A DNA stretch of 64,000 nt from positions 62,001 to 126,000 of the forward strand of contig NZ_JALKIG010000001.1 of assembly GCF_023051165.1 (NCBI RefSeq). Reading direction: 5' to 3'. Source of the stretch: Veillonella sp. KGMB01456 (lineage in GTDB: Bacteria; Bacillota; Negativicutes; Veillonellales; Veillonellaceae). The notes below the pieces were generated by a model, which worked only from the letters and a program-made list of their open reading frames with translations, was not told where the DNA came from and did not search any database. A program made the position numbers and the translations under genes. Shown here piece after piece: positions 1 through 64,000 of this stretch (positions are counted from its first letter, which is position 1; each line of letters opens with the position of its first letter).

Positions 1-2
1 AC

Positions 3-74
3 AGGCTGTATATCACCTTGATGCAGCAGGCGGTCAAAGCCATCGTGGCTGATGTAAAACAGAAGATTGCATGA
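3..74 (+). CDS. C-terminal fragment of an unknown protein
   Basis: An open frame enters from the left edge and ends with TGA at 72-74, giving 23 residues that finish in a helical, Lys-rich stretch (AIVADVKQKIA). A hairpin with a T-run follows directly, which supports a true gene end. Too little is present to name the product. Confidence 0.45.
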   Translation, partial: RLYITLMQQAVKAIVADVKQKIA

Positions 75-122
75 AAAGAGCCGGTATGGGACATCGGGAA
101 GGATGTTCTGTACTGGCTTTTT
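75..122 (+). terminator. Probable terminator of the truncated first gene
   Basis: An imperfect long stem pairs AAAAGAGCCGGTA with TACTGGCTTTTT, with an inner GACATC/GATGTT helix, and ends in a T-run. It begins right after the TGA at 74. Confidence 0.5.
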
Positions 123-189
123 ATGTTACAATGAAAAATAAGAACTTTCAATGTCTGGACTGTAAATGGCTGATTGAGAGGAAAGCAAC

Positions 190-483
190 ATGTGGAAGGT
201 ACTCACCGAAGAATTAAATCAAATCGGCTCTGAAGGCGGCAAGATTCTAAAAGATGAAGAATATAAAGGACAATGCCGTATTACCTTAGAACGATGCATT
301 CGTTACGATGCCATCACCTGTGGTGTGTACGGCGAAATGGTTCACACTGCTTATTCTGATGCCAAAGATTCATCTTCTCTGTATGAATCAATGAAGAAAG
401 AACTGCAGATGTTCATTGATGCAGATTTCGATGATGAAGAGAAACGTAGTGACTTTTATGAAGTCTTTGTAAATCGGTATTAA
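190..483 (+). CDS. Conserved hypothetical protein, 97 aa
   Basis: A small acidic cytoplasmic protein without signal peptide or membrane segment. A GAGGAAAG ribosome site precedes the ATG by about 6 nt. The predicted fold is mostly helical, with an acidic C-terminal segment (DADFDDEEKRSD). I do not recognise a named domain. It lies between a terminator and the HTH gene of the restriction-modification locus, so it may belong to the same accessory region, but nothing in the sequence ties it to restriction. The function is unknown. Confidence 0.6.
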   Translation: MWKVLTEELNQIGSEGGKILKDEEYKGQCRITLERCIRYDAITCGVYGEMVHTAYSDAKDSSSLYESMKKELQMFIDADFDDEEKRSDFYEVFVNRY

Positions 484-569
484 GAATAGCCGTAAGCCCT
501 GTTTTTACTTGATATTGTTCGCTTAATGGTATAAAATCAGACATACGTAAATTCTGGAGATAAGTAATC

Positions 570-761
570 ATGGAATATATGACGGTTAAGGAAGCTTCTA
601 AGAAGTGGAATATTACTATGCGACGTATTCAAGTGTTATGCAGCGAAGGAAGAATTGAAGGCGCTTTTCGTTTCAGTAGAGTGTGGGCAATTCCGATTGA
701 TGCACTTAAACCTATCGATGCAAGAATACATACAGGAAAATATATAAAAGCCAATAAATAA
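570..761 (+). CDS. Small MerR/excisionase-type helix-turn-helix protein
   Basis: This 63-residue protein begins with a winged-helix signature: MTVKEASKKWNIT, then an RRIQVLC recognition helix, then a wing with RFSRVWAIPIDAL. That order is typical of HTH_17/excisionase-like DNA-binding domains. GGAGATAA lies 8 nt before the ATG, and a possible -10 (TATAAA, 530-535) lies upstream. The stop is only 19 nt from the cytosine methyltransferase start, so the two are probably cotranscribed. It could act as a regulator of the restriction-modification genes, an analogue of C proteins, or be an unrelated element-encoded protein. That role is inference. Confidence 0.65.
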   Translation: MEYMTVKEASKKWNITMRRIQVLCSEGRIEGAFRFSRVWAIPIDALKPIDARIHTGKYIKANK

Positions 762-780
762 AGAAAGTAGAGTTGTTCAT

Positions 781-1848
781 ATGGATAAGAAAAAAACTGC
801 GATTTCATTGTTTTCAGGTGCGGGAGGAATGGATGTTGGCTTTGAAAAAGCGGGAATCCAAGTTCTTGTTGCAAACGAAATTATGCCAGAAGCATCAGAA
901 ACTTATAAAGCCAATCATCAGGAAAGCAGAATGATTAATGATGACATCAACAATGTCATTAATGAGCTTGATAAGTATTCTGGAGTAGATTTTGTTTTTG
1001 GGGGGCCGCCTTGCCAAGGGTTTTCTGTAGCGGGTAAAATGGACCCTGATGATAGTCGAAGTAAATTGATTTTTACATTTCTGGATGTTATAAAAAAAGT
1101 ACGGCCCAAGGCATTCGTGATGGAAAATGTAAAAGCTTTGGCAAAGTTAGAAAAGTGGGGGGACGTCAGAAAACGATATTTAGATACAGCCGCAATGTTA
1201 GGCTACCAATGCTTACCCTTTGTTTTGAATGCAACTGAGTTTAATGTTTCGCAAAAAAGGGAACGTGTATTTTTTGTTGGGGTTAGGGATAATTCAGACA
1301 TCTTTTTCGAGTACCATATGAATGAGCTTTTAGATGAGGAAAAGAAAAAAGCCCCTATCATTAGAGACTTATTAAAAGATTTAGGAAAGGCTGGTACGGA
1401 TAAAAACCCAAATACATGTACGGCCAAAATTACATTCGCAACTCATCCAATTATGAGAAAATCACCATATGCAGGAATGTACTTCAATGGCCAGGGAAGA
1501 CCAATCAATATCGATGGATATGCAAATACGCTGCCAGCTTCTATGGGAGGAAACAAAACTCCTTTTGTAGATGAAGAATATTTGTACGGAAAGGCTGATG
1601 AAGACTGGGTAGTAAAATACCATAAAGGATTACTTGATGGATCAATAACTCCCCAATTCGAAGAAGCTCCAAAACGATTACGTCGTTTGACAATCAATGA
1701 AGCTATTCGTATACAGACTTTCCCTGATGACTATATTTTTTGTGGAAATAAAGGGAAAATATATACACAAATTGGTAATGCTGTACCTTGCAATCTAGCC
1801 GAGGCTGTAGCTAAAGCTACATTGAAGTACATGGAGAAGTATGAGTAA
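781..1848 (+). CDS. DNA (cytosine-5) methyltransferase of a type II R-M system
   Basis: Transfers a methyl group from S-adenosylmethionine to C5 of cytosine in a specific target, protecting host DNA. All core m5C motifs are in order in 355 aa: motif I FSGAGG (11-16), the catalytic PPCQ loop with Cys78, ENV (115-117), QKRER (158-162), a target-recognition region around 200-300, and QIGNAVP near the C-terminus. Length fits the family. The ribosome site is weak, with only AAAGTAGAG upstream. It faces the putative nuclease gene tail to tail with a 28-bp gap. The recognition sequence cannot be read from the protein; GAGCTC is possible if the partner is SacI-like. Confidence 0.93.
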   Translation: MDKKKTAISLFSGAGGMDVGFEKAGIQVLVANEIMPEASETYKANHQESRMINDDINNVINELDKYSGVDFVFGGPPCQGFSVAGKMDPDDSRSKLIFTFLDVIKKVRPKAFVMENVKALAKLEKWGDVRKRYLDTAAMLGYQCLPFVLNATEFNVSQKRERVFFVGVRDNSDIFFEYHMNELLDEEKKKAPIIRDLLKDLGKAGTDKNPNTCTAKITFATHPIMRKSPYAGMYFNGQGRPINIDGYANTLPASMGGNKTPFVDEEYLYGKADEDWVVKYHKGLLDGSITPQFEEAPKRLRRLTINEAIRIQTFPDDYIFCGNKGKIYTQIGNAVPCNLAEAVAKATLKYMEKYE

Positions 1849-1876
1849 GGAACTCATATTTCTCCATCTTTATTAG

Positions 1877-2965
1877 TCAAATATGCTTCAACCCAAAAAT
1901 TTGTTGACCTAAGGCGTCTAGGTATGCGATGACTTCTTCTTTGAATTTAGTGTCATGCGCAACTTTTAGAATGAACTTCATAAATTCTTTAGTGTCTGGT
2001 TCGGCGATACAGTTCAGTAAGCTAGAAAAGAATTCGTTATAGGGTACTACACGTAAGAAAAAATTTTTACTTAGATATTCTTGCTGAATATCATTAATGA
2101 AATCTGATTCAGGACATGCTCGAGGACCAAAAATAAATAACATATGATTTCCGCCTGCAGTAATAACTTTATCTGCAGCATGTCGAACATCTGGTTCAGA
2201 GAAATTTTTATCTTTTAATTCGTTAGAAGAAATTAACTCATTATCGACGTAGATATCTAAATCGCTGACTTCTCGTCCTGACGCACCGCTTTGATTAACG
2301 GGATGGACTTCGACTCTTGCACCAGGACGGTCTTTATAAATTAAATGATACGTTCCTGCAACCATTAAAGTAAGAATTTCACCTTCGAAGCTTTCTTTCA
2401 GCGCTTTTATGATGTATGTCCATAACAAAGCTGGGGTATTCGAAGTTTCACGTACATAGAAATTCAAAGATTTTTTTTGTGCATCTCGTAATTTGATTAA
2501 TTTACAGAGTAAGTACACCAAACAATCAAATGCATCTTGTGATGTTTTTATTGTAGGTAAATTATCACATAATGCATTTAATATATTTTGGTCATTTCCT
2601 CTGCGAACTGCGTTGGTTTTGCTTAGTTCAGGGAACCGGGCCGGTTTGTTTAAAAAAGGTTCATTAGAGCCACCCATCGCTTTTTTTAAGACTTCCATCT
2701 CAAAAGGCACAATTACTTTATGACAAATTGTTCTTGCGTCATAGGCTCCTGGAAGCGTTGATTTCTTTTGAAGACAAAGAGGATTTATTTTTTCATCAGT
2801 AGCTTTAGATAAAAGAGCTGTAAACAGTACATATTTATAAGTCAGATGGGTGTTGTCAATAACATAATCAATTAACTCTTCATGTGTACAAGTTGACTCT
2901 GGATTATAACTCGCAACAGCATATGCTTTTTTTAGTATTTTTTCTGCTTCTTCTCGCATTCCCAT
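1877..2965 (-). CDS. Restriction endonuclease, SacI-family-like
   Basis: Predicted type II nuclease of 362 aa. A conserved-looking N-terminal block (LPGAYDARTICHKVIVPFE, then GGSNEPFLNKPARFP at 98-112) resembles the SacI restriction enzyme family as I remember it. Further on, a PD-(D/E)xK-like active site is visible as SDLDIYVD (Asp235/Asp237) followed by NELK (Glu249, Lys251). AAAGGAA lies about 9 nt before the ATG. The start is 2 nt downstream of the glycosylase stop, so the two are an operon, and it converges on the methyltransferase. The nuclease call is fairly safe from context and motif. The SacI assignment is from memory and less sure. Confidence 0.75.
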   Translation of the reverse strand: MGMREEAEKILKKAYAVASYNPESTCTHEELIDYVIDNTHLTYKYVLFTALLSKATDEKINPLCLQKKSTLPGAYDARTICHKVIVPFEMEVLKKAMGGSNEPFLNKPARFPELSKTNAVRRGNDQNILNALCDNLPTIKTSQDAFDCLVYLLCKLIKLRDAQKKSLNFYVRETSNTPALLWTYIIKALKESFEGEILTLMVAGTYHLIYKDRPGARVEVHPVNQSGASGREVSDLDIYVDNELISSNELKDKNFSEPDVRHAADKVITAGGNHMLFIFGPRACPESDFINDIQQEYLSKNFFLRVVPYNEFFSSLLNCIAEPDTKEFMKFILKVAHDTKFKEEVIAYLDALGQQIFGLKHI

Positions 2966-2967
2966 AA

Positions 2968-3627
2968 TTAATCATTCCTTTTAAATAGATGAAATTCTTT
3001 TTTTGTAAATCCCATGTCCAAAGCCCGGTAAAGAAACCGGGCAGCAATGGAGGAGTAGGGCTTCCACTTTTTACATTTCTTTTCTATGGATGCTCTCGAC
3101 ACATCTTCTGTTTTATAAAGCCATTTGTAGCTTTGTAAAAAAGCAACGTCTTCGAATGGCAGGATATCCTGTCTGTCCAGGACGAAGATCAAATACATCT
3201 TTGCAGTCCAAGTACCAATGCCGCGAAGACTGACTAATTCTTTGAGCGCAGCTTCATCTGTCATATCAGGAAACTTCGTAAAATCAAGTTCTCCTGTCAA
3301 GACGGCTGAAGCTGCGTTTTTTATATAGTTAGCCTTCGCAGTAGAAGTACCGATTGCCTTGATTTCCTCAACGGAGAGCTTTGAAATAGACTCCGGGGTT
3401 ATCTGACCAGCACATAATTCTTCAAACCGCCCATAGATTTTGGCTCCGGCTTTTATCGACAGCATCTGCTCGATGATTTCATGGATCAGAAAAGGAAAGG
3501 GATTATCAGTGTGTGGTTCATAGGTAATCGGGCCAACCATGCTGATGACTTTTGTCAGTCGTTTATCTTTTTTGCATAAATATTGGACAGAAGGGCTGTC
3601 TTGATTCAAGGTGACGATAGCGGCCAT
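2968..3627 (-). CDS. AlkA-type HhH-GPD DNA glycosylase
   Basis: Base-excision repair glycosylase of 219 aa. The helix-hairpin-helix LRGIGTWTAK (134-143) is followed by LPFEDVAF with the presumed catalytic Asp160, then WKPYSSIAARFLYRAL as in AlkA relatives. There is no C-terminal Cys cluster, so it is not of the iron-sulfur EndoIII/MutY type. I choose ATG at 3627 because AAGGAG lies 5 nt before it; the GTG at 3648 is upstream of that site. The stop is 2 nt from the nuclease gene. AlkA enzymes remove alkylated bases. A role in repairing damage tied to the m5C system is inference. Confidence 0.88.
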   Translation of the reverse strand: MAAIVTLNQDSPSVQYLCKKDKRLTKVISMVGPITYEPHTDNPFPFLIHEIIEQMLSIKAGAKIYGRFEELCAGQITPESISKLSVEEIKAIGTSTAKANYIKNAASAVLTGELDFTKFPDMTDEAALKELVSLRGIGTWTAKMYLIFVLDRQDILPFEDVAFLQSYKWLYKTEDVSRASIEKKCKKWKPYSSIAARFLYRALDMGFTKKEFHLFKRND

Positions 3628-3877
3628 AGAAGCTCCTTGTGTACACACCGTCTGTAAATTTTCTAAGCCGTGGTGTGTTTATATTGAGTTTCTTTAATTA
3701 TAACACACTGAAACGACAGCTACTATAGGTACAGCACAGCCGTACTTATTATTTAGTACGAGTAATGAAAAATCGGATGCTCACATGGGCATCCGTATTT
3801 TTTTGCCATCAAAGTACTTAACGATAGCTGTTCTGTCCTATTACTCCTAAAAGCTAAATTTTCAGGAGGTGTCCTCG
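3628..3877. other. Intergenic junction between glycosylase and recombinase module
   Basis: Contains, on the minus strand, a TATAAT-like -10 for the glycosylase gene (near 3700). A short palindrome CGTACT-N8-AGTACG spans 3741-3760, and a strong hairpin/T-run lies at 3773-3804. No coding region is visible. It probably contains the left junction of the recombinase module, but I could not find a matching repeat at the right side. Confidence 0.4.
3773..3804 (+). terminator. Orphan Rho-independent terminator
   Basis: Stem CGGATGC/GCATCCG with an 8-nt loop, followed by TATTTTTTT. No plus-strand gene ends upstream of it, since the neighbour on the left is on the minus strand. It may insulate the recombinase module from outside transcription or be left from a displaced gene. 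Confidence 0.6.
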
Positions 3878-4270
3878 ATGACGGACGAACAGAAACAACA
3901 GATCATTGCCCTGCGCCGGGATGGGGCGGGGTATGGCAGGATTGCGGCGCGGCTCCAGATTTCCATCAACACGGTGAAGTCGTTCTGCCGACGGCACAGT
4001 CTTGCTGCCAGTACAGCGGGGGCAGTCTGTGAGCAGTGTGGAAAGCCGATTGAACAGAATCCGGGACGGAAGCGGAAAAGGTTCTGCTGCGATGTCTGCC
4101 GGAATAAGTGGTGGAATGCACATCTGGAGCTGGTGAAGCGGAAAGCAGTCTACACCTATACCTGTCCGGCTTGCGGGAAGAAATTCACTGTCTACGGCAA
4201 CAGCCATCGGAAGTTCTGCTCCCATGCCTGCTATATTGCATACCGGTTCGGAGGTGTCCGCCATGGATAA
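3878..4270 (+). CDS. HTH/zinc-ribbon protein of the recombinase module
   Basis: A 130-aa protein with a sigma-70 region 4/Trp-cage-like HTH at its N-terminus (LRRDGAGYGRIAARLQISINTVKSFCRRH) and two zinc-binding halves: CEQCGKPI...CCDVC and CPACGKKF...CSHAC. Such proteins are often annotated as sigma-like factors beside paired recombinases. The start is ATG 3878, 8 nt after AGGAGG; the GTG at 3869 overlaps that ribosome site and is rejected. The last 8 nt overlap the next gene. It likely binds DNA and regulates or assists recombination, which is inference. Confidence 0.75.
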   Translation: MTDEQKQQIIALRRDGAGYGRIAARLQISINTVKSFCRRHSLAASTAGAVCEQCGKPIEQNPGRKRKRFCCDVCRNKWWNAHLELVKRKAVYTYTCPACGKKFTVYGNSHRKFCSHACYIAYRFGGVRHG

Positions 4271-4424
4271 GAGGTCGTTTCAAAATGAAACAGCCTTCCA
4301 GGTGGTGATGCATCTGGCAAGGCGGATGCTGGCCGAAAAGCTCATCACCGGGAAGGAGTACCGGGACTTCGTGCAGGAGATGATCCGCCGCTATCCGCCG
4401 TTTTCCGGGGACTTATACACTTGA
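4263..4424 (+). CDS. SHOCT-like short protein of the recombinase module
   Basis: A 53-aa peptide with the pattern FQVVMHLARRMLAEKLITGKEYRDFVQEMIRRYPP, a short helical hairpin like SHOCT domains (short C-terminal oligomerisation modules). GGAGGT lies 7 nt before ATG 4263, and the start overlaps the end of the upstream gene by 8 nt, suggesting translational coupling. The frame stays open upstream to 4224, but no ribosome site supports that start. It probably acts with the recombinases; its molecular role is unknown. Confidence 0.65.
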   Translation: MDKRSFQNETAFQVVMHLARRMLAEKLITGKEYRDFVQEMIRRYPPFSGDLYT

Positions 4425-4472
4425 TAATTGTATCAAACAGAGTGATATATAGTGTCGAAAGGAGCTGATTCT

Positions 4473-6152
4473 ATGCGGACTATCCGTAAGATTGAACGAC
4501 GCATACCAAATTTGAAGCAGCGAAAGAAAGTCGCAGCCTATGCCCGCGTATCCATGGAATCGGAGCGGATGCACCATTCCCTTTCGGCGCAGGTCAGTTA
4601 TTACAGCAGCCTCATCCAGAAGAACCCGGACTGGGAATACGCCGGGGTCTATGCCGACTATGGCATCTCTGGGACGGGGATGAAGAAGAGGCAGGAATTC
4701 CTGCGGATGCTGGAAGATGCCGAAGCCGGGAAGATAGACATCATCCTGACCAAGTCCATCCAGCGCTTCGCACGCAACACCGTAGACCTTCTGCGTACCG
4801 TCCGGCATTTGAAAGAGCTAGGCGTCGAAGTCTGGTTTGAAAAAGAGAATATCCATACCATGAGCGGGGACGGCGAGCTGATGATGACCATCCTGGCCTC
4901 CTTCGCCCAGGAAGAGAGCCGTTCCATCAGCGAAAATGTCAGATGGAGAGTGAAGAAACGATTTGAGCAGGGGAATCCTAACGGGCGGTTCCGTGTTTAC
5001 GGGTATCGTTGGGAAGGGGATAACCTGGTGGTAGTCCCCAAGGAAGCAGCTGTTGTCAGACGCATCTTCCAGAATTTCCTTGATGGCAAGTCACGTCTTG
5101 AAACCGAACGGGAATTTGCTGCCGAAGGCATCACGACCCGGAATGGCTGCCGCTGGATGGATTCCAACATCAGGGTTGTCCTGACCAATGTTACCTATAC
5201 TGGCAATATGCTTTTCCAGAAGGAATATGTGACGGATCCAATCCTCAAGAAGCGGAAGAAGAACCGGGGCGAACTGCCTAGGTATTATGTTGAAAATACG
5301 CATGAGCCTATCATCGACAAGGAAACCTTTGATTACGTGCAGCAGGAGATGGCGCGGCGAAAGGAACTGGGGGCGCTGGCCAATAAGTCCTTGAACACGA
5401 CCTGTTTCACGGGAAAAATCAAATGCGGCATCTGCGGTCGGAGCTATATGCACAATCGCCGCACAGACCGGGGCTTTGAAGAATTCTGGGATTGCGGCTC
5501 CCATAAGCTGAAAGGCCGGAATTGCGGCGCAAAAGGCAGTATCCCGCATGCAGTCCTTGTGAAGGAGAGTACAGAAGTTCTGGGGTTGGATGATTTTGAC
5601 GAGCAGGCTTTTCTTGACCAGGTCGAAAAGATAGTAGTGCCAGAATACCATGTGATGGTTTTCTGTATGAAAAACGGACAGAAACTTATCCGGCACTGGG
5701 TATCAACAGCGAAAAAGGATTGCTGGACCGATGAGTATAAGGATCGCCAGAGGGCATGGATGAAAAACTACATGGCCAATGGCAAGGGAACACGGTTCTC
5801 CGCCTTTACGACACGTGTCCGGTGCGCCTTGTGCGGATCCTCTTTCCGGCGGTGCAAAACGAAGCATGACAGGCCTGTTTATTGGCGATGCAGCAAAGGC
5901 GGCAAATGTGAATCGGTCAGCATCCGGGAAGATGAGCTGAAGCGTGTGGTTGCAGAGGCCATGGGGCTAGAGACTTTTGATGAGGATAGATTCCGGGAGA
6001 AAGTGGAATCTATCGAAGCCGGAAAGCCAAATTGCCTGACTGTCCATTTCAAGAGTGGGAGAACAGAAGAGATTTCTTATACGCCTACGCCATCCAAGCG
6101 GCGTCCCAAGGCACGGAGAAAGGAGAGTAGAGAAAAGTGGCAAAGACAGTAA
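4473..6152 (+). CDS. Large serine recombinase A
   Basis: Site-specific recombinase of 559 aa. The resolvase-type catalytic domain starts with KKVAAYARVS, with nucleophile Ser27, and carries the RFARNTVDLL and EESRSISENV signatures. A recombinase domain follows, then a zinc ribbon (CGICGRSY...CGSHKLKGRNC) and a second Cys cluster near the C-terminus (CALCGSSF...CSKGGKC). The start is ATG 4473, with AAAGGAG 9 nt upstream; GTG 4452 precedes that site and is rejected. It overlaps the next recombinase by 16 bp. Large serine recombinases integrate and excise elements through att sites. Confidence 0.92.
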   Translation: MRTIRKIERRIPNLKQRKKVAAYARVSMESERMHHSLSAQVSYYSSLIQKNPDWEYAGVYADYGISGTGMKKRQEFLRMLEDAEAGKIDIILTKSIQRFARNTVDLLRTVRHLKELGVEVWFEKENIHTMSGDGELMMTILASFAQEESRSISENVRWRVKKRFEQGNPNGRFRVYGYRWEGDNLVVVPKEAAVVRRIFQNFLDGKSRLETEREFAAEGITTRNGCRWMDSNIRVVLTNVTYTGNMLFQKEYVTDPILKKRKKNRGELPRYYVENTHEPIIDKETFDYVQQEMARRKELGALANKSLNTTCFTGKIKCGICGRSYMHNRRTDRGFEEFWDCGSHKLKGRNCGAKGSIPHAVLVKESTEVLGLDDFDEQAFLDQVEKIVVPEYHVMVFCMKNGQKLIRHWVSTAKKDCWTDEYKDRQRAWMKNYMANGKGTRFSAFTTRVRCALCGSSFRRCKTKHDRPVYWRCSKGGKCESVSIREDELKRVVAEAMGLETFDEDRFREKVESIEAGKPNCLTVHFKSGRTEEISYTPTPSKRRPKARRKESREKWQRQ

Positions 6153-7705
6153 GGGCCATCCCGGCCACCATCAGCCGTTATACGGCGGCCCCAATCAACA
6201 GCCGGAAGAAGCGGAGAGTAGCTGGCTATGCCCGGGTTTCCACGGACCATGATGACCAGGTTACCAGCTATGCCGCACAGGTGGACTATTACACGAATTA
6301 CATCAAGGAGAGGAATGACTGGGAGTTCGTCGGCATCTACACCGATGAAGGCATCTCGGCGACCAACACGCGTCACCGCGATGGTTTTAAGCGGATGGTC
6401 AGGGATGCCATGGATGGGAAAATCGACCTCATCGTCACAAAATCAGTCAGCCGCTTTGCCAGAAATACCGTGGACAGCCTGACGACGGTACGCAAGCTCA
6501 AGGACAAGGGCATCGAGATATATTTCGAGAAGGAAAATATCTGGACGCTCGATGCCAAGGGCGAACTCCTCATCACCATCATGAGTTCCCTGGCGCAGGA
6601 AGAAAGCAGGAGCATCTCGGAAAACGTCACCTGGGGCCATCGGAAGCGATTCGCTGACGGGAAGGTGTGTGTTCCGTTCGGCCATTTCCTTGGCTATGAC
6701 CGGGGACCGGACGGGAATCTGGTCGTCAACCGGGAACAGGCCAAGACGGTGAAACTGATTTACCGCTTGTTCCTGGACGGGTATACCTTCCACTCCATTG
6801 CCAGGGAGCTGACTTCCAGAGGGCTGGAAACTCCGGCAAGAAAGAAACGCTGGTATCCGGGGACGGTAGAGAGCATCCTGACAAATGAGAAATACAAGGG
6901 CGATGCCCTGCTGCAGAAGCGGTTCACCGTCAACTTCCTGACCAAAGAAACGAAAGCGAATGAAGGGGAAGTGCCGCAGTACTATGTGGAAAATAACCAC
7001 GAAGCCATCATCAGCCCGCAGGTCTTCGACTGGGTACAGGAAGAAATCAAGCGGCGGCGTGAAGGCAGGGGACGTTACAGCGGCGTATCCATCTTCTCCA
7101 GCAAAATCAAGTGCGGCCAGTGCGGAGGCTGGTACGGGGCCAAGGTCTGGCATTCGACCGACAAGTACCGCAGAACCATCTACCGATGCAACGATAAGTT
7201 CAAGAGCCATTGCAAGACACCACATCTGACAGAGGATGATATCAAGGAAGCCTTCGTCCGGGCCGTCAATCAGCTCATCGAAAACAAAGCGGACGTACTT
7301 GACAGCATCACACTGCTGAAGGAACGGCTCACTGACACAGAAGACTTGGAAGAGGAGCGGGACAGGATAAGCACAGATTTGAACCTGCTGGCCGACAAGA
7401 TACAGCAGCTCATAGCCGAGAACGCCAGGGTCGCGCAGAACCAGGATGATTATGACCGGAACTACAACGAACTGGTCAGTCGGTATGAAGCAGCGAAGAC
7501 GCAGTACGACAAGACCTGTGAAGCCATCCAGTATCGCAAGGCCCGGAGCCGTCAGATGGACAGCTTCATCAAGGAGCTTAGGAATCAGGATCTCATTAAG
7601 GAGTTCGATGCCCGGCTGTGGGGCAGCCTGGTGGATTTCATCACAGTGTACAGCAAAGACGATATCCGGGTGACCTTCAAGGACGGGACGGAAATCAGAG
7701 CATAA
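6137..7705 (+). CDS. Large serine recombinase B
   Basis: Second recombinase, 522 aa, GTG start with AAAGGAGAG about 10 nt upstream. The catalytic domain has GYARVS with Ser35, SRFARNTVDSL and EESRSISENV. A recombinase domain, one zinc ribbon (CGQCGGWY...CNDKFKSHC) and a C-terminal coiled coil (about 390-470) follow, as expected for large serine integrases. It is a diverged paralogue of the upstream protein. Overlapping pairs of this type recall CcrA/CcrB, where both proteins act together; whether both are needed here is inference. Confidence 0.92.
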   Translation: MAKTVRAIPATISRYTAAPINSRKKRRVAGYARVSTDHDDQVTSYAAQVDYYTNYIKERNDWEFVGIYTDEGISATNTRHRDGFKRMVRDAMDGKIDLIVTKSVSRFARNTVDSLTTVRKLKDKGIEIYFEKENIWTLDAKGELLITIMSSLAQEESRSISENVTWGHRKRFADGKVCVPFGHFLGYDRGPDGNLVVNREQAKTVKLIYRLFLDGYTFHSIARELTSRGLETPARKKRWYPGTVESILTNEKYKGDALLQKRFTVNFLTKETKANEGEVPQYYVENNHEAIISPQVFDWVQEEIKRRREGRGRYSGVSIFSSKIKCGQCGGWYGAKVWHSTDKYRRTIYRCNDKFKSHCKTPHLTEDDIKEAFVRAVNQLIENKADVLDSITLLKERLTDTEDLEEERDRISTDLNLLADKIQQLIAENARVAQNQDDYDRNYNELVSRYEAAKTQYDKTCEAIQYRKARSRQMDSFIKELRNQDLIKEFDARLWGSLVDFITVYSKDDIRVTFKDGTEIRA

Positions 7706-7720
7706 GCAGGAAAAAAGGAT

Positions 7721-7768
7721 TACGGCAGAGAATCCAAGAGGAAACGCAGGATTCTCTGCCGTATTTTT
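7721..7768 (+). terminator. Strong terminator of the recombinase operon
   Basis: A perfect 15-bp stem pairs TACGGCAGAGAATCC (7721-7735) with 7749-7763, with a 13-nt loop and then five T. It lies 16 nt after the recombinase B stop. Confidence 0.9.
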
Positions 7769-7796
7769 GATGAAGAAAATCGGAATATGATATAAT
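7767..7796 (+). promoter_or_regulatory. Promoter-like sequence facing the lactamase 3' end
   Basis: TTGATG (7767-7772), an 18-bp spacer and TATAAT (7791-7796). It points into the 3' end of the minus-strand beta-lactamase gene. A short frame from ATG 7837 runs into antisense lactamase sequence, so this may be the 5' end of a gene cut off by the insertion. Confidence 0.45.
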
Positions 7797-7906
7797 AGTA
7801 AGGGTTTCAGGTGTGCGAAGTTTGAGTGAGATATAAATGTTTGGCGAAATATTTTTGCGTGATGGCCCTCTCTGCCCATCGGCAATACCGATGCTATCAA
7901 GCCCCT

Positions 7907-8761
7907 TTAAAATACTAAATTATCAAAAATTCGTTTTGCCGCCTCCGCAATCATAGCGTCGTCAGATTTTGCATTTTTTTCCGTGCGGCGCGACATTATC
8001 GCCATGACAATGGGTTTGCGATTGGGCGGATAAATCACGGCAATATCATTCCGCGCCCCATAATCGCCTGAACCGCTCTTGTCGATAACTTTCCAACCTT
8101 GCGGAGTTTCTGCCTTGATAAGCGTGTCGGTTATGGAATTGTCGCTCATCCAATCAATCAGCAGTTTTTTCTTGTCGTCGCTCAAAATATCGCCGAATAT
8201 ATAGACTTGCAAATTTTTTACCATCTGTCTCGGCGTGCTAGTATCACGATTATCTTTTGGATTGAAAAGATTAAGTTCAGGTTCATTTCGCGCAGGTTTG
8301 GTAGTTTTGTCGCCAATATTTTTAAGTGCCACCTTGAAATTTTCCACGCCGCCGATCTCCTGCAAAATTAAATTTGCCGCCGTGTTGTCACTCCACCTGA
8401 GCGATGCCGAACAAATTTCCGCCAGCGTCATGCCATCAGCAACATGGTCTTTGGTGATTGGCGCGTAGGACAAAATATCTTCCGCCGAAAACTTACGAAT
8501 TTCATTCAAATCGGAGATATTTTTTTGTCTTAGCAATTCTGCAGCCGTAAAAACTTTGTGTGTCGAGCAGTAGGAAAAACGCGTATCAGGTTTGTAGCAA
8601 ATTTTTTTTCCATTCTCCATGTCAACGGCGTAAACACCAATCACGGCGTTATATTTATTTTCCAGATCAGCAAGATTTAATTTCTGCCGCGCTTGACAAT
8701 CCTGAGGGCAGAAAACCATCAAGCCACAGATTATCAAAAACAAAAAACAAAATTTCTTCAT
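7907..8761 (-). CDS. aci1: Class A beta-lactamase, ACI-1-like
   Basis: Secreted serine beta-lactamase of 284 aa that hydrolyses beta-lactams. It has a signal peptide (hydrophobic 4-17) and all class A motifs: STHK with nucleophile Ser66 and Lys69, SDN (124-126), EPELN with the deacylation Glu160, and KSG (228-230). Length and sequence, as I recall them, match ACI-1, described from Acidaminococcus and other Negativicutes. AGGAGG lies 6 nt before the ATG. It is flanked by the recombinase module and an IS, with codon use more A+T-rich than the recombinases, indicating acquisition. The exact allele cannot be confirmed here. Confidence 0.9.
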   Translation of the reverse strand: MKKFCFLFLIICGLMVFCPQDCQARQKLNLADLENKYNAVIGVYAVDMENGKKICYKPDTRFSYCSTHKVFTAAELLRQKNISDLNEIRKFSAEDILSYAPITKDHVADGMTLAEICSASLRWSDNTAANLILQEIGGVENFKVALKNIGDKTTKPARNEPELNLFNPKDNRDTSTPRQMVKNLQVYIFGDILSDDKKKLLIDWMSDNSITDTLIKAETPQGWKVIDKSGSGDYGARNDIAVIYPPNRKPIVMAIMSRRTEKNAKSDDAMIAEAAKRIFDNLVF

Positions 8762-8904
8762 AATAACCTCCTACTATCTGTTGAACGACCCGCCAAATTC
8801 AACGGGTCGTATTGGCTCAATAGAGCGTGATCATCAGCAATTAGCACTCTTATTGCCATTACTAATACATCACTTCATACAATCAAAGATGCAGTCACTT
8901 GCAC
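8762..8904. other. Upstream region of the beta-lactamase gene
   Basis: Holds a perfect 8-bp hairpin (8785-8792 with 8803-8810) just before the lactamase ribosome site. A TTGACA-like -35 on the minus strand (8906-8911) lies inside the adjacent IS end. Outward transcription from the IS could therefore contribute to expression. I see no convincing -10. Confidence 0.35.
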
Positions 8905-8925
8905 TTGTCAACAAAAATTGGACAC
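8905..8925. repeat. Terminal inverted repeat of the IS (orfB end)
   Basis: Matches the reverse complement of 10342-10362 at 17 of 21 positions, including AAAATTGG and a terminal CAC. Confidence 0.7.
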
Positions 8926-9036
8926 AAAACTAAAAAAATCAGGCATAAAAAACGAATCGATGTACAAGATTCATCAACTTTTCTGACATCCTTCAAGCTT
9001 GTTAGACAAACCATGCCATCGATAATGCAGACGAGA

Positions 9037-9891
9037 TCAGCAGATGGGCGTGTGACGTTCCCGATACTGCTTCGGCGTCAGGTAGCCTAAGGAATAGGCT
9101 GGCCTCTGTTCATTGAAGAAAAGAATGTAGTCATCCACCTCCTCCTTGACCGGTTTCTCGCCGGTCACATGCAAGTCCATGAACAGCTCCACCTTGATCC
9201 ATCCATTGATGGACTCCATAGCGGCATTGTCTGTGGGGGTCCCGGCACGTGACATGGATCGGGTGATGCCGTACATGGGCAATAGCTCGTTGTAGGCTTT
9301 GGAGGCGTAGACCGATCCCTGGTCAGAATGGAGAACCATTTGGTGCTCCGGATGCCGTTTTTGCCACTCAATCAGATTTTCCAGTCCGCTGATGTAAGTC
9401 ATGCGATCACCGCGTTTTGCAGAGAGGGAATGACTGACAATCTCATTGTTCCATAGATCCATATAAAGAGTCAGTTCATGGTAGATGCCTTTCACATAAA
9501 AAGCGGTCATATCACTCACGATGCACTGCATTGGCCCATCGATCTGCATTTCAGACATGAGCAGGTTGGGAAATATCCGCGCTGGATCGCCAGCCTTCTT
9601 GTACCTGTAGTGCTTGGATTTGCTCTTGATTCCCGCAATCCTACAGCATTTGTGGGCATAGGGATCGGACAGGACAATCTCTTTGTCCAACCGTATCTTG
9701 GCGTTCAGCCAGCGATAGCCGTGCGATGGATACTTCCAATGGTACTCCTGGAACAGCAGGACGTTGCTCAAAAGGCGCTTTTCTTTGCCCGACGGCTGAG
9801 AAAGATGTTTTTTCCAAGCGTAGAAACTGCTCCTCTGGATGCCCATTGTCTTGCAAAGAAGCTTCACCGGAATTTCTCCGGATAGTTCCAT
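9037..9891 (-). CDS. IS3-family transposase OrfB (DDE integrase domain)
   Basis: Catalytic half of the transposase, 284 aa from its own ATG. An N-terminal HTH_21-like region (KLLCKTMGIQRSSFYAWKK) is followed by the rve integrase core. The DDE triad is visible in IVSDMTAFYVKG, LHSDQGSVY and DNAAMESINGWIK. The C-terminal NEQRPAYSLGYLTPKQYRE is typical of IS3 transposases. The ATG is 2 nt after the orfA stop, but the frame is open upstream through the slippery site, so the active product is probably an OrfAB fusion. Confidence 0.92.
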   Translation of the reverse strand: MELSGEIPVKLLCKTMGIQRSSFYAWKKHLSQPSGKEKRLLSNVLLFQEYHWKYPSHGYRWLNAKIRLDKEIVLSDPYAHKCCRIAGIKSKSKHYRYKKAGDPARIFPNLLMSEMQIDGPMQCIVSDMTAFYVKGIYHELTLYMDLWNNEIVSHSLSAKRGDRMTYISGLENLIEWQKRHPEHQMVLHSDQGSVYASKAYNELLPMYGITRSMSRAGTPTDNAAMESINGWIKVELFMDLHVTGEKPVKEEVDDYILFFNEQRPAYSLGYLTPKQYRERHTPIC

Positions 9892-9893
9892 GA

Positions 9894-10244
9894 TTACTTG
9901 ATAATCTTGTTGCCGTACAGAATTACAGTACCATCCCCCTTCACCTCGTAGCCTTTTTTTAGCCGTGCCTCGGTTATCTTGGCCTTGATTAGTTCCTGGA
10001 TAAGTTCTTCCTTTGTCATCGCCTTCAGTTCATCCAGCTCTGCCGGAGCTTTCTTGAACGAGGGCGCACAGATGCTTCTTCGTCCCTGCTTGGGCGGCAA
10101 CTGGTTGGCATCCCGGTACATTCTCATGTAATTCCGTGCCGTCTGCTCATTGATAACGTATTCCTCTGCAGCTTCATACCGGCTGATTTCGCCGTCGTAA
10201 ATGCGGCGGCCAATGTCCAATCTCTGTTCTTTTGTGTACTTCAC
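9894..10244 (-). CDS. IS3-family OrfA (helix-turn-helix)
   Basis: DNA-binding subunit of 116 aa. An HTH lies at the N-terminus (EQRLDIGRRIYDGEISRYEAAEEYVINEQTARNYMRMYR), and a helical C-terminal segment (AELDELKAMTKEELIQELIKAKI) is likely a leucine-zipper dimerisation region. The start is GTG at 10244, with AGGAGG 7 nt upstream. It probably recognises the IS ends, both alone and as part of the OrfAB fusion. Confidence 0.88.
   Translation of the reverse strand: MKYTKEQRLDIGRRIYDGEISRYEAAEEYVINEQTARNYMRMYRDANQLPPKQGRRSICAPSFKKAPAELDELKAMTKEELIQELIKAKITEARLKKGYEVKGDGTVILYGNKIIK
9954..9960 (-). other. A7 slippery site for -1 frameshifting
   Basis: Near the orfA end the minus strand reads CTA AAA AAA GGC. 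A -1 slip on A_AAA_AAA leads into a frame with no stop codon that joins orfB. This is the usual way IS3-family elements make OrfAB. Confidence 0.7.
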
Positions 10245-10341
10245 GGCAAACCTCCTGTCCTGTGAGGGAGAATTTCTGTCCGATAATTAATTTCGTACTA
10301 TCCGTACAGTATACACCGTATGTCCAAAAATTACCCCCTCC

Positions 10342-10362
10342 GTGGCCAATTTTAGTTTACCA
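10342..10362. repeat. Terminal inverted repeat of the IS (orfA end)
   Basis: The partner of 8905-8925, about 100 bp upstream of the orfA start. Confidence 0.7.
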
Positions 10363-10400
10363 CTTCACCATAGGATAGTCAATGAATATAATTTGAAAGT

Positions 10401-10445
10401 GAACCCTATTAACAATCGTCAAGTGGTTGTTAATAGGGTTCTTTT
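10401..10445 (+). terminator. Orphan terminator beside the IS
   Basis: A perfect 15-bp stem (GAACCCTATTAACAA with 10427-10441), an 11-nt loop, then TTTT. No plus-strand gene lies between it and the minus-strand IS, so it may be the surviving end of a gene removed or displaced when the accessory block arrived. Confidence 0.65.
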
Positions 10446-10487
10446 ACGTCTTGAAAAAAATAAATGGTTAATTATCAGGGTAGATTG

Positions 10488-10493
10488 TATAAT
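10488..10493 (+). promoter_or_regulatory. Possible -10 element for the desulfidase gene
   Basis: TATAAT preceded by G, 117 bp before the start codon. No good -35 is visible at the expected distance. Confidence 0.35.
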
Positions 10494-10609
10494 TAAATGA
10501 AGAGTATGATGTTCTATAAATTGTGAGTACGATGTTCCATACATTGTGTGTTTAAATATATTCCTGAACTAACAAGAAGCGATTCTTTATTTAATTCAAG
10601 TGAGGCCTT

Positions 10610-11896
10610 ATGTTAACCAAAAACGAACTTTTAGAGTTGTTGCATAAAGATGTAGTACCGGCGCTTGGTTGTACGGAGCCGGTCTGCGTGGCTCTTTGTG
10701 CCGCTACAGCAAGTGCTGAATTAACGGACCCGATAGTACGGATTGAGGTAGAAGTCAGTCCCGGCCTTTATAAGAACGGCATGTCAGCCGGTATCCCGAA
10801 TTGTGAGCACGTAGGCTTGCAGTATGCCGCGGCTCTTGGGGCTTTTTTAAAAAATCCGAATAAACGCATGGAATTATTTGAGGATATTACGCCGGATGTA
10901 TTAAACGAGGTAGACGAACTCTGTAATAATGATGGTGTAATCGTTCAAATTAATTCGGAAGAAAGCGGTATATTTTCAAAATGCACTGTTTGGACTGCAG
11001 CGGAGCAAGCAACGTGTATTATTAAAAATGCTCATACGAATATTGTTTTTTTGCAAAAAAATAATGAAACAATCTTAGATTGTCGAGGCGGTCAACGTCT
11101 AAAACAAGACGATATATTGGTTGAAAAGCTAAAAGCCATGACCATTGCCCAAATGAGAAATTTGGTTGACACCGTGTCCGAAGATGAGTTGTTATTTTTG
11201 TTGGACGGCGTTGTGATGAATGAAACGCTGGCGGCCTATTCCAAATCCAATAAGATTGGTGTAGGCTTAGCAGATTCTATGCGAACAGGGGCAGGCCAAA
11301 AGTTGTTGTCAAATGATATAATGTCACGAATTATGGTGAAAGTTACCTCGGCAGCGGAAAGCCGTTTGGATGGCTGTTCTATGCCGACTATGAGTAGTTC
11401 GGGGGCCGGCACCAAAGGCTTGGTGGTTATTTTACCGGTGAACGAAATGGCTGATGAATTGCAAGTTTCCGTATTAAAACGCGTGCGTGCCCTGGCGTTG
11501 GCGCATTTGGTAAATCGGTATATTAATGCTCAGATTGGTAAATTATCACCCATGTGTGCTTGTGTATTGGCATCGGCTACGGCCGCGTCAGTGGGAATGA
11601 CATATTTACTGGAGGGTACGAATGAAGAGCTCGGCTATGCTGTACGCAATATGACGGGAACTGTCACCGGCATGATTTGCGATGGCGGCAAGGTTGGTTG
11701 TGCCTTGAAGGTAGCCAGTGGTTCAGTGGCGGCCTTTATGAGTACTATGGCTGCGATTAATGAGGCCCCGTTGCGAGTGAGTGACGGTATATGTGCCGAA
11801 ACGCCGGAGGATTGTATTCGCAATATGGCACGTATTGGGCAGGAGGGCATGAACCGAGTCGATGCGACCATTTTAGATATTATGAGAGAAAAATAG
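10610..11896 (+). CDS. cyuA: L-cysteine desulfidase / UPF0597 (YhaM) family
   Basis: A 428-aa protein of the serine dehydratase alpha-like UPF0597 family. Members such as CyuA/YhaM break L-cysteine into pyruvate, ammonia and sulfide with an iron-sulfur cluster. The hallmark PALGCTEPVC (Cys21, Cys26) is at the N-terminus, and further cysteines occur in LDGCSMP, MCACVL and ICDGGKVGC, candidates for cluster ligands. Length is normal. GTGAGG lies close before the ATG. It is transcribed alone at the boundary of the accessory region. The family call is secure; the substrate is from family knowledge. Confidence 0.85.
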   Translation: MLTKNELLELLHKDVVPALGCTEPVCVALCAATASAELTDPIVRIEVEVSPGLYKNGMSAGIPNCEHVGLQYAAALGAFLKNPNKRMELFEDITPDVLNEVDELCNNDGVIVQINSEESGIFSKCTVWTAAEQATCIIKNAHTNIVFLQKNNETILDCRGGQRLKQDDILVEKLKAMTIAQMRNLVDTVSEDELLFLLDGVVMNETLAAYSKSNKIGVGLADSMRTGAGQKLLSNDIMSRIMVKVTSAAESRLDGCSMPTMSSSGAGTKGLVVILPVNEMADELQVSVLKRVRALALAHLVNRYINAQIGKLSPMCACVLASATAASVGMTYLLEGTNEELGYAVRNMTGTVTGMICDGGKVGCALKVASGSVAAFMSTMAAINEAPLRVSDGICAETPEDCIRNMARIGQEGMNRVDATILDIMREK

Positions 11897-11991
11897 AGTA
11901 ACGATAGGAATTTTTTTCAAAAGAAGGAAAAAGCCCCCTTTTTGCCGAATCTGTTGAATATAATTGTATTGTATGGGTAAAGGAGTTTGGG

Positions 11992-12546
11992 ATGAAAAAA
12001 GTATTAGTTGTTTCCGCGCATGATACCGTAGTAGATTCAGTAGCGAATAAGTATATTTTGGAAGATTTGAAGGCAAAATTGCCGAATGCTGTGTTTGATG
12101 ATTTAGATGCACAGTACGCCGGTTTTAATTTTGATATTAAAGCGGAACAGGCTAAATTGGAAGCCGCTGATATCATCGTGTTGCAGTACCCGTTCTATTG
12201 GTACTCTATGCCGGGGTTAATGCATCGTTGGATGGAACAGGTTTTCCAACACGGTTGGTCTCACGGTACATCCGGCCACGCGTTGGAAGGTAAAACATGG
12301 ATTGCATCGTTTACAACCGGCGCGCCTGCTTTTGCCTATAGCCGTGAGGGCATGATGCGTTTTGAACTGGAAGATTATTTGGCACCATTTAAATCTATGT
12401 GTATTTTGACCGGTATGCACTGGGGCGGCTTTGTGGCGACGACCGGCGTGTCTTATGGCGACCGCAAACCGGAAAATGAAGCGGCTACGCGTGCTAAATT
12501 GGCGTCTCACACTGAAAAGTTGATGGCTTTATTGGCTAAAGCGTAG
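11992..12546 (+). CDS. NAD(P)H:quinone oxidoreductase, flavodoxin-2 fold
   Basis: Soluble FMN/FAD reductase of 184 aa in the KefF/YabF/MdaB group, reducing quinones or other electrophiles with NAD(P)H. The N-terminal strand MKKVLVVSAHD resembles the flavin-phosphate binding start of the family. QYPFYWYSMPGLMHRWMEQVF and FTTGAP are characteristic, as is the WGGF segment. AAAGGAG lies 7 nt before the ATG. It begins about 95 bp after the desulfidase gene and is followed by its own terminator. With the nearby nitroreductase and RclA-like gene it suggests an oxidative/electrophile defence block. Confidence 0.88.
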   Translation: MKKVLVVSAHDTVVDSVANKYILEDLKAKLPNAVFDDLDAQYAGFNFDIKAEQAKLEAADIIVLQYPFYWYSMPGLMHRWMEQVFQHGWSHGTSGHALEGKTWIASFTTGAPAFAYSREGMMRFELEDYLAPFKSMCILTGMHWGGFVATTGVSYGDRKPENEAATRAKLASHTEKLMALLAKA

Positions 12547-12592
12547 GTAGAATAATTACATGTCCTATCACCCAATTATATCTTTTGAATAT

Positions 12593-12624
12593 AGAGGCAA
12601 CGTGGCAACATGTGCCTCTTTTTT
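12593..12624 (+). terminator. Terminator after the quinone reductase gene
   Basis: AGAGGCA pairs with TGCCTCT across a 13-nt loop, followed by six T. Confidence 0.8.
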
Positions 12625-12720
12625 CTTGGGATATAAGAGTTTTCTTCTATAACCCTGTGCATTATTTAATCCAAAGTAAAATCTGTTTTCGTAGGAGAAG
12701 AAAAAAATTTTGCTTGAGTG

Positions 12721-12771
12721 GACAAATTTTGTCAATTTTTGTTTGAAGTTGGCCTTAATTCTTATTATAAT
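12721..12771 (+). promoter_or_regulatory. Promoter and possible operator of nitroreductase-terC
   Basis: TTGAAG (12743-12748), a 17-bp spacer and TATAAT (12766-12771). Ten bp before the -35 is a perfect palindrome, GACAAA-T-TTTGTC (12721-12733), a plausible regulator site. The rest of the 319-bp gap from 12547 holds the preceding terminator and no other gene. Confidence 0.6.
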
Positions 12772-12865
12772 ATATTTATGAGATAGAAATTATTTCCGGT
12801 ACATTTCATGTTAGCCGGAAGGGATGCCGTAATTCTAGTATAATTATGTAAAGCGAGGGATTATT

Positions 12866-13396
12866 ATGCATGATGCAGAACATTTGATACAACTGTTAAA
12901 AACTAGACGGAGTGTTCGTAGTTTTAAGTCGGATGCGGTGCCTGCGGAATTAATAGATCAGATTATTGAAGCAGGTTTGTATGCGCCTAGTAGTATGGGG
13001 AAACAATCGGCCATTATTGTGGCTGTAACGAATAAAGAAGTTCGGGACCGCTTATCGGCGATGAATGCCAAGATTTTCGGTACCGAAAGTGATCCGTTTT
13101 ACAATGCACCGGTAGTGCTGGTGGTTTTGGCGTCAAAAGAACGGCCACCTTATGTATGTGACGGTTCGCTGGTTATGCAAAACCTCATGCTCGCTGCTCA
13201 TGCGTTAGGTCTCGGCAGTTGCTGGATTCATCGTGCCAAAGAAGAGTTTGAGTCACCGGAGGGGAAGGAACTTTTGAAGTCGCTTGGGATTGAAGGGGAT
13301 TACGAAGGCATCGGTCATTGTGTCCTCGGTTACATTGACGGTGACACGCCAAAAGCGGCACCACGCAGAGAAAATCGGGTATATTACGTAAAATAA
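12866..13396 (+). CDS. Nitroreductase-family flavoprotein
   Basis: FMN-dependent NAD(P)H oxidoreductase of 176 aa. The FMN-binding start LLKTRRSVRSFKSDAVP is followed by LYAPSSMGKQ (family pattern APSxxNxQ, here with Lys for Asn) and the central HALGLGSCWIHRAK. The protein ends in RRENRVYYVK. GAGGGA precedes the ATG. The next gene starts 18 nt after its stop, so it is cotranscribed with the TerC-family gene. The physiological substrate of such enzymes (nitro compounds, quinones, flavins) cannot be told from sequence. Confidence 0.88.
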   Translation: MHDAEHLIQLLKTRRSVRSFKSDAVPAELIDQIIEAGLYAPSSMGKQSAIIVAVTNKEVRDRLSAMNAKIFGTESDPFYNAPVVLVVLASKERPPYVCDGSLVMQNLMLAAHALGLGSCWIHRAKEEFESPEGKELLKSLGIEGDYEGIGHCVLGYIDGDTPKAAPRRENRVYYVK

Positions 13397-13414
13397 AGTT
13401 AAAGGATAAAATAT

Positions 13415-14098
13415 ATGGAATTTTTAGAGTTAGCTACATGGATTATGATTGGCAAAATTATCGTGGTCGATGTTTTGCTGGCCGGCGATAATGCCGTGGT
13501 TATTGGCATGGCCGTAAGTAAGTTGGAAGATAAGTATCGTGAAAAAGCCATCATGTGGGGCACCTTCGGGGCCATTGCGATGCGTCTTATTTTTGCCACC
13601 ATCTTGGTAGAGGCGTTGGAATACATTCCGGGTCTCCATTTCGTAGGTGGTCTCGTGCTCTTGTGGATTGCATTCCATCTCCTTGTCGGCGATGATGAAG
13701 CTGAGAACATTGAAAGTAAGGACTCCCTGCGCGGTGCTATTATTACGATTATCGTAGCCGATGCGATGATGAGTATCGACAATGTTATCGGCGTTGTCGG
13801 TGCCGCCAAAGGCCATTTGGAACTCGTTATCGTAGGGATGTTAATTACCGTTCCGCTTTTGATTTATGGTTCCCGTTTGTTGGCGCGTATCATCAACAAA
13901 TATCCGATTATCTTGTGGGCCGGCGGCAGCTTGCTCGCGTGGGTAGCCGCTGAAATGGTAACGGCTGAACCATTGTTACAGCCTTATATCACAGGGTATG
14001 AACGGTTGATTGAAATTGCCGGCGTTATCTTGGTTGTGGCTGCGGCACTTATTTGGAAACGTCGTCGTAAAGCAACGGCTCCGGATGAAGAAGCATAA
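13415..14098 (+). CDS. TerC-family (YjbE-type) integral membrane protein
   Basis: A 227-aa protein with about seven membrane helices and the paired acidic signatures of the TerC family: VLLAGDNAVVIGM (Asp25-Asn26) and ADAMMSIDNVIGV (about 114-126). It ends in a basic/acidic tail. Family members are linked to manganese export and metal or tellurite tolerance. There is no room for a yybP-ykoY riboswitch, because the start is 18 nt after the nitroreductase stop. Pairing with a nitroreductase suggests a role under redox or metal stress, which is inference. Confidence 0.87.
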   Translation: MEFLELATWIMIGKIIVVDVLLAGDNAVVIGMAVSKLEDKYREKAIMWGTFGAIAMRLIFATILVEALEYIPGLHFVGGLVLLWIAFHLLVGDDEAENIESKDSLRGAIITIIVADAMMSIDNVIGVVGAAKGHLELVIVGMLITVPLLIYGSRLLARIINKYPIILWAGGSLLAWVAAEMVTAEPLLQPYITGYERLIEIAGVILVVAAALIWKRRRKATAPDEEA

Positions 14099-14178
14099 AG
14101 ACCTTAATTGCTGAAGAAGAGCAACGGTTTTTCTATTGAAAGGCGTAAAAAATAATAATTGCCCCTGAGGGGAAGAAG

Positions 14179-14212
14179 GATGAATTCGGTTATGCCGGGT
14201 TCATCTTTTTTT
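14179..14212 (+). terminator. Terminator after terC-family gene
   Basis: An 11-bp stem with two G-U pairs (14179-14189 with 14195-14205), a 5-nt loop and seven T. The wider 481-bp gap to 14580 also holds the ywnB promoter/operators and a tandem repeat. Confidence 0.85.
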
Positions 14213-14332
14213 GTTCTCATAGGGTTGGTAATACCGCTGAAAACCGCGTAAAGATAGGCGTTTCCGGATTAGAGAAAATGATTTGGCGAAGACGATTCAA
14301 CGACTTTACAAAAAATTTTCAAAAATTTAAAG

Positions 14333-14393
14333 TGTAATGCTTGACATTACAACTAAAAGGTTGTAACATGAACATGTAAGGAAAAATATTACA
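14333..14393 (+). promoter_or_regulatory. ywnB promoter with clustered operators
   Basis: TTGACA (14341-14346), a 17-bp spacer, then TAACAT (14364-14369). Three inverted repeats overlap it. TGTAATG-N5-CATTACA (14333-14351) covers the -35. TTACAAC-N6-GTTGTAA (14347-14366) fills the spacer. TGTAAGG-N5-TATTACA (14375-14393, imperfect) covers the start region. The first and third share the 7-5-7 design of the site before the Rrf2 gene. Confidence 0.7.
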
Positions 14394-14433
14394 AGAAAGT
14401 CATTAAGAATTAAGTTTTAAAAGTTAGGCATTA

Positions 14434-14492
14434 AGTATTAAGAATTCAGTATTAAAGAGTTCAGTATTAAAGCATTCAGTATTACAGAGTTC
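14434..14492. repeat. Degenerate 15-bp tandem repeat, about four copies
   Basis: Units AGTATTAAGAATTC, AGTATTAAAGAGTTC, AGTATTAAAGCATTC and AGTATTACAGAGTTC follow head to tail. Weaker related units flank them from about 14400 to 14520. It lies in the 5' leader between the ywnB promoter and its start. Confidence 0.75.
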
Positions 14493-14579
14493 AGCGTTAC
14501 GTATTAAGCATTAAGGATTCAAAAGTTAAATTTTTAACAGTCATTTATTCCCGGTGCGGGAGAAAGTAGAGGTTCAATT

Positions 14580-15209
14580 ATGAAAATTGCAGTTGTAAGT
14601 TCGAATGGTAAAGTAGGTCGTTTGGTAGTAGCAGAAGCATTTCGTCGTGGTTTTGACGTAACCGGTTTTGCCCGTAGCGAAAATAAATCGGACGCTACTA
14701 AATTTGTTCAAAAAGATATTATGGATATCACGAAAGAAGATTTGGCCGGTTTTGATGCAGTAGTTGATGCATTTGGTACATTTGCGCCGGATACCTTGGA
14801 TCTTCACACTAAATCGTTGATGCATTTGTCCGATGCCGTAGCCAATACGGATACTCGTTTATTGGTTGTAGGTGGTGCCGGCAGCTTGTTCGTAGATAAA
14901 GAACATACGACACAGCTTCTCGATACACCGGAATTTCCAAAAGAATTCTATGCGCTCGCTAAAGCTCAGGCTGATGAATTGGCAGAACTTCGCAAACGCA
15001 ATGATGTAAAATGGACCTTCGTAAGCCCTGCTGCGATTTTTGATCCGGAAGGTGCTCGTACCGGTGAATACATTTTGGCCGGTGAAGAATTCACTGTTAA
15101 CGACCGTGGTGAAAGTGTGGTAAGTTATGCCGACTACGCCCTTGCTATGGTGGATAAAATCGAAAAAGGTAACCACATTCAGCAGCGTATCAGCGTGGTG
15201 GGTAAATAA
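14580..15209 (+). CDS. ywnB: YwnB-like NAD(P)-binding atypical SDR
   Basis: A 209-aa Rossmann-fold protein of the atypical short-chain dehydrogenase/NmrA-like group. The N-terminal nucleotide-binding motif is VVSSNGKVGRLVVAEA, a relative of GxxGxxG, followed by VDAFGTF and VVGGAGSLF. YALAKAQADE carries a YxxxK-like element. A GGTTCA-type leader and GAGAAAG precede the ATG. In Bacillus subtilis ywnB neighbours the Rrf2 gene ywnA, exactly as here, and shared operators suggest control by that repressor. The reaction is not established; a role in redox or thiol stress is inference. Confidence 0.8.
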   Translation: MKIAVVSSNGKVGRLVVAEAFRRGFDVTGFARSENKSDATKFVQKDIMDITKEDLAGFDAVVDAFGTFAPDTLDLHTKSLMHLSDAVANTDTRLLVVGGAGSLFVDKEHTTQLLDTPEFPKEFYALAKAQADELAELRKRNDVKWTFVSPAAIFDPEGARTGEYILAGEEFTVNDRGESVVSYADYALAMVDKIEKGNHIQQRISVVGK

Positions 15210-15260
15210 TTATACATCTTTATTTTGGGCGTCGTTATAGTAAAAACGGTGGATTCGTGA

Positions 15261-15291
15261 TATAATCTGTAATGTAATAGTGTATATTACA
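15261..15291 (+). promoter_or_regulatory. ywnA -10 and autoregulatory operator
   Basis: TATAAT (15261-15266) is followed by a perfect inverted repeat TGTAATA-GTGTA-TATTACA (15273-15291) over the presumed transcription start. It has the same half-sites as the operator on the ywnB promoter. Confidence 0.7.
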
Positions 15292-15311
15292 ATTTATTAG
15301 GAGGCATGCCC

Positions 15312-15785
15312 ATGCAAATATCCAGTCGTTTTACTATAGCGGTTCATATTTTTACTTGTATCGCTATTGCAGAAAAGAAATATAAAGTAACCAGCAAGTT
15401 TTTGGCCGGTAGTATCAACGTAAATCCGGTTATTATTCGTAACATCGTGCTCATGTTGAAGGCTCATGGTCTGATTGATTCTCGTCAGGGCACGTCCGGC
15501 ATCAAGATTGCCAAATGTCCGTCGGACATCACCTTGTTAGATATTTTCAACGCCGTGGAATCCCTCGATAACGGTCAGCTGTTCAGTTTTCATGAAAACC
15601 CGGCTCAAGATTGTCCGGTCGGCAGTCACATTCATTGTGTGCTGGATGGCCGTTTGGAGCAGATTCAGAGTGCCCTTGAAAAAGAATTGCAAAGTATTAC
15701 GTTAGCTTCGATTATTGAAGATGCAGAAACGCAAATTGCTAAAGATGAAGCAGCGGCCAATGCCGATTGTTCGGAGCTGGTATAA
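15312..15785 (+). CDS. ywnA: Rrf2-family transcriptional repressor, YwnA-like
   Basis: A 157-aa winged-helix regulator. It begins MQISSRFTIAVHI, as Rrf2 proteins do, then an HTH around 25-60 (SKFLAGSINVNPVIIRNIV) and a wing (SRQGTSGIKIAKCP). Cys69, Cys101 and Cys109 (CPVGSHIHC) could sense redox or nitrosative stress, but the classic three-Cys cluster spacing is not obvious. ATG 15312 is chosen, 7 nt after AGGAGG; ATG 15306 is only 1 nt from it. A 19-bp inverted repeat precedes the gene and recurs at ywnB, so it likely represses both. Confidence 0.87.
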   Translation: MQISSRFTIAVHIFTCIAIAEKKYKVTSKFLAGSINVNPVIIRNIVLMLKAHGLIDSRQGTSGIKIAKCPSDITLLDIFNAVESLDNGQLFSFHENPAQDCPVGSHIHCVLDGRLEQIQSALEKELQSITLASIIEDAETQIAKDEAAANADCSELV

Positions 15786-15815
15786 AAACTATGCTCGGAG
15801 CTGGTATAAAAACTA
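15771..15815. repeat. 24-bp tandem duplication over the ywnA 3' end
   Basis: A 21-nt string starting TCGGAGCTGG occurs at 15771-15791 and again at 15795-15815. The first copy includes the ywnA stop codon. It looks like a recent slip duplication that left the protein intact. Confidence 0.85.
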
Positions 15816-15829
15816 AATAATTGAGCAGA

Positions 15830-15904
15830 GAACCCCGTGTCTCGGTTATGTAAGAGCTTATCCTTCAGGAAAGTTACGTATCATGACCGAGCGGGGGTCT
15901 TTTA
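15830..15904 (+). terminator. Terminator after ywnA
   Basis: A two-part stem: ACCCC/GGGGGT, then CTCGGTTATG (15841-15850) with CATGACCGAG (15882-15891), a long loop and CTTTTAT at the end. Confidence 0.6.
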
Positions 15905-15914
15905 TATTGACTAT

Positions 15915-15968
15915 GATATTTTTCAAAAGTTTATTGACTGAATAATCGTAAATTTTTTGAAAAATATC
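15915..15968. promoter_or_regulatory. Perfect 14-bp inverted repeat upstream of the RclA-like gene
   Basis: GATATTTTTCAAAA (15915-15928) is mirrored at 15955-15968, 26 bp apart. A third related half-site, ATTTTTCAAAAATATTGAT, is at 16041-16059 in the leader. A TATAAT lies at 16003-16008. The set looks like a regulator-binding region rather than a terminator, as there is no T-run in context. Confidence 0.45.
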
Positions 15969-16083
15969 GATGTTATATTGCGGCCTTTTGGAGGCAGTGT
16001 GATATAATTAAATGTATGAGACAGATATTCAAGATTATTTATTTTTCAAAAATATTGATAGCGAAATAATAAGGAGGTAAAAG

Positions 16084-17448
16084 ATGAAATCGTATGACGT
16101 AATTGTGATTGGTTTCGGTAAAGCCGGCAAAACTTTGGCCGGTAAATTAGCAAAATCCGGCAAAAAAGTAGCGTTAATTGAAAAAGACGCTTTTATGTAT
16201 GGCGGTACTTGTATTAATGTAGGTTGTATTCCTTCAAAACGTTTGATTACAGATGCGGCGTTGTCCCCTGATGCATCTTTTGAAGAAAAAGCGGCTTATT
16301 TTAAAAAATCTATTGAAGGTAAACGTCAATTGACCGCTGCGTTAAATCAGGCCAACTATAATAAAGTAGCTCAAGCAGGTGCTGAAATTATTGATGGCGT
16401 AGCATCCTTTGTTGATGCTAAGACTATCAACGTTAAAACTGCTGATGGCGATTTGACGTTGACCGCTGAACAGTTCTTGATTAACACCGGTTCCACGCCG
16501 GTAATTCCTAATATTGAAGGCGTACGTGATCCAGCGACCGGTGAACTTCAGGCAGGCAATAAACTTTACACATCCCAGACGCTCATGGATTTGGATGAAC
16601 TTCCTGAACGCCTTACTATCGTAGGCGGCGGCTATATCGGTTTGGAATTCGCGTCCATGTTTGCCGAATTCGGCAGCAAAGTTACGATTATTCAAGATTC
16701 GGATGTATTTTTACCGCGTGAAGACGAAGACATTGTCGAAGTAATTCGCGAAGTTATCAGCGCTAAAGGCGTTGAAGTGATTACCGGTGCGGCTATTAGC
16801 GCTATTAAAGACGGCGTAGTAACTTACACAGCTGACGGCGCTACTAAAGAATTAGCCGGCGATGCTGTTTTGATTGCTACCGGTCGTCGTCCAAACACCG
16901 ACGAGCTTCAAGCTGAAAAAGCGGGTATCAAAATGACGAACCGTGGCGCTGTTGAAACAGATGAACACTTACGCACCAGCGTGCCTAACATCTGGGCTGC
17001 CGGCGACGTTGTTGGTAAATTGCAGTTCACCTACATTTCCTTAGATGATTACCGCATCGTTTTGGATGACATGATGGGCAACCGTCAACGTACCACTGAA
17101 AACCGTGGTGCTTTCGCATACTCCGTATTCATTGAACCTCCGTTCTCTCGCGTTGGTTTGAATGAAAAAGAAGCTAAAGCTCAAGGCCTCGAATATCGTG
17201 TTCTTAAAATGCCGGCTAACGCCATTCCAAAAGCTAAAGTACTTCGCGAAACTGAAGGCGTGTTAAAAGCTTTGGTAGCTCCAAACGGCAAAATCTTGGG
17301 TGCACAACTCTTCTGTGCCGAATCCCATGAAATGATTAATATGATTAAACTCGCTATGGATCATGACTTGGGCTATGAAGTACTCCGCGACTTCATCTAT
17401 AACCACCCAACCATGTCTGAAAGCTTGAACGATTTGTTTGCGTTATAA
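16084..17448 (+). CDS. RclA-like pyridine nucleotide-disulfide oxidoreductase
   Basis: FAD-dependent dimeric oxidoreductase of 454 aa. An N-terminal FAD-binding motif (VIVIGFGKAGKTLA) precedes the redox-active CINVGC pair (Cys43/Cys48). The NAD(P)-binding motif is VGGGYIGLE, the second FAD signature is VPNIWAAGDVVG, and a C-terminal dimerisation domain ends in HPTMSESLNDLF. It lacks the extra cysteines of MerA and resembles RclA/YkgC more than lipoamide dehydrogenase; no 2-oxoacid dehydrogenase genes are near. AAGGAGG lies before the ATG. The likely role is response to reactive chlorine or metal stress, by family analogy. Confidence 0.85.
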   Translation: MKSYDVIVIGFGKAGKTLAGKLAKSGKKVALIEKDAFMYGGTCINVGCIPSKRLITDAALSPDASFEEKAAYFKKSIEGKRQLTAALNQANYNKVAQAGAEIIDGVASFVDAKTINVKTADGDLTLTAEQFLINTGSTPVIPNIEGVRDPATGELQAGNKLYTSQTLMDLDELPERLTIVGGGYIGLEFASMFAEFGSKVTIIQDSDVFLPREDEDIVEVIREVISAKGVEVITGAAISAIKDGVVTYTADGATKELAGDAVLIATGRRPNTDELQAEKAGIKMTNRGAVETDEHLRTSVPNIWAAGDVVGKLQFTYISLDDYRIVLDDMMGNRQRTTENRGAFAYSVFIEPPFSRVGLNEKEAKAQGLEYRVLKMPANAIPKAKVLRETEGVLKALVAPNGKILGAQLFCAESHEMINMIKLAMDHDLGYEVLRDFIYNHPTMSESLNDLFAL

Positions 17449-17500
17449 GATGCTCTTTATGAATAGTATCGAATTATAAACATAATGTAATAAAACAGCA

Positions 17501-17548
17501 AAACTCCTTAATATATCAATGTATTATCGATATATTAAGGAGTTTTTT
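17501..17548 (+). terminator. Terminator after RclA-like gene
   Basis: A perfect 17-bp stem (17501-17517 with 17529-17545), an 11-nt loop and six T. Confidence 0.92.
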
Positions 17549-17714
17549 GTAATTTATACATGTTAGAAGAAAATTTGACAATTTTAAGACCTTACAGGAA
17601 TAAAATAACTACAATATATCAAGTGTGTAGTTAAGCAAGGTATAAATACGGAGGAAAGGAGACAGGAAGGTTGATGGATTCATGATTTAACAATCAAGTG
17701 GAGAGGTGAGAGGT

Positions 17715-19019
17715 ATGAATAAGTACTCCATCGAGAGTAAGTTACAGTTCATTATTTACAGTATTTTAGGCATTATTATATTCTTTGTACCGGTTACAAT
17801 TGGCGGAAAATCGACGATTCCGCTGGATCACATTGTTACGTATATTTTAAAAATCCCGTACTTCCAGCCGGTATATGGTGCTTTGTTTGTTATTCTAGGG
17901 GCGGTCTTGCCGTTTATCAACAAGACGTGGAATAAGAATACGACAACAACTGTGTTCTCTTTGCTGAATATATTGGGGATTCCATTTATTATCATGGCTC
18001 TCATGAATGTGGGACCGGAATTTTTAATGAATAAGAGTACGATTCCGTTTATTTATTCTAAAATCGTAGTGCCGGTTATTACGATCGTGCCGATTGGGGC
18101 TGTATTCTTGGCTTTGCTTATTAACTATGGTCTCATGGAATTCGTCGGAGTTTTCATGCGTCCTGTTATGAGACCACTGTGGCAAACGCCGGGGCGCTCC
18201 GCTATTGATGCGGTAGCATCCTTTGTAGGCAGTTACTCGGTAGCCCTTTTAATTACGAACCGTGTTTTCAAAGAAGGTCGTTATACTATTAAAGAAGCCG
18301 TTGTTATTGCCACCGGTTTCTCCACGGTATCAGCTACCTTTATGATTATTGTGGCCAAAACTCTTAATTTATTGGATGTATGGAACTTATATTTCTGGGC
18401 CACCGTTGTTGTTACCTTCCTTGTTACGGCTGTGACGGCGCGTATTTATCCAATCAGTAAAAAGCCGGATACTTATTACAACGATGTACAGGGGGAAGTG
18501 GAACGCGTTGTTGTGCATGATAAATTCAAAGTCGCTTTTGAAGAAGCCATGGAAGCCAGTTCCAAAGCGGACGGTATTGTGACCGGTACCTTTCATCATC
18601 TCCGTGACGGCCTCGTGTTGGCCTTAAAAATTGCACCGTCCCTCATGTCGATTGGTGTACTGGGTATTGTTATCGCCAATAATACGCCGGTGTTTAACAT
18701 TTTGGCCTATACATTGTATCCGTTTACCTGGATTACGGGCTTTGAAGAACCGTTTTTAGTAGCTAAAGCGTTATCCCTCGGTATTGCGGAAATGTTCCTG
18801 CCCGCCGTTTTGGTTACGAAATTGAGCTTTGAAGTTCGTATGTTGGTTGCTATTACCTGCGTTTCCGAGGTATTGTTCTTCTCCGCATCCATTCCATGTA
18901 TGATGGCTACGGAAATCCCGATTAAACTCAAAGATTATTTCATTATTTGGTTTGAACGTGTGGTCTTATCTATTTTGATTTCTGTACCAGTTATTTATGC
19001 GATTAAGTGGTTAATGTAG
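17715..19019 (+). CDS. YjiH-family membrane protein with Gate domains
   Basis: A 434-aa integral membrane protein with about ten hydrophobic helices. It belongs to the YjiH family, which carries nucleoside-recognition (Gate) modules, visible in the two helical halves around FVGSYSVALLITNRVFKEGRYT and GFEEPFLVAKALSLGIAEMFLPA. A central hydrophilic loop (about 245-295) separates them. The start is ATG 17715 with GAGGTGA just upstream; GTG 17706 overlaps that site. It is transcribed alone. Gate proteins are transporters or scaffolds whose cargo cannot be read from sequence. Confidence 0.8.
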   Translation: MNKYSIESKLQFIIYSILGIIIFFVPVTIGGKSTIPLDHIVTYILKIPYFQPVYGALFVILGAVLPFINKTWNKNTTTTVFSLLNILGIPFIIMALMNVGPEFLMNKSTIPFIYSKIVVPVITIVPIGAVFLALLINYGLMEFVGVFMRPVMRPLWQTPGRSAIDAVASFVGSYSVALLITNRVFKEGRYTIKEAVVIATGFSTVSATFMIIVAKTLNLLDVWNLYFWATVVVTFLVTAVTARIYPISKKPDTYYNDVQGEVERVVVHDKFKVAFEEAMEASSKADGIVTGTFHHLRDGLVLALKIAPSLMSIGVLGIVIANNTPVFNILAYTLYPFTWITGFEEPFLVAKALSLGIAEMFLPAVLVTKLSFEVRMLVAITCVSEVLFFSASIPCMMATEIPIKLKDYFIIWFERVVLSILISVPVIYAIKWLM

Positions 19020-19172
19020 TGTTCCGTAATTATTTCTGATGATACGTAAATAATGCAGTAGTGTTGCATTTGGAGCGGTCAGACGGCTATAAGCGTCCTG
19101 TGAATTCAAATTGTGAATTATCGAAATAGATTTACAAACAAAATTAATAAATATTCCCTGATAAATTATATA

Positions 19173-20111
19173 TCAGAAATCATAAGATAATATTCCTGTT
19201 GGTTGCCTAATAGATAACTCCTTGAACTTTTTGGGAGTTATCTTTTTTTGTTCCTTAAAACATTTAGTATAGTAACTTTGGTCACTGAAACCTACTGAGG
19301 TTGCAATTTCGGCGATAGATAAATTGGTATCTCTGATTAAGTCGATACTTTTGTTTATCCGATAGAGTATTAAGTAATTGAACAACGATTCTCCGGTGAC
19401 TTTTTTAAAAAAGCGACTACATTCGCTTTTGCTGATGGAAACAGATTTTGCAATTTCCTCCAGCGTTATTTTTTCTTGATAGTGATTTTGTATAAAGGAA
19501 AGAATTTGTTTTAACCGATCATTTTCATAGTAGCTTTGCGGGACTTCATCGCTGTCTTGTGAATTAGATTTTAGCAATAAATATGTTTCTTTAAAAATTT
19601 CCAATATATCAATTTCTACATCAACTTCAAATAGTTCCGGTGTTTCTTTTATTAATTGCTGAATGTTAATTATTTTATTTAGGATATTTTTTGAGTTGGA
19701 CTCATTACCGGATAATTTTAAGGCTGCTGGAATAGGTGACTTAAGAATCGGGTTTATATATCGAGAATAAATTCGTCCGTGATTATCGTGGGCGATAAAA
19801 GATGGTGGAATATCTAAACAGATGTAAGACGCGGTTGAAACACTTTTATTTTGTTTAATGAGATGTATCTGCTGATAGTTAATAAAAAAACCGTCTCCTT
19901 TTTTTATTGAATATGTCTGTCGGGGAAGTTTTATATCAATGATACCTTCTGTTACATAACAATATTGAAATGCTTGATGCCAATGCCAATTAATGAACTC
20001 ATAGGTATGGGGCGAAAATGTAGTTGTAAAAATTGAAATATTAAAACCGGGGAAAATAGGTTTTATTAATTCTTGTTTTGAATGATCAAAGGTAATTTTT
20101 TTCTCTTTCAT
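19173..20111 (-). CDS. AraC-family regulator with cupin domain
   Basis: A 312-aa transcription factor. The N-terminal half has cupin features (HWHQAFQYCYVTEG, KKGDGFFINYQQIH), suited to binding a small ligand. The C-terminal 100 residues are a double-HTH AraC domain with LEEIAKSVSISKSECSRFFKKVTGESLFNYL and the signature IAEIATSVGFSDQSYYTKCFKEQKKITPKKF. GAGGT lies 6 nt before the ATG. It is divergent from the diaminopropionate lyase gene across 110 bp, so it most likely controls that operon in response to the substrate. The ligand is inference. Confidence 0.9.
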   Translation of the reverse strand: MKEKKITFDHSKQELIKPIFPGFNISIFTTTFSPHTYEFINWHWHQAFQYCYVTEGIIDIKLPRQTYSIKKGDGFFINYQQIHLIKQNKSVSTASYICLDIPPSFIAHDNHGRIYSRYINPILKSPIPAALKLSGNESNSKNILNKIINIQQLIKETPELFEVDVEIDILEIFKETYLLLKSNSQDSDEVPQSYYENDRLKQILSFIQNHYQEKITLEEIAKSVSISKSECSRFFKKVTGESLFNYLILYRINKSIDLIRDTNLSIAEIATSVGFSDQSYYTKCFKEQKKITPKKFKELSIRQPTGILSYDF

Positions 20112-20221
20112 TCTTACGACCTCAATATTTTTATAAAATTAAGATTTTTAGTGATATAACCATAAATTAATAAATAGTATAGTAAGTATAACAATAAATC
20201 GTTGAAAAGGGAAGTGATGAG

Positions 20222-21445
20222 ATGCGTATTTTTAGCAATGATGTTATGGAAGTGCTGATTAATAAGGGTTTAAGAGAATTTAGAAGTGATGGTTGTTTTG
20301 ACTATAATGAAGCTTTAGCGGCTAAAAAATCACATGAGTCATTAGAGGCTTATCAAAAAACACCTTTGGTTCACCTTGATGGATTAGCAAAAAAATTACA
20401 AATTTCCAATATCATGGTTAAAGATGAATCGAAACGATTCAGTCTTAATGCATTTAAAGGTTTAGGTGGCAGTTATGCTATGTTTCGTATTATCTGTGAA
20501 GTTCTAGGTTTAGATTATCAAACAGCACAACTTAAAGATTTATTACAAGATAAATTTAAAGCGACCTTACAAGCGATTGAGTTTGTTACGGCAACTGATG
20601 GGAATCATGGTAAAGGTGTTTCATGGGCAGCCGGAATTTTTGGTTGTAAAGCACATGTCTATATGCCAGCCGGTTCTCAGGAAGTTCGGGCCGAGGCCAT
20701 TAGAAATGCGGGCCCTGCCGATGTTGAGATTACAAAGTTTAATTATGATGATACTGTTAGATTTGTAAAGAGCCAAAGTGAAGCAAACGGTTGGTATCTT
20801 ATTCAAGATACTGCTTGGGACGGTTATGAAAAAATCCCAACTTGGATTATACAAGGTTATTTAACTATGATTCTTGAAACGGTTGAAGAGTTGGGAACTA
20901 AAAAAAATAAACCAACCCATGTTTTTTTACAAGCCGGGGTCGGGGCTATGGCTGGCGGTGTAGTAGGCTTTTTAAGTGATTATTATAAAACAGATAAACC
21001 GATAATTGTAATCGTCGAACCGCAAGTAGCTGACTGTATTTATAGATCTAAGCTGATTGATGATGGCGCGATGCATTCTATTGAAGGCTCGCCTTTTACG
21101 ATTATGGCCGGCTTGAACTGCGGTACACCGTGCAAAGTAACCTGGGGTGAACTAAGTAATCTGCCTGACTTTTACGTATCTTGTGCTGATAGTGTAGCAG
21201 CTTGTGGAATGAGAACATACCATAAACCGCTTTCCGGTGATGCTCAAATTATTTCAGGCGAATCAGGAGCAGTAACAATGGGGGTTGTAAAAACTATTTT
21301 AGCGGATGAACGTTACAAGTCATTGAAGGAAAGTATGCAATTAAATTCGGATTCTAAAATTTTACTCATAAATACTGAAGGTGATACGGATCCAGAGAAT
21401 TATGAGGCTATTATTTCCGGAAAATTATTCAAAGAAAACTGTTAG
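20222..21445 (+). CDS. dpaL: 2,3-diaminopropionate ammonia-lyase
   Basis: PLP enzyme of fold type II, 407 aa, converting 2,3-diaminopropionate to pyruvate and two ammonia. The PLP lysine is Lys79 in LNAFKGLGGSYA, and the family-specific TDGNHGKGVSWAA and AGVGAMAGG phosphate loop are present. C-terminal segments GDAQIISGESGAV and NTEGDTDPE are typical of DpaL/YgeX. GGAAGTGA precedes the ATG. It is the first gene of a plus-strand unit with a carrier, an M20 hydrolase and a permease, under a divergent AraC regulator. Confidence 0.92.
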   Translation: MRIFSNDVMEVLINKGLREFRSDGCFDYNEALAAKKSHESLEAYQKTPLVHLDGLAKKLQISNIMVKDESKRFSLNAFKGLGGSYAMFRIICEVLGLDYQTAQLKDLLQDKFKATLQAIEFVTATDGNHGKGVSWAAGIFGCKAHVYMPAGSQEVRAEAIRNAGPADVEITKFNYDDTVRFVKSQSEANGWYLIQDTAWDGYEKIPTWIIQGYLTMILETVEELGTKKNKPTHVFLQAGVGAMAGGVVGFLSDYYKTDKPIIVIVEPQVADCIYRSKLIDDGAMHSIEGSPFTIMAGLNCGTPCKVTWGELSNLPDFYVSCADSVAACGMRTYHKPLSGDAQIISGESGAVTMGVVKTILADERYKSLKESMQLNSDSKILLINTEGDTDPENYEAIISGKLFKENC

Positions 21446-21486
21446 ATCTTCTTATAATAGGTTGGTTAATAGATAGAGGGATAGGT

Positions 21487-22878
21487 ATGAATACGATGAA
21501 ACGGGAGTTGACTTTTTCGTATGCCGCATTTGTAATGGGCGTATGTTTTGCTTTCATTATGATTCCGGCTGCTGTGTTTGGAGTTAAAATTCATGTTATG
21601 TTTGTACTATCGTGGCTAATTGCGATTCCACTTTGTATGAGATTGGGCTATACCTATAAAGAGTTACAAAGTGGGATGTTGGACTTTATTCCTAAATGCA
21701 TTATGCCGGTTCTTTTAATATTAATTATTGGTGGATTAATTGGTGCTTGGTGTGCCAGTGGTACCATTGCTTATATTACGGCTCTAGGGTTAAAAATGAT
21801 AAATCCTCAATATTTTTTAGCAACAGCGTTTGCGATTACCTTTATTTGTGCTTGTTTTACGGGTACAAGTTTCGGTACCTGTGGGACAATTGGGGTGGCC
21901 CTTATGGGGGTTGCGGCCGGCATGGGAATTGATACCTATTGGGCCGCCAGTGCTATTCTTTGTGCTGCCGTTATTGGTGATGGATTGTCACCTTTATCTG
22001 ATACTCCTAATGTTATTGCCGGTGCAACGAATGTAGATGTTTTTAAAAGTGTAATTTTTCAGTTGCCTATGACAATTCCGGTTATTCTTATATCCTTCGC
22101 ATTTTATGCGTTTATGGGGGTGTTTGGGGATGTACCGATGGCTGATACATCGACTATAAGCAATTTAGTTATTGCCATCGAAGATAGCTACAATTTAGGT
22201 GTATGGTGTCTTATACCGGTGATTTTGGTGTTTGGCTTGTTGATTTTTGAATTTCCGGCGATACCGGCCATTTTAATTGGTATTCTAAGTGCTATAGGTG
22301 TGGCTGTAGTATTTCAAGGGCAAAGTATCGTAAATACTGTTAGTGCGGTATGGGGCGGCTATCACTTAGTTTCGGATAATAAATTAATTGAAACTTTATT
22401 CAGTCGAGGCGGCATTTCGAGTATGACGGGAACAGCAGTTTTAATTATCTTCTCATTTGGTTTATTTGGAATACTAAAGCTATGTAATGTACTGGATGTA
22501 TTGGTAGTTCCACTAACTAAGAAAATTAAATGTCGTTTAAGTGGAGTTGTATGCGTAATTGTATTGGGATTTTTGGCAAATTTCTCATCTTCGGCCAGTT
22601 TCTCTGAAGTTTTTACAGGCAATATTATGACAACTGTTTATGATAAAGCAGGTTTGAATCGCTTGGATTTAACACGGGCTGCCACTGTTGGATGTTTAGT
22701 GTTCTCTATGTTCGTACCGTTTACAGTAATGTGTGCTACCGTTACCGGCTTTTTAGGTGTAGATCCGGTTGCGATGTTTAAATATTATGTCAGTATGCCA
22801 CTTTATTTAATCGTTATATTGTTGATTACAGGGTTTAATTTGGATAAATCTTTATTGGCTAAGATGAGTAAAAGTTAG
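21487..22878 (+). CDS. NhaC-family sodium/proton-coupled carrier
   Basis: A 463-aa membrane protein with about eleven helices, of the NhaC antiporter family (ion transporter superfamily). TGTSFGTCGTIGVALMGVAAG and AVIGDGLSPLSDTPNVIAGATN are diagnostic of the family, whose members exchange Na+ for H+ or amino acids and organic acids. It lies 41 nt after dpaL and 64 nt before the M20 gene. This operon position makes uptake of diaminopropionate or a conjugate, or export of a product, more likely than housekeeping sodium homeostasis. The substrate is inference. Confidence 0.85.
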   Translation: MNTMKRELTFSYAAFVMGVCFAFIMIPAAVFGVKIHVMFVLSWLIAIPLCMRLGYTYKELQSGMLDFIPKCIMPVLLILIIGGLIGAWCASGTIAYITALGLKMINPQYFLATAFAITFICACFTGTSFGTCGTIGVALMGVAAGMGIDTYWAASAILCAAVIGDGLSPLSDTPNVIAGATNVDVFKSVIFQLPMTIPVILISFAFYAFMGVFGDVPMADTSTISNLVIAIEDSYNLGVWCLIPVILVFGLLIFEFPAIPAILIGILSAIGVAVVFQGQSIVNTVSAVWGGYHLVSDNKLIETLFSRGGISSMTGTAVLIIFSFGLFGILKLCNVLDVLVVPLTKKIKCRLSGVVCVIVLGFLANFSSSASFSEVFTGNIMTTVYDKAGLNRLDLTRAATVGCLVFSMFVPFTVMCATVTGFLGVDPVAMFKYYVSMPLYLIVILLITGFNLDKSLLAKMSKS

Positions 22879-22942
22879 GTATAGCAACAGGTATTAATTT
22901 CGATTGGGTATTTGACAGTCTGTTCTTGGGAGGTAATTTATC

Positions 22943-24118
22943 ATGGAAAATCAATTAGCGAAAATCTTTACATTTATTGATGAACATAAGGAAGACATGG
23001 TACAGGATTTAAGAACGTTTGCTGATTTAGAGGGGCACTTTGAAGAAAAAGATAATGTATTAAAAGCCAGAACGTGGTTGCAACAGCAGTTGGAAAAAGA
23101 AGGTTTTGCGTGTAGATTCAGAGAGGTTGCCGATGACCGTTGTGGTATTATGATTGCCGAGTTAGGGATGGATCGACCGGGGAAACCGATTATATTTTCC
23201 GGCCATTGTGATACAGTACATTATACCGGTAGCTTTGGCGGTGAAAATCCGACTGTCATTAAAGACGGGAAAATTTTTGGACCCGGTGTGCTTGATATGA
23301 AAGGCGGTTTAATTATTGCATTATATGTTGCAAAAGCGTTAAACTTTATACAGTATAAGGAGCACCCGATTAAACTTATTGTTGTAGGTGAAGAAGAATC
23401 CGATCATGTCGGTAATGACGGCAATAAAATACTAACGGCTGAATCAAAAGGGGCACTCTGTTGTTTTAACATGGAAACCGGTCAAATGAATAATAGTTTA
23501 TGTACTCAGAAGAAAAGTCAATTTACCTATTATTTGAGTGTTGACGGGGTAGGTGGTCATGCCGGTAATGATTTTTTGAAAGGTCGTAATGCAATTAATG
23601 AAGCCGTGTATAAGATTCAGAAAATTATTGAACTCACTGACTTATCCGTAGGAACTACGGTTACAACGGCAGTTATAAAGGGTGGTGGGCACACCAGTGG
23701 CATTGCAGATCATTGTGAAGTCGTGTTCGATGTGCGAGTGACAAATGAAAATGAAGCAAAACGTATTATGGACTCTATGTATGAAATTACTGATGAAACG
23801 TTTATTGAAGGAACAAAGTCAAAGTTAACGTATTACCGCGCTAAATTATTGCCACTTCAAGAAACCAAAGAAGCGATTCGTTTACTAGACTTTGTTAATA
23901 CAGTTGCCAAAGATAACGGTTTTGATGAATTTGGGAAAGTGCATTTAGGCGGAGCATCCGATGCCGGAAATATGGCGGCAGCCGGTATTCCGGTTTTAGA
24001 TAACTGCGGTATCATCGGTCAATATGCACATAATAAAAAAGAATATGGCATAATTAATTCCTTATACTCTAGAGCTAAAATATTTGCAGGCACTGTTTTG
24101 AAAATTAAGGAGTTGTAG
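22943..24118 (+). CDS. M20-family metallo-amidohydrolase
   Basis: A 391-aa zinc hydrolase of the ArgE/DapE/CPG2 family, related to YgeY. Metal and catalytic residues are in order: SGHCDTVH (His88, Asp90), PGVLDMKGG (Asp118), GEEE (Glu150/151) and a later GGASDAGN with a His-rich QYAHNKKE. A dimerisation domain lies around 180-290. GGGAGGT is 10 nt before the ATG. In Escherichia coli ygeY also neighbours ygeX (dpaL), supporting a joint pathway. It may release diaminopropionate from an N-acyl or peptide conjugate. Confidence 0.88.
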   Translation: MENQLAKIFTFIDEHKEDMVQDLRTFADLEGHFEEKDNVLKARTWLQQQLEKEGFACRFREVADDRCGIMIAELGMDRPGKPIIFSGHCDTVHYTGSFGGENPTVIKDGKIFGPGVLDMKGGLIIALYVAKALNFIQYKEHPIKLIVVGEEESDHVGNDGNKILTAESKGALCCFNMETGQMNNSLCTQKKSQFTYYLSVDGVGGHAGNDFLKGRNAINEAVYKIQKIIELTDLSVGTTVTTAVIKGGGHTSGIADHCEVVFDVRVTNENEAKRIMDSMYEITDETFIEGTKSKLTYYRAKLLPLQETKEAIRLLDFVNTVAKDNGFDEFGKVHLGGASDAGNMAAAGIPVLDNCGIIGQYAHNKKEYGIINSLYSRAKIFAGTVLKIKEL

Positions 24119-24120
24119 TT

Positions 24121-25749
24121 GTGGAACTTTCAACGGATATACGTTTTTGGTTACCGGCGTTAGTACCCATTGTATTTCTTTTAGTAGCGATTATTAAACT
24201 GCGGTGGCGGATTGCGAAGGCGTCGGTAGTCAGTATGAGCTTGGCATTGCTGATTGCCGGGTTGCTTTTCGGATCATCACCGTTAGCTTTATTATTTGAA
24301 ACCGGTAAGGGCGTTTGGAACGCTGCCACCATATTGCTCGTGATTTGGCCGGCTATTTATTTATATGAAATAACTTGTGAAGTTAAGGCGGTTGAGGCGA
24401 TTCGTACAGGTATTCAACGGATTACAAAACACGAACTATTGCAGATTTTAATATTAGGATGGGTGTTCCCCAGTTTCTTACAGGGGATAACCGGCTTTGG
24501 TGTTGCTGTGGCGGTGGGAGCGCCGCTGTTATTGAGTATTGGCGTAAGGCCGCTGTACAGTATTGTCATTGTACTGCTGGGCCATTCTTGGGGCGCTACG
24601 TTTGGGACCTTGGCGCTTGCTTGGGAGGCCTTGGTTCAGCAATCCTCGATGAATGGCAACGAACAAGTGTATGCCGCCTTTTTGGCGGCGGCTATGATTT
24701 GGATTTTTAACTTTTTAGCGGTGCTATATATTTGTTGGTTATATGGACGAATGAGGGCAATACAATCTGTTTGGCCGGTAGTAGTTGGCTTGTCGCTTGT
24801 CATGGGTGGTGGCGAATTATGGCTTGCCACCATTAATCCAACAATTTCCTGCTTTTTACCAACCGCTATCGGTATGGGCTTAGTGTTTGTGGTGAGTAAA
24901 ATTCCAAAGTATAAGCAACGATGGTATAATACGGACAGTCCAATTATGATGCGGCTTAATCAAACTGAAAGAGCACCGTTGAATGACACGCCGGCAAAGG
25001 TCACTTCCGGACGTACCATGTCGTTTAATCAAGCTTTTTTGCCATACTATCTGTTGATTGGCATTACCGTATTATGCTTGTTAGTGCCACCGATTTACAA
25101 TGCTCTCAGTGTCTGGAAAGTGGCGCTCACGTTTCCTGAGACGGCGACTGCTTTTGGCTATATGACTAAGGCGGAGCCTTATTTCAGCCCTGTGCAACCC
25201 TTAACGTATGCAGGTACGTTCTTACTTTTGTCAGCGCTAAGTAGTCTTTGGTACTATGAAAAAAAGAAATTTTTATCTAAATCAGCGGTAACGGCTATTA
25301 ATAAACGTACTTTTGAAAAATGTAAGGCGCCTACCATAGCGATTACCTGTTTGATTGTCATGGCTAAATATATGGGCAGTAGCGGGCAAATTTATGTGCT
25401 TTCAACGGGGATTGTTGAATTGCTCGGTATTTACTATGTTATCGTATCGCCGTTACTGGGCATGATCGGGTCCTTTTTGACGGGCAGTAATATGTCGTCC
25501 AATATATTATTCGGCAATTTACAAATGCTGGCGGCTAAGGCGCTGGGCATAAATCCGGCTATTACGGCAGCGTTGCAAACTACCGGCGGCGTGCTTGGCA
25601 ATTCCTTTTCGCCGGGCTGTGTGATTATGGGTATTGTCACAACCGGTTTTAACGAAGGTGAAGATAAAATATTGAAACTTATGATGCCGTTTACTATTGC
25701 GCTGGCTGTTATATTTGGTTTGTTAGGCTTTATGCAGTTATTGTTGTAA
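24121..25749 (+). CDS. LctP/GlcA-family 2-hydroxyacid permease
   Basis: A 542-aa permease of the L-lactate permease family with about 13 membrane helices. The signature FLQGITGFGVAVAVGAPLL is at about 118-136. GLTP-like regions TGSNMSSNILFGNLQ and TGGVLGNSFSPGCVIMGI occur in the C-terminal half. GTG start, AAGGAG 8 nt upstream; the start is 2 nt after the M20 stop, so translation is coupled. It is the last gene of the diaminopropionate unit. Lactate or pyruvate exchange is the family expectation; in this setting it may move the carboxylate released by the amidohydrolase. Confidence 0.88.
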   Translation: MELSTDIRFWLPALVPIVFLLVAIIKLRWRIAKASVVSMSLALLIAGLLFGSSPLALLFETGKGVWNAATILLVIWPAIYLYEITCEVKAVEAIRTGIQRITKHELLQILILGWVFPSFLQGITGFGVAVAVGAPLLLSIGVRPLYSIVIVLLGHSWGATFGTLALAWEALVQQSSMNGNEQVYAAFLAAAMIWIFNFLAVLYICWLYGRMRAIQSVWPVVVGLSLVMGGGELWLATINPTISCFLPTAIGMGLVFVVSKIPKYKQRWYNTDSPIMMRLNQTERAPLNDTPAKVTSGRTMSFNQAFLPYYLLIGITVLCLLVPPIYNALSVWKVALTFPETATAFGYMTKAEPYFSPVQPLTYAGTFLLLSALSSLWYYEKKKFLSKSAVTAINKRTFEKCKAPTIAITCLIVMAKYMGSSGQIYVLSTGIVELLGIYYVIVSPLLGMIGSFLTGSNMSSNILFGNLQMLAAKALGINPAITAALQTTGGVLGNSFSPGCVIMGIVTTGFNEGEDKILKLMMPFTIALAVIFGLLGFMQLLL

Positions 25750-25756
25750 GTTTTGT

Positions 25757-25792
25757 CCTATAACCCTATAACCCTATAATCCTATAATCCTA
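25757..25792. repeat. Four 8-bp tandem repeats (CCTATAAY)
   Basis: CCTATAAC twice, then CCTATAAT twice, then a partial CCTA, directly after the permease stop. Confidence 0.85.
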
Positions 25793-25812
25793 AGCTTTGG
25801 ATTCAGATAACA

Positions 25813-25852
25813 CAAACCCCCTCTCCGTGCGGATGCACAGAGAGGGGGTTTG
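25813..25852. terminator. Bidirectional terminator between permease and catalase
   Basis: A perfect 13-bp stem (CAAACCCCCTCTC with 25840-25852) between convergent genes. The loop is 14 nt and the T-tracts are short. Confidence 0.7.
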
Positions 25853-25936
25853 CTTATTATGCAGCTGATTTTCCTAGAGAGAGTAGTTATTTTTAATGAT
25901 TAATTGCACACATTGGTCACATGAAACGCGAATATA

Positions 25937-27403
25937 TTAATCATTTAAATTGGAAAAATCAACTGTAATACCGAGTGCCTTGGCTACGCCTTCGCCGTAA
26001 GCCGGATCACATTGGTAACAATGTTTAGCATGGCGTTCTTGAATTTCTTTAGAAACGCCGTTCATAGCACGTGCTGTATTTTCAAATAAAAGTTGTTGTT
26101 TTTCCGGAGTCATGAGACGGAACAATTTGCCCGGTTGGGTGTAGAAATCGGAATCGTCTTCATAGAAATCGTATTGGTAAGCAGGGCCCGTAATATCGAG
26201 CGGTGGTTCTTTGAATTCCGGTTGGTTGAGCCATTCGCCTTTAGTGTTTGGCGCATAGCCGATGGTAGCGCCGTGGTTACCGTCAACACGGCCGAGACCG
26301 TCGCGATGGTACATGTTAACAGGGCATTTAGCGGCGTTAACAGGAATCTGATGGTAGTTAGTGCCTAAGCGGTAACGCTGTGCGTCAGCATAGGAGAATA
26401 AACGACCTTGTAACATTCTGTCAGGGGAGAATCCGATGCCCGGAATTATGGTGGACGGAGCAAAGGCAGCTTGTTCAACGTCTTGGAAGTAGTTTTCAGG
26501 ATTGCGGTTCAATTCCATGACACCAACTTCGATGAGCGGGAATTCGCTGTGATACCAAACTTTAGTGAGGTCGAACGGATTGTATGGCATTTCTTTAGCC
26601 TTTTCTTCCGTCATAACCTGGATGCACAATTTCCATTTCGGGAAGTCGCCTTTTTCAATGGCGTCGAATAAATCCCGTTGATGGCTTTCGCGGTCGCCGG
26701 CTACCACTTCGGCTGCTTCTTGGTCGCTCAAGTTTTCAATCGGTTGTTGGCAAACCCAGTGGAATTTAACCCAAACGCGTTCGTTATTGGCGTTGATTAA
26801 GCTGTACGTATGGCTACCGAAACCATGCATATGGCGGTAGGAGGAAGGGATACCACGGTCACTCATAACGATAGTAATCTGGTGGATGGCTTCCGGTAAG
26901 CTGGTCCAGAAGTCCCAGTTAGCTTCGGCATCACGCAAGTTTGTTTTTGGATTACGTTTTACGGCACGGTTCAAATCAGGGAATTGCAATGGATCGCGAA
27001 TGAAGAATACCGGGGTGTTGTTACCAACGAGGTCCCAGTTGCCTTCTTCGGTGTAGAATTTAACGGCAAAACCGCGAATATCGCGTTCGGCGTCAGCTGC
27101 ACCGCGTTCCCCGGCTACTGTGGAGAAACGAACGAATAAATCGGTTTTTTTGCCAACTTCTGAAAAAAGTTTAGCTTTAGTGTATTTAGTGATGTCATTA
27201 GTTACAGTAAAAGTACCGAATGCACCGGAACCTTTAGCATGCATACGTCTTTCAGGAATTACTTCACGAGCAAAATGGCCTAGTTTTTCCATGAGCCATA
27301 CGTCTTGCATAAGGACAGGACCACGTTTGCCGGCCGTCATAGAGTTATTATTGTCCGGTACGGGTGCACCAAATGCGGTAGTCAATTTCTTTTTGTCACT
27401 CAT
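25937..27403 (-). CDS. katA: Monofunctional haem catalase, small subunit (clade 3)
   Basis: Breaks hydrogen peroxide into water and oxygen. In 488 aa the distal His55 (ERRMHAKG), Asn128 ([13 protein letters not shown]) and the proximal haem ligand Tyr338 ([14 protein letters not shown]) are all present, as is the NADPH-binding-type region. Length fits small-subunit catalases. AAGGAGG precedes the ATG. The promoter carries a Fur/PerR-type box. A catalase in a probable anaerobe indicates exposure to oxygen, for instance at mucosal surfaces. Confidence 0.97.
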
Positions 27404-27457
27404 TTTCCTATTTCCTCCTTAGTACCTACTAACTTTTCGATTGTTTTGAATGTTAAC

Positions 27458-27513
27458 GGATAATTATTATCCATTTATACTATTATTATAACGTTAAATT
27501 TCGAAATACACAA
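27458..27513 (-). promoter_or_regulatory. katA promoter with Fur/PerR-type box
   Basis: On the minus strand, a TTGTGT -35 (27508-27513), a 17-bp spacer and TATAAT (27485-27490). A perfect 7-1-7 palindrome GGATAAT-T-ATTATCC (27458-27472) lies just downstream of the -10. Its core GATAATNATTATC matches Fur-family boxes; PerR is the likely family member for a catalase. Confidence 0.75.
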
Positions 27514-27985
27514 GATTTTTTTATTAAAAATATTATTAAATTTGATGAGATAATAGCTGTAAATGCAGCTATTATCTGTAATGATTAAGCTATGTAATAT
27601 AAAAGATACTTTACAATTTTTTGATATATTAATATGAAGTGAAGATGCTATATGATTGTTTCACGCATATATTTTGGACTAAATGGAGCTTTTCGGTAAT
27701 ATCTATCATAAGCGGAGACGTATCGCGGTTGATAATAAGTAGCTGACAATAAACGGCACATAATATACTTTATTAATGAACGGACGGTTCCTTTTCTTAT
27801 TGAATTTTATATGATACTCTATACTTATAATATGCTTGTAGTATGAACATATCATTATTGACAGTGTATTTATTAGCTGGTTTGACGGAGACTTTATAAG
27901 GAAGTTTTAAAAGGAAATTACTACGAATTTCAAGCAAGAATTCCTACTAGAGATTTTTACCAAGAATTTTCTCGGAAATTAATAG
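27514..27985. other. A+T-rich gene-free stretch before the esterase gene
   Basis: Contains a perfect 12-bp hairpin (27548-27559 with 27566-27577, 6-nt loop) without T-run and several TATAAT-like strings near 27830. I see no coding region with a ribosome site. Confidence 0.35.
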
Positions 27986-28990
27986 ATGTTTAAAAAGAAA
28001 CGGAAGATTACTCATATGAAATATATACTGAAAAAAATGACGGTACTCATGGTGCTGGTGGGCTTTATCAGCTTTATGACGGCTGTGTCATTTAACGGTG
28101 TTGAGGCTAAATCGGAAAGACTTATGATTCAAGGTGACCACGGCGCCTTGTCGGCTGTGTTGCAAACACCGGACAAGGTTCAGAGTTATCCCTTGGTTAT
28201 TTTGATGCACGGTTTTTCCGCGAGCAAAGATTATAAATTACTGGAATTGACGGCGGAATATTTAGAAAAAGCGGGGATTGCTTCCATTCGCTTTGATTTT
28301 AACGGGCACGGTGACAGTGAAGGCCGTTTTCAAGACATGACGGTGCCGAATGAAATTGAAGATGCGAAGAAGGTCTATGCGTACGCCAAAGCGTTACCGG
28401 GCGTTACGAATATTTTACTGGTCGGCCATTCGCAAGGTGGTGTGGTAGCCAGCATGTTGGCCGGCGAGTTAACGGAGCAATATGGCAATGATGCGGTGAA
28501 AGGGTTGGTTTTATTGGCTCCGGCCGCTAATATCGTAGATAAAACGATTGGGGGAGCCTTCTTTGGTGTACAGTTCGACACGGATACTATGCCGGAATAC
28601 ATTGAGTTGCCTAGCGGTTTACACGTAGGCCGTGATTATTTTAAAACGGCTTATAGTCTGCCTTTGTATGATACGGCCAAGCTGTATACGGGGCCGGTGA
28701 CTATCATTCAGGGAAAGGAGGATACGGTAGTGCCGCCACGGTATGCGCAGCGTTTTGTTGAAATTTATAAGCATAGCACGCTTGAAATCGTGGAGGGCTA
28801 TGATCATGAGTTTTCACAAAATATGCCTGCCATAGCGCGCGGGATAGTGCAGTCCGTGCAGCAAGATGTAAATCGTACGGATGATACGGATCTGAAGATT
28901 AATAGTTATCTCAACGAAATTCGGTTGTTTTTTGAAAAGATTATTGAAGTGCTCGATAAGGTGAAAGCATTTTTAGCGGGGTTAAGCTAA
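27986..28990 (+). CDS. Exported alpha/beta hydrolase (esterase-like)
   Basis: A 334-aa serine hydrolase. Residues 1-41 are a signal or anchor segment with a basic start and hydrophobic core (15-36). The fold is clear: oxyanion HGFSAS (75-80), nucleophile elbow GHSQGG with Ser149, an Asp in QGKEDTVVP (about 245) and a His in EGYDHEF (about 276). The C-terminal 40 residues form an extra helix. It resembles feruloyl-esterase/BAAT-like serine peptidase relatives. Starts at 27986 and 28016 are both weakly supported. The substrate is unknown; it is transcribed alone. Confidence 0.82.
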   Translation: MFKKKRKITHMKYILKKMTVLMVLVGFISFMTAVSFNGVEAKSERLMIQGDHGALSAVLQTPDKVQSYPLVILMHGFSASKDYKLLELTAEYLEKAGIASIRFDFNGHGDSEGRFQDMTVPNEIEDAKKVYAYAKALPGVTNILLVGHSQGGVVASMLAGELTEQYGNDAVKGLVLLAPAANIVDKTIGGAFFGVQFDTDTMPEYIELPSGLHVGRDYFKTAYSLPLYDTAKLYTGPVTIIQGKEDTVVPPRYAQRFVEIYKHSTLEIVEGYDHEFSQNMPAIARGIVQSVQQDVNRTDDTDLKINSYLNEIRLFFEKIIEVLDKVKAFLAGLS

Positions 28991-29185
28991 GTGTAGACAT
29001 GTGAGAAAAGAGCTGTTTTTCTTCTGTTGTTAACTATTATTCCTATAATTTTAATGGTATAATATATCTATTACACAAAAACAAATGTTTAACAGACGCC
29101 GGGGGATGAAAGTGCACTTATATAAACGTTGTTTTGGTGCAATGAGAGATTAGAGAATTTTTTTCAAAAGAAAAGAGGAGAGAGT

Positions 29186-29968
29186 ATGAGTTTAAGATTG
29201 TGGGAACAGGTGGCGGCTTGGAAGTCGCCGAAGTATCGCTTTGTGGATTTGACGCATGAACTAAGTCCGGAAACACCGCATTGGTGGGGTTTTAAGCCGC
29301 TAAAAGAAACGACTTTGTATGATTATCCCGAAAATAAAAAAGACGGTGACACTTGGACGGAAGCGCCTATGCAGATTAAGGAATACACTGTCGTAGGTCA
29401 GTACGGTACGCATGTGGATGCACCGATTCATTTTGATCCGAAGGGGCGTACGCAAGAGCAGCTTCGTGTTGATGAAATGGTATATCCATTGGTTGTTATC
29501 GATAAATCCAAAGAAGTAGCTGAAAATCCGGATTATGAATTATCCGTTGAAGATGTGTTGGCCTTTGAAGAACAGTACGGCCGTATTCCGGAAGGTGCGT
29601 TTGTTGCCTTTAGAACCGATTGGTATAAACAGCCGGCCGATGATTTTCAGAAAAAGGATGCCGACGGCAATCCTCATACGCCGGGCTGGACGATTCCCAC
29701 ATTGGAGTTTTTGGTAAAAGAACGTAATATCGGCGCCATCGGTCATGAAACGGCCGATACGGATGCGGCGATTCGAGCATTCCAACCGGATTCCCATCCG
29801 TTGCCGGCTGAGCAGTATATTTTGTCGCAGGATAGAATTCAGGTGGAAGTGTTGGCTCACTTGGATGAGTTACCACCGGTAGGAGCCGTTATCTTTGTAA
29901 CTTTCCCTAAATTGAAAGGCGGTACCGGCTTTGCGGCGCGTTGCTTCGCCTTGGTAGAAAACGAATAA
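29186..29968 (+). CDS. Cyclase-family metal-dependent hydrolase (kynurenine formamidase-like)
   Basis: A 260-aa protein of the cyclase/kynurenine formamidase family. The metal site GQYGTHVDAPIHF is at 71-83 (His76, Asp78, His82), with RTDW and GHETADTDA further on. AAGAGGAGAG lies just before ATG 29186; the frame open to TTG 29129 has no ribosome site. A -10-like TATAAT is at 29058-29063. Family members cleave formamides, cyclic amides or isatin. No tryptophan-degradation genes are near, so the true substrate is open. Confidence 0.82.
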   Translation: MSLRLWEQVAAWKSPKYRFVDLTHELSPETPHWWGFKPLKETTLYDYPENKKDGDTWTEAPMQIKEYTVVGQYGTHVDAPIHFDPKGRTQEQLRVDEMVYPLVVIDKSKEVAENPDYELSVEDVLAFEEQYGRIPEGAFVAFRTDWYKQPADDFQKKDADGNPHTPGWTIPTLEFLVKERNIGAIGHETADTDAAIRAFQPDSHPLPAEQYILSQDRIQVEVLAHLDELPPVGAVIFVTFPKLKGGTGFAARCFALVENE

Positions 29969-30005
29969 AATCAGATTAGGTTCTTAAATCTTAATAAATG
30001 AAAAG

Positions 30006-30043
30006 AAGGCGTTAATGCATCTGTTGATTTGCATTAACGCCTT
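30006..30043. terminator. Bidirectional terminator
   Basis: A perfect 13-bp stem (AAGGCGTTAATGC with 30031-30043) and a 12-nt loop between convergent genes. The minus side continues into CTTTTC. Confidence 0.85.
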
Positions 30044-30059
30044 AAATAATTTAGAGGAT

Positions 30060-30557
30060 TTACTTCACATAATGAATGCGATCTTCAAAGAAACGATCTT
30101 GCTGTTTTCTCGTTTCGGCTGGATAGCCCAAAGGGAAGAGGGAGAACGCTTTTAGGTTTGCCGGAAGGTTCAAGGCTTTACTTACATACTCCATGTGATC
30201 TTCAAATGGTGCAATGCCTATCCATACACCGCCGAGTCCGAGGGCATCCGTCTGTAGCCATATGTTCTCTTGCGCAATGGTCATGTCGAGCGGCGCCATT
30301 GATGGTACCGGAATTCCATCAACTTTGTAGACCGGTACGATAACAACCGGGGCACTGGCTACGCAGTGCGAATATTGGGAAACCCGGGCTAAGTTTTCAA
30401 TCACTTCTCGATTGGTAACCACATAGAATTCCCAAGGCTGTTGGTTAACCGCAGATGGAGATTGCATACCGGCGCGAAGAATTTCAGTGATTTTTTCTTG
30501 TTCAACCGGACGATCTTCGTATTTGCGGATACTGGTTCTGTGGAAAATGCTGTTCAT
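30060..30557 (-). CDS. Nitroreductase-family protein
   Basis: FMN-binding oxidoreductase of 165 aa. The family start MNSIFHRTSIRKYEDRPV is followed by MQSPSAVNQQPWEFYVV (FMN-binding PSAxNxQPW) and the central LQTDALGLGGVWIGIAP. It is about 165 aa, normal for the short clostridial type. ATG 30557 is chosen, 7 nt after AGGAGG; the frame continues to a TTG at 30575 upstream of that site. It is not closely similar to the nitroreductase at 12,866. The physiological role is not determinable. Confidence 0.88.
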   Translation of the reverse strand: MNSIFHRTSIRKYEDRPVEQEKITEILRAGMQSPSAVNQQPWEFYVVTNREVIENLARVSQYSHCVASAPVVIVPVYKVDGIPVPSMAPLDMTIAQENIWLQTDALGLGGVWIGIAPFEDHMEYVSKALNLPANLKAFSLFPLGYPAETRKQQDRFFEDRIHYVK

Positions 30558-30961
30558 GATGAGTCCTCCTAACAATTGTACTGTTTAATAGTTAATACTA
30601 ACTTTTGTAAACCGACGCTCCTATATTAATCTCTTGCGCTTGCAAGGCATAGTTGTTAACCTTTAATATATTTACATACTTAAATGTGTTACTTAATTTC
30701 ATTATATACTTTATGTCAAGTTCAGTCCCGCAGGAAATAGGGGGCATAGCAATACGAAGAAGGATGACACAAAAAGAGGCAGTAACCTCCGAGTCGGTTC
30801 GGATGGTTACTGCCTCTTATGATATGAATAGACCAATGCATACGGCTGTTACGCTTGGGCTATTGTTTGTCAGCTTAATAAGTACAACTGAGAGAGAATA
30901 GTTATATTACAAGGCGAAATATAAATTAATAAATGCCTTAGTACGTAATACTTATTATTTA
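30558..30961. other. Gene-free stretch with minus-strand terminator
   Basis: The only clear structure is the hairpin at 30774-30818. An 82-codon plus-strand frame crosses it but has no ribosome site and no recognisable domain. Confidence 0.4.
30774..30818 (-). terminator. Terminator of the exported-protein gene
   Basis: A perfect 14-bp stem (30774-30787 with 30805-30818). Reading the minus strand it is followed by TTTTTGTG. It lies about 145 bp beyond the stop of the exported protein gene. Confidence 0.7.
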
Positions 30962-31543
30962 TTATTTTGCAGGTTTCTGAGCTTCAGTGTCAGTTTTGTC
31001 GATGATGATATCGGTTTTCTGAGCTTCTAAGTTGCTCTGAGCCTGTGCGTTCTGCCAAGTAGCGGCAATTTTAGCGTCTTCTACTTTTTTCTGTTGAGCT
31101 TCGGCCGGAGTAATAGCGATGTCCGGTTTGTTTTTCAACTGGTAGTCACGGTTAACAAGGTTAGCTACTACAGTTTCTAAAGCAGCGTCAGCTGTGTTAG
31201 GCTGGATAGCATGGCCCGCACCGTTAGCGTTGGAAGTGCTCTGAACGTTTTCGGAGTTGTTAGGGTATACGTCTTTCTGGTAAGCGTATAATGTGTTGTT
31301 AGCGAAGTCTAATTTGTAGTTTACTACATCAGTAAGACCTGTGTTAGGGTTTACGGCAGCTGCCTGGAAATCAGCAGTATCTGTATTTACATCGTAGTTA
31401 ACGGAAGGAACGTTAACACGAGTTGTGTAGTCAGCGTCGGAATGTACCCAGTACCATTGATCGGCCGGTAAAGTTTTAGCGGAAGCTACGCCCGCAACTG
31501 TTGTTAATGCTAAACCTAATACTAATAATTTTTGTAATTTCAT
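30962..31543 (-). CDS. Exported protein of unknown function
   Basis: A 193-aa protein with a clear Sec signal peptide (MKLQKLLVLGLALTTVAGVASA, cleavage probably after Ala22). The mature part starts with TLPADQWYWVHSDADYTTRV, has a beta-rich middle and ends in a Gln/Lys-rich helical tail (about 145-190). I do not recognise the family. ATG 31543 starts at the signal peptide; GGGAG lies about 10-12 nt upstream. It has its own promoter and distal terminator, so it is monocistronic. It is probably secreted or periplasmic. Confidence 0.78.
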   Translation of the reverse strand: MKLQKLLVLGLALTTVAGVASAKTLPADQWYWVHSDADYTTRVNVPSVNYDVNTDTADFQAAAVNPNTGLTDVVNYKLDFANNTLYAYQKDVYPNNSENVQSTSNANGAGHAIQPNTADAALETVVANLVNRDYQLKNKPDIAITPAEAQQKKVEDAKIAATWQNAQAQSNLEAQKTDIIIDKTDTEAQKPAK

Positions 31544-31601
31544 AATATATAATCTCCCTTCGAATATCAATAAATTTTGAATATCGATTTTTTTATATAT
31601 T

Positions 31602-31631
31602 ATTATAGCACAATAAAAACAAAGAGTTCAA
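31602..31631 (-). promoter_or_regulatory. Promoter of the exported-protein gene
   Basis: On the minus strand, TTGAAC (31626-31631), an 18-bp spacer and TATAAT (31602-31607), 58 bp before the ATG. Confidence 0.7.
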
Positions 31632-31800
31632 GGGAGTGGACTAAAAAAATCGAAATTTTTAGTAATTCAACTATCGAAAGTTAGAGATTTGATTTGTGTT
31701 AACAAAGTTTTCACGTAGTTATTGAGGCAACTATAATTTTGTATTTAGTCATTTGAACTACTCATTTATAGTGCAATAGAGCCATCTCTTATATGATATA

Positions 31801-31841
31801 AATAGCCTTTAAGTCGTAATGTGTCTAAAGGTTATTTTTAC
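31801..31841 (+). terminator. Orphan terminator before the NADAR gene
   Basis: AATAGCCTTTA pairs with TAAAGGTTATT (one G-U), followed by TTTTTACTTTTT. No plus-strand gene lies upstream in the 31,544-31,879 gap, so it may end a small RNA or leader transcript. Confidence 0.5.
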
Positions 31842-31879
31842 TTTTTAAAAATAGTATTTTATTTGTAAGGGAGGCAAGT

Positions 31880-32428
31880 ATGGCTATTAAAAAGACGGAT
31901 GATAAGAAAAAAGCTACTAAACCGACTTACTCGCGCAAGGACATTTTGAAACTTCGCGACGATGAGATACCACCGGTGATTGATCGTTTTAGAGGGACCT
32001 ATAGCTTTCTTTCGAATTTTAGTACTTATAAGGTATTTTATATGGGCGACACGTATTATTCGGCGGAGGCGGCGTATCAAGGTGCTAAAGCGGCGACGGA
32101 CTTGCAGCGTATGAAAATGGTAAGAGTGAAGCGGCCTGACTTTGCACGGCGCATAGGGCGCAATATGAAGCCCATCCGTGCTGATTGGGAGAACGTTAAG
32201 TTGCGGGTCATGTATGACATAGTTAAAGCTAAGTTTTTACAGAATGAAAAATTGCAGGCTAAACTGTTGGCAACGCGCGATAGAATGCTGATAGAAGGCA
32301 ATGATTGGGGCGATACCTTCTGGGGCATGGTCGATGGCGAAGGGGAGAATAATTTGGGGAAAATACTGATGCGCGTTCGCGAGGAAATAAAGACTGGTTT
32401 AAAGGGGGAATTTGAACAAGAAAATTGA
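31880..32428 (+). CDS. NADAR-domain (YbiA-like) N-glycosidase
   Basis: A 182-aa protein. A Lys-rich N-terminal extension (1-30) precedes the NADAR domain: FRGTYSFLSNFS, YYSAEAAYQGAKAA, and the C-terminal LIEGNDWGDTFWG and ENNLGKILMRVR. YbiA-type members hydrolyse damaged riboflavin intermediates, and others remove ADP-ribose from guanine in NAD-linked conflict systems. GGGAGGC lies before the ATG. No ADP-ribosyltransferase or riboflavin gene is adjacent, so a metabolite-repair role is more likely than a toxin-antitoxin role. Confidence 0.85.
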   Translation: MAIKKTDDKKKATKPTYSRKDILKLRDDEIPPVIDRFRGTYSFLSNFSTYKVFYMGDTYYSAEAAYQGAKAATDLQRMKMVRVKRPDFARRIGRNMKPIRADWENVKLRVMYDIVKAKFLQNEKLQAKLLATRDRMLIEGNDWGDTFWGMVDGEGENNLGKILMRVREEIKTGLKGEFEQEN

Positions 32429-32762
32429 GCAAGAAAATTAATATAACTAATGAAGGGCAATGCATTGCTTAAAGATGAAAAAGGTTAAGAATTTATAAAA
32501 TTGCATATTCTGTGTGGACAAAGTACCACGAAATACCCGCTGGGAATGCTCATAGTGCCTCAAGATTCACTAAATGCATAATACCTATGATTTATTTGAT
32601 ATTAACACTAGCGCATAATGTTTTTTACTGTTATTATAAGATGTAGTAGATTATCTAAATTTTTGATTAAAATAGAAATAATTAAGATGAATTTAGTGTG
32701 AAGAATAGTAAGCAGAAAGAAACGACGGACATTAACACTGTTCGGCAGGAAGGATGTGTATT
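32429..32762. other. A+T-rich gene-free stretch
   Basis: I see no clear promoter, repeat or terminator here apart from scattered T-runs near 32620. No coding region is supported. Confidence 0.3.
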
Positions 32763-33653
32763 ATGCGAGAATTTCGTTGTGATTCAGAGGCTATGAGAAA
32801 AGGGTATTTGGCATTGGCGGCTCAAGTGAGCAAGGCGCTTGAAAAAGGCACATTGTCTGTGCATGATACACTGCAATTAGTTGTGATTGACGACGTAGTA
32901 GTTAATTGGTACGGCAAGGATGCATTCGATGGTCGTTATGCTGAAAAGCCGGATGATGTATTGTTACAGATGGTGGCGCAAGCGCGCTATGAATTTGAAA
33001 AGCCATATTTTGAAGAGCATAGTATTGCTACGTTAGCGGCGTTGGCCAATAAAAAGCCGGTTGTGAAAACGCCTAAGTCGGTGGTAGAGCAAGTATTTAC
33101 GGACAGTGAAGCGGCCAAAATTTGGGAAGTTGGTTTGACGGCTGTTATTAAAGCGTGTCAAGGGGGCGGCCTCAATCGTTTTAACGAAAGAGAATGTCGC
33201 AACAGTGACGGCACGTTCCTCATCAGCGAAGCGGGCATGAATCGTCTCTTCGGTGAACGTTTGGATGATCAGGGGATGAGTATTGTCTTCATGCATATCG
33301 GTTCGGAAGAAGCCATGTTGGTTCGCTCCAAATTGCGCAAGATTTTTGAAGCACGCGGCGTTGCCGATGTAGAAGGGGCTTTGCATGAACGTTTGGGTCA
33401 AGTGATTACGTCTTGCGTGAAAGCGATTGCCAACGGTCATACCGTAGAGCTTTTGAAGACGATTGAAGATGTGGCCAAAGATGTGGGCATTGTGTCGAAG
33501 GTGGTCAAGGTTGTTACTGATTTCAGACGCTATAACCGCATCGTGTGGGCGTACCTCTATTTATTGGTTGATAGTGATGAACTGGAAACTTGGCGCATGG
33601 TGGCCGAAGGCACGGATATTAAAGCGCTCATGGCGGCTGTGGCTAAGAAATAA
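32763..33653 (+). CDS. Hypothetical protein, 296 aa
   Basis: A soluble, mostly helical protein with no signal peptide or membrane segment. The N-terminal part (1-95) contains VIDDVVVNWYGKDAFDGRYAEKPDDVLLQMVAQARYEF. The middle has an unusual CQGGGLNRFNERECRNSDGTFLISEAGMNRLFGERLDDQG segment, and the C-terminal half is amphipathic helices. I do not recognise a family. ATG 32763 fits AGGAAGG at 9 nt; ATG 32754 abuts that site. A terminator lies about 140 bp downstream. The function is unknown. Confidence 0.7.
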   Translation: MREFRCDSEAMRKGYLALAAQVSKALEKGTLSVHDTLQLVVIDDVVVNWYGKDAFDGRYAEKPDDVLLQMVAQARYEFEKPYFEEHSIATLAALANKKPVVKTPKSVVEQVFTDSEAAKIWEVGLTAVIKACQGGGLNRFNERECRNSDGTFLISEAGMNRLFGERLDDQGMSIVFMHIGSEEAMLVRSKLRKIFEARGVADVEGALHERLGQVITSCVKAIANGHTVELLKTIEDVAKDVGIVSKVVKVVTDFRRYNRIVWAYLYLLVDSDELETWRMVAEGTDIKALMAAVAKK

Positions 33654-33790
33654 CCAATTACATGCGTATTTTACTTATATTAAATGAGCACTTTGCTTAA
33701 TTGTTTAATATATGTTTTTGGATAATACTTAATTAAGAAATTAACTAATTTACTTAAAATTTGAATAAAAAATTATAAAAAACAGACTTA

Positions 33791-33836
33791 AGAGGTTGTA
33801 AGACTGCAGTAATAATGCGGTTTTATGACCTCTTTT
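33791..33836 (+). terminator. Terminator upstream of the galactose operon
   Basis: An imperfect stem AGAGGTTGTAAGACTGC paired with GCGGTTTTATGACCTCT, followed by TTTTT. It ends the unknown gene at 32,763. Confidence 0.7.
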
Positions 33837-33911
33837 TGAGTTTAGTAAAATGTATGTCAAATAGGTATGAGTTTTTGTAAAATTTTACTTGAAAAAATAG
33901 CAATCATGAGC

Positions 33912-33936
33912 GAAAATATATTTGTAATATATTTTC
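33912..33936. promoter_or_regulatory. 25-bp palindrome, candidate galactose-operon operator
   Basis: A perfect 10-5-10 inverted repeat: GAAAATATAT, TTGTA, ATATATTTTC. It lies 35 bp before galT, where a repressor would act. The ROK regulator encoded inside the operon is the obvious candidate. Confidence 0.6.
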
Positions 33937-33970
33937 TTAAGTAGTTTATTAAATGTGAGGAGCGGAGATT

Positions 33971-34966
33971 ATGTCAGAACTAAGATGGAATCCATTGCTC
34001 GGCACATGGACGATGGTAGCGTCAAACCGTAAATTACGTCCCACTATGCCAAAAGATTGGTGCCCGTTTTGCCCGGGAGAAGGGAAAAAGGTACCATCCG
34101 AATTTACCGTGTATGCCTATGATAATGATTTTCCGGCTCTAACCCAACATCCGGAAGCACCGTTTGTGGATGAAACAGGTTTTTACAAGAGCGCAGAAAA
34201 TCATGGTAAGTGCGAAGTTATCTTGTACTCGCCGCGTCATTCGGTTAAATTCTATGAATTGTACGTAGGCCATATTATCGACCTGTTGGAATTAATTTCG
34301 GATCGTTGTACGGCTCTTGCAGCGGATAAGAAGATTAAGTATGTCTATCCGTTTGAAAATAAAGGGGAAGCCGTAGGCGTAACGATGCCGCATCCTCACG
34401 GACAGATTTACGGATATCCGTTCGTGCCGCAGAAGATTGAAACGGAACTTAAGAACTGTAAGGACCATTATGAAGAAACACAGCGTTGCTTGCTCTGTCA
34501 GATGAACCAAGCGGAACAAAAATCGGATTTGCGTATTGTAGCCGAAAATGACAGTTTCTTAGCGTATATTCCGTTCTTTACGGATTATCCGTACGGCGTA
34601 TTCGTTGTGCCGAAACGTCATTTCAGCATGCTTTCTGAATGTACGGCCAAAGAAAAAGAAGATTTGGCTCGTATGTTAAAAGTGGTTACCCACGCATTCG
34701 ACGAATTATTTAATGCACCGTTCCCGTACATGATGGTTTACCATCAACGGCCGGTTAACTCGCCGGAATATGATGATGCTAACGATTATTATCATTTCCA
34801 TATTGAATTTTATCCGCCATTTAGAGAAGCTAATAAGATTAAATACTATGCTTCCTCGGAAATGGGCGCTTGGGCCGCAGCCAATACGAGCGCAGTTGAA
34901 GAAACGGCACCGGTTTTGCGTAAGCTGGTGACGAAGATTATAGAAAGGGAAGAAAGTAATGACTAA
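33971..34966 (+). CDS. galT: Galactose-1-phosphate uridylyltransferase
   Basis: Exchanges UMP between UDP-glucose and galactose-1-phosphate in the Leloir pathway. In 331 aa the zinc pair CPFC (31-34) and the nucleophile motif HPHGQ (141-145) are present, and a second His-rich site YYHFHIEFYPP lies near 280. It belongs to the GalT class with a HIT-like fold (type 1). GTGAGGAGCGG precedes the ATG. The last 8 nt overlap galK. First gene of the galactose operon; no galE or galM is visible nearby. Confidence 0.95.
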   Translation: MSELRWNPLLGTWTMVASNRKLRPTMPKDWCPFCPGEGKKVPSEFTVYAYDNDFPALTQHPEAPFVDETGFYKSAENHGKCEVILYSPRHSVKFYELYVGHIIDLLELISDRCTALAADKKIKYVYPFENKGEAVGVTMPHPHGQIYGYPFVPQKIETELKNCKDHYEETQRCLLCQMNQAEQKSDLRIVAENDSFLAYIPFFTDYPYGVFVVPKRHFSMLSECTAKEKEDLARMLKVVTHAFDELFNAPFPYMMVYHQRPVNSPEYDDANDYYHFHIEFYPPFREANKIKYYASSEMGAWAAANTSAVEETAPVLRKLVTKIIEREESND

Positions 34967-36113
34967 AGAGGAACTGATAGCTAAATTTATTGAGCAATTC
35001 GGCGATACCGGAGAACCCATTGATTGCTATTTTGCCCCGGGGCGTGTGAACATCATTGGTGAACATCAGGATTACAATGGCGGTCATGTGTTTCCGGCCG
35101 CTCTGACTTGCGGGATTTGGGGCGCTATGCGCCTGCGGGACGATTCTAAAGTTCGTCTTTATTCTGAAAATATGGAAGCCACGATTGTGGTAGATATTAA
35201 TGATGATTTCGTTTACGATGAAGCTCATGATTGGGCCAACTATCCGCTTGGCATCATTGAATATTTGAAAAAAGATGGTTACACCTTACAGGGGATGGAT
35301 TTATTCTACAGTGGTAATTTACCGGCCGGTGCGGGGCTTTCATCCTCTGCTTGTATTCTCGATTTAACGGGTTACATGTTGTGGACACATCTTGGCAAGA
35401 CGCCGATTGACCGCACGAAGTTGGCAGAAATGGCACAGCAGGTTGAATACAATTTCGTAGGCGTTAAAGTGGGTATCATGGACCAATTCGCCATCAGCCA
35501 CGGCAAAGAAGGACACGGCGTGCTCCTCGACTGTACGGCTATGGAGTTTGAACATGTACCACTTAACTGGGGCGATTACCACCTCATCATTATGAACACC
35601 AATAAAAAACGCGGCTTAGTTGATTCCAAATTTAACGAGCGTAAAGGTGAATGTGATGCGGCTTTGGCAGAAATCCAAAAACATCATCCTCTATCGGGCC
35701 TATCCCTGGGTACCTTAGAGGACTTGGATCTCATCGAAGATGATGTATTGCGTCGCCGTGCTCGTCATGCGATCACTGAAAACTTACGCGTTATGGCCTT
35801 CATGGATGCCCTTCGTGAAGGCAATACGGCAAAGATTGCCGAAATTATTACGGCTTCTCATGAATCCTTACGTTATGACTATGAAGTAAGCGGTTTGGAA
35901 TTGGATACGATGGTAGAGATTGCGCGTAAGCAACCGGGCTGTTTGGCATCGCGTATGACAGGCGCCGGTTTTGGGGGCTGTGCGATTGCTTTGGTAGCAA
36001 GCGATAAGGTAGAGGCTTTTAAAGAAGCTGTACCAAAACTTTATGAAGAGGCTATTGGCACTGTACCGACCTTATATGATGCTGAGATAGGCGATGGCGT
36101 ATATAATTTATAG
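34959..36113 (+). CDS. galK: Galactokinase
   Basis: GHMP-family kinase of 384 aa phosphorylating galactose with ATP. The N-terminal galactokinase signature PGRVNIIGEHQDYNGG has Gln37 where GEHTDYN usually has Thr. The phosphate loop GAGLSSSA and the C-terminal GAGFGGCAIAL follow. GGGAAG in the galT end serves as ribosome site, and the overlap implies translational coupling. It works with GalT downstream of the Mgl transporter. Whether the T-to-Q change affects sugar choice is unknown. Confidence 0.95.
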   Translation: MTKEELIAKFIEQFGDTGEPIDCYFAPGRVNIIGEHQDYNGGHVFPAALTCGIWGAMRLRDDSKVRLYSENMEATIVVDINDDFVYDEAHDWANYPLGIIEYLKKDGYTLQGMDLFYSGNLPAGAGLSSSACILDLTGYMLWTHLGKTPIDRTKLAEMAQQVEYNFVGVKVGIMDQFAISHGKEGHGVLLDCTAMEFEHVPLNWGDYHLIIMNTNKKRGLVDSKFNERKGECDAALAEIQKHHPLSGLSLGTLEDLDLIEDDVLRRRARHAITENLRVMAFMDALREGNTAKIAEIITASHESLRYDYEVSGLELDTMVEIARKQPGCLASRMTGAGFGGCAIALVASDKVEAFKEAVPKLYEEAIGTVPTLYDAEIGDGVYNL

Positions 36114-36133
36114 GCTTTCGGGAAGGGGACAAG

Positions 36134-37315
36134 ATGCAAACTAAACAGGCACTCAATAATGACGAAATAATTTTAAATTATATACGTCGTAACGGCTCTG
36201 TTTCAAAAGCAATTATTGCTCGTAATACGGGCATTACACCACCGACGGTAACCAATATTTGCAGTACGTTGGCTGAAAAAGGTCTTATTTATGAAGATCG
36301 ACAGGAGCGCAGTGCATTGGGGCGGCCGTCGATGCTGTTGAAATTTAATGAGCAAAAAGAAATGATGCTGATGGTTCACGTACGTACTCATAATGTATTT
36401 TGTTATGTAGTGCAATCGGGGGGCATTATTTTATATCAGATGCAACAGTCGATTATCGGCCTTTCATCAGAAGAAATATTAAATACGATTTATCATTGTA
36501 TCGAAGATATCATTGAGGATATGCGTTGGACGATTGCTGCTATCGGCCTCATCTTACGCGGCCCCGTGGATTCGCAAAAAGGAATTTCCATTTTTTCACC
36601 AAACGGTAAATGGTCCAATATTCCGTTCAAGTACATTTTGGAAGAACGGTTCCAATTACCGGCTTATGTGGAAAATGATGTGCGCTGCTTAGCTACCGGC
36701 GAATATTATTACGGCAGCGGCAAAGGCATTGAAAACCTCTTGGTTTTGAAATTCAGCTACGGTCTCGGCGCCTCTTTGATTTATCACGGCTCGCTTTATC
36801 GTGGTTACAATGATTATGCCGGCGAAATCGGTTACTCCGTCATCGATATTGATGAAACAAAAGAGGATTCCTTCACACGTTTAGAAGAAGTGGCATCGGA
36901 AACAGCCATTCGGGAGTATGTGTTGACGGAAATCAAAAAAGGTCGCTTATCCAAAGTAACTGACAATGGAGCCATTATAAATGATGCATTCCGGGTAGAA
37001 CCTATTTATGAGGCTGCCGTGGAAGGCGATGAAATTTGTTTGGAAGCCTTGAATCGGGTAGGCAAATACTTAGGCATTACCTTAGCTAATTTATATAACA
37101 TGATTAACCCGCAGCGCATTGTCGTAAGTAGCGCTATGGGCAATGCGGTGGGGACCATGGATCCGATATTACGTACCGTATTGGAAAAGAATTTACATCG
37201 GGCACAATCCGTCGATTTGGTTTACTCCGGCAACGGTAGTTATTACACATTGCTGGGCATGGTGGATATTGTCAGCAGCCGCAGAGCCGGTGAAGTATGG
37301 CTCAATGGGCGTTAA
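36134..37315 (+). CDS. ROK-family transcriptional regulator
   Basis: A 393-aa repressor of the NagC/XylR type. An N-terminal winged HTH (SKAIIARNTGITPPTVTNICSTLAEKGLIYE) is followed by a ROK sugar-kinase-like domain with SYGLGASLIYHGSLYRGYNDYAGEIGY. The usual zinc-binding Cys cluster of active ROK kinases is not seen, so it is likely a sensor only. GGAAGGGG lies before the ATG. It is encoded between galK and mglB, which points to galactose or a derivative as effector and to autoregulation through the palindrome before galT. Confidence 0.9.
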   Translation: MQTKQALNNDEIILNYIRRNGSVSKAIIARNTGITPPTVTNICSTLAEKGLIYEDRQERSALGRPSMLLKFNEQKEMMLMVHVRTHNVFCYVVQSGGIILYQMQQSIIGLSSEEILNTIYHCIEDIIEDMRWTIAAIGLILRGPVDSQKGISIFSPNGKWSNIPFKYILEERFQLPAYVENDVRCLATGEYYYGSGKGIENLLVLKFSYGLGASLIYHGSLYRGYNDYAGEIGYSVIDIDETKEDSFTRLEEVASETAIREYVLTEIKKGRLSKVTDNGAIINDAFRVEPIYEAAVEGDEICLEALNRVGKYLGITLANLYNMINPQRIVVSSAMGNAVGTMDPILRTVLEKNLHRAQSVDLVYSGNGSYYTLLGMVDIVSSRRAGEVWLNGR

Positions 37316-37390
37316 ACGAACAGTTGGTAGATACGCTAGAAGAAAGCGAATTATAGAGTCTACATTTTCGTCTCAAAGGAGGAATTTCTC

Positions 37391-38428
37391 GTGAAAAAGG
37401 CATGGAAAGCAGCAATGTTGGCTACCTTCGCAGTAGGTACCTTAGTAGTGGCAGGTTGTGGCAGTGATTCCACATCCGGCAGTGGTGATTTACCACAAGT
37501 AGGTGTGGCTATTTACAAGTTTGATGATACCTTTATGAGCGGTGTACGTGCGCGTATCGATGCTGATGCTAAAGGCAAAGCTAAAGTTGATATCGTAGAC
37601 AGCCAGAACTCGCAGCCTACACAAAATGAAAAAGTTGACTTGTTCCTTAACAAGAAATACAAAGCCATCGGGGTTAACATTGTTGACCGTCCGGCAGCCG
37701 GCGGGATTATCGACAAAGCTAAAGCAGCTAATGTTCCTTTAGTATTCCTTAACCGTGAACCATTAAAAGAAGACATGGCTAAATGGGATAAAGTTTACTA
37801 TGTAGGCGCTAAAGCTGAACAAAGCGGCGAAATGCAGGGTAAAATCTTAGCTGATTACTTCAAGAAACATCCGGAAGCATATAAGAGCAACGATAATGTA
37901 TTACACTATGTACTTATCAAAGGTGAACCGGGCCATCAGGATGCAGAACTTCGCTCTAAATATGTAATTGAATCCCTCAAAAAAGAAGGTATTCAGGTAC
38001 AAGAAGTGGCACAAGATACAGCTATGTGGGACCGCGTTAAAGGTCAAGAAAAAATGGCTGCTTTCTTATCCAGCTACGGTGATAAGATTGACGCAGTTAT
38101 CGCAAATAATGACGACATGGCTTTAGGTGCTATCGAAGCATTGAAAGCTGCCGGTTACTTCCAGAACGGTAAATATATGCCGGTTGTAGGCGTGGATGCT
38201 ACGGCTCCTGCAGTACAGGCTCTTAAAGACGGCACTTTATTAGGTACTGTTCTTAACAATGCGAAAAAACAAGGCGATGCTGTATTCAACTTGATGCTCG
38301 TATTGGCTAAAGGGGAAGCTCCAACTAAAGAAAATACAGGCTTTGAAATTGTTGACAAACAATATATTTGGGTTCCTTACGAAATCGTAACGAAAGAAAA
38401 TGCAGATCAAATCTTAGGTGATAAGTAG
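37391..38428 (+). CDS. mglB: Galactose/glucose-binding lipoprotein MglB
   Basis: Substrate-binding component of the Mgl ABC importer, 345 aa. It has a lipoprotein signal with lipobox VVAGC (Cys23), then a type I periplasmic-binding fold: GVAIYKFDDTFMSGVRARI, NIVDRPAAGGIIDKA, NNDDMALGAIEAL and VVGVDATAPAVQAL. Asn/Asp positions match MglB-type sugar binding. GTG start with AAAGGAGG upstream. It is 75 nt after the regulator and followed by a stable hairpin before mglA, which may help keep it more abundant than the membrane parts. Confidence 0.92.
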   Translation: MKKAWKAAMLATFAVGTLVVAGCGSDSTSGSGDLPQVGVAIYKFDDTFMSGVRARIDADAKGKAKVDIVDSQNSQPTQNEKVDLFLNKKYKAIGVNIVDRPAAGGIIDKAKAANVPLVFLNREPLKEDMAKWDKVYYVGAKAEQSGEMQGKILADYFKKHPEAYKSNDNVLHYVLIKGEPGHQDAELRSKYVIESLKKEGIQVQEVAQDTAMWDRVKGQEKMAAFLSSYGDKIDAVIANNDDMALGAIEALKAAGYFQNGKYMPVVGVDATAPAVQALKDGTLLGTVLNNAKKQGDAVFNLMLVLAKGEAPTKENTGFEIVDKQYIWVPYEIVTKENADQILGDK

Positions 38429-38434
38429 TCATTG

Positions 38435-38476
38435 CAGTAGGTAGGGAGGCTTGTTGCAGGCCTCCCTCACTTACTG
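38435..38476 (+). other. Intergenic hairpin between mglB and mglA
   Basis: CAGTA and AGGGAGGC pair with GCCTCCCT and TACTG around a short loop, with no T-run after it. This fits an mRNA-stabilising or attenuating structure rather than a full terminator. Confidence 0.6.
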
Positions 38477-38495
38477 AACCGGTAGGAGGGCAAGC

Positions 38496-40007
38496 ATGAG
38501 TGAATATATTTTAGAGATGCAACATATATCAAAGTCATTTCCCGGCGTTAAAGCATTGAATGATGTATCTCTGCGGCTCCGTCCAGGTTCGGTACACGCG
38601 CTTATGGGCGAAAATGGAGCTGGGAAATCGACCTTGATGAAATGTTTATTCGGCATCTACAAGCAAGATGAAGGACAAATTATTCTGGACGGTGAAAAGG
38701 TAGACATTACCGATTCCCGTACCGCATTAGGCCTTGGTATTTCTATGATTCACCAAGAGCTCTATCCTGTATTACAACAGACTGTTATGGAAAACTTATG
38801 GCTTGGCCGTTTTCCGCTTAAAAGTTATGGTCCGTTGAAACTCGTTGACCATAAAAAAATGAAGGCCGACACAGAGGCTCTTTTTAAGGAAATAGATGTT
38901 GATATTGACCCGTTGGAATTGGCTGGGAACTTATCCGTATCCAAACTTCAAAGTATTGAAATTGCTAAAGCGGTGTCGCATCACTCTCGCATTATCGTAA
39001 TGGACGAACCAACTTCTTCTTTGACCAGTGATGAAGTAGAGCATTTATTTAAAATCATAAACGGGCTCAAAGCAAAAGGGGTTGCCATTATTTATATATC
39101 TCATAAAATGGAAGAAATCCTCCGCATATCCGACGAAGTAACGATTATGCGTGATGGTAATTATATAGGCACTTGGCCGTCAGACGAATTGACCACGGAC
39201 CTCATTATTAAACGCATGGTTGGCCGTGAAATGACGCAACTTTTCCCTGAGAAAACCAATGTACCGGGGGAAGAAGTATTGCGCGTAGAAAATATGACAT
39301 CCATTCGTGACCATTCCTTCAAAGGTGTAAATTTCTCCCTTCGTAAAGGTGAGGTTCTCGGTATCGGTGGTCTCGTAGGGGCGCAGCGAACCGAGGTTAT
39401 TGAAGCTCTGTTCGGACTTCGTCACTTGGCGGATGGTAAAATTTTTATCCACGGCAAGGAAGTTAAAATCCGTAGTCCGCGCGATGCGAAGAAACATCAT
39501 ATCGCGCTCCTCACCGAAGAACGACGGGCTACCGGTATTTTCCCGATGCTTAATATTGTCGATAATAATACGATGGCTTGCATGCCGAAGTATCGCAATA
39601 AAGTAGGTCTCTTAAATGACAGATTGCGTGAAATCGACACGGAGGAAGGCGTAAGCTCCTTGCGTATCAAGACGCCGGATACGCAGACCCGCATTCAATC
39701 CTTATCGGGCGGGAATCAGCAAAAGGTATTGATTTCTCGCTGGTTAAATACGAATCCGGAAATCCTCTTACTTGATGAACCGACTCGTGGTATCGACGTA
39801 GGGGCCAAATATGAAATCTACACGATTATCAATCGCTTGGCTACCCAAGGCAAAAGCGTAATCATGATTTCGTCGGAAATGTCCGAATTGCTCGGCATGA
39901 GTGACCGCATCATGGTTATGAGTAACGGTAAAATGGAAGGGATTCTGGATGCGAAAGACGCAACGGAAGAGAAAATCATGGAACTTGCTACGGCAGGTTT
40001 ATTATAG
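38496..40007 (+). CDS. mglA: Galactose/methyl-galactoside ABC ATPase MglA
   Basis: A 503-aa duplicated ABC ATPase of the sugar CUT2 type. The first half has Walker A GENGAGKST, signature LSVSKLQS and Walker B IIVMDEPTSS. The second half has a degenerate Walker A (GGLVGAQRTEV), signature LSGGNQQK and Walker B ILLLDEPTRGID, as usual for MglA/RbsA. TAGGAGGG precedes the ATG. It couples ATP hydrolysis to galactose import through MglC. mglC starts 13 nt after its stop. Confidence 0.95.
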   Translation: MSEYILEMQHISKSFPGVKALNDVSLRLRPGSVHALMGENGAGKSTLMKCLFGIYKQDEGQIILDGEKVDITDSRTALGLGISMIHQELYPVLQQTVMENLWLGRFPLKSYGPLKLVDHKKMKADTEALFKEIDVDIDPLELAGNLSVSKLQSIEIAKAVSHHSRIIVMDEPTSSLTSDEVEHLFKIINGLKAKGVAIIYISHKMEEILRISDEVTIMRDGNYIGTWPSDELTTDLIIKRMVGREMTQLFPEKTNVPGEEVLRVENMTSIRDHSFKGVNFSLRKGEVLGIGGLVGAQRTEVIEALFGLRHLADGKIFIHGKEVKIRSPRDAKKHHIALLTEERRATGIFPMLNIVDNNTMACMPKYRNKVGLLNDRLREIDTEEGVSSLRIKTPDTQTRIQSLSGGNQQKVLISRWLNTNPEILLLDEPTRGIDVGAKYEIYTIINRLATQGKSVIMISSEMSELLGMSDRIMVMSNGKMEGILDAKDATEEKIMELATAGLL

Positions 40008-40020
40008 GAGGATATGACTT

Positions 40021-41028
40021 ATGAGTGGATCTCGCGTTAGCAAGTTTATGACACAAAATGCTATCTACATCGTACTCGTTGTATTGGTAGCTGCTATATC
40101 AATTTATAGCCCTAATTTCTTATCAATGACCAGTTTTCGGGATATTTTAATTCAGTCGTCACCGCGTGTTATTATTGCCCTTGGTTCAGCTATGATTCTG
40201 ATAACCGCAGGCTGTGACTTGTCAGCCGGTCGTGTTGTTGGTTTAACCGCGGTTGTTTCGGCGTCTTTATCACAGTTGCCAAGTTATCCGCATCCGTTCT
40301 TTGAACAGGCGCCAAATTTACCGACTTTCTTACCGATTATTATCGCCATTGCCGTAGGCGCTTGCGTTGGTTTGGTGTCCGGTTTAATCGTAGCGTACTT
40401 GCGTATCGTACCGTTCATCGCAACCTTGGGTACTATGGTTATGACCTATGGTGTTTGTTCCTTGTACTTTGACATGGAGCCAAACAACTCTCAGCCAATC
40501 GGCGGTTTACGTCCTGAATTTACCGTATTCGGTTCCGGAGCTATGGATTTAGGCTTCATGACGATTCCTTATATCGTTATTATTGCTGCAGTTATCTCCT
40601 TTATTATGTGGATTGTGTATAACAAAACAGTACTTGGTAAAAACATGTTTGCCATCGGTGGCAACGCTCAGGCAGCTGTTGTATCCGGTATCAACGTAGG
40701 TGCTACCTTAATTGCCATTTATGTAATTGCCGGCGCCCTTTATGGTGTAGGCGGTATTTTGGAAGCCGCTCGTACCGGTGGTGCAACAAACAACTATGGT
40801 AACATGTACGAATTGGATGCCATCGCCGCAGCCGTTGTAGGTGGTGTATCCATTACCGGTGGTGTTGGTACGGTACCGGGCATCATTGCCGGCGTACTTA
40901 TCTTTACGGTAATCAACTATGGCCTCACTTTCGTAGGCATGGGCCCATACTGGCAGCTCATCATTAAAGGCTTAATCATCGTTATCGCCGTAGCTGTTGA
41001 CGTACGTAAATACTTGGCCCGTAAATAA
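40021..41028 (+). CDS. mglC: Galactose/methyl-galactoside ABC permease MglC
   Basis: A 335-aa permease with 8-10 membrane helices, of the BPD_transp_2 (CUT2) family. The characteristic early GSAMILITAGCDLSAGRVVGL and late AGALYGVGGILEAARTGGATNNYG, ELDAIAAAVVGGVSITGG are present. TAGGAGGA lies before the ATG. It ends the operon; a strong terminator follows about 135 bp on. With MglA and MglB it forms the galactose importer that feeds GalK and GalT. Confidence 0.95.
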   Translation: MSGSRVSKFMTQNAIYIVLVVLVAAISIYSPNFLSMTSFRDILIQSSPRVIIALGSAMILITAGCDLSAGRVVGLTAVVSASLSQLPSYPHPFFEQAPNLPTFLPIIIAIAVGACVGLVSGLIVAYLRIVPFIATLGTMVMTYGVCSLYFDMEPNNSQPIGGLRPEFTVFGSGAMDLGFMTIPYIVIIAAVISFIMWIVYNKTVLGKNMFAIGGNAQAAVVSGINVGATLIAIYVIAGALYGVGGILEAARTGGATNNYGNMYELDAIAAAVVGGVSITGGVGTVPGIIAGVLIFTVINYGLTFVGMGPYWQLIIKGLIIVIAVAVDVRKYLARK

Positions 41029-41462
41029 TTGACGACAGATTAGGTAGTCAATCGAAATGATTCTGTACGTATATATGTACACCCTGTGAGTATATATACG
41101 CAGATGCCAACATGATTACATATTGTAATTTTTGAAAATATGAATTAATTAAGATGTTTAAAAAAGCGCCGTTAATGAATGAATTTTTCATTTATTAACG
41201 GCGCTTTCTGTCTTTGTATAAATGTGTTGCACTATTTGATAATCAAGATTTTAGAGCGATTAGGAATGACTATTGATTGTGGAAAGTAGCATTATTTGAT
41301 TGTAAAATTTGATTATAAATATTGCACGATATATTATTTATGTTATATAATATAAAAAGGTTATTTGAAGAAGTCGTGAAGCGAAAGTTGAGAACCGCTT
41401 TAAAAATATATGTATTGCTTTGCGTTAAGTATGCATATTTATAAATTAGGTATAGGGAAACA
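41029..41462. other. Gene-free stretch after the galactose operon
   Basis: Holds the mglC terminator at 41163-41207 and an A+T-rich, TATAAT-like region at about 41,340-41,355 that could be a promoter for the small ORF downstream. Nothing else is clear. Confidence 0.35.
41163..41207 (+). terminator. Terminator of the galactose operon
   Basis: A 21-bp stem with a single G-U pair (41163-41183 with 41187-41207) and a 3-nt loop; the descending arm ends in TTT. Confidence 0.85.
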
Positions 41463-41579
41463 ATGATGCGTATGCCAGTAACAATACTTGTACCGGTATA
41501 TGTATCGAGCTTGCATAAGCCTTGGCAGATTAATTATGGGCGAGTGTATGCTTTTGACAAGAGAATCAAAATACATTAA
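41463..41579 (+). CDS. Possible small protein, 38 aa
   Basis: A 38-codon frame starts ATG-ATG, with AGGGAAA just upstream, and stops 5 nt before a hairpin/T-run terminator. The peptide has a hydrophobic start (VTILVPVYV) and a basic C-terminus (KRIKIH). Gene-like signals on both sides support it, but no homologue is known to me and the size makes chance possible. Confidence 0.3.
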   Translation: MMRMPVTILVPVYVSSLHKPWQINYGRVYAFDKRIKIH

Positions 41580-41583
41580 TAGA

Positions 41584-41625
41584 GCTATAGCCATGGGAAT
41601 CGGCTATAGCATATTAGTGTTTTTT
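41584..41625 (+). terminator. Terminator after the small ORF
   Basis: A perfect 9-bp stem (GCTATAGCC with 41602-41610) and a 9-nt loop, with six T ten nt later. Confidence 0.55.
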
Positions 41626-41679
41626 GTGTTTGTGTGGTGATTTTGGTACGTGTAATACTAGAAAGTTGAGTAATATGCA

Positions 41680-42306
41680 ATGAAGCGTACGGGATTTGTG
41701 GTAGCCGTCTTCTTAATAGGAATCATAGTGATTCTTGGAGGCTGGCTTTTAGGGATAATCGGGAGAGATGACGGGCGCACTTTGGGGGAACGGCTTGATG
41801 CAGCTTATCACGCCTATATGCCTATGTCGGGAACGAAGCCACTATATATCAGGCAATTAGTGGGGCCGGATATGGGCACGAAACGAACTATTTTATGGGA
41901 AACAACTGAATTTGAAGCAAATGCTGTGGTTGTCTATAAATTAAAAGGTGAGGCTGATAGCGAGGCTAAAACTTTGTGGGCGACGACGGACAAGATTAGA
42001 GAAAATCAGACGACTCGCTATGTATACCGTGTTGATTTGTGCGATTTAGAGCCCAATCAAGAGTATGTTTTCCAGGTGGGGAAGCAAGGTCATACCGATG
42101 GTGAATGGCACTCCTTTAGTACGCATAAGATGGATAAAATGTCATTTCTTGAAACAAATAAGCCGCAATCTTGGGTTATCCCTAAGACAAGCGGTTCGGT
42201 GCAGATTGTAGGGGTCAAGAAATACGATACCCATTTTTGTTTGCATGGACCGAATCATGATTGTCCGGATGTTCATCCGAATACGCTGATTTGTTATGAT
42301 ATTTAA
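41680..42306 (+). CDS. Phosphatase-like N-terminal domain without catalytic domain
   Basis: A 208-aa protein with an N-terminal membrane anchor (6-27). A fibronectin-like purple acid phosphatase N-terminal domain follows (about 40-145: MPMSGTKPLYIRQLVGPDM...ILWETTEFEAN...VYRVDLCDLEPNQEYVFQVG). This matches the start of the phosphatase encoded next, about 180 bp on. The metallophosphatase domain is missing; instead a unique 60-residue tail with Cys/His/Pro (THFCLHGPNHDCPDVHPN) ends the protein. It may be a remnant of a duplication or a binding-only surface protein. Confidence 0.6.
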   Translation: MKRTGFVVAVFLIGIIVILGGWLLGIIGRDDGRTLGERLDAAYHAYMPMSGTKPLYIRQLVGPDMGTKRTILWETTEFEANAVVVYKLKGEADSEAKTLWATTDKIRENQTTRYVYRVDLCDLEPNQEYVFQVGKQGHTDGEWHSFSTHKMDKMSFLETNKPQSWVIPKTSGSVQIVGVKKYDTHFCLHGPNHDCPDVHPNTLICYDI

Positions 42307-42409
42307 TATTTTTTTCCATATTCTTCTTGACTTGAAGTTAACTTCAAACTATATAATGACTATATAAGATATTGAAGATATTCGATGAGCTGTTTGGTTG
42401 TATACAGTT

Positions 42410-42474
42410 TGTGAGATAACGTGTGAGATAACATGTATGAGATATCATGTGGGATCACATGTATGAGATAAGAG
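42410..42474. repeat. Degenerate GTGAGATAACATGTA repeats
   Basis: TGTGAGATAAC twice, then TGAGATATCATGT, GGATCACATGTA and TGAGATAAGAGG in a row. The last unit supplies the ribosome site of the phosphatase gene. Confidence 0.65.
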
Positions 42475-42486
42475 GAGTAACGATAT

Positions 42487-43827
42487 ATGGAAGAAAAAAA
42501 GAGAAGTAAAAGTTGGTTTACGTGGGTAAGTGCAATGGCGGTGCTGATTGTTGTCATGGGGGTCATTATCAGCTCAACTGCTTGGGGCTCCGGTATGTTG
42601 CGCCAAGGGCGGACATTGTATTATGAATTGATGCCGCAGGCGGGGACTGAGGCTATGTATGTACGGCAATTAATTACGCCGGACATGACGCACTCTCGCA
42701 TTATCATGTGGGAAACGCACGCACCGGAAGCCGATCCGGTGGTACTTTATAAAATAGCCGGCGCATCGGATAGTACGATTGAGACTGTACCGGCTACGAT
42801 GGAACGCTTTGAAGAAGATAAGACGGTGCGCTATATATACCGGGCGGAGCTTACCGGTTTGACGCCGAATTCAACCTATGAATATCAGGTGGGCAAAAAT
42901 GTGATTACCAAAGGTTGGCATACCTTGCATACGATGGACGAAAGCAGTTTTACCGCCTTGATTTTTCCGGACTCCCAGTCCTCGGACTATAGCGGGTGGC
43001 AAAGCTTGGTAAACACGGCCTATAAAGAAAATCCGGAAGCCACGTTTTTTGTCAACATGGGTGACCTTGTAGATAATGGTGAATCGGCTTATCAGTGGGA
43101 CGCTTGGTTTGGCGCGGTGGAGCCTATGATTGCGAATATTCCTTTTGTCGGCGTTAGCGGCAATCATGAGTACTATTCGCTGGATTGGCAGATAAAAGAG
43201 CCGACTGCGTATGACCATTTCTTTAAATTTGATGCACCAAAGGCTGAGCCCTATAGCGAGGCTGCCGGCGATTCTTCCCGACGTGCTTTTTATTCCTACG
43301 ATTATGGCGATGTTCACTTCGTGGTGCTGAATACGCAGTTTAACGAGATGAATGAAAGCTATCGCGATGAAGTGCGTAATGAACAAATGGCATGGCTTGA
43401 AGAAGATTTGGCGGCTACGACTAAGCCTTGGAAAGTAGTACTCATGCACCGTGATACCTTCAGCTATCCGAATACGAAGGTGGCACGCATGACGGCCGGA
43501 TTCAGTGATATAGGTGAATTATTCATGCCGGTTTTTGAAAAATACAATGTGGACATGGTATTGTCGGCCCATTATCATATGTATCGCCGTCGCGGCCATG
43601 TGGAAAACTTCCAACGCAGTGAAAAAGGGCCTTACTATATCATTACCGGTGTAGCGGGTGATGTGAAATACGCTGAGATTTGGAAAGACCATCCGCTGGA
43701 TGAGTATGTGTCACCTTATCTTGACGGGGATAACTACTTAGTTCTTCATAAGGATAATAACAGTTTGACCGTTGATGCGTACTTGGCTGACGGCACGAAG
43801 TTTGATTCGATTACGTTGCGTAAATAA
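42487..43827 (+). CDS. Anchored purple acid phosphatase-like metallophosphoesterase
   Basis: A 446-aa exported enzyme with one N-terminal membrane segment (14-34), a fibronectin-like domain (45-150) and a calcineurin-like phosphoesterase domain. The metal ligands are readable: IFPDSQ (Asp162), MGDLVDNGE (192-199), GNHEYYS (225-231), LMHRD and SAHYHMYRR. The family hydrolyses phosphate monoesters or related bonds outside the membrane. AAGAGGAG precedes the ATG. The upstream gene encodes a relative of its N-terminal half only. The specific substrate is unknown. Confidence 0.87.
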   Translation: MEEKKRSKSWFTWVSAMAVLIVVMGVIISSTAWGSGMLRQGRTLYYELMPQAGTEAMYVRQLITPDMTHSRIIMWETHAPEADPVVLYKIAGASDSTIETVPATMERFEEDKTVRYIYRAELTGLTPNSTYEYQVGKNVITKGWHTLHTMDESSFTALIFPDSQSSDYSGWQSLVNTAYKENPEATFFVNMGDLVDNGESAYQWDAWFGAVEPMIANIPFVGVSGNHEYYSLDWQIKEPTAYDHFFKFDAPKAEPYSEAAGDSSRRAFYSYDYGDVHFVVLNTQFNEMNESYRDEVRNEQMAWLEEDLAATTKPWKVVLMHRDTFSYPNTKVARMTAGFSDIGELFMPVFEKYNVDMVLSAHYHMYRRRGHVENFQRSEKGPYYIITGVAGDVKYAEIWKDHPLDEYVSPYLDGDNYLVLHKDNNSLTVDAYLADGTKFDSITLRK

Positions 43828-43833
43828 AGCAAG

Positions 43834-43886
43834 TAACTTTATAATTGCCTAATTTCGCAATAACTTTATAATTGTATAATTTCGCA
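43834..43886. repeat. Two 26-bp direct repeats, 27-bp period
   Basis: TAACTTTATAATTG, two variable bases, then TAATTTCGCA, at 43834-43859 and 43861-43886, between the phosphatase stop and the terminator. Confidence 0.8.
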
Positions 43887-43910
43887 TATAGTGACGTCTT
43901 ATAAAGTAAA

Positions 43911-43950
43911 AAGGAAGTAACGATTTCATCGATGAAATCGTTACTTCCTT
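43911..43950. terminator. Perfect 40-bp palindrome, bidirectional terminator
   Basis: AAGGAAGTAACGATTTCATC is followed directly by its exact reverse complement, with TTTT context on both strands. It lies between the convergent phosphatase and bioF genes. Confidence 0.85.
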
Positions 43951-43977
43951 TTGTATTAGCTGTTATAGTGATTCCGG

Positions 43978-45150
43978 TTATAGTTTACCCAACGCTTCAG
44001 CCAAAGTATCGGCTACATACCATAATTCTTCTTTAGTATGGTCCGCCGATACGGTTAGGCGTAAGCAGCTTTCACCGGGCGCCACGGTCGGTGGGCGAAT
44101 GGCCGTCAAGATAATGCCTTTTTCGAATAATTGATCTTGAACCGCCAAGGCTTTTTCATCAGACCCTACGATGATAGGGAAGATCGGAATGGCATTGTGA
44201 GCCACCGGAATATTGTGACGTTCTAAATATTTAGACATATCATGCACATTGGCGCGCAACTGCGCAATGTGATACGGTTCTTTTTCCAAAAGTGCTAAAG
44301 CGGCTTTGGCTGCGCCTACGGCGGCCGGCACTAAAGCGGTGGAGAAGATAAAGCTGCGGGCGTGATTAATTAAGGTATTGATGATTACCTCGTTGGCGCA
44401 TACATAACCGCCTTCACTGCCGAGGGCTTTACTGAGGGTGCCCAGTTGAATATCTACGTCATCGCTTAAGCCAAAGTGATGAGCGACCCCTTTGCCTTCG
44501 CCGATAATACCGGTCGCATGGGCATCGTCAACCATAACCAAAGCACCGTGCTCTTTGGCTAAATTTACAATGGCCGGGAGATGGCAAATGTCACCATCCA
44601 TGCTGAAAACGCCGTCTGTCACAATGAGTCGTTTGCCCGTTGCCGGTAAGCCCGCAAGCAGTTCGTCTAAGTGTTTCATGTCGCTGTGACGATATACATG
44701 CACGTTGGCGCCGCTGAGACGGCAACCATCGATGATGCTGGCGTGATTTAATTCATCGCTGAGGATGTGATCGCCCGGTCTCATGAGACCGGAAATGGTG
44801 CCCACATTGGCCATGTAACCTGTGTTGAAAACCAATGCTTTGGTAGTGCCTTTAAAAAAGGCCAAATCTTCTTCCAGTTCCGTAATCATCGGATTAGTGC
44901 CGGACGTGAGGCGAGCGCCGCCGGATCCGGTGCCGTAAGTTTCAATGGCTTTTTGGGCCGCCGCTATGACATCCGCATTATGGGTAAAGCCCAAATAATT
45001 GTTGGAGGCCATCATTAAATACTTTTTGCCGTCCAACTCGATATGCGTGCTATCGATAGGCGTATAGGCGACACATTGACGAAAACGATGTTCTTCTTTG
45101 AGCACTTCCAGCTCTTGATTCATTTGTTCCCAGATGGCTTTTCTAAACAT
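43978..45150 (-). CDS. bioF: 8-amino-7-oxononanoate synthase
   Basis: PLP-dependent alpha-oxoamine synthase of 390 aa that condenses pimeloyl-CoA with alanine, the second step after BioW. The PLP lysine is Lys241 in GTLSKALGSEGG, with VDDAHATG (208-214) and SDELNHASIIDG. KBL and ALAS share this fold, but the location 98 bp behind bioW favours BioF. GGGGAG lies before the ATG. It is the last gene of the minus-strand biotin unit. Confidence 0.93.
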   Translation of the reverse strand: MFRKAIWEQMNQELEVLKEEHRFRQCVAYTPIDSTHIELDGKKYLMMASNNYLGFTHNADVIAAAQKAIETYGTGSGGARLTSGTNPMITELEEDLAFFKGTTKALVFNTGYMANVGTISGLMRPGDHILSDELNHASIIDGCRLSGANVHVYRHSDMKHLDELLAGLPATGKRLIVTDGVFSMDGDICHLPAIVNLAKEHGALVMVDDAHATGIIGEGKGVAHHFGLSDDVDIQLGTLSKALGSEGGYVCANEVIINTLINHARSFIFSTALVPAAVGAAKAALALLEKEPYHIAQLRANVHDMSKYLERHNIPVAHNAIPIFPIIVGSDEKALAVQDQLFEKGIILTAIRPPTVAPGESCLRLTVSADHTKEELWYVADTLAEALGKL

Positions 45151-45248
45151 AGTAACTCCCCGCTTATAATTAATAATCTACGATAAAAAGACGTTTTTAA
45201 TTATAATAATCTCTCTGAAATTTTCTACCTTTATTATAACAAAATTTG

Positions 45249-46007
45249 CTAAATCGTTTCAATTGTTACCAAAACGGTAGTTTCTTCCAAGTAATGGCGC
45301 AAGGAGTCGAGGTCGGTGTCCGGTTTTACAAAAAAGATGCGACCGCCTCGTTGATCGCCCAGTTCTTTGACCGGCGTTAAGCGGTGATAGGTGTGGCCGT
45401 AACTTACATAACCTACGGCGTAGTCCGGGTCGTCGGAGACGCAAAATTCGCCGAGAATATCCGGATAGCCTAATACTTTTGATGCCAGTACCAACGCTTC
45501 TTCGAAGTGAACACCGGTATGACCTTGTTTTTCAAAGTGAGGGATAGCGTCAGCCGGATCGGCAAAGGCCATGCGGCTGACACGCACGCCGCGGAGGCCC
45601 AAATCGTCCATCCGTTCACCGGTTTCGGCGTTGCAGATTAAAGCACCGCGCATGTTTTCCGGTTGACTGCGAAGGGTAAAGAGGGCTTTTTGAATGGCTT
45701 CGCGATTAATGCCGGAGGTTTCGAGGAGACGGTACGCAGCTTCGAGACCTTCCGCTACGGAGTCGGCTTTGGTGATGGCAACGTCTAAAGCCGGTTTATA
45801 TACGATGTCGTCATCTTCGATGGCATCGATGGTGATGCGGATAAAGTCGGCACAGCCTTTGCTGTGAGTTAACGCTCTGGTTACGAGTTCAGAGGCTGTT
45901 TGCGCTAACTCTTCTTTACTTAAAATTCGTTCGGCCCCGGAAATATGGTGGCCGCCGTTTTCATGGGCACCGCCTTTAGCCGAACGCATACGAATACTAT
46001 AAAGCAT
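45249..46007 (-). CDS. bioW: 6-carboxyhexanoate-CoA ligase (pimeloyl-CoA synthetase)
   Basis: Activates free pimelate with CoA and ATP. The 252-aa protein starts MLYSIRMRSAKGG and carries the BioW hallmark HHISGAER, then GVRVSRMAF and YVSYGHTYHRLTPV near the C-terminus. I choose ATG 46007, 11 nt after a strong GGAGGTGAT; the GTG at 46019 lies inside that ribosome site. It overlaps the upstream membrane gene by 11 bp, so translation is coupled. BioW implies use of free pimelate rather than the BioC/BioH route. Confidence 0.93.
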   Translation of the reverse strand: MLYSIRMRSAKGGAHENGGHHISGAERILSKEELAQTASELVTRALTHSKGCADFIRITIDAIEDDDIVYKPALDVAITKADSVAEGLEAAYRLLETSGINREAIQKALFTLRSQPENMRGALICNAETGERMDDLGLRGVRVSRMAFADPADAIPHFEKQGHTGVHFEEALVLASKVLGYPDILGEFCVSDDPDYAVGYVSYGHTYHRLTPVKELGDQRGGRIFFVKPDTDLDSLRHYLEETTVLVTIETI

Positions 46008-46503
46008 TGGCCTTATCACCTCCGGAGAGTGCCGGAACAGAGCGACGAACGCGGGACAACACTTTGACTAAGAGTGGGGAGAAGATGGCGGTAAAAATAT
46101 AGCCCGGTACGGCCATAAGAATCATTGCCATAGCTAATTTACCGAAGAAGAGACCCAAGGTGAGGCGGGCAATGATAGAAGCAATCGGACCGGCAATTAC
46201 CTGGGACCAGACGGCTCGGTGACCTAAATAGAGAACGGCCCCGGCAATAACGCGGAATTGCATCTGAATCGCTACATTTAATAAGTTGTGGGTGCCCAAC
46301 ATGAGGGAAATGGCACTGGCTAAGCAACCGGCAATGATATAGCGTTTAAAGCCGAATACACAGCAGATGGCAACGGCGAGTGGCGCGGATAGCTGGAATT
46401 CTATGCCGGGAATCACATTCGGTAATTTAATAGCGCCTGTAATCCCAATCATGGCGGCCAAGATGGCGATTTCGCAAATGAAACGAATGTTAGAATTTTT
46501 CAT
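45997..46503 (-). CDS. ECF-type S-component-like membrane protein in the bioW operon
   Basis: A 168-aa membrane protein with five to six helices. The start ICEIAILAAMIGITGAIKLP and the LSAPLAVAICCVFGFKRY segment resemble substrate-binding S components of ECF transporters. It is not an obvious BioY. AAAGGGG precedes the ATG. It is first in the BirA-boxed unit and overlaps bioW, so uptake of pimelate or another biotin precursor is a reasonable guess. No EcfA or EcfT gene is nearby, so it would share a common energising module. Confidence 0.7.
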   Translation of the reverse strand: MKNSNIRFICEIAILAAMIGITGAIKLPNVIPGIEFQLSAPLAVAICCVFGFKRYIIAGCLASAISLMLGTHNLLNVAIQMQFRVIAGAVLYLGHRAVWSQVIAGPIASIIARLTLGLFFGKLAMAMILMAVPGYIFTAIFSPLLVKVLSRVRRSVPALSGGDKANAL

Positions 46504-46556
46504 ACGTAAACCCCTTTTCTAAAAATAATACCCCTAATACCTATTGTTAACCTTTA

Positions 46557-46587
46557 TGTAAACCTATTGCGGATAAAATGGTTAACA
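46557..46587 (-). promoter_or_regulatory. BirA-type biotin operator
   Basis: TGTAAACC, 15 bp, GGTTAACA. Half-sites and N15 spacing match BirA boxes (TTGTTAACC-N15/16-GGTTAACAA type). It covers the transcription start of the bioW unit. Confidence 0.8.
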
Positions 46588-46596
46588 TTTGAGAAT

Positions 46597-46625
46597 ATTA
46601 TACCCCAGTCGGTGTATACTGTAAA
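46597..46625 (-). promoter_or_regulatory. Promoter of the S-component/bioW/bioF unit
   Basis: On the minus strand, TTTACA (46620-46625), a 17-bp spacer and TATAAT (46597-46602), ending 10 bp before the BirA box. Confidence 0.8.
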
Positions 46626-46941
46626 TGAGAATTTTAAGAAATTTTTGTACAAATTTTTTCAGGAATATCATAGAGAAAATGTAGGAAAATAAAGTTATAT
46701 CAGCGTTTATGTTAAAAAGTACAAGTAGTTTGACAGGAGAGATTTTTATCAACTAGATGATAAAACGTATCCCTGCAGATTAAAGCGTAGAATTAGCAAT
46801 TGACCTATCTCTAAAAGTCATATCAATTTACAAAAAGTAATATGACATGAGCCCCTTTAATCTCTGTTGCAGATTTGATATAATAAAATAGTATAAAAGG
46901 TCCGTTGAAGGGGACCGTTCACAGTCAAGGAGGACGATATT
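46626..46941. other. Gene-free stretch upstream of pta
   Basis: Contains the pta promoter area: a TATAAT near 46,880 and a small GGTCC/GGACC hairpin at about 46,900-46,918 close to the ribosome site. No coding region is seen. Confidence 0.4.
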
Positions 46942-47943
46942 GTGGAATTAGTACAAAACTTAAAAGCAAAAGTAAAACCATTAGGCAAGAAAATTGTATT
47001 ACCTGAATACAAAGATGCTCGTGTATTAGAAGCTACTGAATTAATTCTTAAAGAAGGTTTTGCCACCCCTGTATTGGTTGGTAACCCTGAAGAAGTTAAA
47101 GCATTGGCTCAAAAAGAAGGCTTCAACGTTGACGGTGCTGAAATCATCAACCCTGAAACTTATGATCGTTTACCTGAAATGATCGACATTTTCGTAGAAA
47201 AACGCGCTAAAAAAGGTATGACTCCTGAAAAAGCAAAAGCCACTATGCTTGGCGATTGCTTATTCTTCGGTGCTATGTTGGTACACCTCGGTGTAGTTGA
47301 CGGCATGGTAGCTGGTTCTGCCAGCCCTACGGCTAATGTATTGCGTGCCGCTTTACAGGTTGTAGGTACTAAACCTGGTCTTAAAACCGTATCCAGCTCC
47401 ATGTTTGTTTTCTCTGACAAAAAACAATATGGCGACGACGGTATGCTCGTATTCTCCGATTGCGGCGTTATCCCTAACCCAACTTCCGAACAATTGGCTG
47501 ACATCGCTATGTCTTCCGTTGAAAAAGCTCGCAAAGTTGGCAATATGGCTAACCCTCGCGTATCCTTCTTATCTTTCTCCACTAAAGGTTCTGCGTCCTC
47601 TCCTGAAGTAGATAAAGTAGTTGCAGCAGTTGAAATGTTGAAAGAACGCAATGTAGATTTCGACTTCGACGGCGAATTACAGCTTGATGCTTCTATCGAA
47701 CCATCTGTTGCCGAACGCAAAGCTCCTGGCAGCAAAGTAGCCGGTAAAGCTAACATCTTGATTTTCCCTGACCTTCAGGCAGCTAACATCGGTTACAAAT
47801 TGGTACAACGTTTTGCCGGTGCTACCGCTCTTGGACCATTGATTCAAGGTTTGGCAGCTCCTATTCATGACTTATCCCGCGGTTGCTTCGCTACTGATAT
47901 CGTTGATGTTGTAGCTATTGCCGCAGCTGAAAGTGTTGAATAA
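46942..47943 (+). CDS. pta: Phosphate acetyltransferase
   Basis: Interconverts acetyl-CoA and acetyl phosphate in acetate fermentation. The 333-aa short form has the family core KIVLPEYKDARVLEAT, GDCLFFGAMLVHLGVVDGMVAGSASPTANVLRAALQ and the C-terminal LIFPDLQAANIGYKLVQRFAGATALGPLIQGL. GTG start, with AAGGAGG about 8 nt upstream. It is monocistronic with a strong terminator; ackA is not in the window. Codon use is even and highly adapted, in line with a central enzyme. Confidence 0.95.
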   Translation: MELVQNLKAKVKPLGKKIVLPEYKDARVLEATELILKEGFATPVLVGNPEEVKALAQKEGFNVDGAEIINPETYDRLPEMIDIFVEKRAKKGMTPEKAKATMLGDCLFFGAMLVHLGVVDGMVAGSASPTANVLRAALQVVGTKPGLKTVSSSMFVFSDKKQYGDDGMLVFSDCGVIPNPTSEQLADIAMSSVEKARKVGNMANPRVSFLSFSTKGSASSPEVDKVVAAVEMLKERNVDFDFDGELQLDASIEPSVAERKAPGSKVAGKANILIFPDLQAANIGYKLVQRFAGATALGPLIQGLAAPIHDLSRGCFATDIVDVVAIAAAESVE

Positions 47944-47968
47944 GAATTTCATATAGCGAATGAATAAT

Positions 47969-48023
47969 AAACTCCGTTATTGTAGTAGGTTTTTGAAAAA
48001 CTCTGACAATAACGGAGTTTTTT
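47969..48023 (+). terminator. Terminator of pta
   Basis: A perfect 15-bp stem (47969-47983 with 48006-48020), a 22-nt loop and six T. Confidence 0.9.
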
Positions 48024-48150
48024 AGCTTGTGTTTTATGGTATAATAAAAGTTGTTAGTAATAATATTATCAATAAGGCGATTCTTAAGACCTGTTTTGGC
48101 TAAGATATTTTGCTTACTATAATCTATGACTCTTAAGTAGAGGTGATACT

Positions 48151-48858
48151 ATGAAACTATATTATTTAGAACACAGCGGTTTTATGCTTGATGCCGGTGA
48201 TACCTGCTATATCTTTGATTATTGGAAAGATGAAGCGCAGGTTGTCAAAAAAGCGCAAGCGGCAGGTAAAGTATTGTGGTTCTTCGTGACCCATTGGCAT
48301 GGCGATCATTATTCGCCGGCTATTTTAGATTTTAACAGCCCTACAACGCGTTACATCGTGCATACCGACGTGCCACATAAAGATATGCCTAAAGAACGAA
48401 CTACGGTTATGGCCGTAGGGGATACGACGTACGTTGAAGACCTTAAAGTTACCATGTACGGCTCCACCGATGAAGGCGGGTCCTTCTTAATCGATACCGG
48501 TGATGCTACGATTTTCCATGCCGGCGATTTGAACTGGTGGCATTGGCTCGGTGATACGCCGGAAAATATCGACTTTGCTCGTGATTTTGCGGCCAAGGAA
48601 TTTAAACGTATTGCCGGCATCACGCCGGATCTTGCCATGTTCCCGGTAGACGATCGCTTGGAAGCGGCCCGTGAATGGGGCGCCTTTGAGTTCTTACATG
48701 CAGTAGGACGTTTGCCAAAACTATTTGTACCGATGCATCGTCACGGTCCGGTTTGGGAACCTTCGTTATACTTTAAATCCTTGTATGAACATTTGCCGGT
48801 TTGGAGTCCGAAACATACGGGCGACAGCGTTGAATTAGAAGAGTATGGGATTGAATAA
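48151..48858 (+). CDS. Metallo-beta-lactamase-fold hydrolase
   Basis: A 235-aa soluble protein of the MBL superfamily. The zinc motif THWHGDHY (His48, His50, Asp52, His53) is followed by a metal His in FHAGDLNWWHW and PMHRHGPVWEPS near the end. The compact size and lack of extra domains resemble UlaG-like or uncharacterised MBL hydrolases. AGAGGTGATACT lies just before the ATG. It precedes the DUF445 pair by about 50 bp and could be cotranscribed with it. The substrate cannot be told. Confidence 0.82.
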   Translation: MKLYYLEHSGFMLDAGDTCYIFDYWKDEAQVVKKAQAAGKVLWFFVTHWHGDHYSPAILDFNSPTTRYIVHTDVPHKDMPKERTTVMAVGDTTYVEDLKVTMYGSTDEGGSFLIDTGDATIFHAGDLNWWHWLGDTPENIDFARDFAAKEFKRIAGITPDLAMFPVDDRLEAAREWGAFEFLHAVGRLPKLFVPMHRHGPVWEPSLYFKSLYEHLPVWSPKHTGDSVELEEYGIE

Positions 48859-48908
48859 TTCGATTGAGTTTGGTGAGTAGAGTATTGAATAGTTCGAAAG
48901 GATTGAGT

Positions 48909-50144
48909 ATGAAACGACGAACGGATTGGCCGATTGCCACCGGCTTATTGTTTTGTATGATGATTATATTTTTAGGCGTCTATCCGTTTCGCCAAGAGCC
49001 CTTATTCGGCTTTTTGACTCATGTAAGCGGTGCCGCCATGATCGGCGGCCTGGCTGACTGGTATGCGGTGACCGCATTATTTAAAAAGCCTTTAGGCATT
49101 TCGTATAAAACGGCCCTTATACCGCGCAGTAAGGCCCGCTTGGTGGAAACGGCTCGTTATATGATGGTGGAAGAACTCCTCAGAGTTCAGCCGGTATATA
49201 CGATTATTAAAAAAGAACAGTTGCCGAAGCGCATTCTCATGTACTTTTTGAGCGATGACGGGCGTAAACAATTAAATCAATTCATCGAAGAAGTAGGTTC
49301 ACAGTTAGGCAATCGCTTTGACGGAGCACCCCTTCGCAAGGAAGTGACAGGCGCTATTAAGCAGGGCGTGGAGCACTGGGAAGTGGCACCACTCCTCATT
49401 CGTTTTGGTCATCTTTTGATGAAATATGAAACGGCGGAGACGTTGTGGCTCTACCTTAATCGCATGGCGCAGCGACTCATTGGTTCTGAAGGTATCCAGC
49501 CGTATATTACGGGTATCGTGGCAGCGATGATGAGCCGTTATGCGGAAAACTCCTTTTGGCGAGAGCTGGCGTTAGCCCTCGGCAGTGACAGTTTTTCACC
49601 GGAACGGGTGGCTGAATTAATTCAGCGCAAAGCAACGGAGTTTTTACGCTCGCAAGAATCGATTTATTCCCCCATGGGGCAGTATGTGTACAATAAGGTG
49701 CTTTGGCTCTTATCTGAGCTGGAGCGCAATAAAGAGTGGCGCGCGTACATAGAAACCAAAAAGAATACATGGCTTATGGATGCCTTGGAAGATGTAGATA
49801 TGGCCGGCGATACTAAAGCTTGGCAGGGAATTTTCAAACGGGCTCAAGAAGAAGCCGAATCTTATGCGCGCAGTTTATTGCAGGATAAGGCCAAAATGCA
49901 GAGTTTGGAACGTTTACTTTTGTATCAACTGGTTCCGTTACTTCGTAAATTGCGGCCGTTTGTAGATACATCGGTAGTGCGTGAATTAAATTCCTATTCG
50001 CCGGAACGCTTGGCCGATTTGATCAAAGGTAAGTTATATCACGATTTGCAGATGATTCGTATTAACGGCTCCTTGGTAGGTGCTGTGTTGGGCGGTCTCT
50101 TCTATGTGGCGGCGCAACTCGTGCAAGGAGGTGTTAGCTTATGA
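48909..50144 (+). CDS. DUF445-family membrane protein (first of pair)
   Basis: A 411-aa protein with an N-terminal membrane segment (8-26) and the DUF445 hallmark GGLADWYAVTALFKKPLGISYKTALIPRSKARLVE. A long helical region follows, and the end mirrors the start: KLYHDLQMIRINGSLVGAVLGGLFYVAAQL. AAAGGATTGAGT precedes ATG 48909; the TTG at 48864 has no ribosome site. The four-base ATGA overlap with the next gene couples them. The family (YjiN) has no established function. Confidence 0.82.
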   Translation: MKRRTDWPIATGLLFCMMIIFLGVYPFRQEPLFGFLTHVSGAAMIGGLADWYAVTALFKKPLGISYKTALIPRSKARLVETARYMMVEELLRVQPVYTIIKKEQLPKRILMYFLSDDGRKQLNQFIEEVGSQLGNRFDGAPLRKEVTGAIKQGVEHWEVAPLLIRFGHLLMKYETAETLWLYLNRMAQRLIGSEGIQPYITGIVAAMMSRYAENSFWRELALALGSDSFSPERVAELIQRKATEFLRSQESIYSPMGQYVYNKVLWLLSELERNKEWRAYIETKKNTWLMDALEDVDMAGDTKAWQGIFKRAQEEAESYARSLLQDKAKMQSLERLLLYQLVPLLRKLRPFVDTSVVRELNSYSPERLADLIKGKLYHDLQMIRINGSLVGAVLGGLFYVAAQLVQGGVSL

Positions 50145-51451
50145 TTGGTGGTGTACCGTATCGCGTATGGGCTAATCGGATATTAGCTGGCTCCGCCGTT
50201 TTATACGCCCTGGTTTTTGTGGGGCAGTTCTACATTACCGCTACCTGGTATGAAGCTTTATATTGGCTCGTTCAATCGGCGCTTATCGGTTCCGTGGCGG
50301 ACTGGTTTGCCGTGACTGCCTTATTCCGTAAACCGCTGGGCTTCCCGTATCATACGGCGCTCATTCCGCGCAATAAAGAGCGCATGATTTCCGGTTTGGT
50401 TAACCTCATTGAAACCCGTCTTTTGACTTTGGACCAGTGCCAGCGGGCTTTGAAGTCGGTGAAATTCGTGCCTTATATTGACGGTTATATCAAGAGTGAT
50501 AAGGGCCGTCAGTACATTCGTAAGGCATTGTGCAGTTTGCTCCATGTAGTGTGGCATAGTCGCAGTGAAAGGGAGTGGGCTGCTTGGGGTGCTGAGAAAC
50601 TTCGTTATTTCTTGCATCGCCAGTCGATTACGGGACCTTTACAGCAGTTTTTAACGGATGTTTGTAAAACCAATAAGCACGAAACTACGATTATTAAGGG
50701 CATCATGCTGCTGCAGGAAGCTCTCGATAAACCGCAAGTTTTGTTCTGGCTTACGAATACGATTGATCGTGAGATTCAGGCTCGTAAGGAAAATATTCTG
50801 TCCGCCATTCTTATTGGTGCTTCGGAAACCTTTGACATTATTAATGCCCGCGATATGGCCATGGCCATGTTGCGCGAGCTCTACATGATATTGGAGCGGT
50901 GGAAACAACCGGGCAGCACGGAGCGTCTTGTGTGGATGCAGCAGTGGCTTGGTCCTTTGCAGGAATTGGCCTATAACAGCACCGTCGGTAAAGCTATCGA
51001 CGATGTGTGGCAACGCTGGATTGACGAACAAGATTGGGAAGCTGTTTTGGAAAGTTATGTGTGTCCGTACATTCATAATGTAATCCACATGTCGGATAAA
51101 GAAGATACCTTTGAAGAAGGTACACCGGTTAATGTATTGGAACAGTCGTTACAGGAGTTGTGGGCTGTTTACAGTAAAAATCCGGAATTGGAAGCTAAAT
51201 TGGAAAACATGTGTCAGCACATGGCCGGTTATGTGTTATTGCGCAGTCATGCGCTACTGGGCGTCATTGTGCGACAGGTACTGGGCTCACTCAGCACAGA
51301 GAAGTTTATCTATTTCATCGAATCGAAAGTAGAGGATGACTTGAGCTGGATCCGTATTAACGGTGCTTTGGTAGGTGCTGTATGCGGCCTCGGCGCTTGG
51401 AGTTTCTTACACTTTATCTATGAACCGCTTTTGGCTTTGTGGGGATTATAA
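50141..51451 (+). CDS. DUF445-family membrane protein (second of pair)
   Basis: A 436-aa paralogue of the preceding protein with the same layout: an N-terminal helix (15-30), GSVADWFAVTALFRKPLGFPYHTALIPRNKERM, a long helical middle, and the C-terminal KVEDDLSWIRINGALVGAVCGLGAWSFL. GGAGGTG precedes the ATG, which overlaps the upstream stop as ATGA. Coupled expression and shared symmetry suggest the two form a hetero-oligomer at the membrane. That is inference; no function is known. Confidence 0.82.
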   Translation: MIGGVPYRVWANRILAGSAVLYALVFVGQFYITATWYEALYWLVQSALIGSVADWFAVTALFRKPLGFPYHTALIPRNKERMISGLVNLIETRLLTLDQCQRALKSVKFVPYIDGYIKSDKGRQYIRKALCSLLHVVWHSRSEREWAAWGAEKLRYFLHRQSITGPLQQFLTDVCKTNKHETTIIKGIMLLQEALDKPQVLFWLTNTIDREIQARKENILSAILIGASETFDIINARDMAMAMLRELYMILERWKQPGSTERLVWMQQWLGPLQELAYNSTVGKAIDDVWQRWIDEQDWEAVLESYVCPYIHNVIHMSDKEDTFEEGTPVNVLEQSLQELWAVYSKNPELEAKLENMCQHMAGYVLLRSHALLGVIVRQVLGSLSTEKFIYFIESKVEDDLSWIRINGALVGAVCGLGAWSFLHFIYEPLLALWGL

Positions 51452-51474
51452 GAATATTTTGTAGTGAAAAAATA

Positions 51475-51510
51475 AACGGTCTTACTTCGCTTAGGAGTGA
51501 GACCGTTTTT
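51475..51510 (+). terminator. Terminator of the DUF445 operon
   Basis: AACGGTCTTACT pairs with AGTGAGACCGTT (one G-U), followed by TTTTG. Confidence 0.85.
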
Positions 51511-51515
51511 GTTAA

Positions 51516-51549
51516 CCTAAAAAGGACCCTGTGAAGGGTCCTTTTTAGG
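51516..51549. terminator. Second, symmetric terminator between DUF445 and bioB
   Basis: A perfect 14-bp stem CCTAAAAAGGACCC (51516-51529) with 51536-51549. The A-run on one arm gives a T-run on either strand, so it may serve both convergent units. Confidence 0.75.
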
Positions 51550-51699
51550 TTGTAATATTGTAGCGTGTTTGAAGAAAGTTAATGAAAAATTTTTTATAAA
51601 CATTCATTGCCGGAGATGAAGTTAGTTGTCAGCTTGTCACTGATGAAGTGGGGTGGCAAACTGTTGTGATGAAGTTGCCGGCAATGAAGTGTTAACGAA

Positions 51700-52725
51700 T
51701 TAAGCCTGAGTCTGAATAGGTTGAGGCGCGGTGCGTTCCAAATGCAAGTCTTCAATCATCTGTAAGTCTTGGAGTGGGGAACGACCATCGGTGGTTAAGT
51801 AACCGCCTACCATGATACCGTTGAGACCGCCGGATAATGCTAAGGCCTGTAAGTCGCGGAGGTTAACTTCACGACCGCCGGCTGTACGAATCTGTGCATG
51901 TGGCAATACGAAACGGAACATGGCGAAAGTACGTAAAATTTCCAATGGAGGCAATGGTTTGTTGTGTTCAAATGGAGTGCCTTTGATTGGATTCAAAATA
52001 TTGAGCGGCACGGAATCGATGCCGAGACGTTTTAATTCATAAGCCATTTCAACGCGTTGTTCCAAGGTTTCATTGAGACCGAGGATACCGCCGGAGCATA
52101 CGCGGATGCCTGCTTTTTTAGCGTTTTCAATGGTGGACATTTTGTCAGCAAAGTTGTGAGTGCTGCAAATGTTAGGGAAGTTGCTTGGTGCCGTTTCGAT
52201 ATTGGAATGGTAACGAGTTACACCGATAGCTTTCAACTGAACAGCCTGTTCGTAAGTAAGAAGACCTAAGGAACAGCAAATTTCAAGACCTGTTTCTTCG
52301 TGAATACGACGAAGAGCACTCAAAATCTGTTCAAATTCTTTAGGATTGTTGGTGTTACGACCGCTGGTTACGATGGAGAAGCGGATAGCACCGGCTTCTT
52401 TTGCTTTACGAGCGTGTTCAACGATATCTTCTTCGCTCATAAACGGATATACGGTAACGCCTGTTTCGTGATGAGCCGATTGGGCGCAGAATTTACAGTT
52501 TTCAGGGCATTTGCCGGAACGTGCGTTAACAATCGCACAAAGGTCAACTTCGTTGCCGCTGAATTTTTGACGAATTTTATCGGCCATAGCCAATAAAATC
52601 ATTGTATCTTCGTCGGAAACATGAATTAATTCTTCAGCTTCCTTTGGCGTGATTTCACCACCATCTAAGATGCGTTGGGCGTACGCAATAATTTCTTCAT
52701 AGCCAATAGTTTGTTTTGTTGTCAT
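51700..52725 (-). CDS. bioB: Biotin synthase
   Basis: Radical SAM enzyme of 341 aa that inserts sulfur into dethiobiotin, the last biotin step. The [4Fe-4S] motif is GKCPENCKFCAQS with Cys73, Cys77 and Cys80; IVTSGR, ICCSLGLL, YHSNIETAP and RTAGGREVNLRD match BioB, including the Arg and Cys residues of the second cluster. GAGGTG precedes the ATG. Two BirA-type boxes lie upstream. bioA and bioD, needed between BioF and BioB, are not in the window. Confidence 0.96.
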   Translation of the reverse strand: MTTKQTIGYEEIIAYAQRILDGGEITPKEAEELIHVSDEDTMILLAMADKIRQKFSGNEVDLCAIVNARSGKCPENCKFCAQSAHHETGVTVYPFMSEEDIVEHARKAKEAGAIRFSIVTSGRNTNNPKEFEQILSALRRIHEETGLEICCSLGLLTYEQAVQLKAIGVTRYHSNIETAPSNFPNICSTHNFADKMSTIENAKKAGIRVCSGGILGLNETLEQRVEMAYELKRLGIDSVPLNILNPIKGTPFEHNKPLPPLEILRTFAMFRFVLPHAQIRTAGGREVNLRDLQALALSGGLNGIMVGGYLTTDGRSPLQDLQMIEDLHLERTAPQPIQTQA

Positions 52726-52819
52726 GAACCTACACCTCTGTATTTCTTTAGTTTATCCCGCTCTACCTGGGAGCTTCGGCTGTGGGTCTACTTGATATTA
52801 ACCATTAGCCGTTGCCTAT

Positions 52820-52848
52820 ATTATACGAACATGATTTAAGATAGTCAA
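52820..52848 (-). promoter_or_regulatory. bioB promoter
   Basis: On the minus strand, TTGACT (52843-52848), a 17-bp spacer and TATAAT (52820-52825). The -35 lies inside the first BirA box. Confidence 0.75.
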
Positions 52849-52903
52849 CCATGAATTTTAATCATAGTTAACAATAACCGAAAATTATAAATATGGTTAA
52901 CAA
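52842..52903. promoter_or_regulatory. Two tandem BirA-type boxes
   Basis: Box 1 is TAGTCAACC-N15-AGTTAACAA (52842-52874). Box 2 is ACAATAACC-N15-GGTTAACAA (52871-52903), with a weak left half. The boxes are offset by 29 bp. They lie between bioB and the divergent MocR gene. Confidence 0.7.
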
Positions 52904-52950
52904 TTGTAATGTCAGTTTGTAAAAAATTTACAAAAAATGGATAGGACAGA

Positions 52951-52979
52951 TTACCATTTTCAAGAGGCTGTGATAAAAT
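52951..52979 (+). promoter_or_regulatory. Promoter of the MocR gene
   Basis: TTACCA (52951-52956), a 17-bp spacer and TAAAAT (52974-52979). Confidence 0.55.
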
Positions 52980-53040
52980 AAGAAGTAATGTAGTAAGTAT
53001 TGTTTTACACGGCTTAAAAGTCGGTGAGGGGGCGAGGCAT

Positions 53041-54543
53041 CTGTTAACAATTGAACGTAAAAGTGTCACGCCTTTATATGAACAGATTTATCAATACCTT
53101 AAATCTCGAATTGAGCACGGACAATATGCGGCCGGTTCCCGTTTACCGTCGGTTCGTTCCTTAGCCGGTGAAGTGGGAGTAAGCAAGATTACGGTGGAAC
53201 AGGCCTATTTGCAGTTGGCCGCGGAAGGCTATATTAAGGCTCATGATCGCTCGCCCTATGAAGTGTTGCCTTTGCCGATTTTATTGGACAACGGCTCTCA
53301 TTTTGCAAAGAGCCATGAATTGAGTGGCACCGATGCCGAGGTTGACAATATTTTGAATGAAAAGGCAGCCGAAGCGGACATAAGCGGTGTGAGTCAAAAC
53401 GGAACTCGGATGGAGCTTACAAGGTTAGCCAATCAAAGGGAACTAACTGCTAAAGCAACACAGGCCGTGCCCATTCGCTATAATTTTGCTACCGGTGCCA
53501 TGGATCCGGAGGGTTTTGACTATACGCGGTGGAAGCGATATATCGGTTATATCTTGCGTGAACCGGAACGGCTTTTGGCCTACGGCCACCCGCAAGGGGA
53601 ACCGGAACTGCGGGCTGAGCTGGCGAAGTATTTGAATAATGCCCGCGCTGTGCGTACCACGGTGGATCATATTATTATCGGCAGCGGTACGCAGGCTATG
53701 GTCATGATGCTGGCAGCCCTTTTAAAACGTGCCGGCCTCACCACGGTGGCCGTTGATGCCAGTGTTATCATCGGGGTAACGCATATTTTTAACAATTACG
53801 GATTTACCGTTATCACCGTGGACCAGCATAGTGAGACCTTGTTGGCAGACCTATATAAAGCCGGTGTGGAAGCCTTGTACTGCACGCCGTCTCATGGCGA
53901 TAGGCAAGGCCGAGTCATGAGTGTAGGCCGACGCAAGGAATTGTTACACTGGGCGGCGGAGCAAAACAGTTATCTCATTGAAGATGATTATGACAGCGAA
54001 CTTCGCTATTACGGACGGCCCATTTCGTCCTTGCAGGGGATGGCCACGACGGAGCGGGTTATCTATTTGGGGACCCCGTCAAAAGTGTTGCCCCCATCTA
54101 TTCGCATTAGTTACATGGTTTTGCCACCGGTGCTGTGGAGCGATTTTTTAACCTATCGCACATCGTATCGGCAAAGCGCCGGTGTGATGGAGCAGCTCGT
54201 ATGGGCGCGTTATATTAAGGATGGCGAGTGGTCCAAACAAATTCGTCGTTTGCGTAAGCACTATGCGGATAAAAGTAAGGTTTTAGCGGCACAGTTGCAG
54301 CAAACATTTGGCGATACCGTTAAAGTATATCTGCCGGAAGGCGGTGTTTATATAGGTCTTACGATTTTTACGGATAAGGGAGCGGACGCTCTTTTGCAAA
54401 AAGCCCGTGAGGCCGGTTGTGATGTGCGCATTGAAGCGGACGGCGATGACGAAGTCCGTTGTCTGTTGTCATTCAGTGCGATTCCGACCAACGAATTGGA
54501 AGCGGCCGTAAAAGAACTGGGCAACGCTTGGAAAGGAATGTGA
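53041..54543 (+). CDS. MocR-type GntR/aminotransferase regulator, apparent CTG start
   Basis: A 500-aa regulator. An N-terminal GntR winged HTH (about 10-75: PLYEQIYQYLKSRIEHG...SRLPSVRSLAGEVGVSKITVEQAYLQL) is joined by a linker to a fold type I aminotransferase-like domain with the PLP-lysine segment GTPSKVLPPSIRISY. The HTH is complete only if translation starts near CTG 53041, about 9 nt after GAGGGGG; the first in-frame ATG/GTG-type codon, GTG 53173, would cut it. MocR proteins sense PLP or amino compounds. Divergence from bioB suggests a link to biotin or PLP metabolism, which is inference. Confidence 0.83.
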   Translation: MLTIERKSVTPLYEQIYQYLKSRIEHGQYAAGSRLPSVRSLAGEVGVSKITVEQAYLQLAAEGYIKAHDRSPYEVLPLPILLDNGSHFAKSHELSGTDAEVDNILNEKAAEADISGVSQNGTRMELTRLANQRELTAKATQAVPIRYNFATGAMDPEGFDYTRWKRYIGYILREPERLLAYGHPQGEPELRAELAKYLNNARAVRTTVDHIIIGSGTQAMVMMLAALLKRAGLTTVAVDASVIIGVTHIFNNYGFTVITVDQHSETLLADLYKAGVEALYCTPSHGDRQGRVMSVGRRKELLHWAAEQNSYLIEDDYDSELRYYGRPISSLQGMATTERVIYLGTPSKVLPPSIRISYMVLPPVLWSDFLTYRTSYRQSAGVMEQLVWARYIKDGEWSKQIRRLRKHYADKSKVLAAQLQQTFGDTVKVYLPEGGVYIGLTIFTDKGADALLQKAREAGCDVRIEADGDDEVRCLLSFSAIPTNELEAAVKELGNAWKGM

Positions 54544-54544
54544 G

Positions 54545-55813
54545 ATGATACCATTTCGCTTTATACAATGCGGAGACCTTCACTTGGGGACTCCTTTTAA
54601 ATATTTGAAATCATTAGGTAAGCAAGTGGACGAAGCAGTCAATCGTGCTACCTATCAGTCGTTTACGAATATTGTGGATTTTGCCATCGAGCAGCAGGTG
54701 CACGCCGTGCTGATTACGGGCGATATTTATGATAGTGAAAAACATAATTTGGAAGCACAGGTACGTTTTGCCTATGAATGCGAACGCCTTAGCGAACATA
54801 AGATTCCCGTATTTTTAGTACAGGGCAATCATGATCCGGCGGAAAGTTGGGCGGCCAAAATAAGCTTGCCAAGTTCCGTGTATGTGTTCAGCGCCACTAA
54901 GAGTGAGCGTCAACCTTTATATGTGAAAAACAAGGTGGCTGCGTATATCTACGGCATCAGTACGAGCAATCAAAACCGGGCCGACAATGTGGCACAGCAA
55001 TTGAAACCTTGGTCGGACGATCCTTTCTCCATTGGGATTTTTCACGGTACCGTAGGCTCAGCGGTTGAGCACGAAACGGTGGGCCCCACTACGCTGGGGG
55101 AATTGACGGCGTCGCCGATGAACTATTGGGCTGTCGGGCATATTCATAAACGGCAGGTATTAAACGAAACGCCTTATGTGGTGTATGCCGGGAATATTCA
55201 AGGCCTTCATAAAATAGAATTGGGTCCTAAAGGTTGCTACTTGGTTGATGTGACCGCCAAGGGTCGTGTGACTCTGCAGTTTCACGAAACGGCGCCCATT
55301 CGCTTTGAGCAGGTAACCATAGATATTGGCGCGCTGGGCAGTACCGGCGATATGGTGGAAATGATTCGCCATAAGAAGGAAATGCTGCGTAAATTGAAAA
55401 AGCAGGTACTCCTCGAAATTGTGCTCACCGGCGAAGGGGCCTTGTATAAACTTTGCAGTCAAGACGAAGTGCGCCAAACTTGGCTTGAAATGGCGCAGGC
55501 GGAAGAACGTAATAAGTTTAATTTCGTCATGCCTTTCAGTATCGTGGACCGCACGCGGGGTGTAACGGACTGGACGGCGCGCCGTGAAATGGAAGATATG
55601 GTAGGCGACTATTTGCGCAGTTATGATACAATCGCCAAACTGCCGGCCGTAGAGTGCGCTTCCACGATTCGCAATCTCATTGCGGAACGGCCGGAAAGTA
55701 AAAGGCTCGGTATGTATCAGGAACTGTTGACAGATGATGTTTTATTAGACGCATTGCGACGAGCGGAAGCGGAAGGTGCTCGTTGCCTCATGGGAGATAC
55801 GGATGAGGATTAA
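54545..55813 (+). CDS. SbcD/YhaO-like DNA repair exonuclease
   Basis: A 422-aa Mre11/SbcD-family calcineurin-like phosphoesterase. The metal motifs are in order: CGDLHLG (Asp11, His13), ITGDIYD, VQGNHDP, IGIFHG and AVGHIHKRQ. The C-terminal 170 residues are a capping and ATPase-binding region. The ATG is 1 nt after the MocR stop, and its end overlaps the ATPase gene by 11 bp. The pair matches Bacillus YhaO-YhaN and the SbcDC/Mre11-Rad50 arrangement, so it likely processes DNA ends or hairpins. Confidence 0.88.
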   Translation: MIPFRFIQCGDLHLGTPFKYLKSLGKQVDEAVNRATYQSFTNIVDFAIEQQVHAVLITGDIYDSEKHNLEAQVRFAYECERLSEHKIPVFLVQGNHDPAESWAAKISLPSSVYVFSATKSERQPLYVKNKVAAYIYGISTSNQNRADNVAQQLKPWSDDPFSIGIFHGTVGSAVEHETVGPTTLGELTASPMNYWAVGHIHKRQVLNETPYVVYAGNIQGLHKIELGPKGCYLVDVTAKGRVTLQFHETAPIRFEQVTIDIGALGSTGDMVEMIRHKKEMLRKLKKQVLLEIVLTGEGALYKLCSQDEVRQTWLEMAQAEERNKFNFVMPFSIVDRTRGVTDWTARREMEDMVGDYLRSYDTIAKLPAVECASTIRNLIAERPESKRLGMYQELLTDDVLLDALRRAEAEGARCLMGDTDED

Positions 55814-58703
55814 GGAAATATATATTAAGGAATTTGGCCCTTATCATGAATGGTCGTTCACACCGGCCGGTGAAGGGGTACAAGTTATTTACGGTCCCAA
55901 CGAAAGCGGCAAGACCTCCTTATTGGAAGCCTTTCGCTTTTTGTTGTTTGGTAAAAAAAGTAAAACTTACGGCTACGGCTCGGGCTATCTTGTGGTAGAA
56001 CGGGAGGGCGTGTCCTATCATATCGGCCGGGACGGCAAAAAGCTTAATTTCTATCCGTTAGGCAAAGGTCCGATTTCGGAAGAACCGGCGGCTCTATGGT
56101 GGCATGGTCTCGACAAAAAGACCTATGATAGAATTTTTGCCATTACCGTTGATGAATTGCAAGGTGCGGATGTGCTGGCCGAAGTGGAAGTGCGAGCTCG
56201 CTTCTTCGGCGGCGAGGGTGGTGAGCGCCTCAGCACGGCCGTGAAGGATATTGAAAAAGCCTCCTCCGATTTACTGGTTGCTTCGGCGAACGGGAAGCGG
56301 AAAATCAATGTGCTCATGGAGCGGTTGAAACAGCTGCGTGAAAAGATGGCAGACCTCGGCAAGAATGAAGAGGCGTATACGGCGTACCAACAGGAGTTGG
56401 ACGGCATCGCCACGACGGAAAAGGAATTGCAGGAGCGCCTTAAAGAATGGCAAGATTACGGTAAAGACGTGGACCTTGTATTGCGTGCCTGGGATGTATA
56501 TAAACGGGCGGAACATGCGAAAGAGCAGATGAATACCTATGCGGTTACGGATTTGCTTGAAAAAGACGCTTTCTATGAACTGGACGAAAAGATTACGGAA
56601 TGTCGTAATAATATGAAGCTCTGGAGCGGTAAGGAAGCGGGTCTCGTGCCGGAAAACTTTGCGCCCGATTCTTTGGTAGGCGTTTACAGTCAAGAGATTG
56701 AAAACCTGTTCCAAGAATTAGGTCAGTGGACGCAACTTCAAAAAGATTGCGAACAAGGGCGTAACTACCTGAAACGAGTTAAAGAACAGTTGGATTTGTC
56801 ACGTACTTTGCATAATGCTTGGCGGGCGGATGCAGAAATGCCGGAAAAAGTGGATTGGGCAACCGGTGAAAAACTGGCCCGTGAACTTCGCAGCGCCCAA
56901 GACAATTATTTGAATTGGCAAGGCCGTAAACCGGTTGAGCCGGCAGACATTGCCAACTCCACGGTGAAAGACGAAGAAAATTCCCTGAAGGAATTGGAAG
57001 CCGGCATGGCCCAATTGAAACAGGCCTTTACGGAGTATGAAAACAGCATAGCTAAGGAAAATGAACTCAACCAAAGTGGCCCGTCACCTTTATATCGCTA
57101 TGGCGCCATCGCACTCATTGTTATTGGCATTGTCCTCATGATGGTGCTTCCCGATATAGGCCTTTGGGCAGGCATTCTTTGCTTCCTTTTAGCAGCGGGT
57201 GCTTTTGGCTATGGTTGGCAGCAAGGCCGCAAATTTACGGGCCTTCGCGAAGCAGCTTTGCACCAGCGTGAACGCTGGGACGAGCTGGTAAAAGCCATGG
57301 CTCGTGATTTGGAATTACCGGAACCCAAAACAGCGGCCGATATTAAGGATTTGGAAGATTCGGTAGCGGCTAAACGGGCGGCTTTCAGTAATCAGAATTT
57401 AATCTTGGCTAAAATTCACAGCTATGAACAGGTACATAATCAGTGGCTGGAAGAAGGTAAAAAATTGGAAGCCGCCGGTAATGCGGCCATGGAAGCTTGG
57501 CAACGTTGGTTACCGGAAGGGGCCAGCCGTGTTTTGACGGACAATCAATTCTTTGCCCTCAAACAGGAATACGATACGTATATGGAAGATTTCAACCAGT
57601 ATAAAGATTATGAAAAACGCTTGGCAGAACATGAGGCAACCCTTAAGGATATTGAATCTCGTTGCGCGGCTTTGTGGGAAAAATTGGAACTGGATATTCC
57701 GGTTACGCCGATTGAATTGCGTCGTGTTTATAATCTTTTGAAATCCCATCGTCAAAACCAGGTCCGTTGGGAACAAAAAGAATCACAGCGTCGCAATTAT
57801 CATGAAGAATATGAGCAGTGGAGCCGCCAAGAAAAGGCACTGTTGTTGGAACAGCAAGAGTTTTTACAAAAGACCGGGGTCGCTACGGCCGGCGAATATC
57901 GTCAGCGTTTATTGTTGCAAGATCAATATGTGCAGTGGCAAAAAGTGTACGAACAGAGCCGTGATCAATTGGCCTTGTTTGCTCCGAAGAAAGACGGTCA
58001 GGAAGCTTTGTATCGTCGTTTGAAATCGGGCAATAAAGAAAAGTGGCAGACCGAAGCGGAACGAAGCCATTCGGAAATGGCGGCCTTGCAAAAACGTTTA
58101 GCTGCTTTGTATGAAAAACGCGGCCAGATTCAGGAAGCAATGCGCACCTTATCACAGGATAAGGCTCTGTCCTTGGCGCTGCAGGAAGAACAACAGTTGG
58201 AAGGGGAATTGCAGGAAGCGTTGACAGCCTGGGCGACCCAAGTTTTGGTAAGCCATTTCATGGAACTGGCACAGATGGACTATGAAAAAGACCGTCAGCC
58301 GGAAGCTATGGCGAAGGCTTCGAAATATTTGTCTTTGATGACAGACGGCAAATATACTTTACAATTGGGGGACAGCACGGCCAATGTGGAAGCGGTGCTC
58401 ACATCCGATGAAGTGGTACCGACGGAGCGTTGGAGCAGCGGCATGGGCGATCAGGTATACCTCGCCTTGCGCCTCAGCTTGGCCAGCGTGTTTGCACAGC
58501 GCGTGGAATCATTGCCGATTATTTTGGATGACATTTTGTTGCGCTTCGATGAAGGTCGACAAAATGCGGCCTTGAAGCTATTGGCTCATATTGGCCAAAG
58601 TGAACAAATTTTGATCTTTACCTGTCAGCAGGGCACGGCGGAACGCAGTGCGCAGCTCGATGGCGTGAGCGTGTACGACTTGTCGACCCGCGAAGCCATG
58701 TAG
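55803..58703 (+). CDS. YhaN-like Rad50/SMC-type ATPase
   Basis: A 966-aa partner of the nuclease. An N-terminal Walker A GPNESGKTSLL (31-41) is followed by long coiled coils, and the C-terminal signature ERWSSGMGDQVYLALRLSLA and Walker B LPIILDDILLRFDE complete the ATPase head. Midway (about 430-475) two membrane-spanning stretches interrupt the coil, as in YhaN, and no zinc hook is seen. ATG 55803 has GGGAG 6 nt before it; the frame open to 55776 is not needed. The complex may work at the membrane. Confidence 0.88.
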   Translation: MRIKEIYIKEFGPYHEWSFTPAGEGVQVIYGPNESGKTSLLEAFRFLLFGKKSKTYGYGSGYLVVEREGVSYHIGRDGKKLNFYPLGKGPISEEPAALWWHGLDKKTYDRIFAITVDELQGADVLAEVEVRARFFGGEGGERLSTAVKDIEKASSDLLVASANGKRKINVLMERLKQLREKMADLGKNEEAYTAYQQELDGIATTEKELQERLKEWQDYGKDVDLVLRAWDVYKRAEHAKEQMNTYAVTDLLEKDAFYELDEKITECRNNMKLWSGKEAGLVPENFAPDSLVGVYSQEIENLFQELGQWTQLQKDCEQGRNYLKRVKEQLDLSRTLHNAWRADAEMPEKVDWATGEKLARELRSAQDNYLNWQGRKPVEPADIANSTVKDEENSLKELEAGMAQLKQAFTEYENSIAKENELNQSGPSPLYRYGAIALIVIGIVLMMVLPDIGLWAGILCFLLAAGAFGYGWQQGRKFTGLREAALHQRERWDELVKAMARDLELPEPKTAADIKDLEDSVAAKRAAFSNQNLILAKIHSYEQVHNQWLEEGKKLEAAGNAAMEAWQRWLPEGASRVLTDNQFFALKQEYDTYMEDFNQYKDYEKRLAEHEATLKDIESRCAALWEKLELDIPVTPIELRRVYNLLKSHRQNQVRWEQKESQRRNYHEEYEQWSRQEKALLLEQQEFLQKTGVATAGEYRQRLLLQDQYVQWQKVYEQSRDQLALFAPKKDGQEALYRRLKSGNKEKWQTEAERSHSEMAALQKRLAALYEKRGQIQEAMRTLSQDKALSLALQEEQQLEGELQEALTAWATQVLVSHFMELAQMDYEKDRQPEAMAKASKYLSLMTDGKYTLQLGDSTANVEAVLTSDEVVPTERWSSGMGDQVYLALRLSLASVFAQRVESLPIILDDILLRFDEGRQNAALKLLAHIGQSEQILIFTCQQGTAERSAQLDGVSVYDLSTREAM

Positions 58704-59036
58704 GTGAATAGAACAAAATGTAAATTTATAAACTGAAATAGATTAAAAATACAGGAAGTTATCATTTGACGAGCTGTATGGAAAATCTGAAAACCTCTCT
58801 GAAAATAATTCAGAGAGGTTTTTTGTATTTAAAAGTACCTTGTATACATGAGATTAATGCACAGTATGTATGGCATATTGCTATATGATTTTTTTTGACA
58901 ATAGGTATATAATAGAAACAATCTATTTTCTATAGAATGGATATAAGGCGTATAATCATAGATTGTTAGACGTTGGTACAGGCTAATAGCGATTCCCGGC
59001 GGAGCTATTTGATATAGCTTTGGGGAGGCTGTGGGC
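58704..59036. other. Terminator and leader region before gltB
   Basis: Holds the terminator at 58791-58824, a promoter-like area (TTGACA and TATAAT strings around 58,895-58,912, too close to form one promoter), and alternative hairpins AATAGC/GCTATT and AGCTAT/ATAGCT around 58,984-59,020. These structures directly precede a possible leader ORF. Confidence 0.45.
58791..58824 (+). terminator. Terminator of the mocR-yhaO-yhaN unit
   Basis: AAACCTCTCTGAA pairs with TTCAGAGAGGTTT around a short loop, followed by a T-run to 58,824. Confidence 0.9.
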
Positions 59037-59117
59037 ATGAACTCGTTGGACGAAAGTGATTGTCTTAATATAGAAATAGCAATTGCCCGTGCTAGGGCAG
59101 CTAAAGAGAGAGTATAG
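59037..59117 (+). CDS. Possible 26-aa leader peptide of gltB
   Basis: A 26-codon frame with an excellent ribosome site (GGGGAGG, 9 nt before the ATG) ends 22 nt before gltB. The peptide is acidic at the start (MNSLDESD) and Ala/Arg-rich after (IAIARARAAKERV), helical in character. The position and ribosome site suggest a regulatory leader or a genuine small protein. No homologue is known to me. Confidence 0.4.
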   Translation: MNSLDESDCLNIEIAIARARAAKERV

Positions 59118-59139
59118 GGTTTGGAAGGAGCAAGGGCTT

Positions 59140-63774
<4,635 letters not shown>

Positions 63775-63777
63775 CAT

Positions 63778-63861
63778 GTAAGTAACGTTGTAAAAAGCGT
63801 TGTAAGTAGTATTGTAAGCAGCGTTGCAAGTAGCATTGCAAGTATCGTTGTAAGTCGTATC
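63778..63861. repeat. Seven 12-bp tandem repeats after gltB
   Basis: Head-to-tail units of consensus GTAAGTAGCGTT (variants GTAAGTAACGTT, GTAAAAAGCGTT, GCAAGTAGCATT, among others) start 4 nt after the gltB stop. The remaining 63,862-64,000 has an A+T-rich hairpin-like stretch (GAGTTTT/AAAACTC near 63,930) and no gene. Confidence 0.9.
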
Positions 63862-64000
63862 GTTTGAGTAATTACATAACACATGGGCTCTTTAGTGAGT
63901 TCGATATAAATGGGTTCGTTTGATTCTGAGTTTTTAAATAAAACTCGTTTAAACGGGCCTATTTTGCTATATTCGGCGATTTTTTTGAACATTAGAGATT

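Follow-up and report, generated by a model that had tools for sequence, protein, structure and literature searches.

A putative AraC-regulated module for diaminopropionate conjugates, shared between Veillonella and distant Bacillota

Introduction

What does a 2,3-diaminopropionate (DAP) ammonia-lyase (DpaL) do when its gene is packed together with genes for an M20-family hydrolase and two carriers opposite an AraC-family regulator? This question is raised by a locus in the 64,000-nucleotide stretch of the Veillonella sp. KGMB01456 genome that was analysed here (the window). Combining profile scores, neighbourhood comparisons, phylogeny and structure prediction, we suggest as the probable reading that the locus is a horizontally acquired, AraC-regulated module in which a DAP conjugate is imported, the M20 enzyme frees DAP, and DpaL converts DAP to pyruvate and ammonia.

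Results

Gene content and organization

Five open reading frames occupy positions 19173-25749, which matches exactly the span delimited in an earlier note made from the sequence alone. The layout described there, with araC divergent from close-set dpaL, nhaC, M20 and lctP genes, was borne out, and a strong terminator was found at the end of the unit:

19173..20111, minus strand: AraC-family regulator, divergent from the operon; Pfam AraC_binding and HTH_18; 49% identical orthologs lie divergent to the module in loci L150 and L122
20112..20221, no strand: control region between the divergent genes; ~40 bp on the araC side, with the Shine-Dalgarno sequence of araC, are conserved in three loci
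20222..21445, plus strand: DpaL, 2,3-diaminopropionate ammonia-lyase (PLP); PRK08206 507 bits, above the cut-off of 276; active-site residues invariant
21487..22878, plus strand: NhaC/ArcD-family carrier, probable importer or exchanger; Pfam Na_H_antiporter 119 bits; 46-70% identical copies adjoin M20 in other modules
22943..24118, plus strand: M20 metallo-amidohydrolase with a carboxypeptidase-G2-like fold, DpaL-linked subclade; Pfam Peptidase_M20 and M20_dimer
24121..25749, plus strand: LctP-family (Lactate_perm) permease, probable organic-acid carrier; Pfam 234 bits; 57-58% identical genes lie directly 3' of M20 in loci L150 and L208
25813..25852, plus strand: terminator-type hairpin closing the unit; dG -33.6 kcal/mol, z -6.8 for 25800-25870

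From araC to lctP the intergenic gaps are, in order, 110, 41, 64 and 2 bp. The hairpin consists of 13 pairs followed by T-rich sequence, and a convergent catalase gene lies downstream of it.

The window DpaL passes the PRK08206 (507.4 vs 276) and TIGR01747 (468.6 vs 274) cut-offs and falls narrowly under that of TIGR03528 (505.7 vs 532.25). The residues important in Escherichia coli DpaL (K77, D120, H123, Y168, D189 and the cysteine pair C265/C291) have the equivalents K79, D126, H129, Y175, D196, C272 and C300, all of which are invariant in an alignment of nine DpaLs. Of the two carriers, the NhaC-type protein belongs to the Pfam superfamily PF03553 and lies under the TIGR00931 NhaC equivalog cut-off (302.8 vs 370) while also resembling the ArcD arginine/ornithine antiporter (192 bits vs a cut-off of 650), and the permease belongs to Pfam Lactate_perm and lies under the TIGR00795 lctP cut-off (224.4 vs 341).

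The M20 enzyme is not YgeY

The earlier note had labelled the M20 enzyme YgeY-like, and this label had to be given up. The protein scores far under the curated YgeY cut-offs (TIGR03526, 46.4 vs 321.5; PRK13004, 62.0 vs 321), whereas a YgeY encoded elsewhere in the same genome, on contig C11, reaches 664.5 bits; on these cut-offs, identification of the window M20 as YgeY was rejected. The best models are PRK07338 and PRK06133 at ~146 bits, both under cut-off (PRK06133, 146.7 vs 349), and the enzyme is placed nearest the carboxypeptidase G2 group. It belongs to peptidase family M20, with the M20 and dimerisation domains above the Pfam cut-offs, and because all metal-site residues are retained (H88, D118, E151, E152, E178 and H363), it likely performs amide hydrolysis. 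An AF2 model (pLDDT 93.8) matches carboxypeptidase G2 best (Z 43), followed by DapE and related deacylases (Z ~36); the predicted structure and its fold matches gave a fold and did not indicate a substrate.

A complete uric-acid cluster elsewhere in the genome

Two more DpaL genes are present in the same genome, on contigs C11 and C18. The C11 copy is part of a uric-acid cluster comprising YgeX (597 bits), the YgeY mentioned above, SsnA (604 bits), a YgfK-like protein, a selenium-dependent xanthine dehydrogenase (1308 bits), two permeases, and YgeW and carbamate kinase, the last two assigned by position and sequence. Because C11 holds a full cluster, the window DpaL would be dispensable for uric acid. 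The C18 copy adjoins an AllC-like M20 gene, the frame of which contains stops, and a divergent AraC gene. In total, one genome carries three DpaLs, each with a different M20 partner.

These data bear on the possibility that the window unit serves as another final section of uric-acid breakdown, or of the breakdown of other ureido compounds, in which the M20 enzyme would decarbamoylate albizziin or 3-amino-2-ureidopropionate as YgeY does. There is precedent, as YgeY is an M20 enzyme that hydrolyses ureido-DAP to make the DAP that YgeX turns into pyruvate (PMC12507026, PMC12990295), and albizziin is a plant amino acid as well. However, the genome already has the C11 cluster, and no uric-acid genes flank the module: SsnA, YgfK/UacX, XdhD and YgeW/UacY were found neither beside DpaL among the window ORFs at 14-32 kb nor among the neighbouring matches of the other module loci examined. 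We regard the ureido reading as quite improbable.

Recurrence of the module in distant Bacillota

The earlier note had suggested a search for the same gene set in other gut bacteria. By scanning GTDB contigs with a DpaL alignment and analysing the neighbourhoods of the matches, we found that the set recurs in distant Bacillota, including a different class; a scan of GTDB contigs with M20 alone as query gave no match. In G684, an uncultured Enterocloster, araC lies opposite nhaC-M20-lctP-oadA-like-dpaL, and in the Clostridiales metagenome-assembled genome G685 it lies opposite dpaL-nhaC-M20-lctP-oadA-like-RidA, the latter locus having been pieced together from two contigs that overlap within the M20 gene (32/33 bases). 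Shorter versions are dpaL-nhaC-M20 with one stop in M20 at a second locus of G685, RidA-dpaL-nhaC-M20 in G686, dpaL-nhaC-M20 flanked by two membrane transporters in G1084, and nhaC-M20 with dpaL ~2 kb off in G939. Identities to the window proteins in G684 and G685 are 49% for AraC, 69-70% for NhaC, 67-69% for M20 and 57-58% for LctP; for DpaL they are 60% in G685 and 50% in G684.

The M20 gene is rare. It was detected in 2 of 398 genomes of the phylum at E < 1e-90, the source genome counted, and in 2 of 397 genomes of the family of G684 at E < 1e-95. NhaC and DpaL lie within a few kb of each of the seven M20s closest to it, and ~20 more distant M20s have neither; the linked loci total seven, some of them from draft genomes. 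None of the Negativicutes M20 homologs examined at 35-39% identity lies with DpaL.

One M20 clade and several sources of DpaL

The DpaL-linked M20s form a single clade (support 100/100; six linked M20s were usable in the tree) with the signature residues G31, K36, R66, F98, D154, Q193, T195, G204, T241, E259, G342 and N364, the last of which adjoins the metal ligand H363. A single clade of module DpaLs was rejected, the constrained tree being 470 log units worse (AU p ~3e-31), and the starred tree branches force at least five changes. On these trees DpaL is evidently the recruited partner, taken up more than once and from several DpaL clades by one M20-NhaC unit. That the DpaL partners are not monophyletic argues for selection for DAP-lyase activity beside M20, and repeated DpaL acquisition is the best indirect sign we have, pointing to the M20 product as the DpaL substrate. 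More broadly, some M20 enzyme lies within 4.5 kb at 32 of 76 DpaL loci, a count that takes in uric-acid clusters, compared to 1 of 295 distant ORFs.

M20 and NhaC could nevertheless adjoin one another for another reason, e.g. dipeptide use. In a rival scheme, the NhaC/ArcD-type carrier would import DAP as such, or some other small amino acid of the diamino or beta-substituted type, for DpaL to cut, and M20 would be a general dipeptidase or acylase of the same regulon with no specific role in making DAP. The resemblance of the carrier to ArcD, albeit under cut-off, fits such a scheme, as does the wide occurrence of PRK06133-kind M20 enzymes without DpaL. A general enzyme is, however, difficult to reconcile with a separate clade of linked M20s with signature residues of its own, and with the finding that M20 and NhaC always stay together, DpaL being the component that gets swapped. 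We therefore consider a general M20 enzyme unlikely.

Gain and loss within the genus

In the window a Gate-domain gene precedes araC and the catalase gene follows lctP. In three genomes of the same genus (G022, G023 and G027) the Gate-domain gene adjoins the catalase gene and the unit between them is missing. In the nearest genome (G025, ~93% identical) the Gate-domain gene leads directly into lctP, which carries one frameshift that is possibly an assembly error, and araC, dpaL, nhaC and M20 are absent. Given that lctP follows M20 also in G684 and G685, the simplest account is that the unit was probably gained as a whole block including lctP and that four genes were later lost in G025. Insertion of four genes ahead of a resident lctP is a less simple alternative.

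Transporter, M20 and AraC genes are common, and four unrelated genes could in principle come to lie side by side. Against such a chance arrangement stand the gain as a block and the presence of orthologous AraC, NhaC, M20 and LctP genes in the same order in a different class; the conserved gene order refutes it, and we give it practically no credence.

The divergent control region

In three loci the operon is faced by a divergent gene for an AraC ortholog (49% identity). Across these loci, 22 of the 40 columns upstream of araC, counted from the Shine-Dalgarno sequence, are identical, against a mean of 15.4 in shuffled sequences, and none of 200 dinucleotide shuffles equalled this number. In a promoter scan motif richness was not above that of shuffled sequence. 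Separately, a GATATA-N19-TATA(A/G)T arrangement 5' of the first operon gene was noticed by eye and post hoc in three loci, and we build no claim on it.

Discussion

Gene identities, operon anatomy, conserved linkage, the M20 clade, DpaL recruitment and gain or loss were read from the sequences themselves. Of the catabolic unit proposed in the earlier note, what is well supported is a transferable unit with M20 feeding DpaL, which draws on the recurrence of the gene set, the M20 clade, the recruitment of DpaL, the conserved araC leader and the gain as a block; what fell is the label YgeY-like. The more specific chemistry put forward there, with an oxalyl conjugate, a plant source and exchange of the freed acid by LctP, is at this stage a hypothesis.

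In the model that we favor, an N-acyl, N-carbamoyl or peptidyl DAP conjugate would enter the cell, most likely via the NhaC/ArcD-type carrier, and M20 would hydrolyse the amide to give free DAP, by analogy with YgeY feeding YgeX. DpaL would release ammonia from DAP to give 2-aminoacrylate, which yields pyruvate and a second ammonia, and the LctP-type permease may handle pyruvate or the freed organic acid. Oxalyl, carbamoyl, acetyl and peptidyl groups are candidates for the moiety on DAP. In relatives, RidA (present in G685 and G686) would clear 2-aminoacrylate and the OadA-like carboxyltransferase (G684 and G685) would act at the pyruvate/oxaloacetate node; RidA, the OadA-like genes and the two carriers are together consistent with pyruvate as the end product. 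The order of the reactions from M20 to DpaL, the directions of transport and all substrates are what we infer here.

A more specific proposal is that anaerobes of the gut and rumen have a dedicated pathway for a DAP conjugate that comes from the diet or is a natural product, with an M20 subfamily specific for it; the neurotoxin beta-ODAP, albizziin from plants and acetyl-DAP would be examples. We put this forward tentatively and think it doubtful in so narrow a form; if true, the genes of the module would be the first candidates for the anaerobic breakdown of such conjugates. The broader model, if true, would give anaerobes a second way, beside uric-acid breakdown, to make and use DAP, and would define a testable M20 subfamily acting on a DAP conjugate. 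That DpaL is paired time and again with M20s of unrelated subfamilies (the 32 of 76 loci) suggests that masked DAPs are a broader class of nutrients than recognised. It also calls for caution, as dpaL in gut bacteria is not always a marker of uric-acid use. A search of the literature on DpaL with M20 beyond uric acid, on DpaL in Salmonella and on lysinoalanine gave nothing usable.

Comparison with known systems

That DAP conjugates are used in the rumen habitat is indicated by Megasphaera elsdenii and Clostridium bifermentans, rumen bacteria that degrade beta-ODAP by a route that is unreported (reviewed in PMC7590051). These are anaerobes using a DAP conjugate, which the window module would suit; genes and products are unreported there, and these bacteria lend the oxalyl idea outside plausibility only. 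An attempt to equate the source strain with M. elsdenii by way of flavodoxin gave 46% identity and so did not support it.

Carboxypeptidase G2 is the nearest solved fold to the window M20 and has the same metal-site residues. The two proteins, however, share ~20% identity, and carboxypeptidase G2 cleaves N-acyl glutamates and, unlike the window M20, has no known linkage to a DAP lyase. In addition, where the usual motif GGTxSNAIP has Asn, the window M20 has Gly (GGGHTSGIADH, also in L150).

Other DpaL cassettes similarly combine DpaL with an M20-family hydrolase and often with a carrier, a divergent AraC gene or RidA: AraC opposite DpaL-HipO/DoeB2-like M20-SdaC-RidA, DpaL-AGCS carrier-HipO-like M20, and AllC-like M20-DpaL. 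They differ from the window unit in having other M20 subfamilies and other carriers, with neither NhaC nor LctP.

The closest functional parallel is formed by YgeY and YgeX at the end of the reductive uric-acid pathway of E. coli and C. difficile (PMC12507026), where an M20 enzyme frees DAP and a neighbouring DpaL-family lyase converts it to pyruvate and ammonia. In contrast to that system, the window M20 reaches 46-62 bits on YgeY models, XdhD, YgfK, SsnA, HyuA and YgeW are not nearby, and the true YgeX and YgeY are encoded elsewhere in the genome, whereas the window unit has AraC control and the NhaC and LctP carriers.

Neighbourhood of the unit and its nearest relative

Next door to the araC–lctP unit, the window carries a group of genes that is possibly a defence unit against reactive chlorine or hypothiocyanite:

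14580-17448: NAD(P)-binding oxidoreductase, Rrf2-type regulator, RclA/MerA-like flavoprotein

The flavoprotein scores 542 bits, below the cut-off of 740. In the nearest relative, araC, dpaL, nhaC and the M20 gene are absent from locus L236 (G025:C8:36500-46500), where lctP is frameshifted and its start is overlapped by the stop of a Gate-domain gene (TAATGG).

Other DpaL loci in the same genome

The window's genome also holds a full reductive uric-acid cluster on another contig:

G000:C11:1-16000 (L009): YheO-like regulator, YgeX, YgeY, YgeW, carbamate kinase, SsnA, YgfK-like protein (562 aa; model matched in the N-terminal part only), selenium-type xanthine dehydrogenase, two purine permeases

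A third DpaL lies at L008:9140-12736 (G000:C18) with a divergent AraC. The AllC-like M20 at this locus has stops within the reading frame, reflecting either a pseudogene or a sequencing error, and a 428-aa protein there, which has no NCBIfam match, looks like a CyuA/YhaM-type desulfidase.

DpaL contexts in other genomes

In Acidaminococcaceae (f18/g65), DpaL repeatedly adjoins a zinc-ribbon protein (FCENCGSPL; L104, L105, L106, L107, L108, L110, L112 and L115), with a roughly 900-aa P-type ATPase nearby in most of these loci and no M20 in any of them; the context recurs in this group. At L083, L111, L113 and L116, which belong to another family of the Negativicutes (f14/g60), DpaL is preceded by a small conserved protein (MGIISGLMGNASQTNIEDVKKDYAKLLG...).

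Two loci carry related cassettes:

L117:101-5464 (G027) and L121:4949-11087 (G070): divergent AraC, DpaL, HipO/DoeB2-like M20, SdaC- or AGCS-type carrier

RidA is present in one of the two, and the M20 of L117 is broken into two ORFs. Finally, L120 (G158:C120) holds a pair of DpaL genes separated by about 6 kb. One has neighbours of the YgeY and YgeW types; the other lies with a different M20, an SSS carrier and a protein resembling D-aminoacylase (UacY-type).
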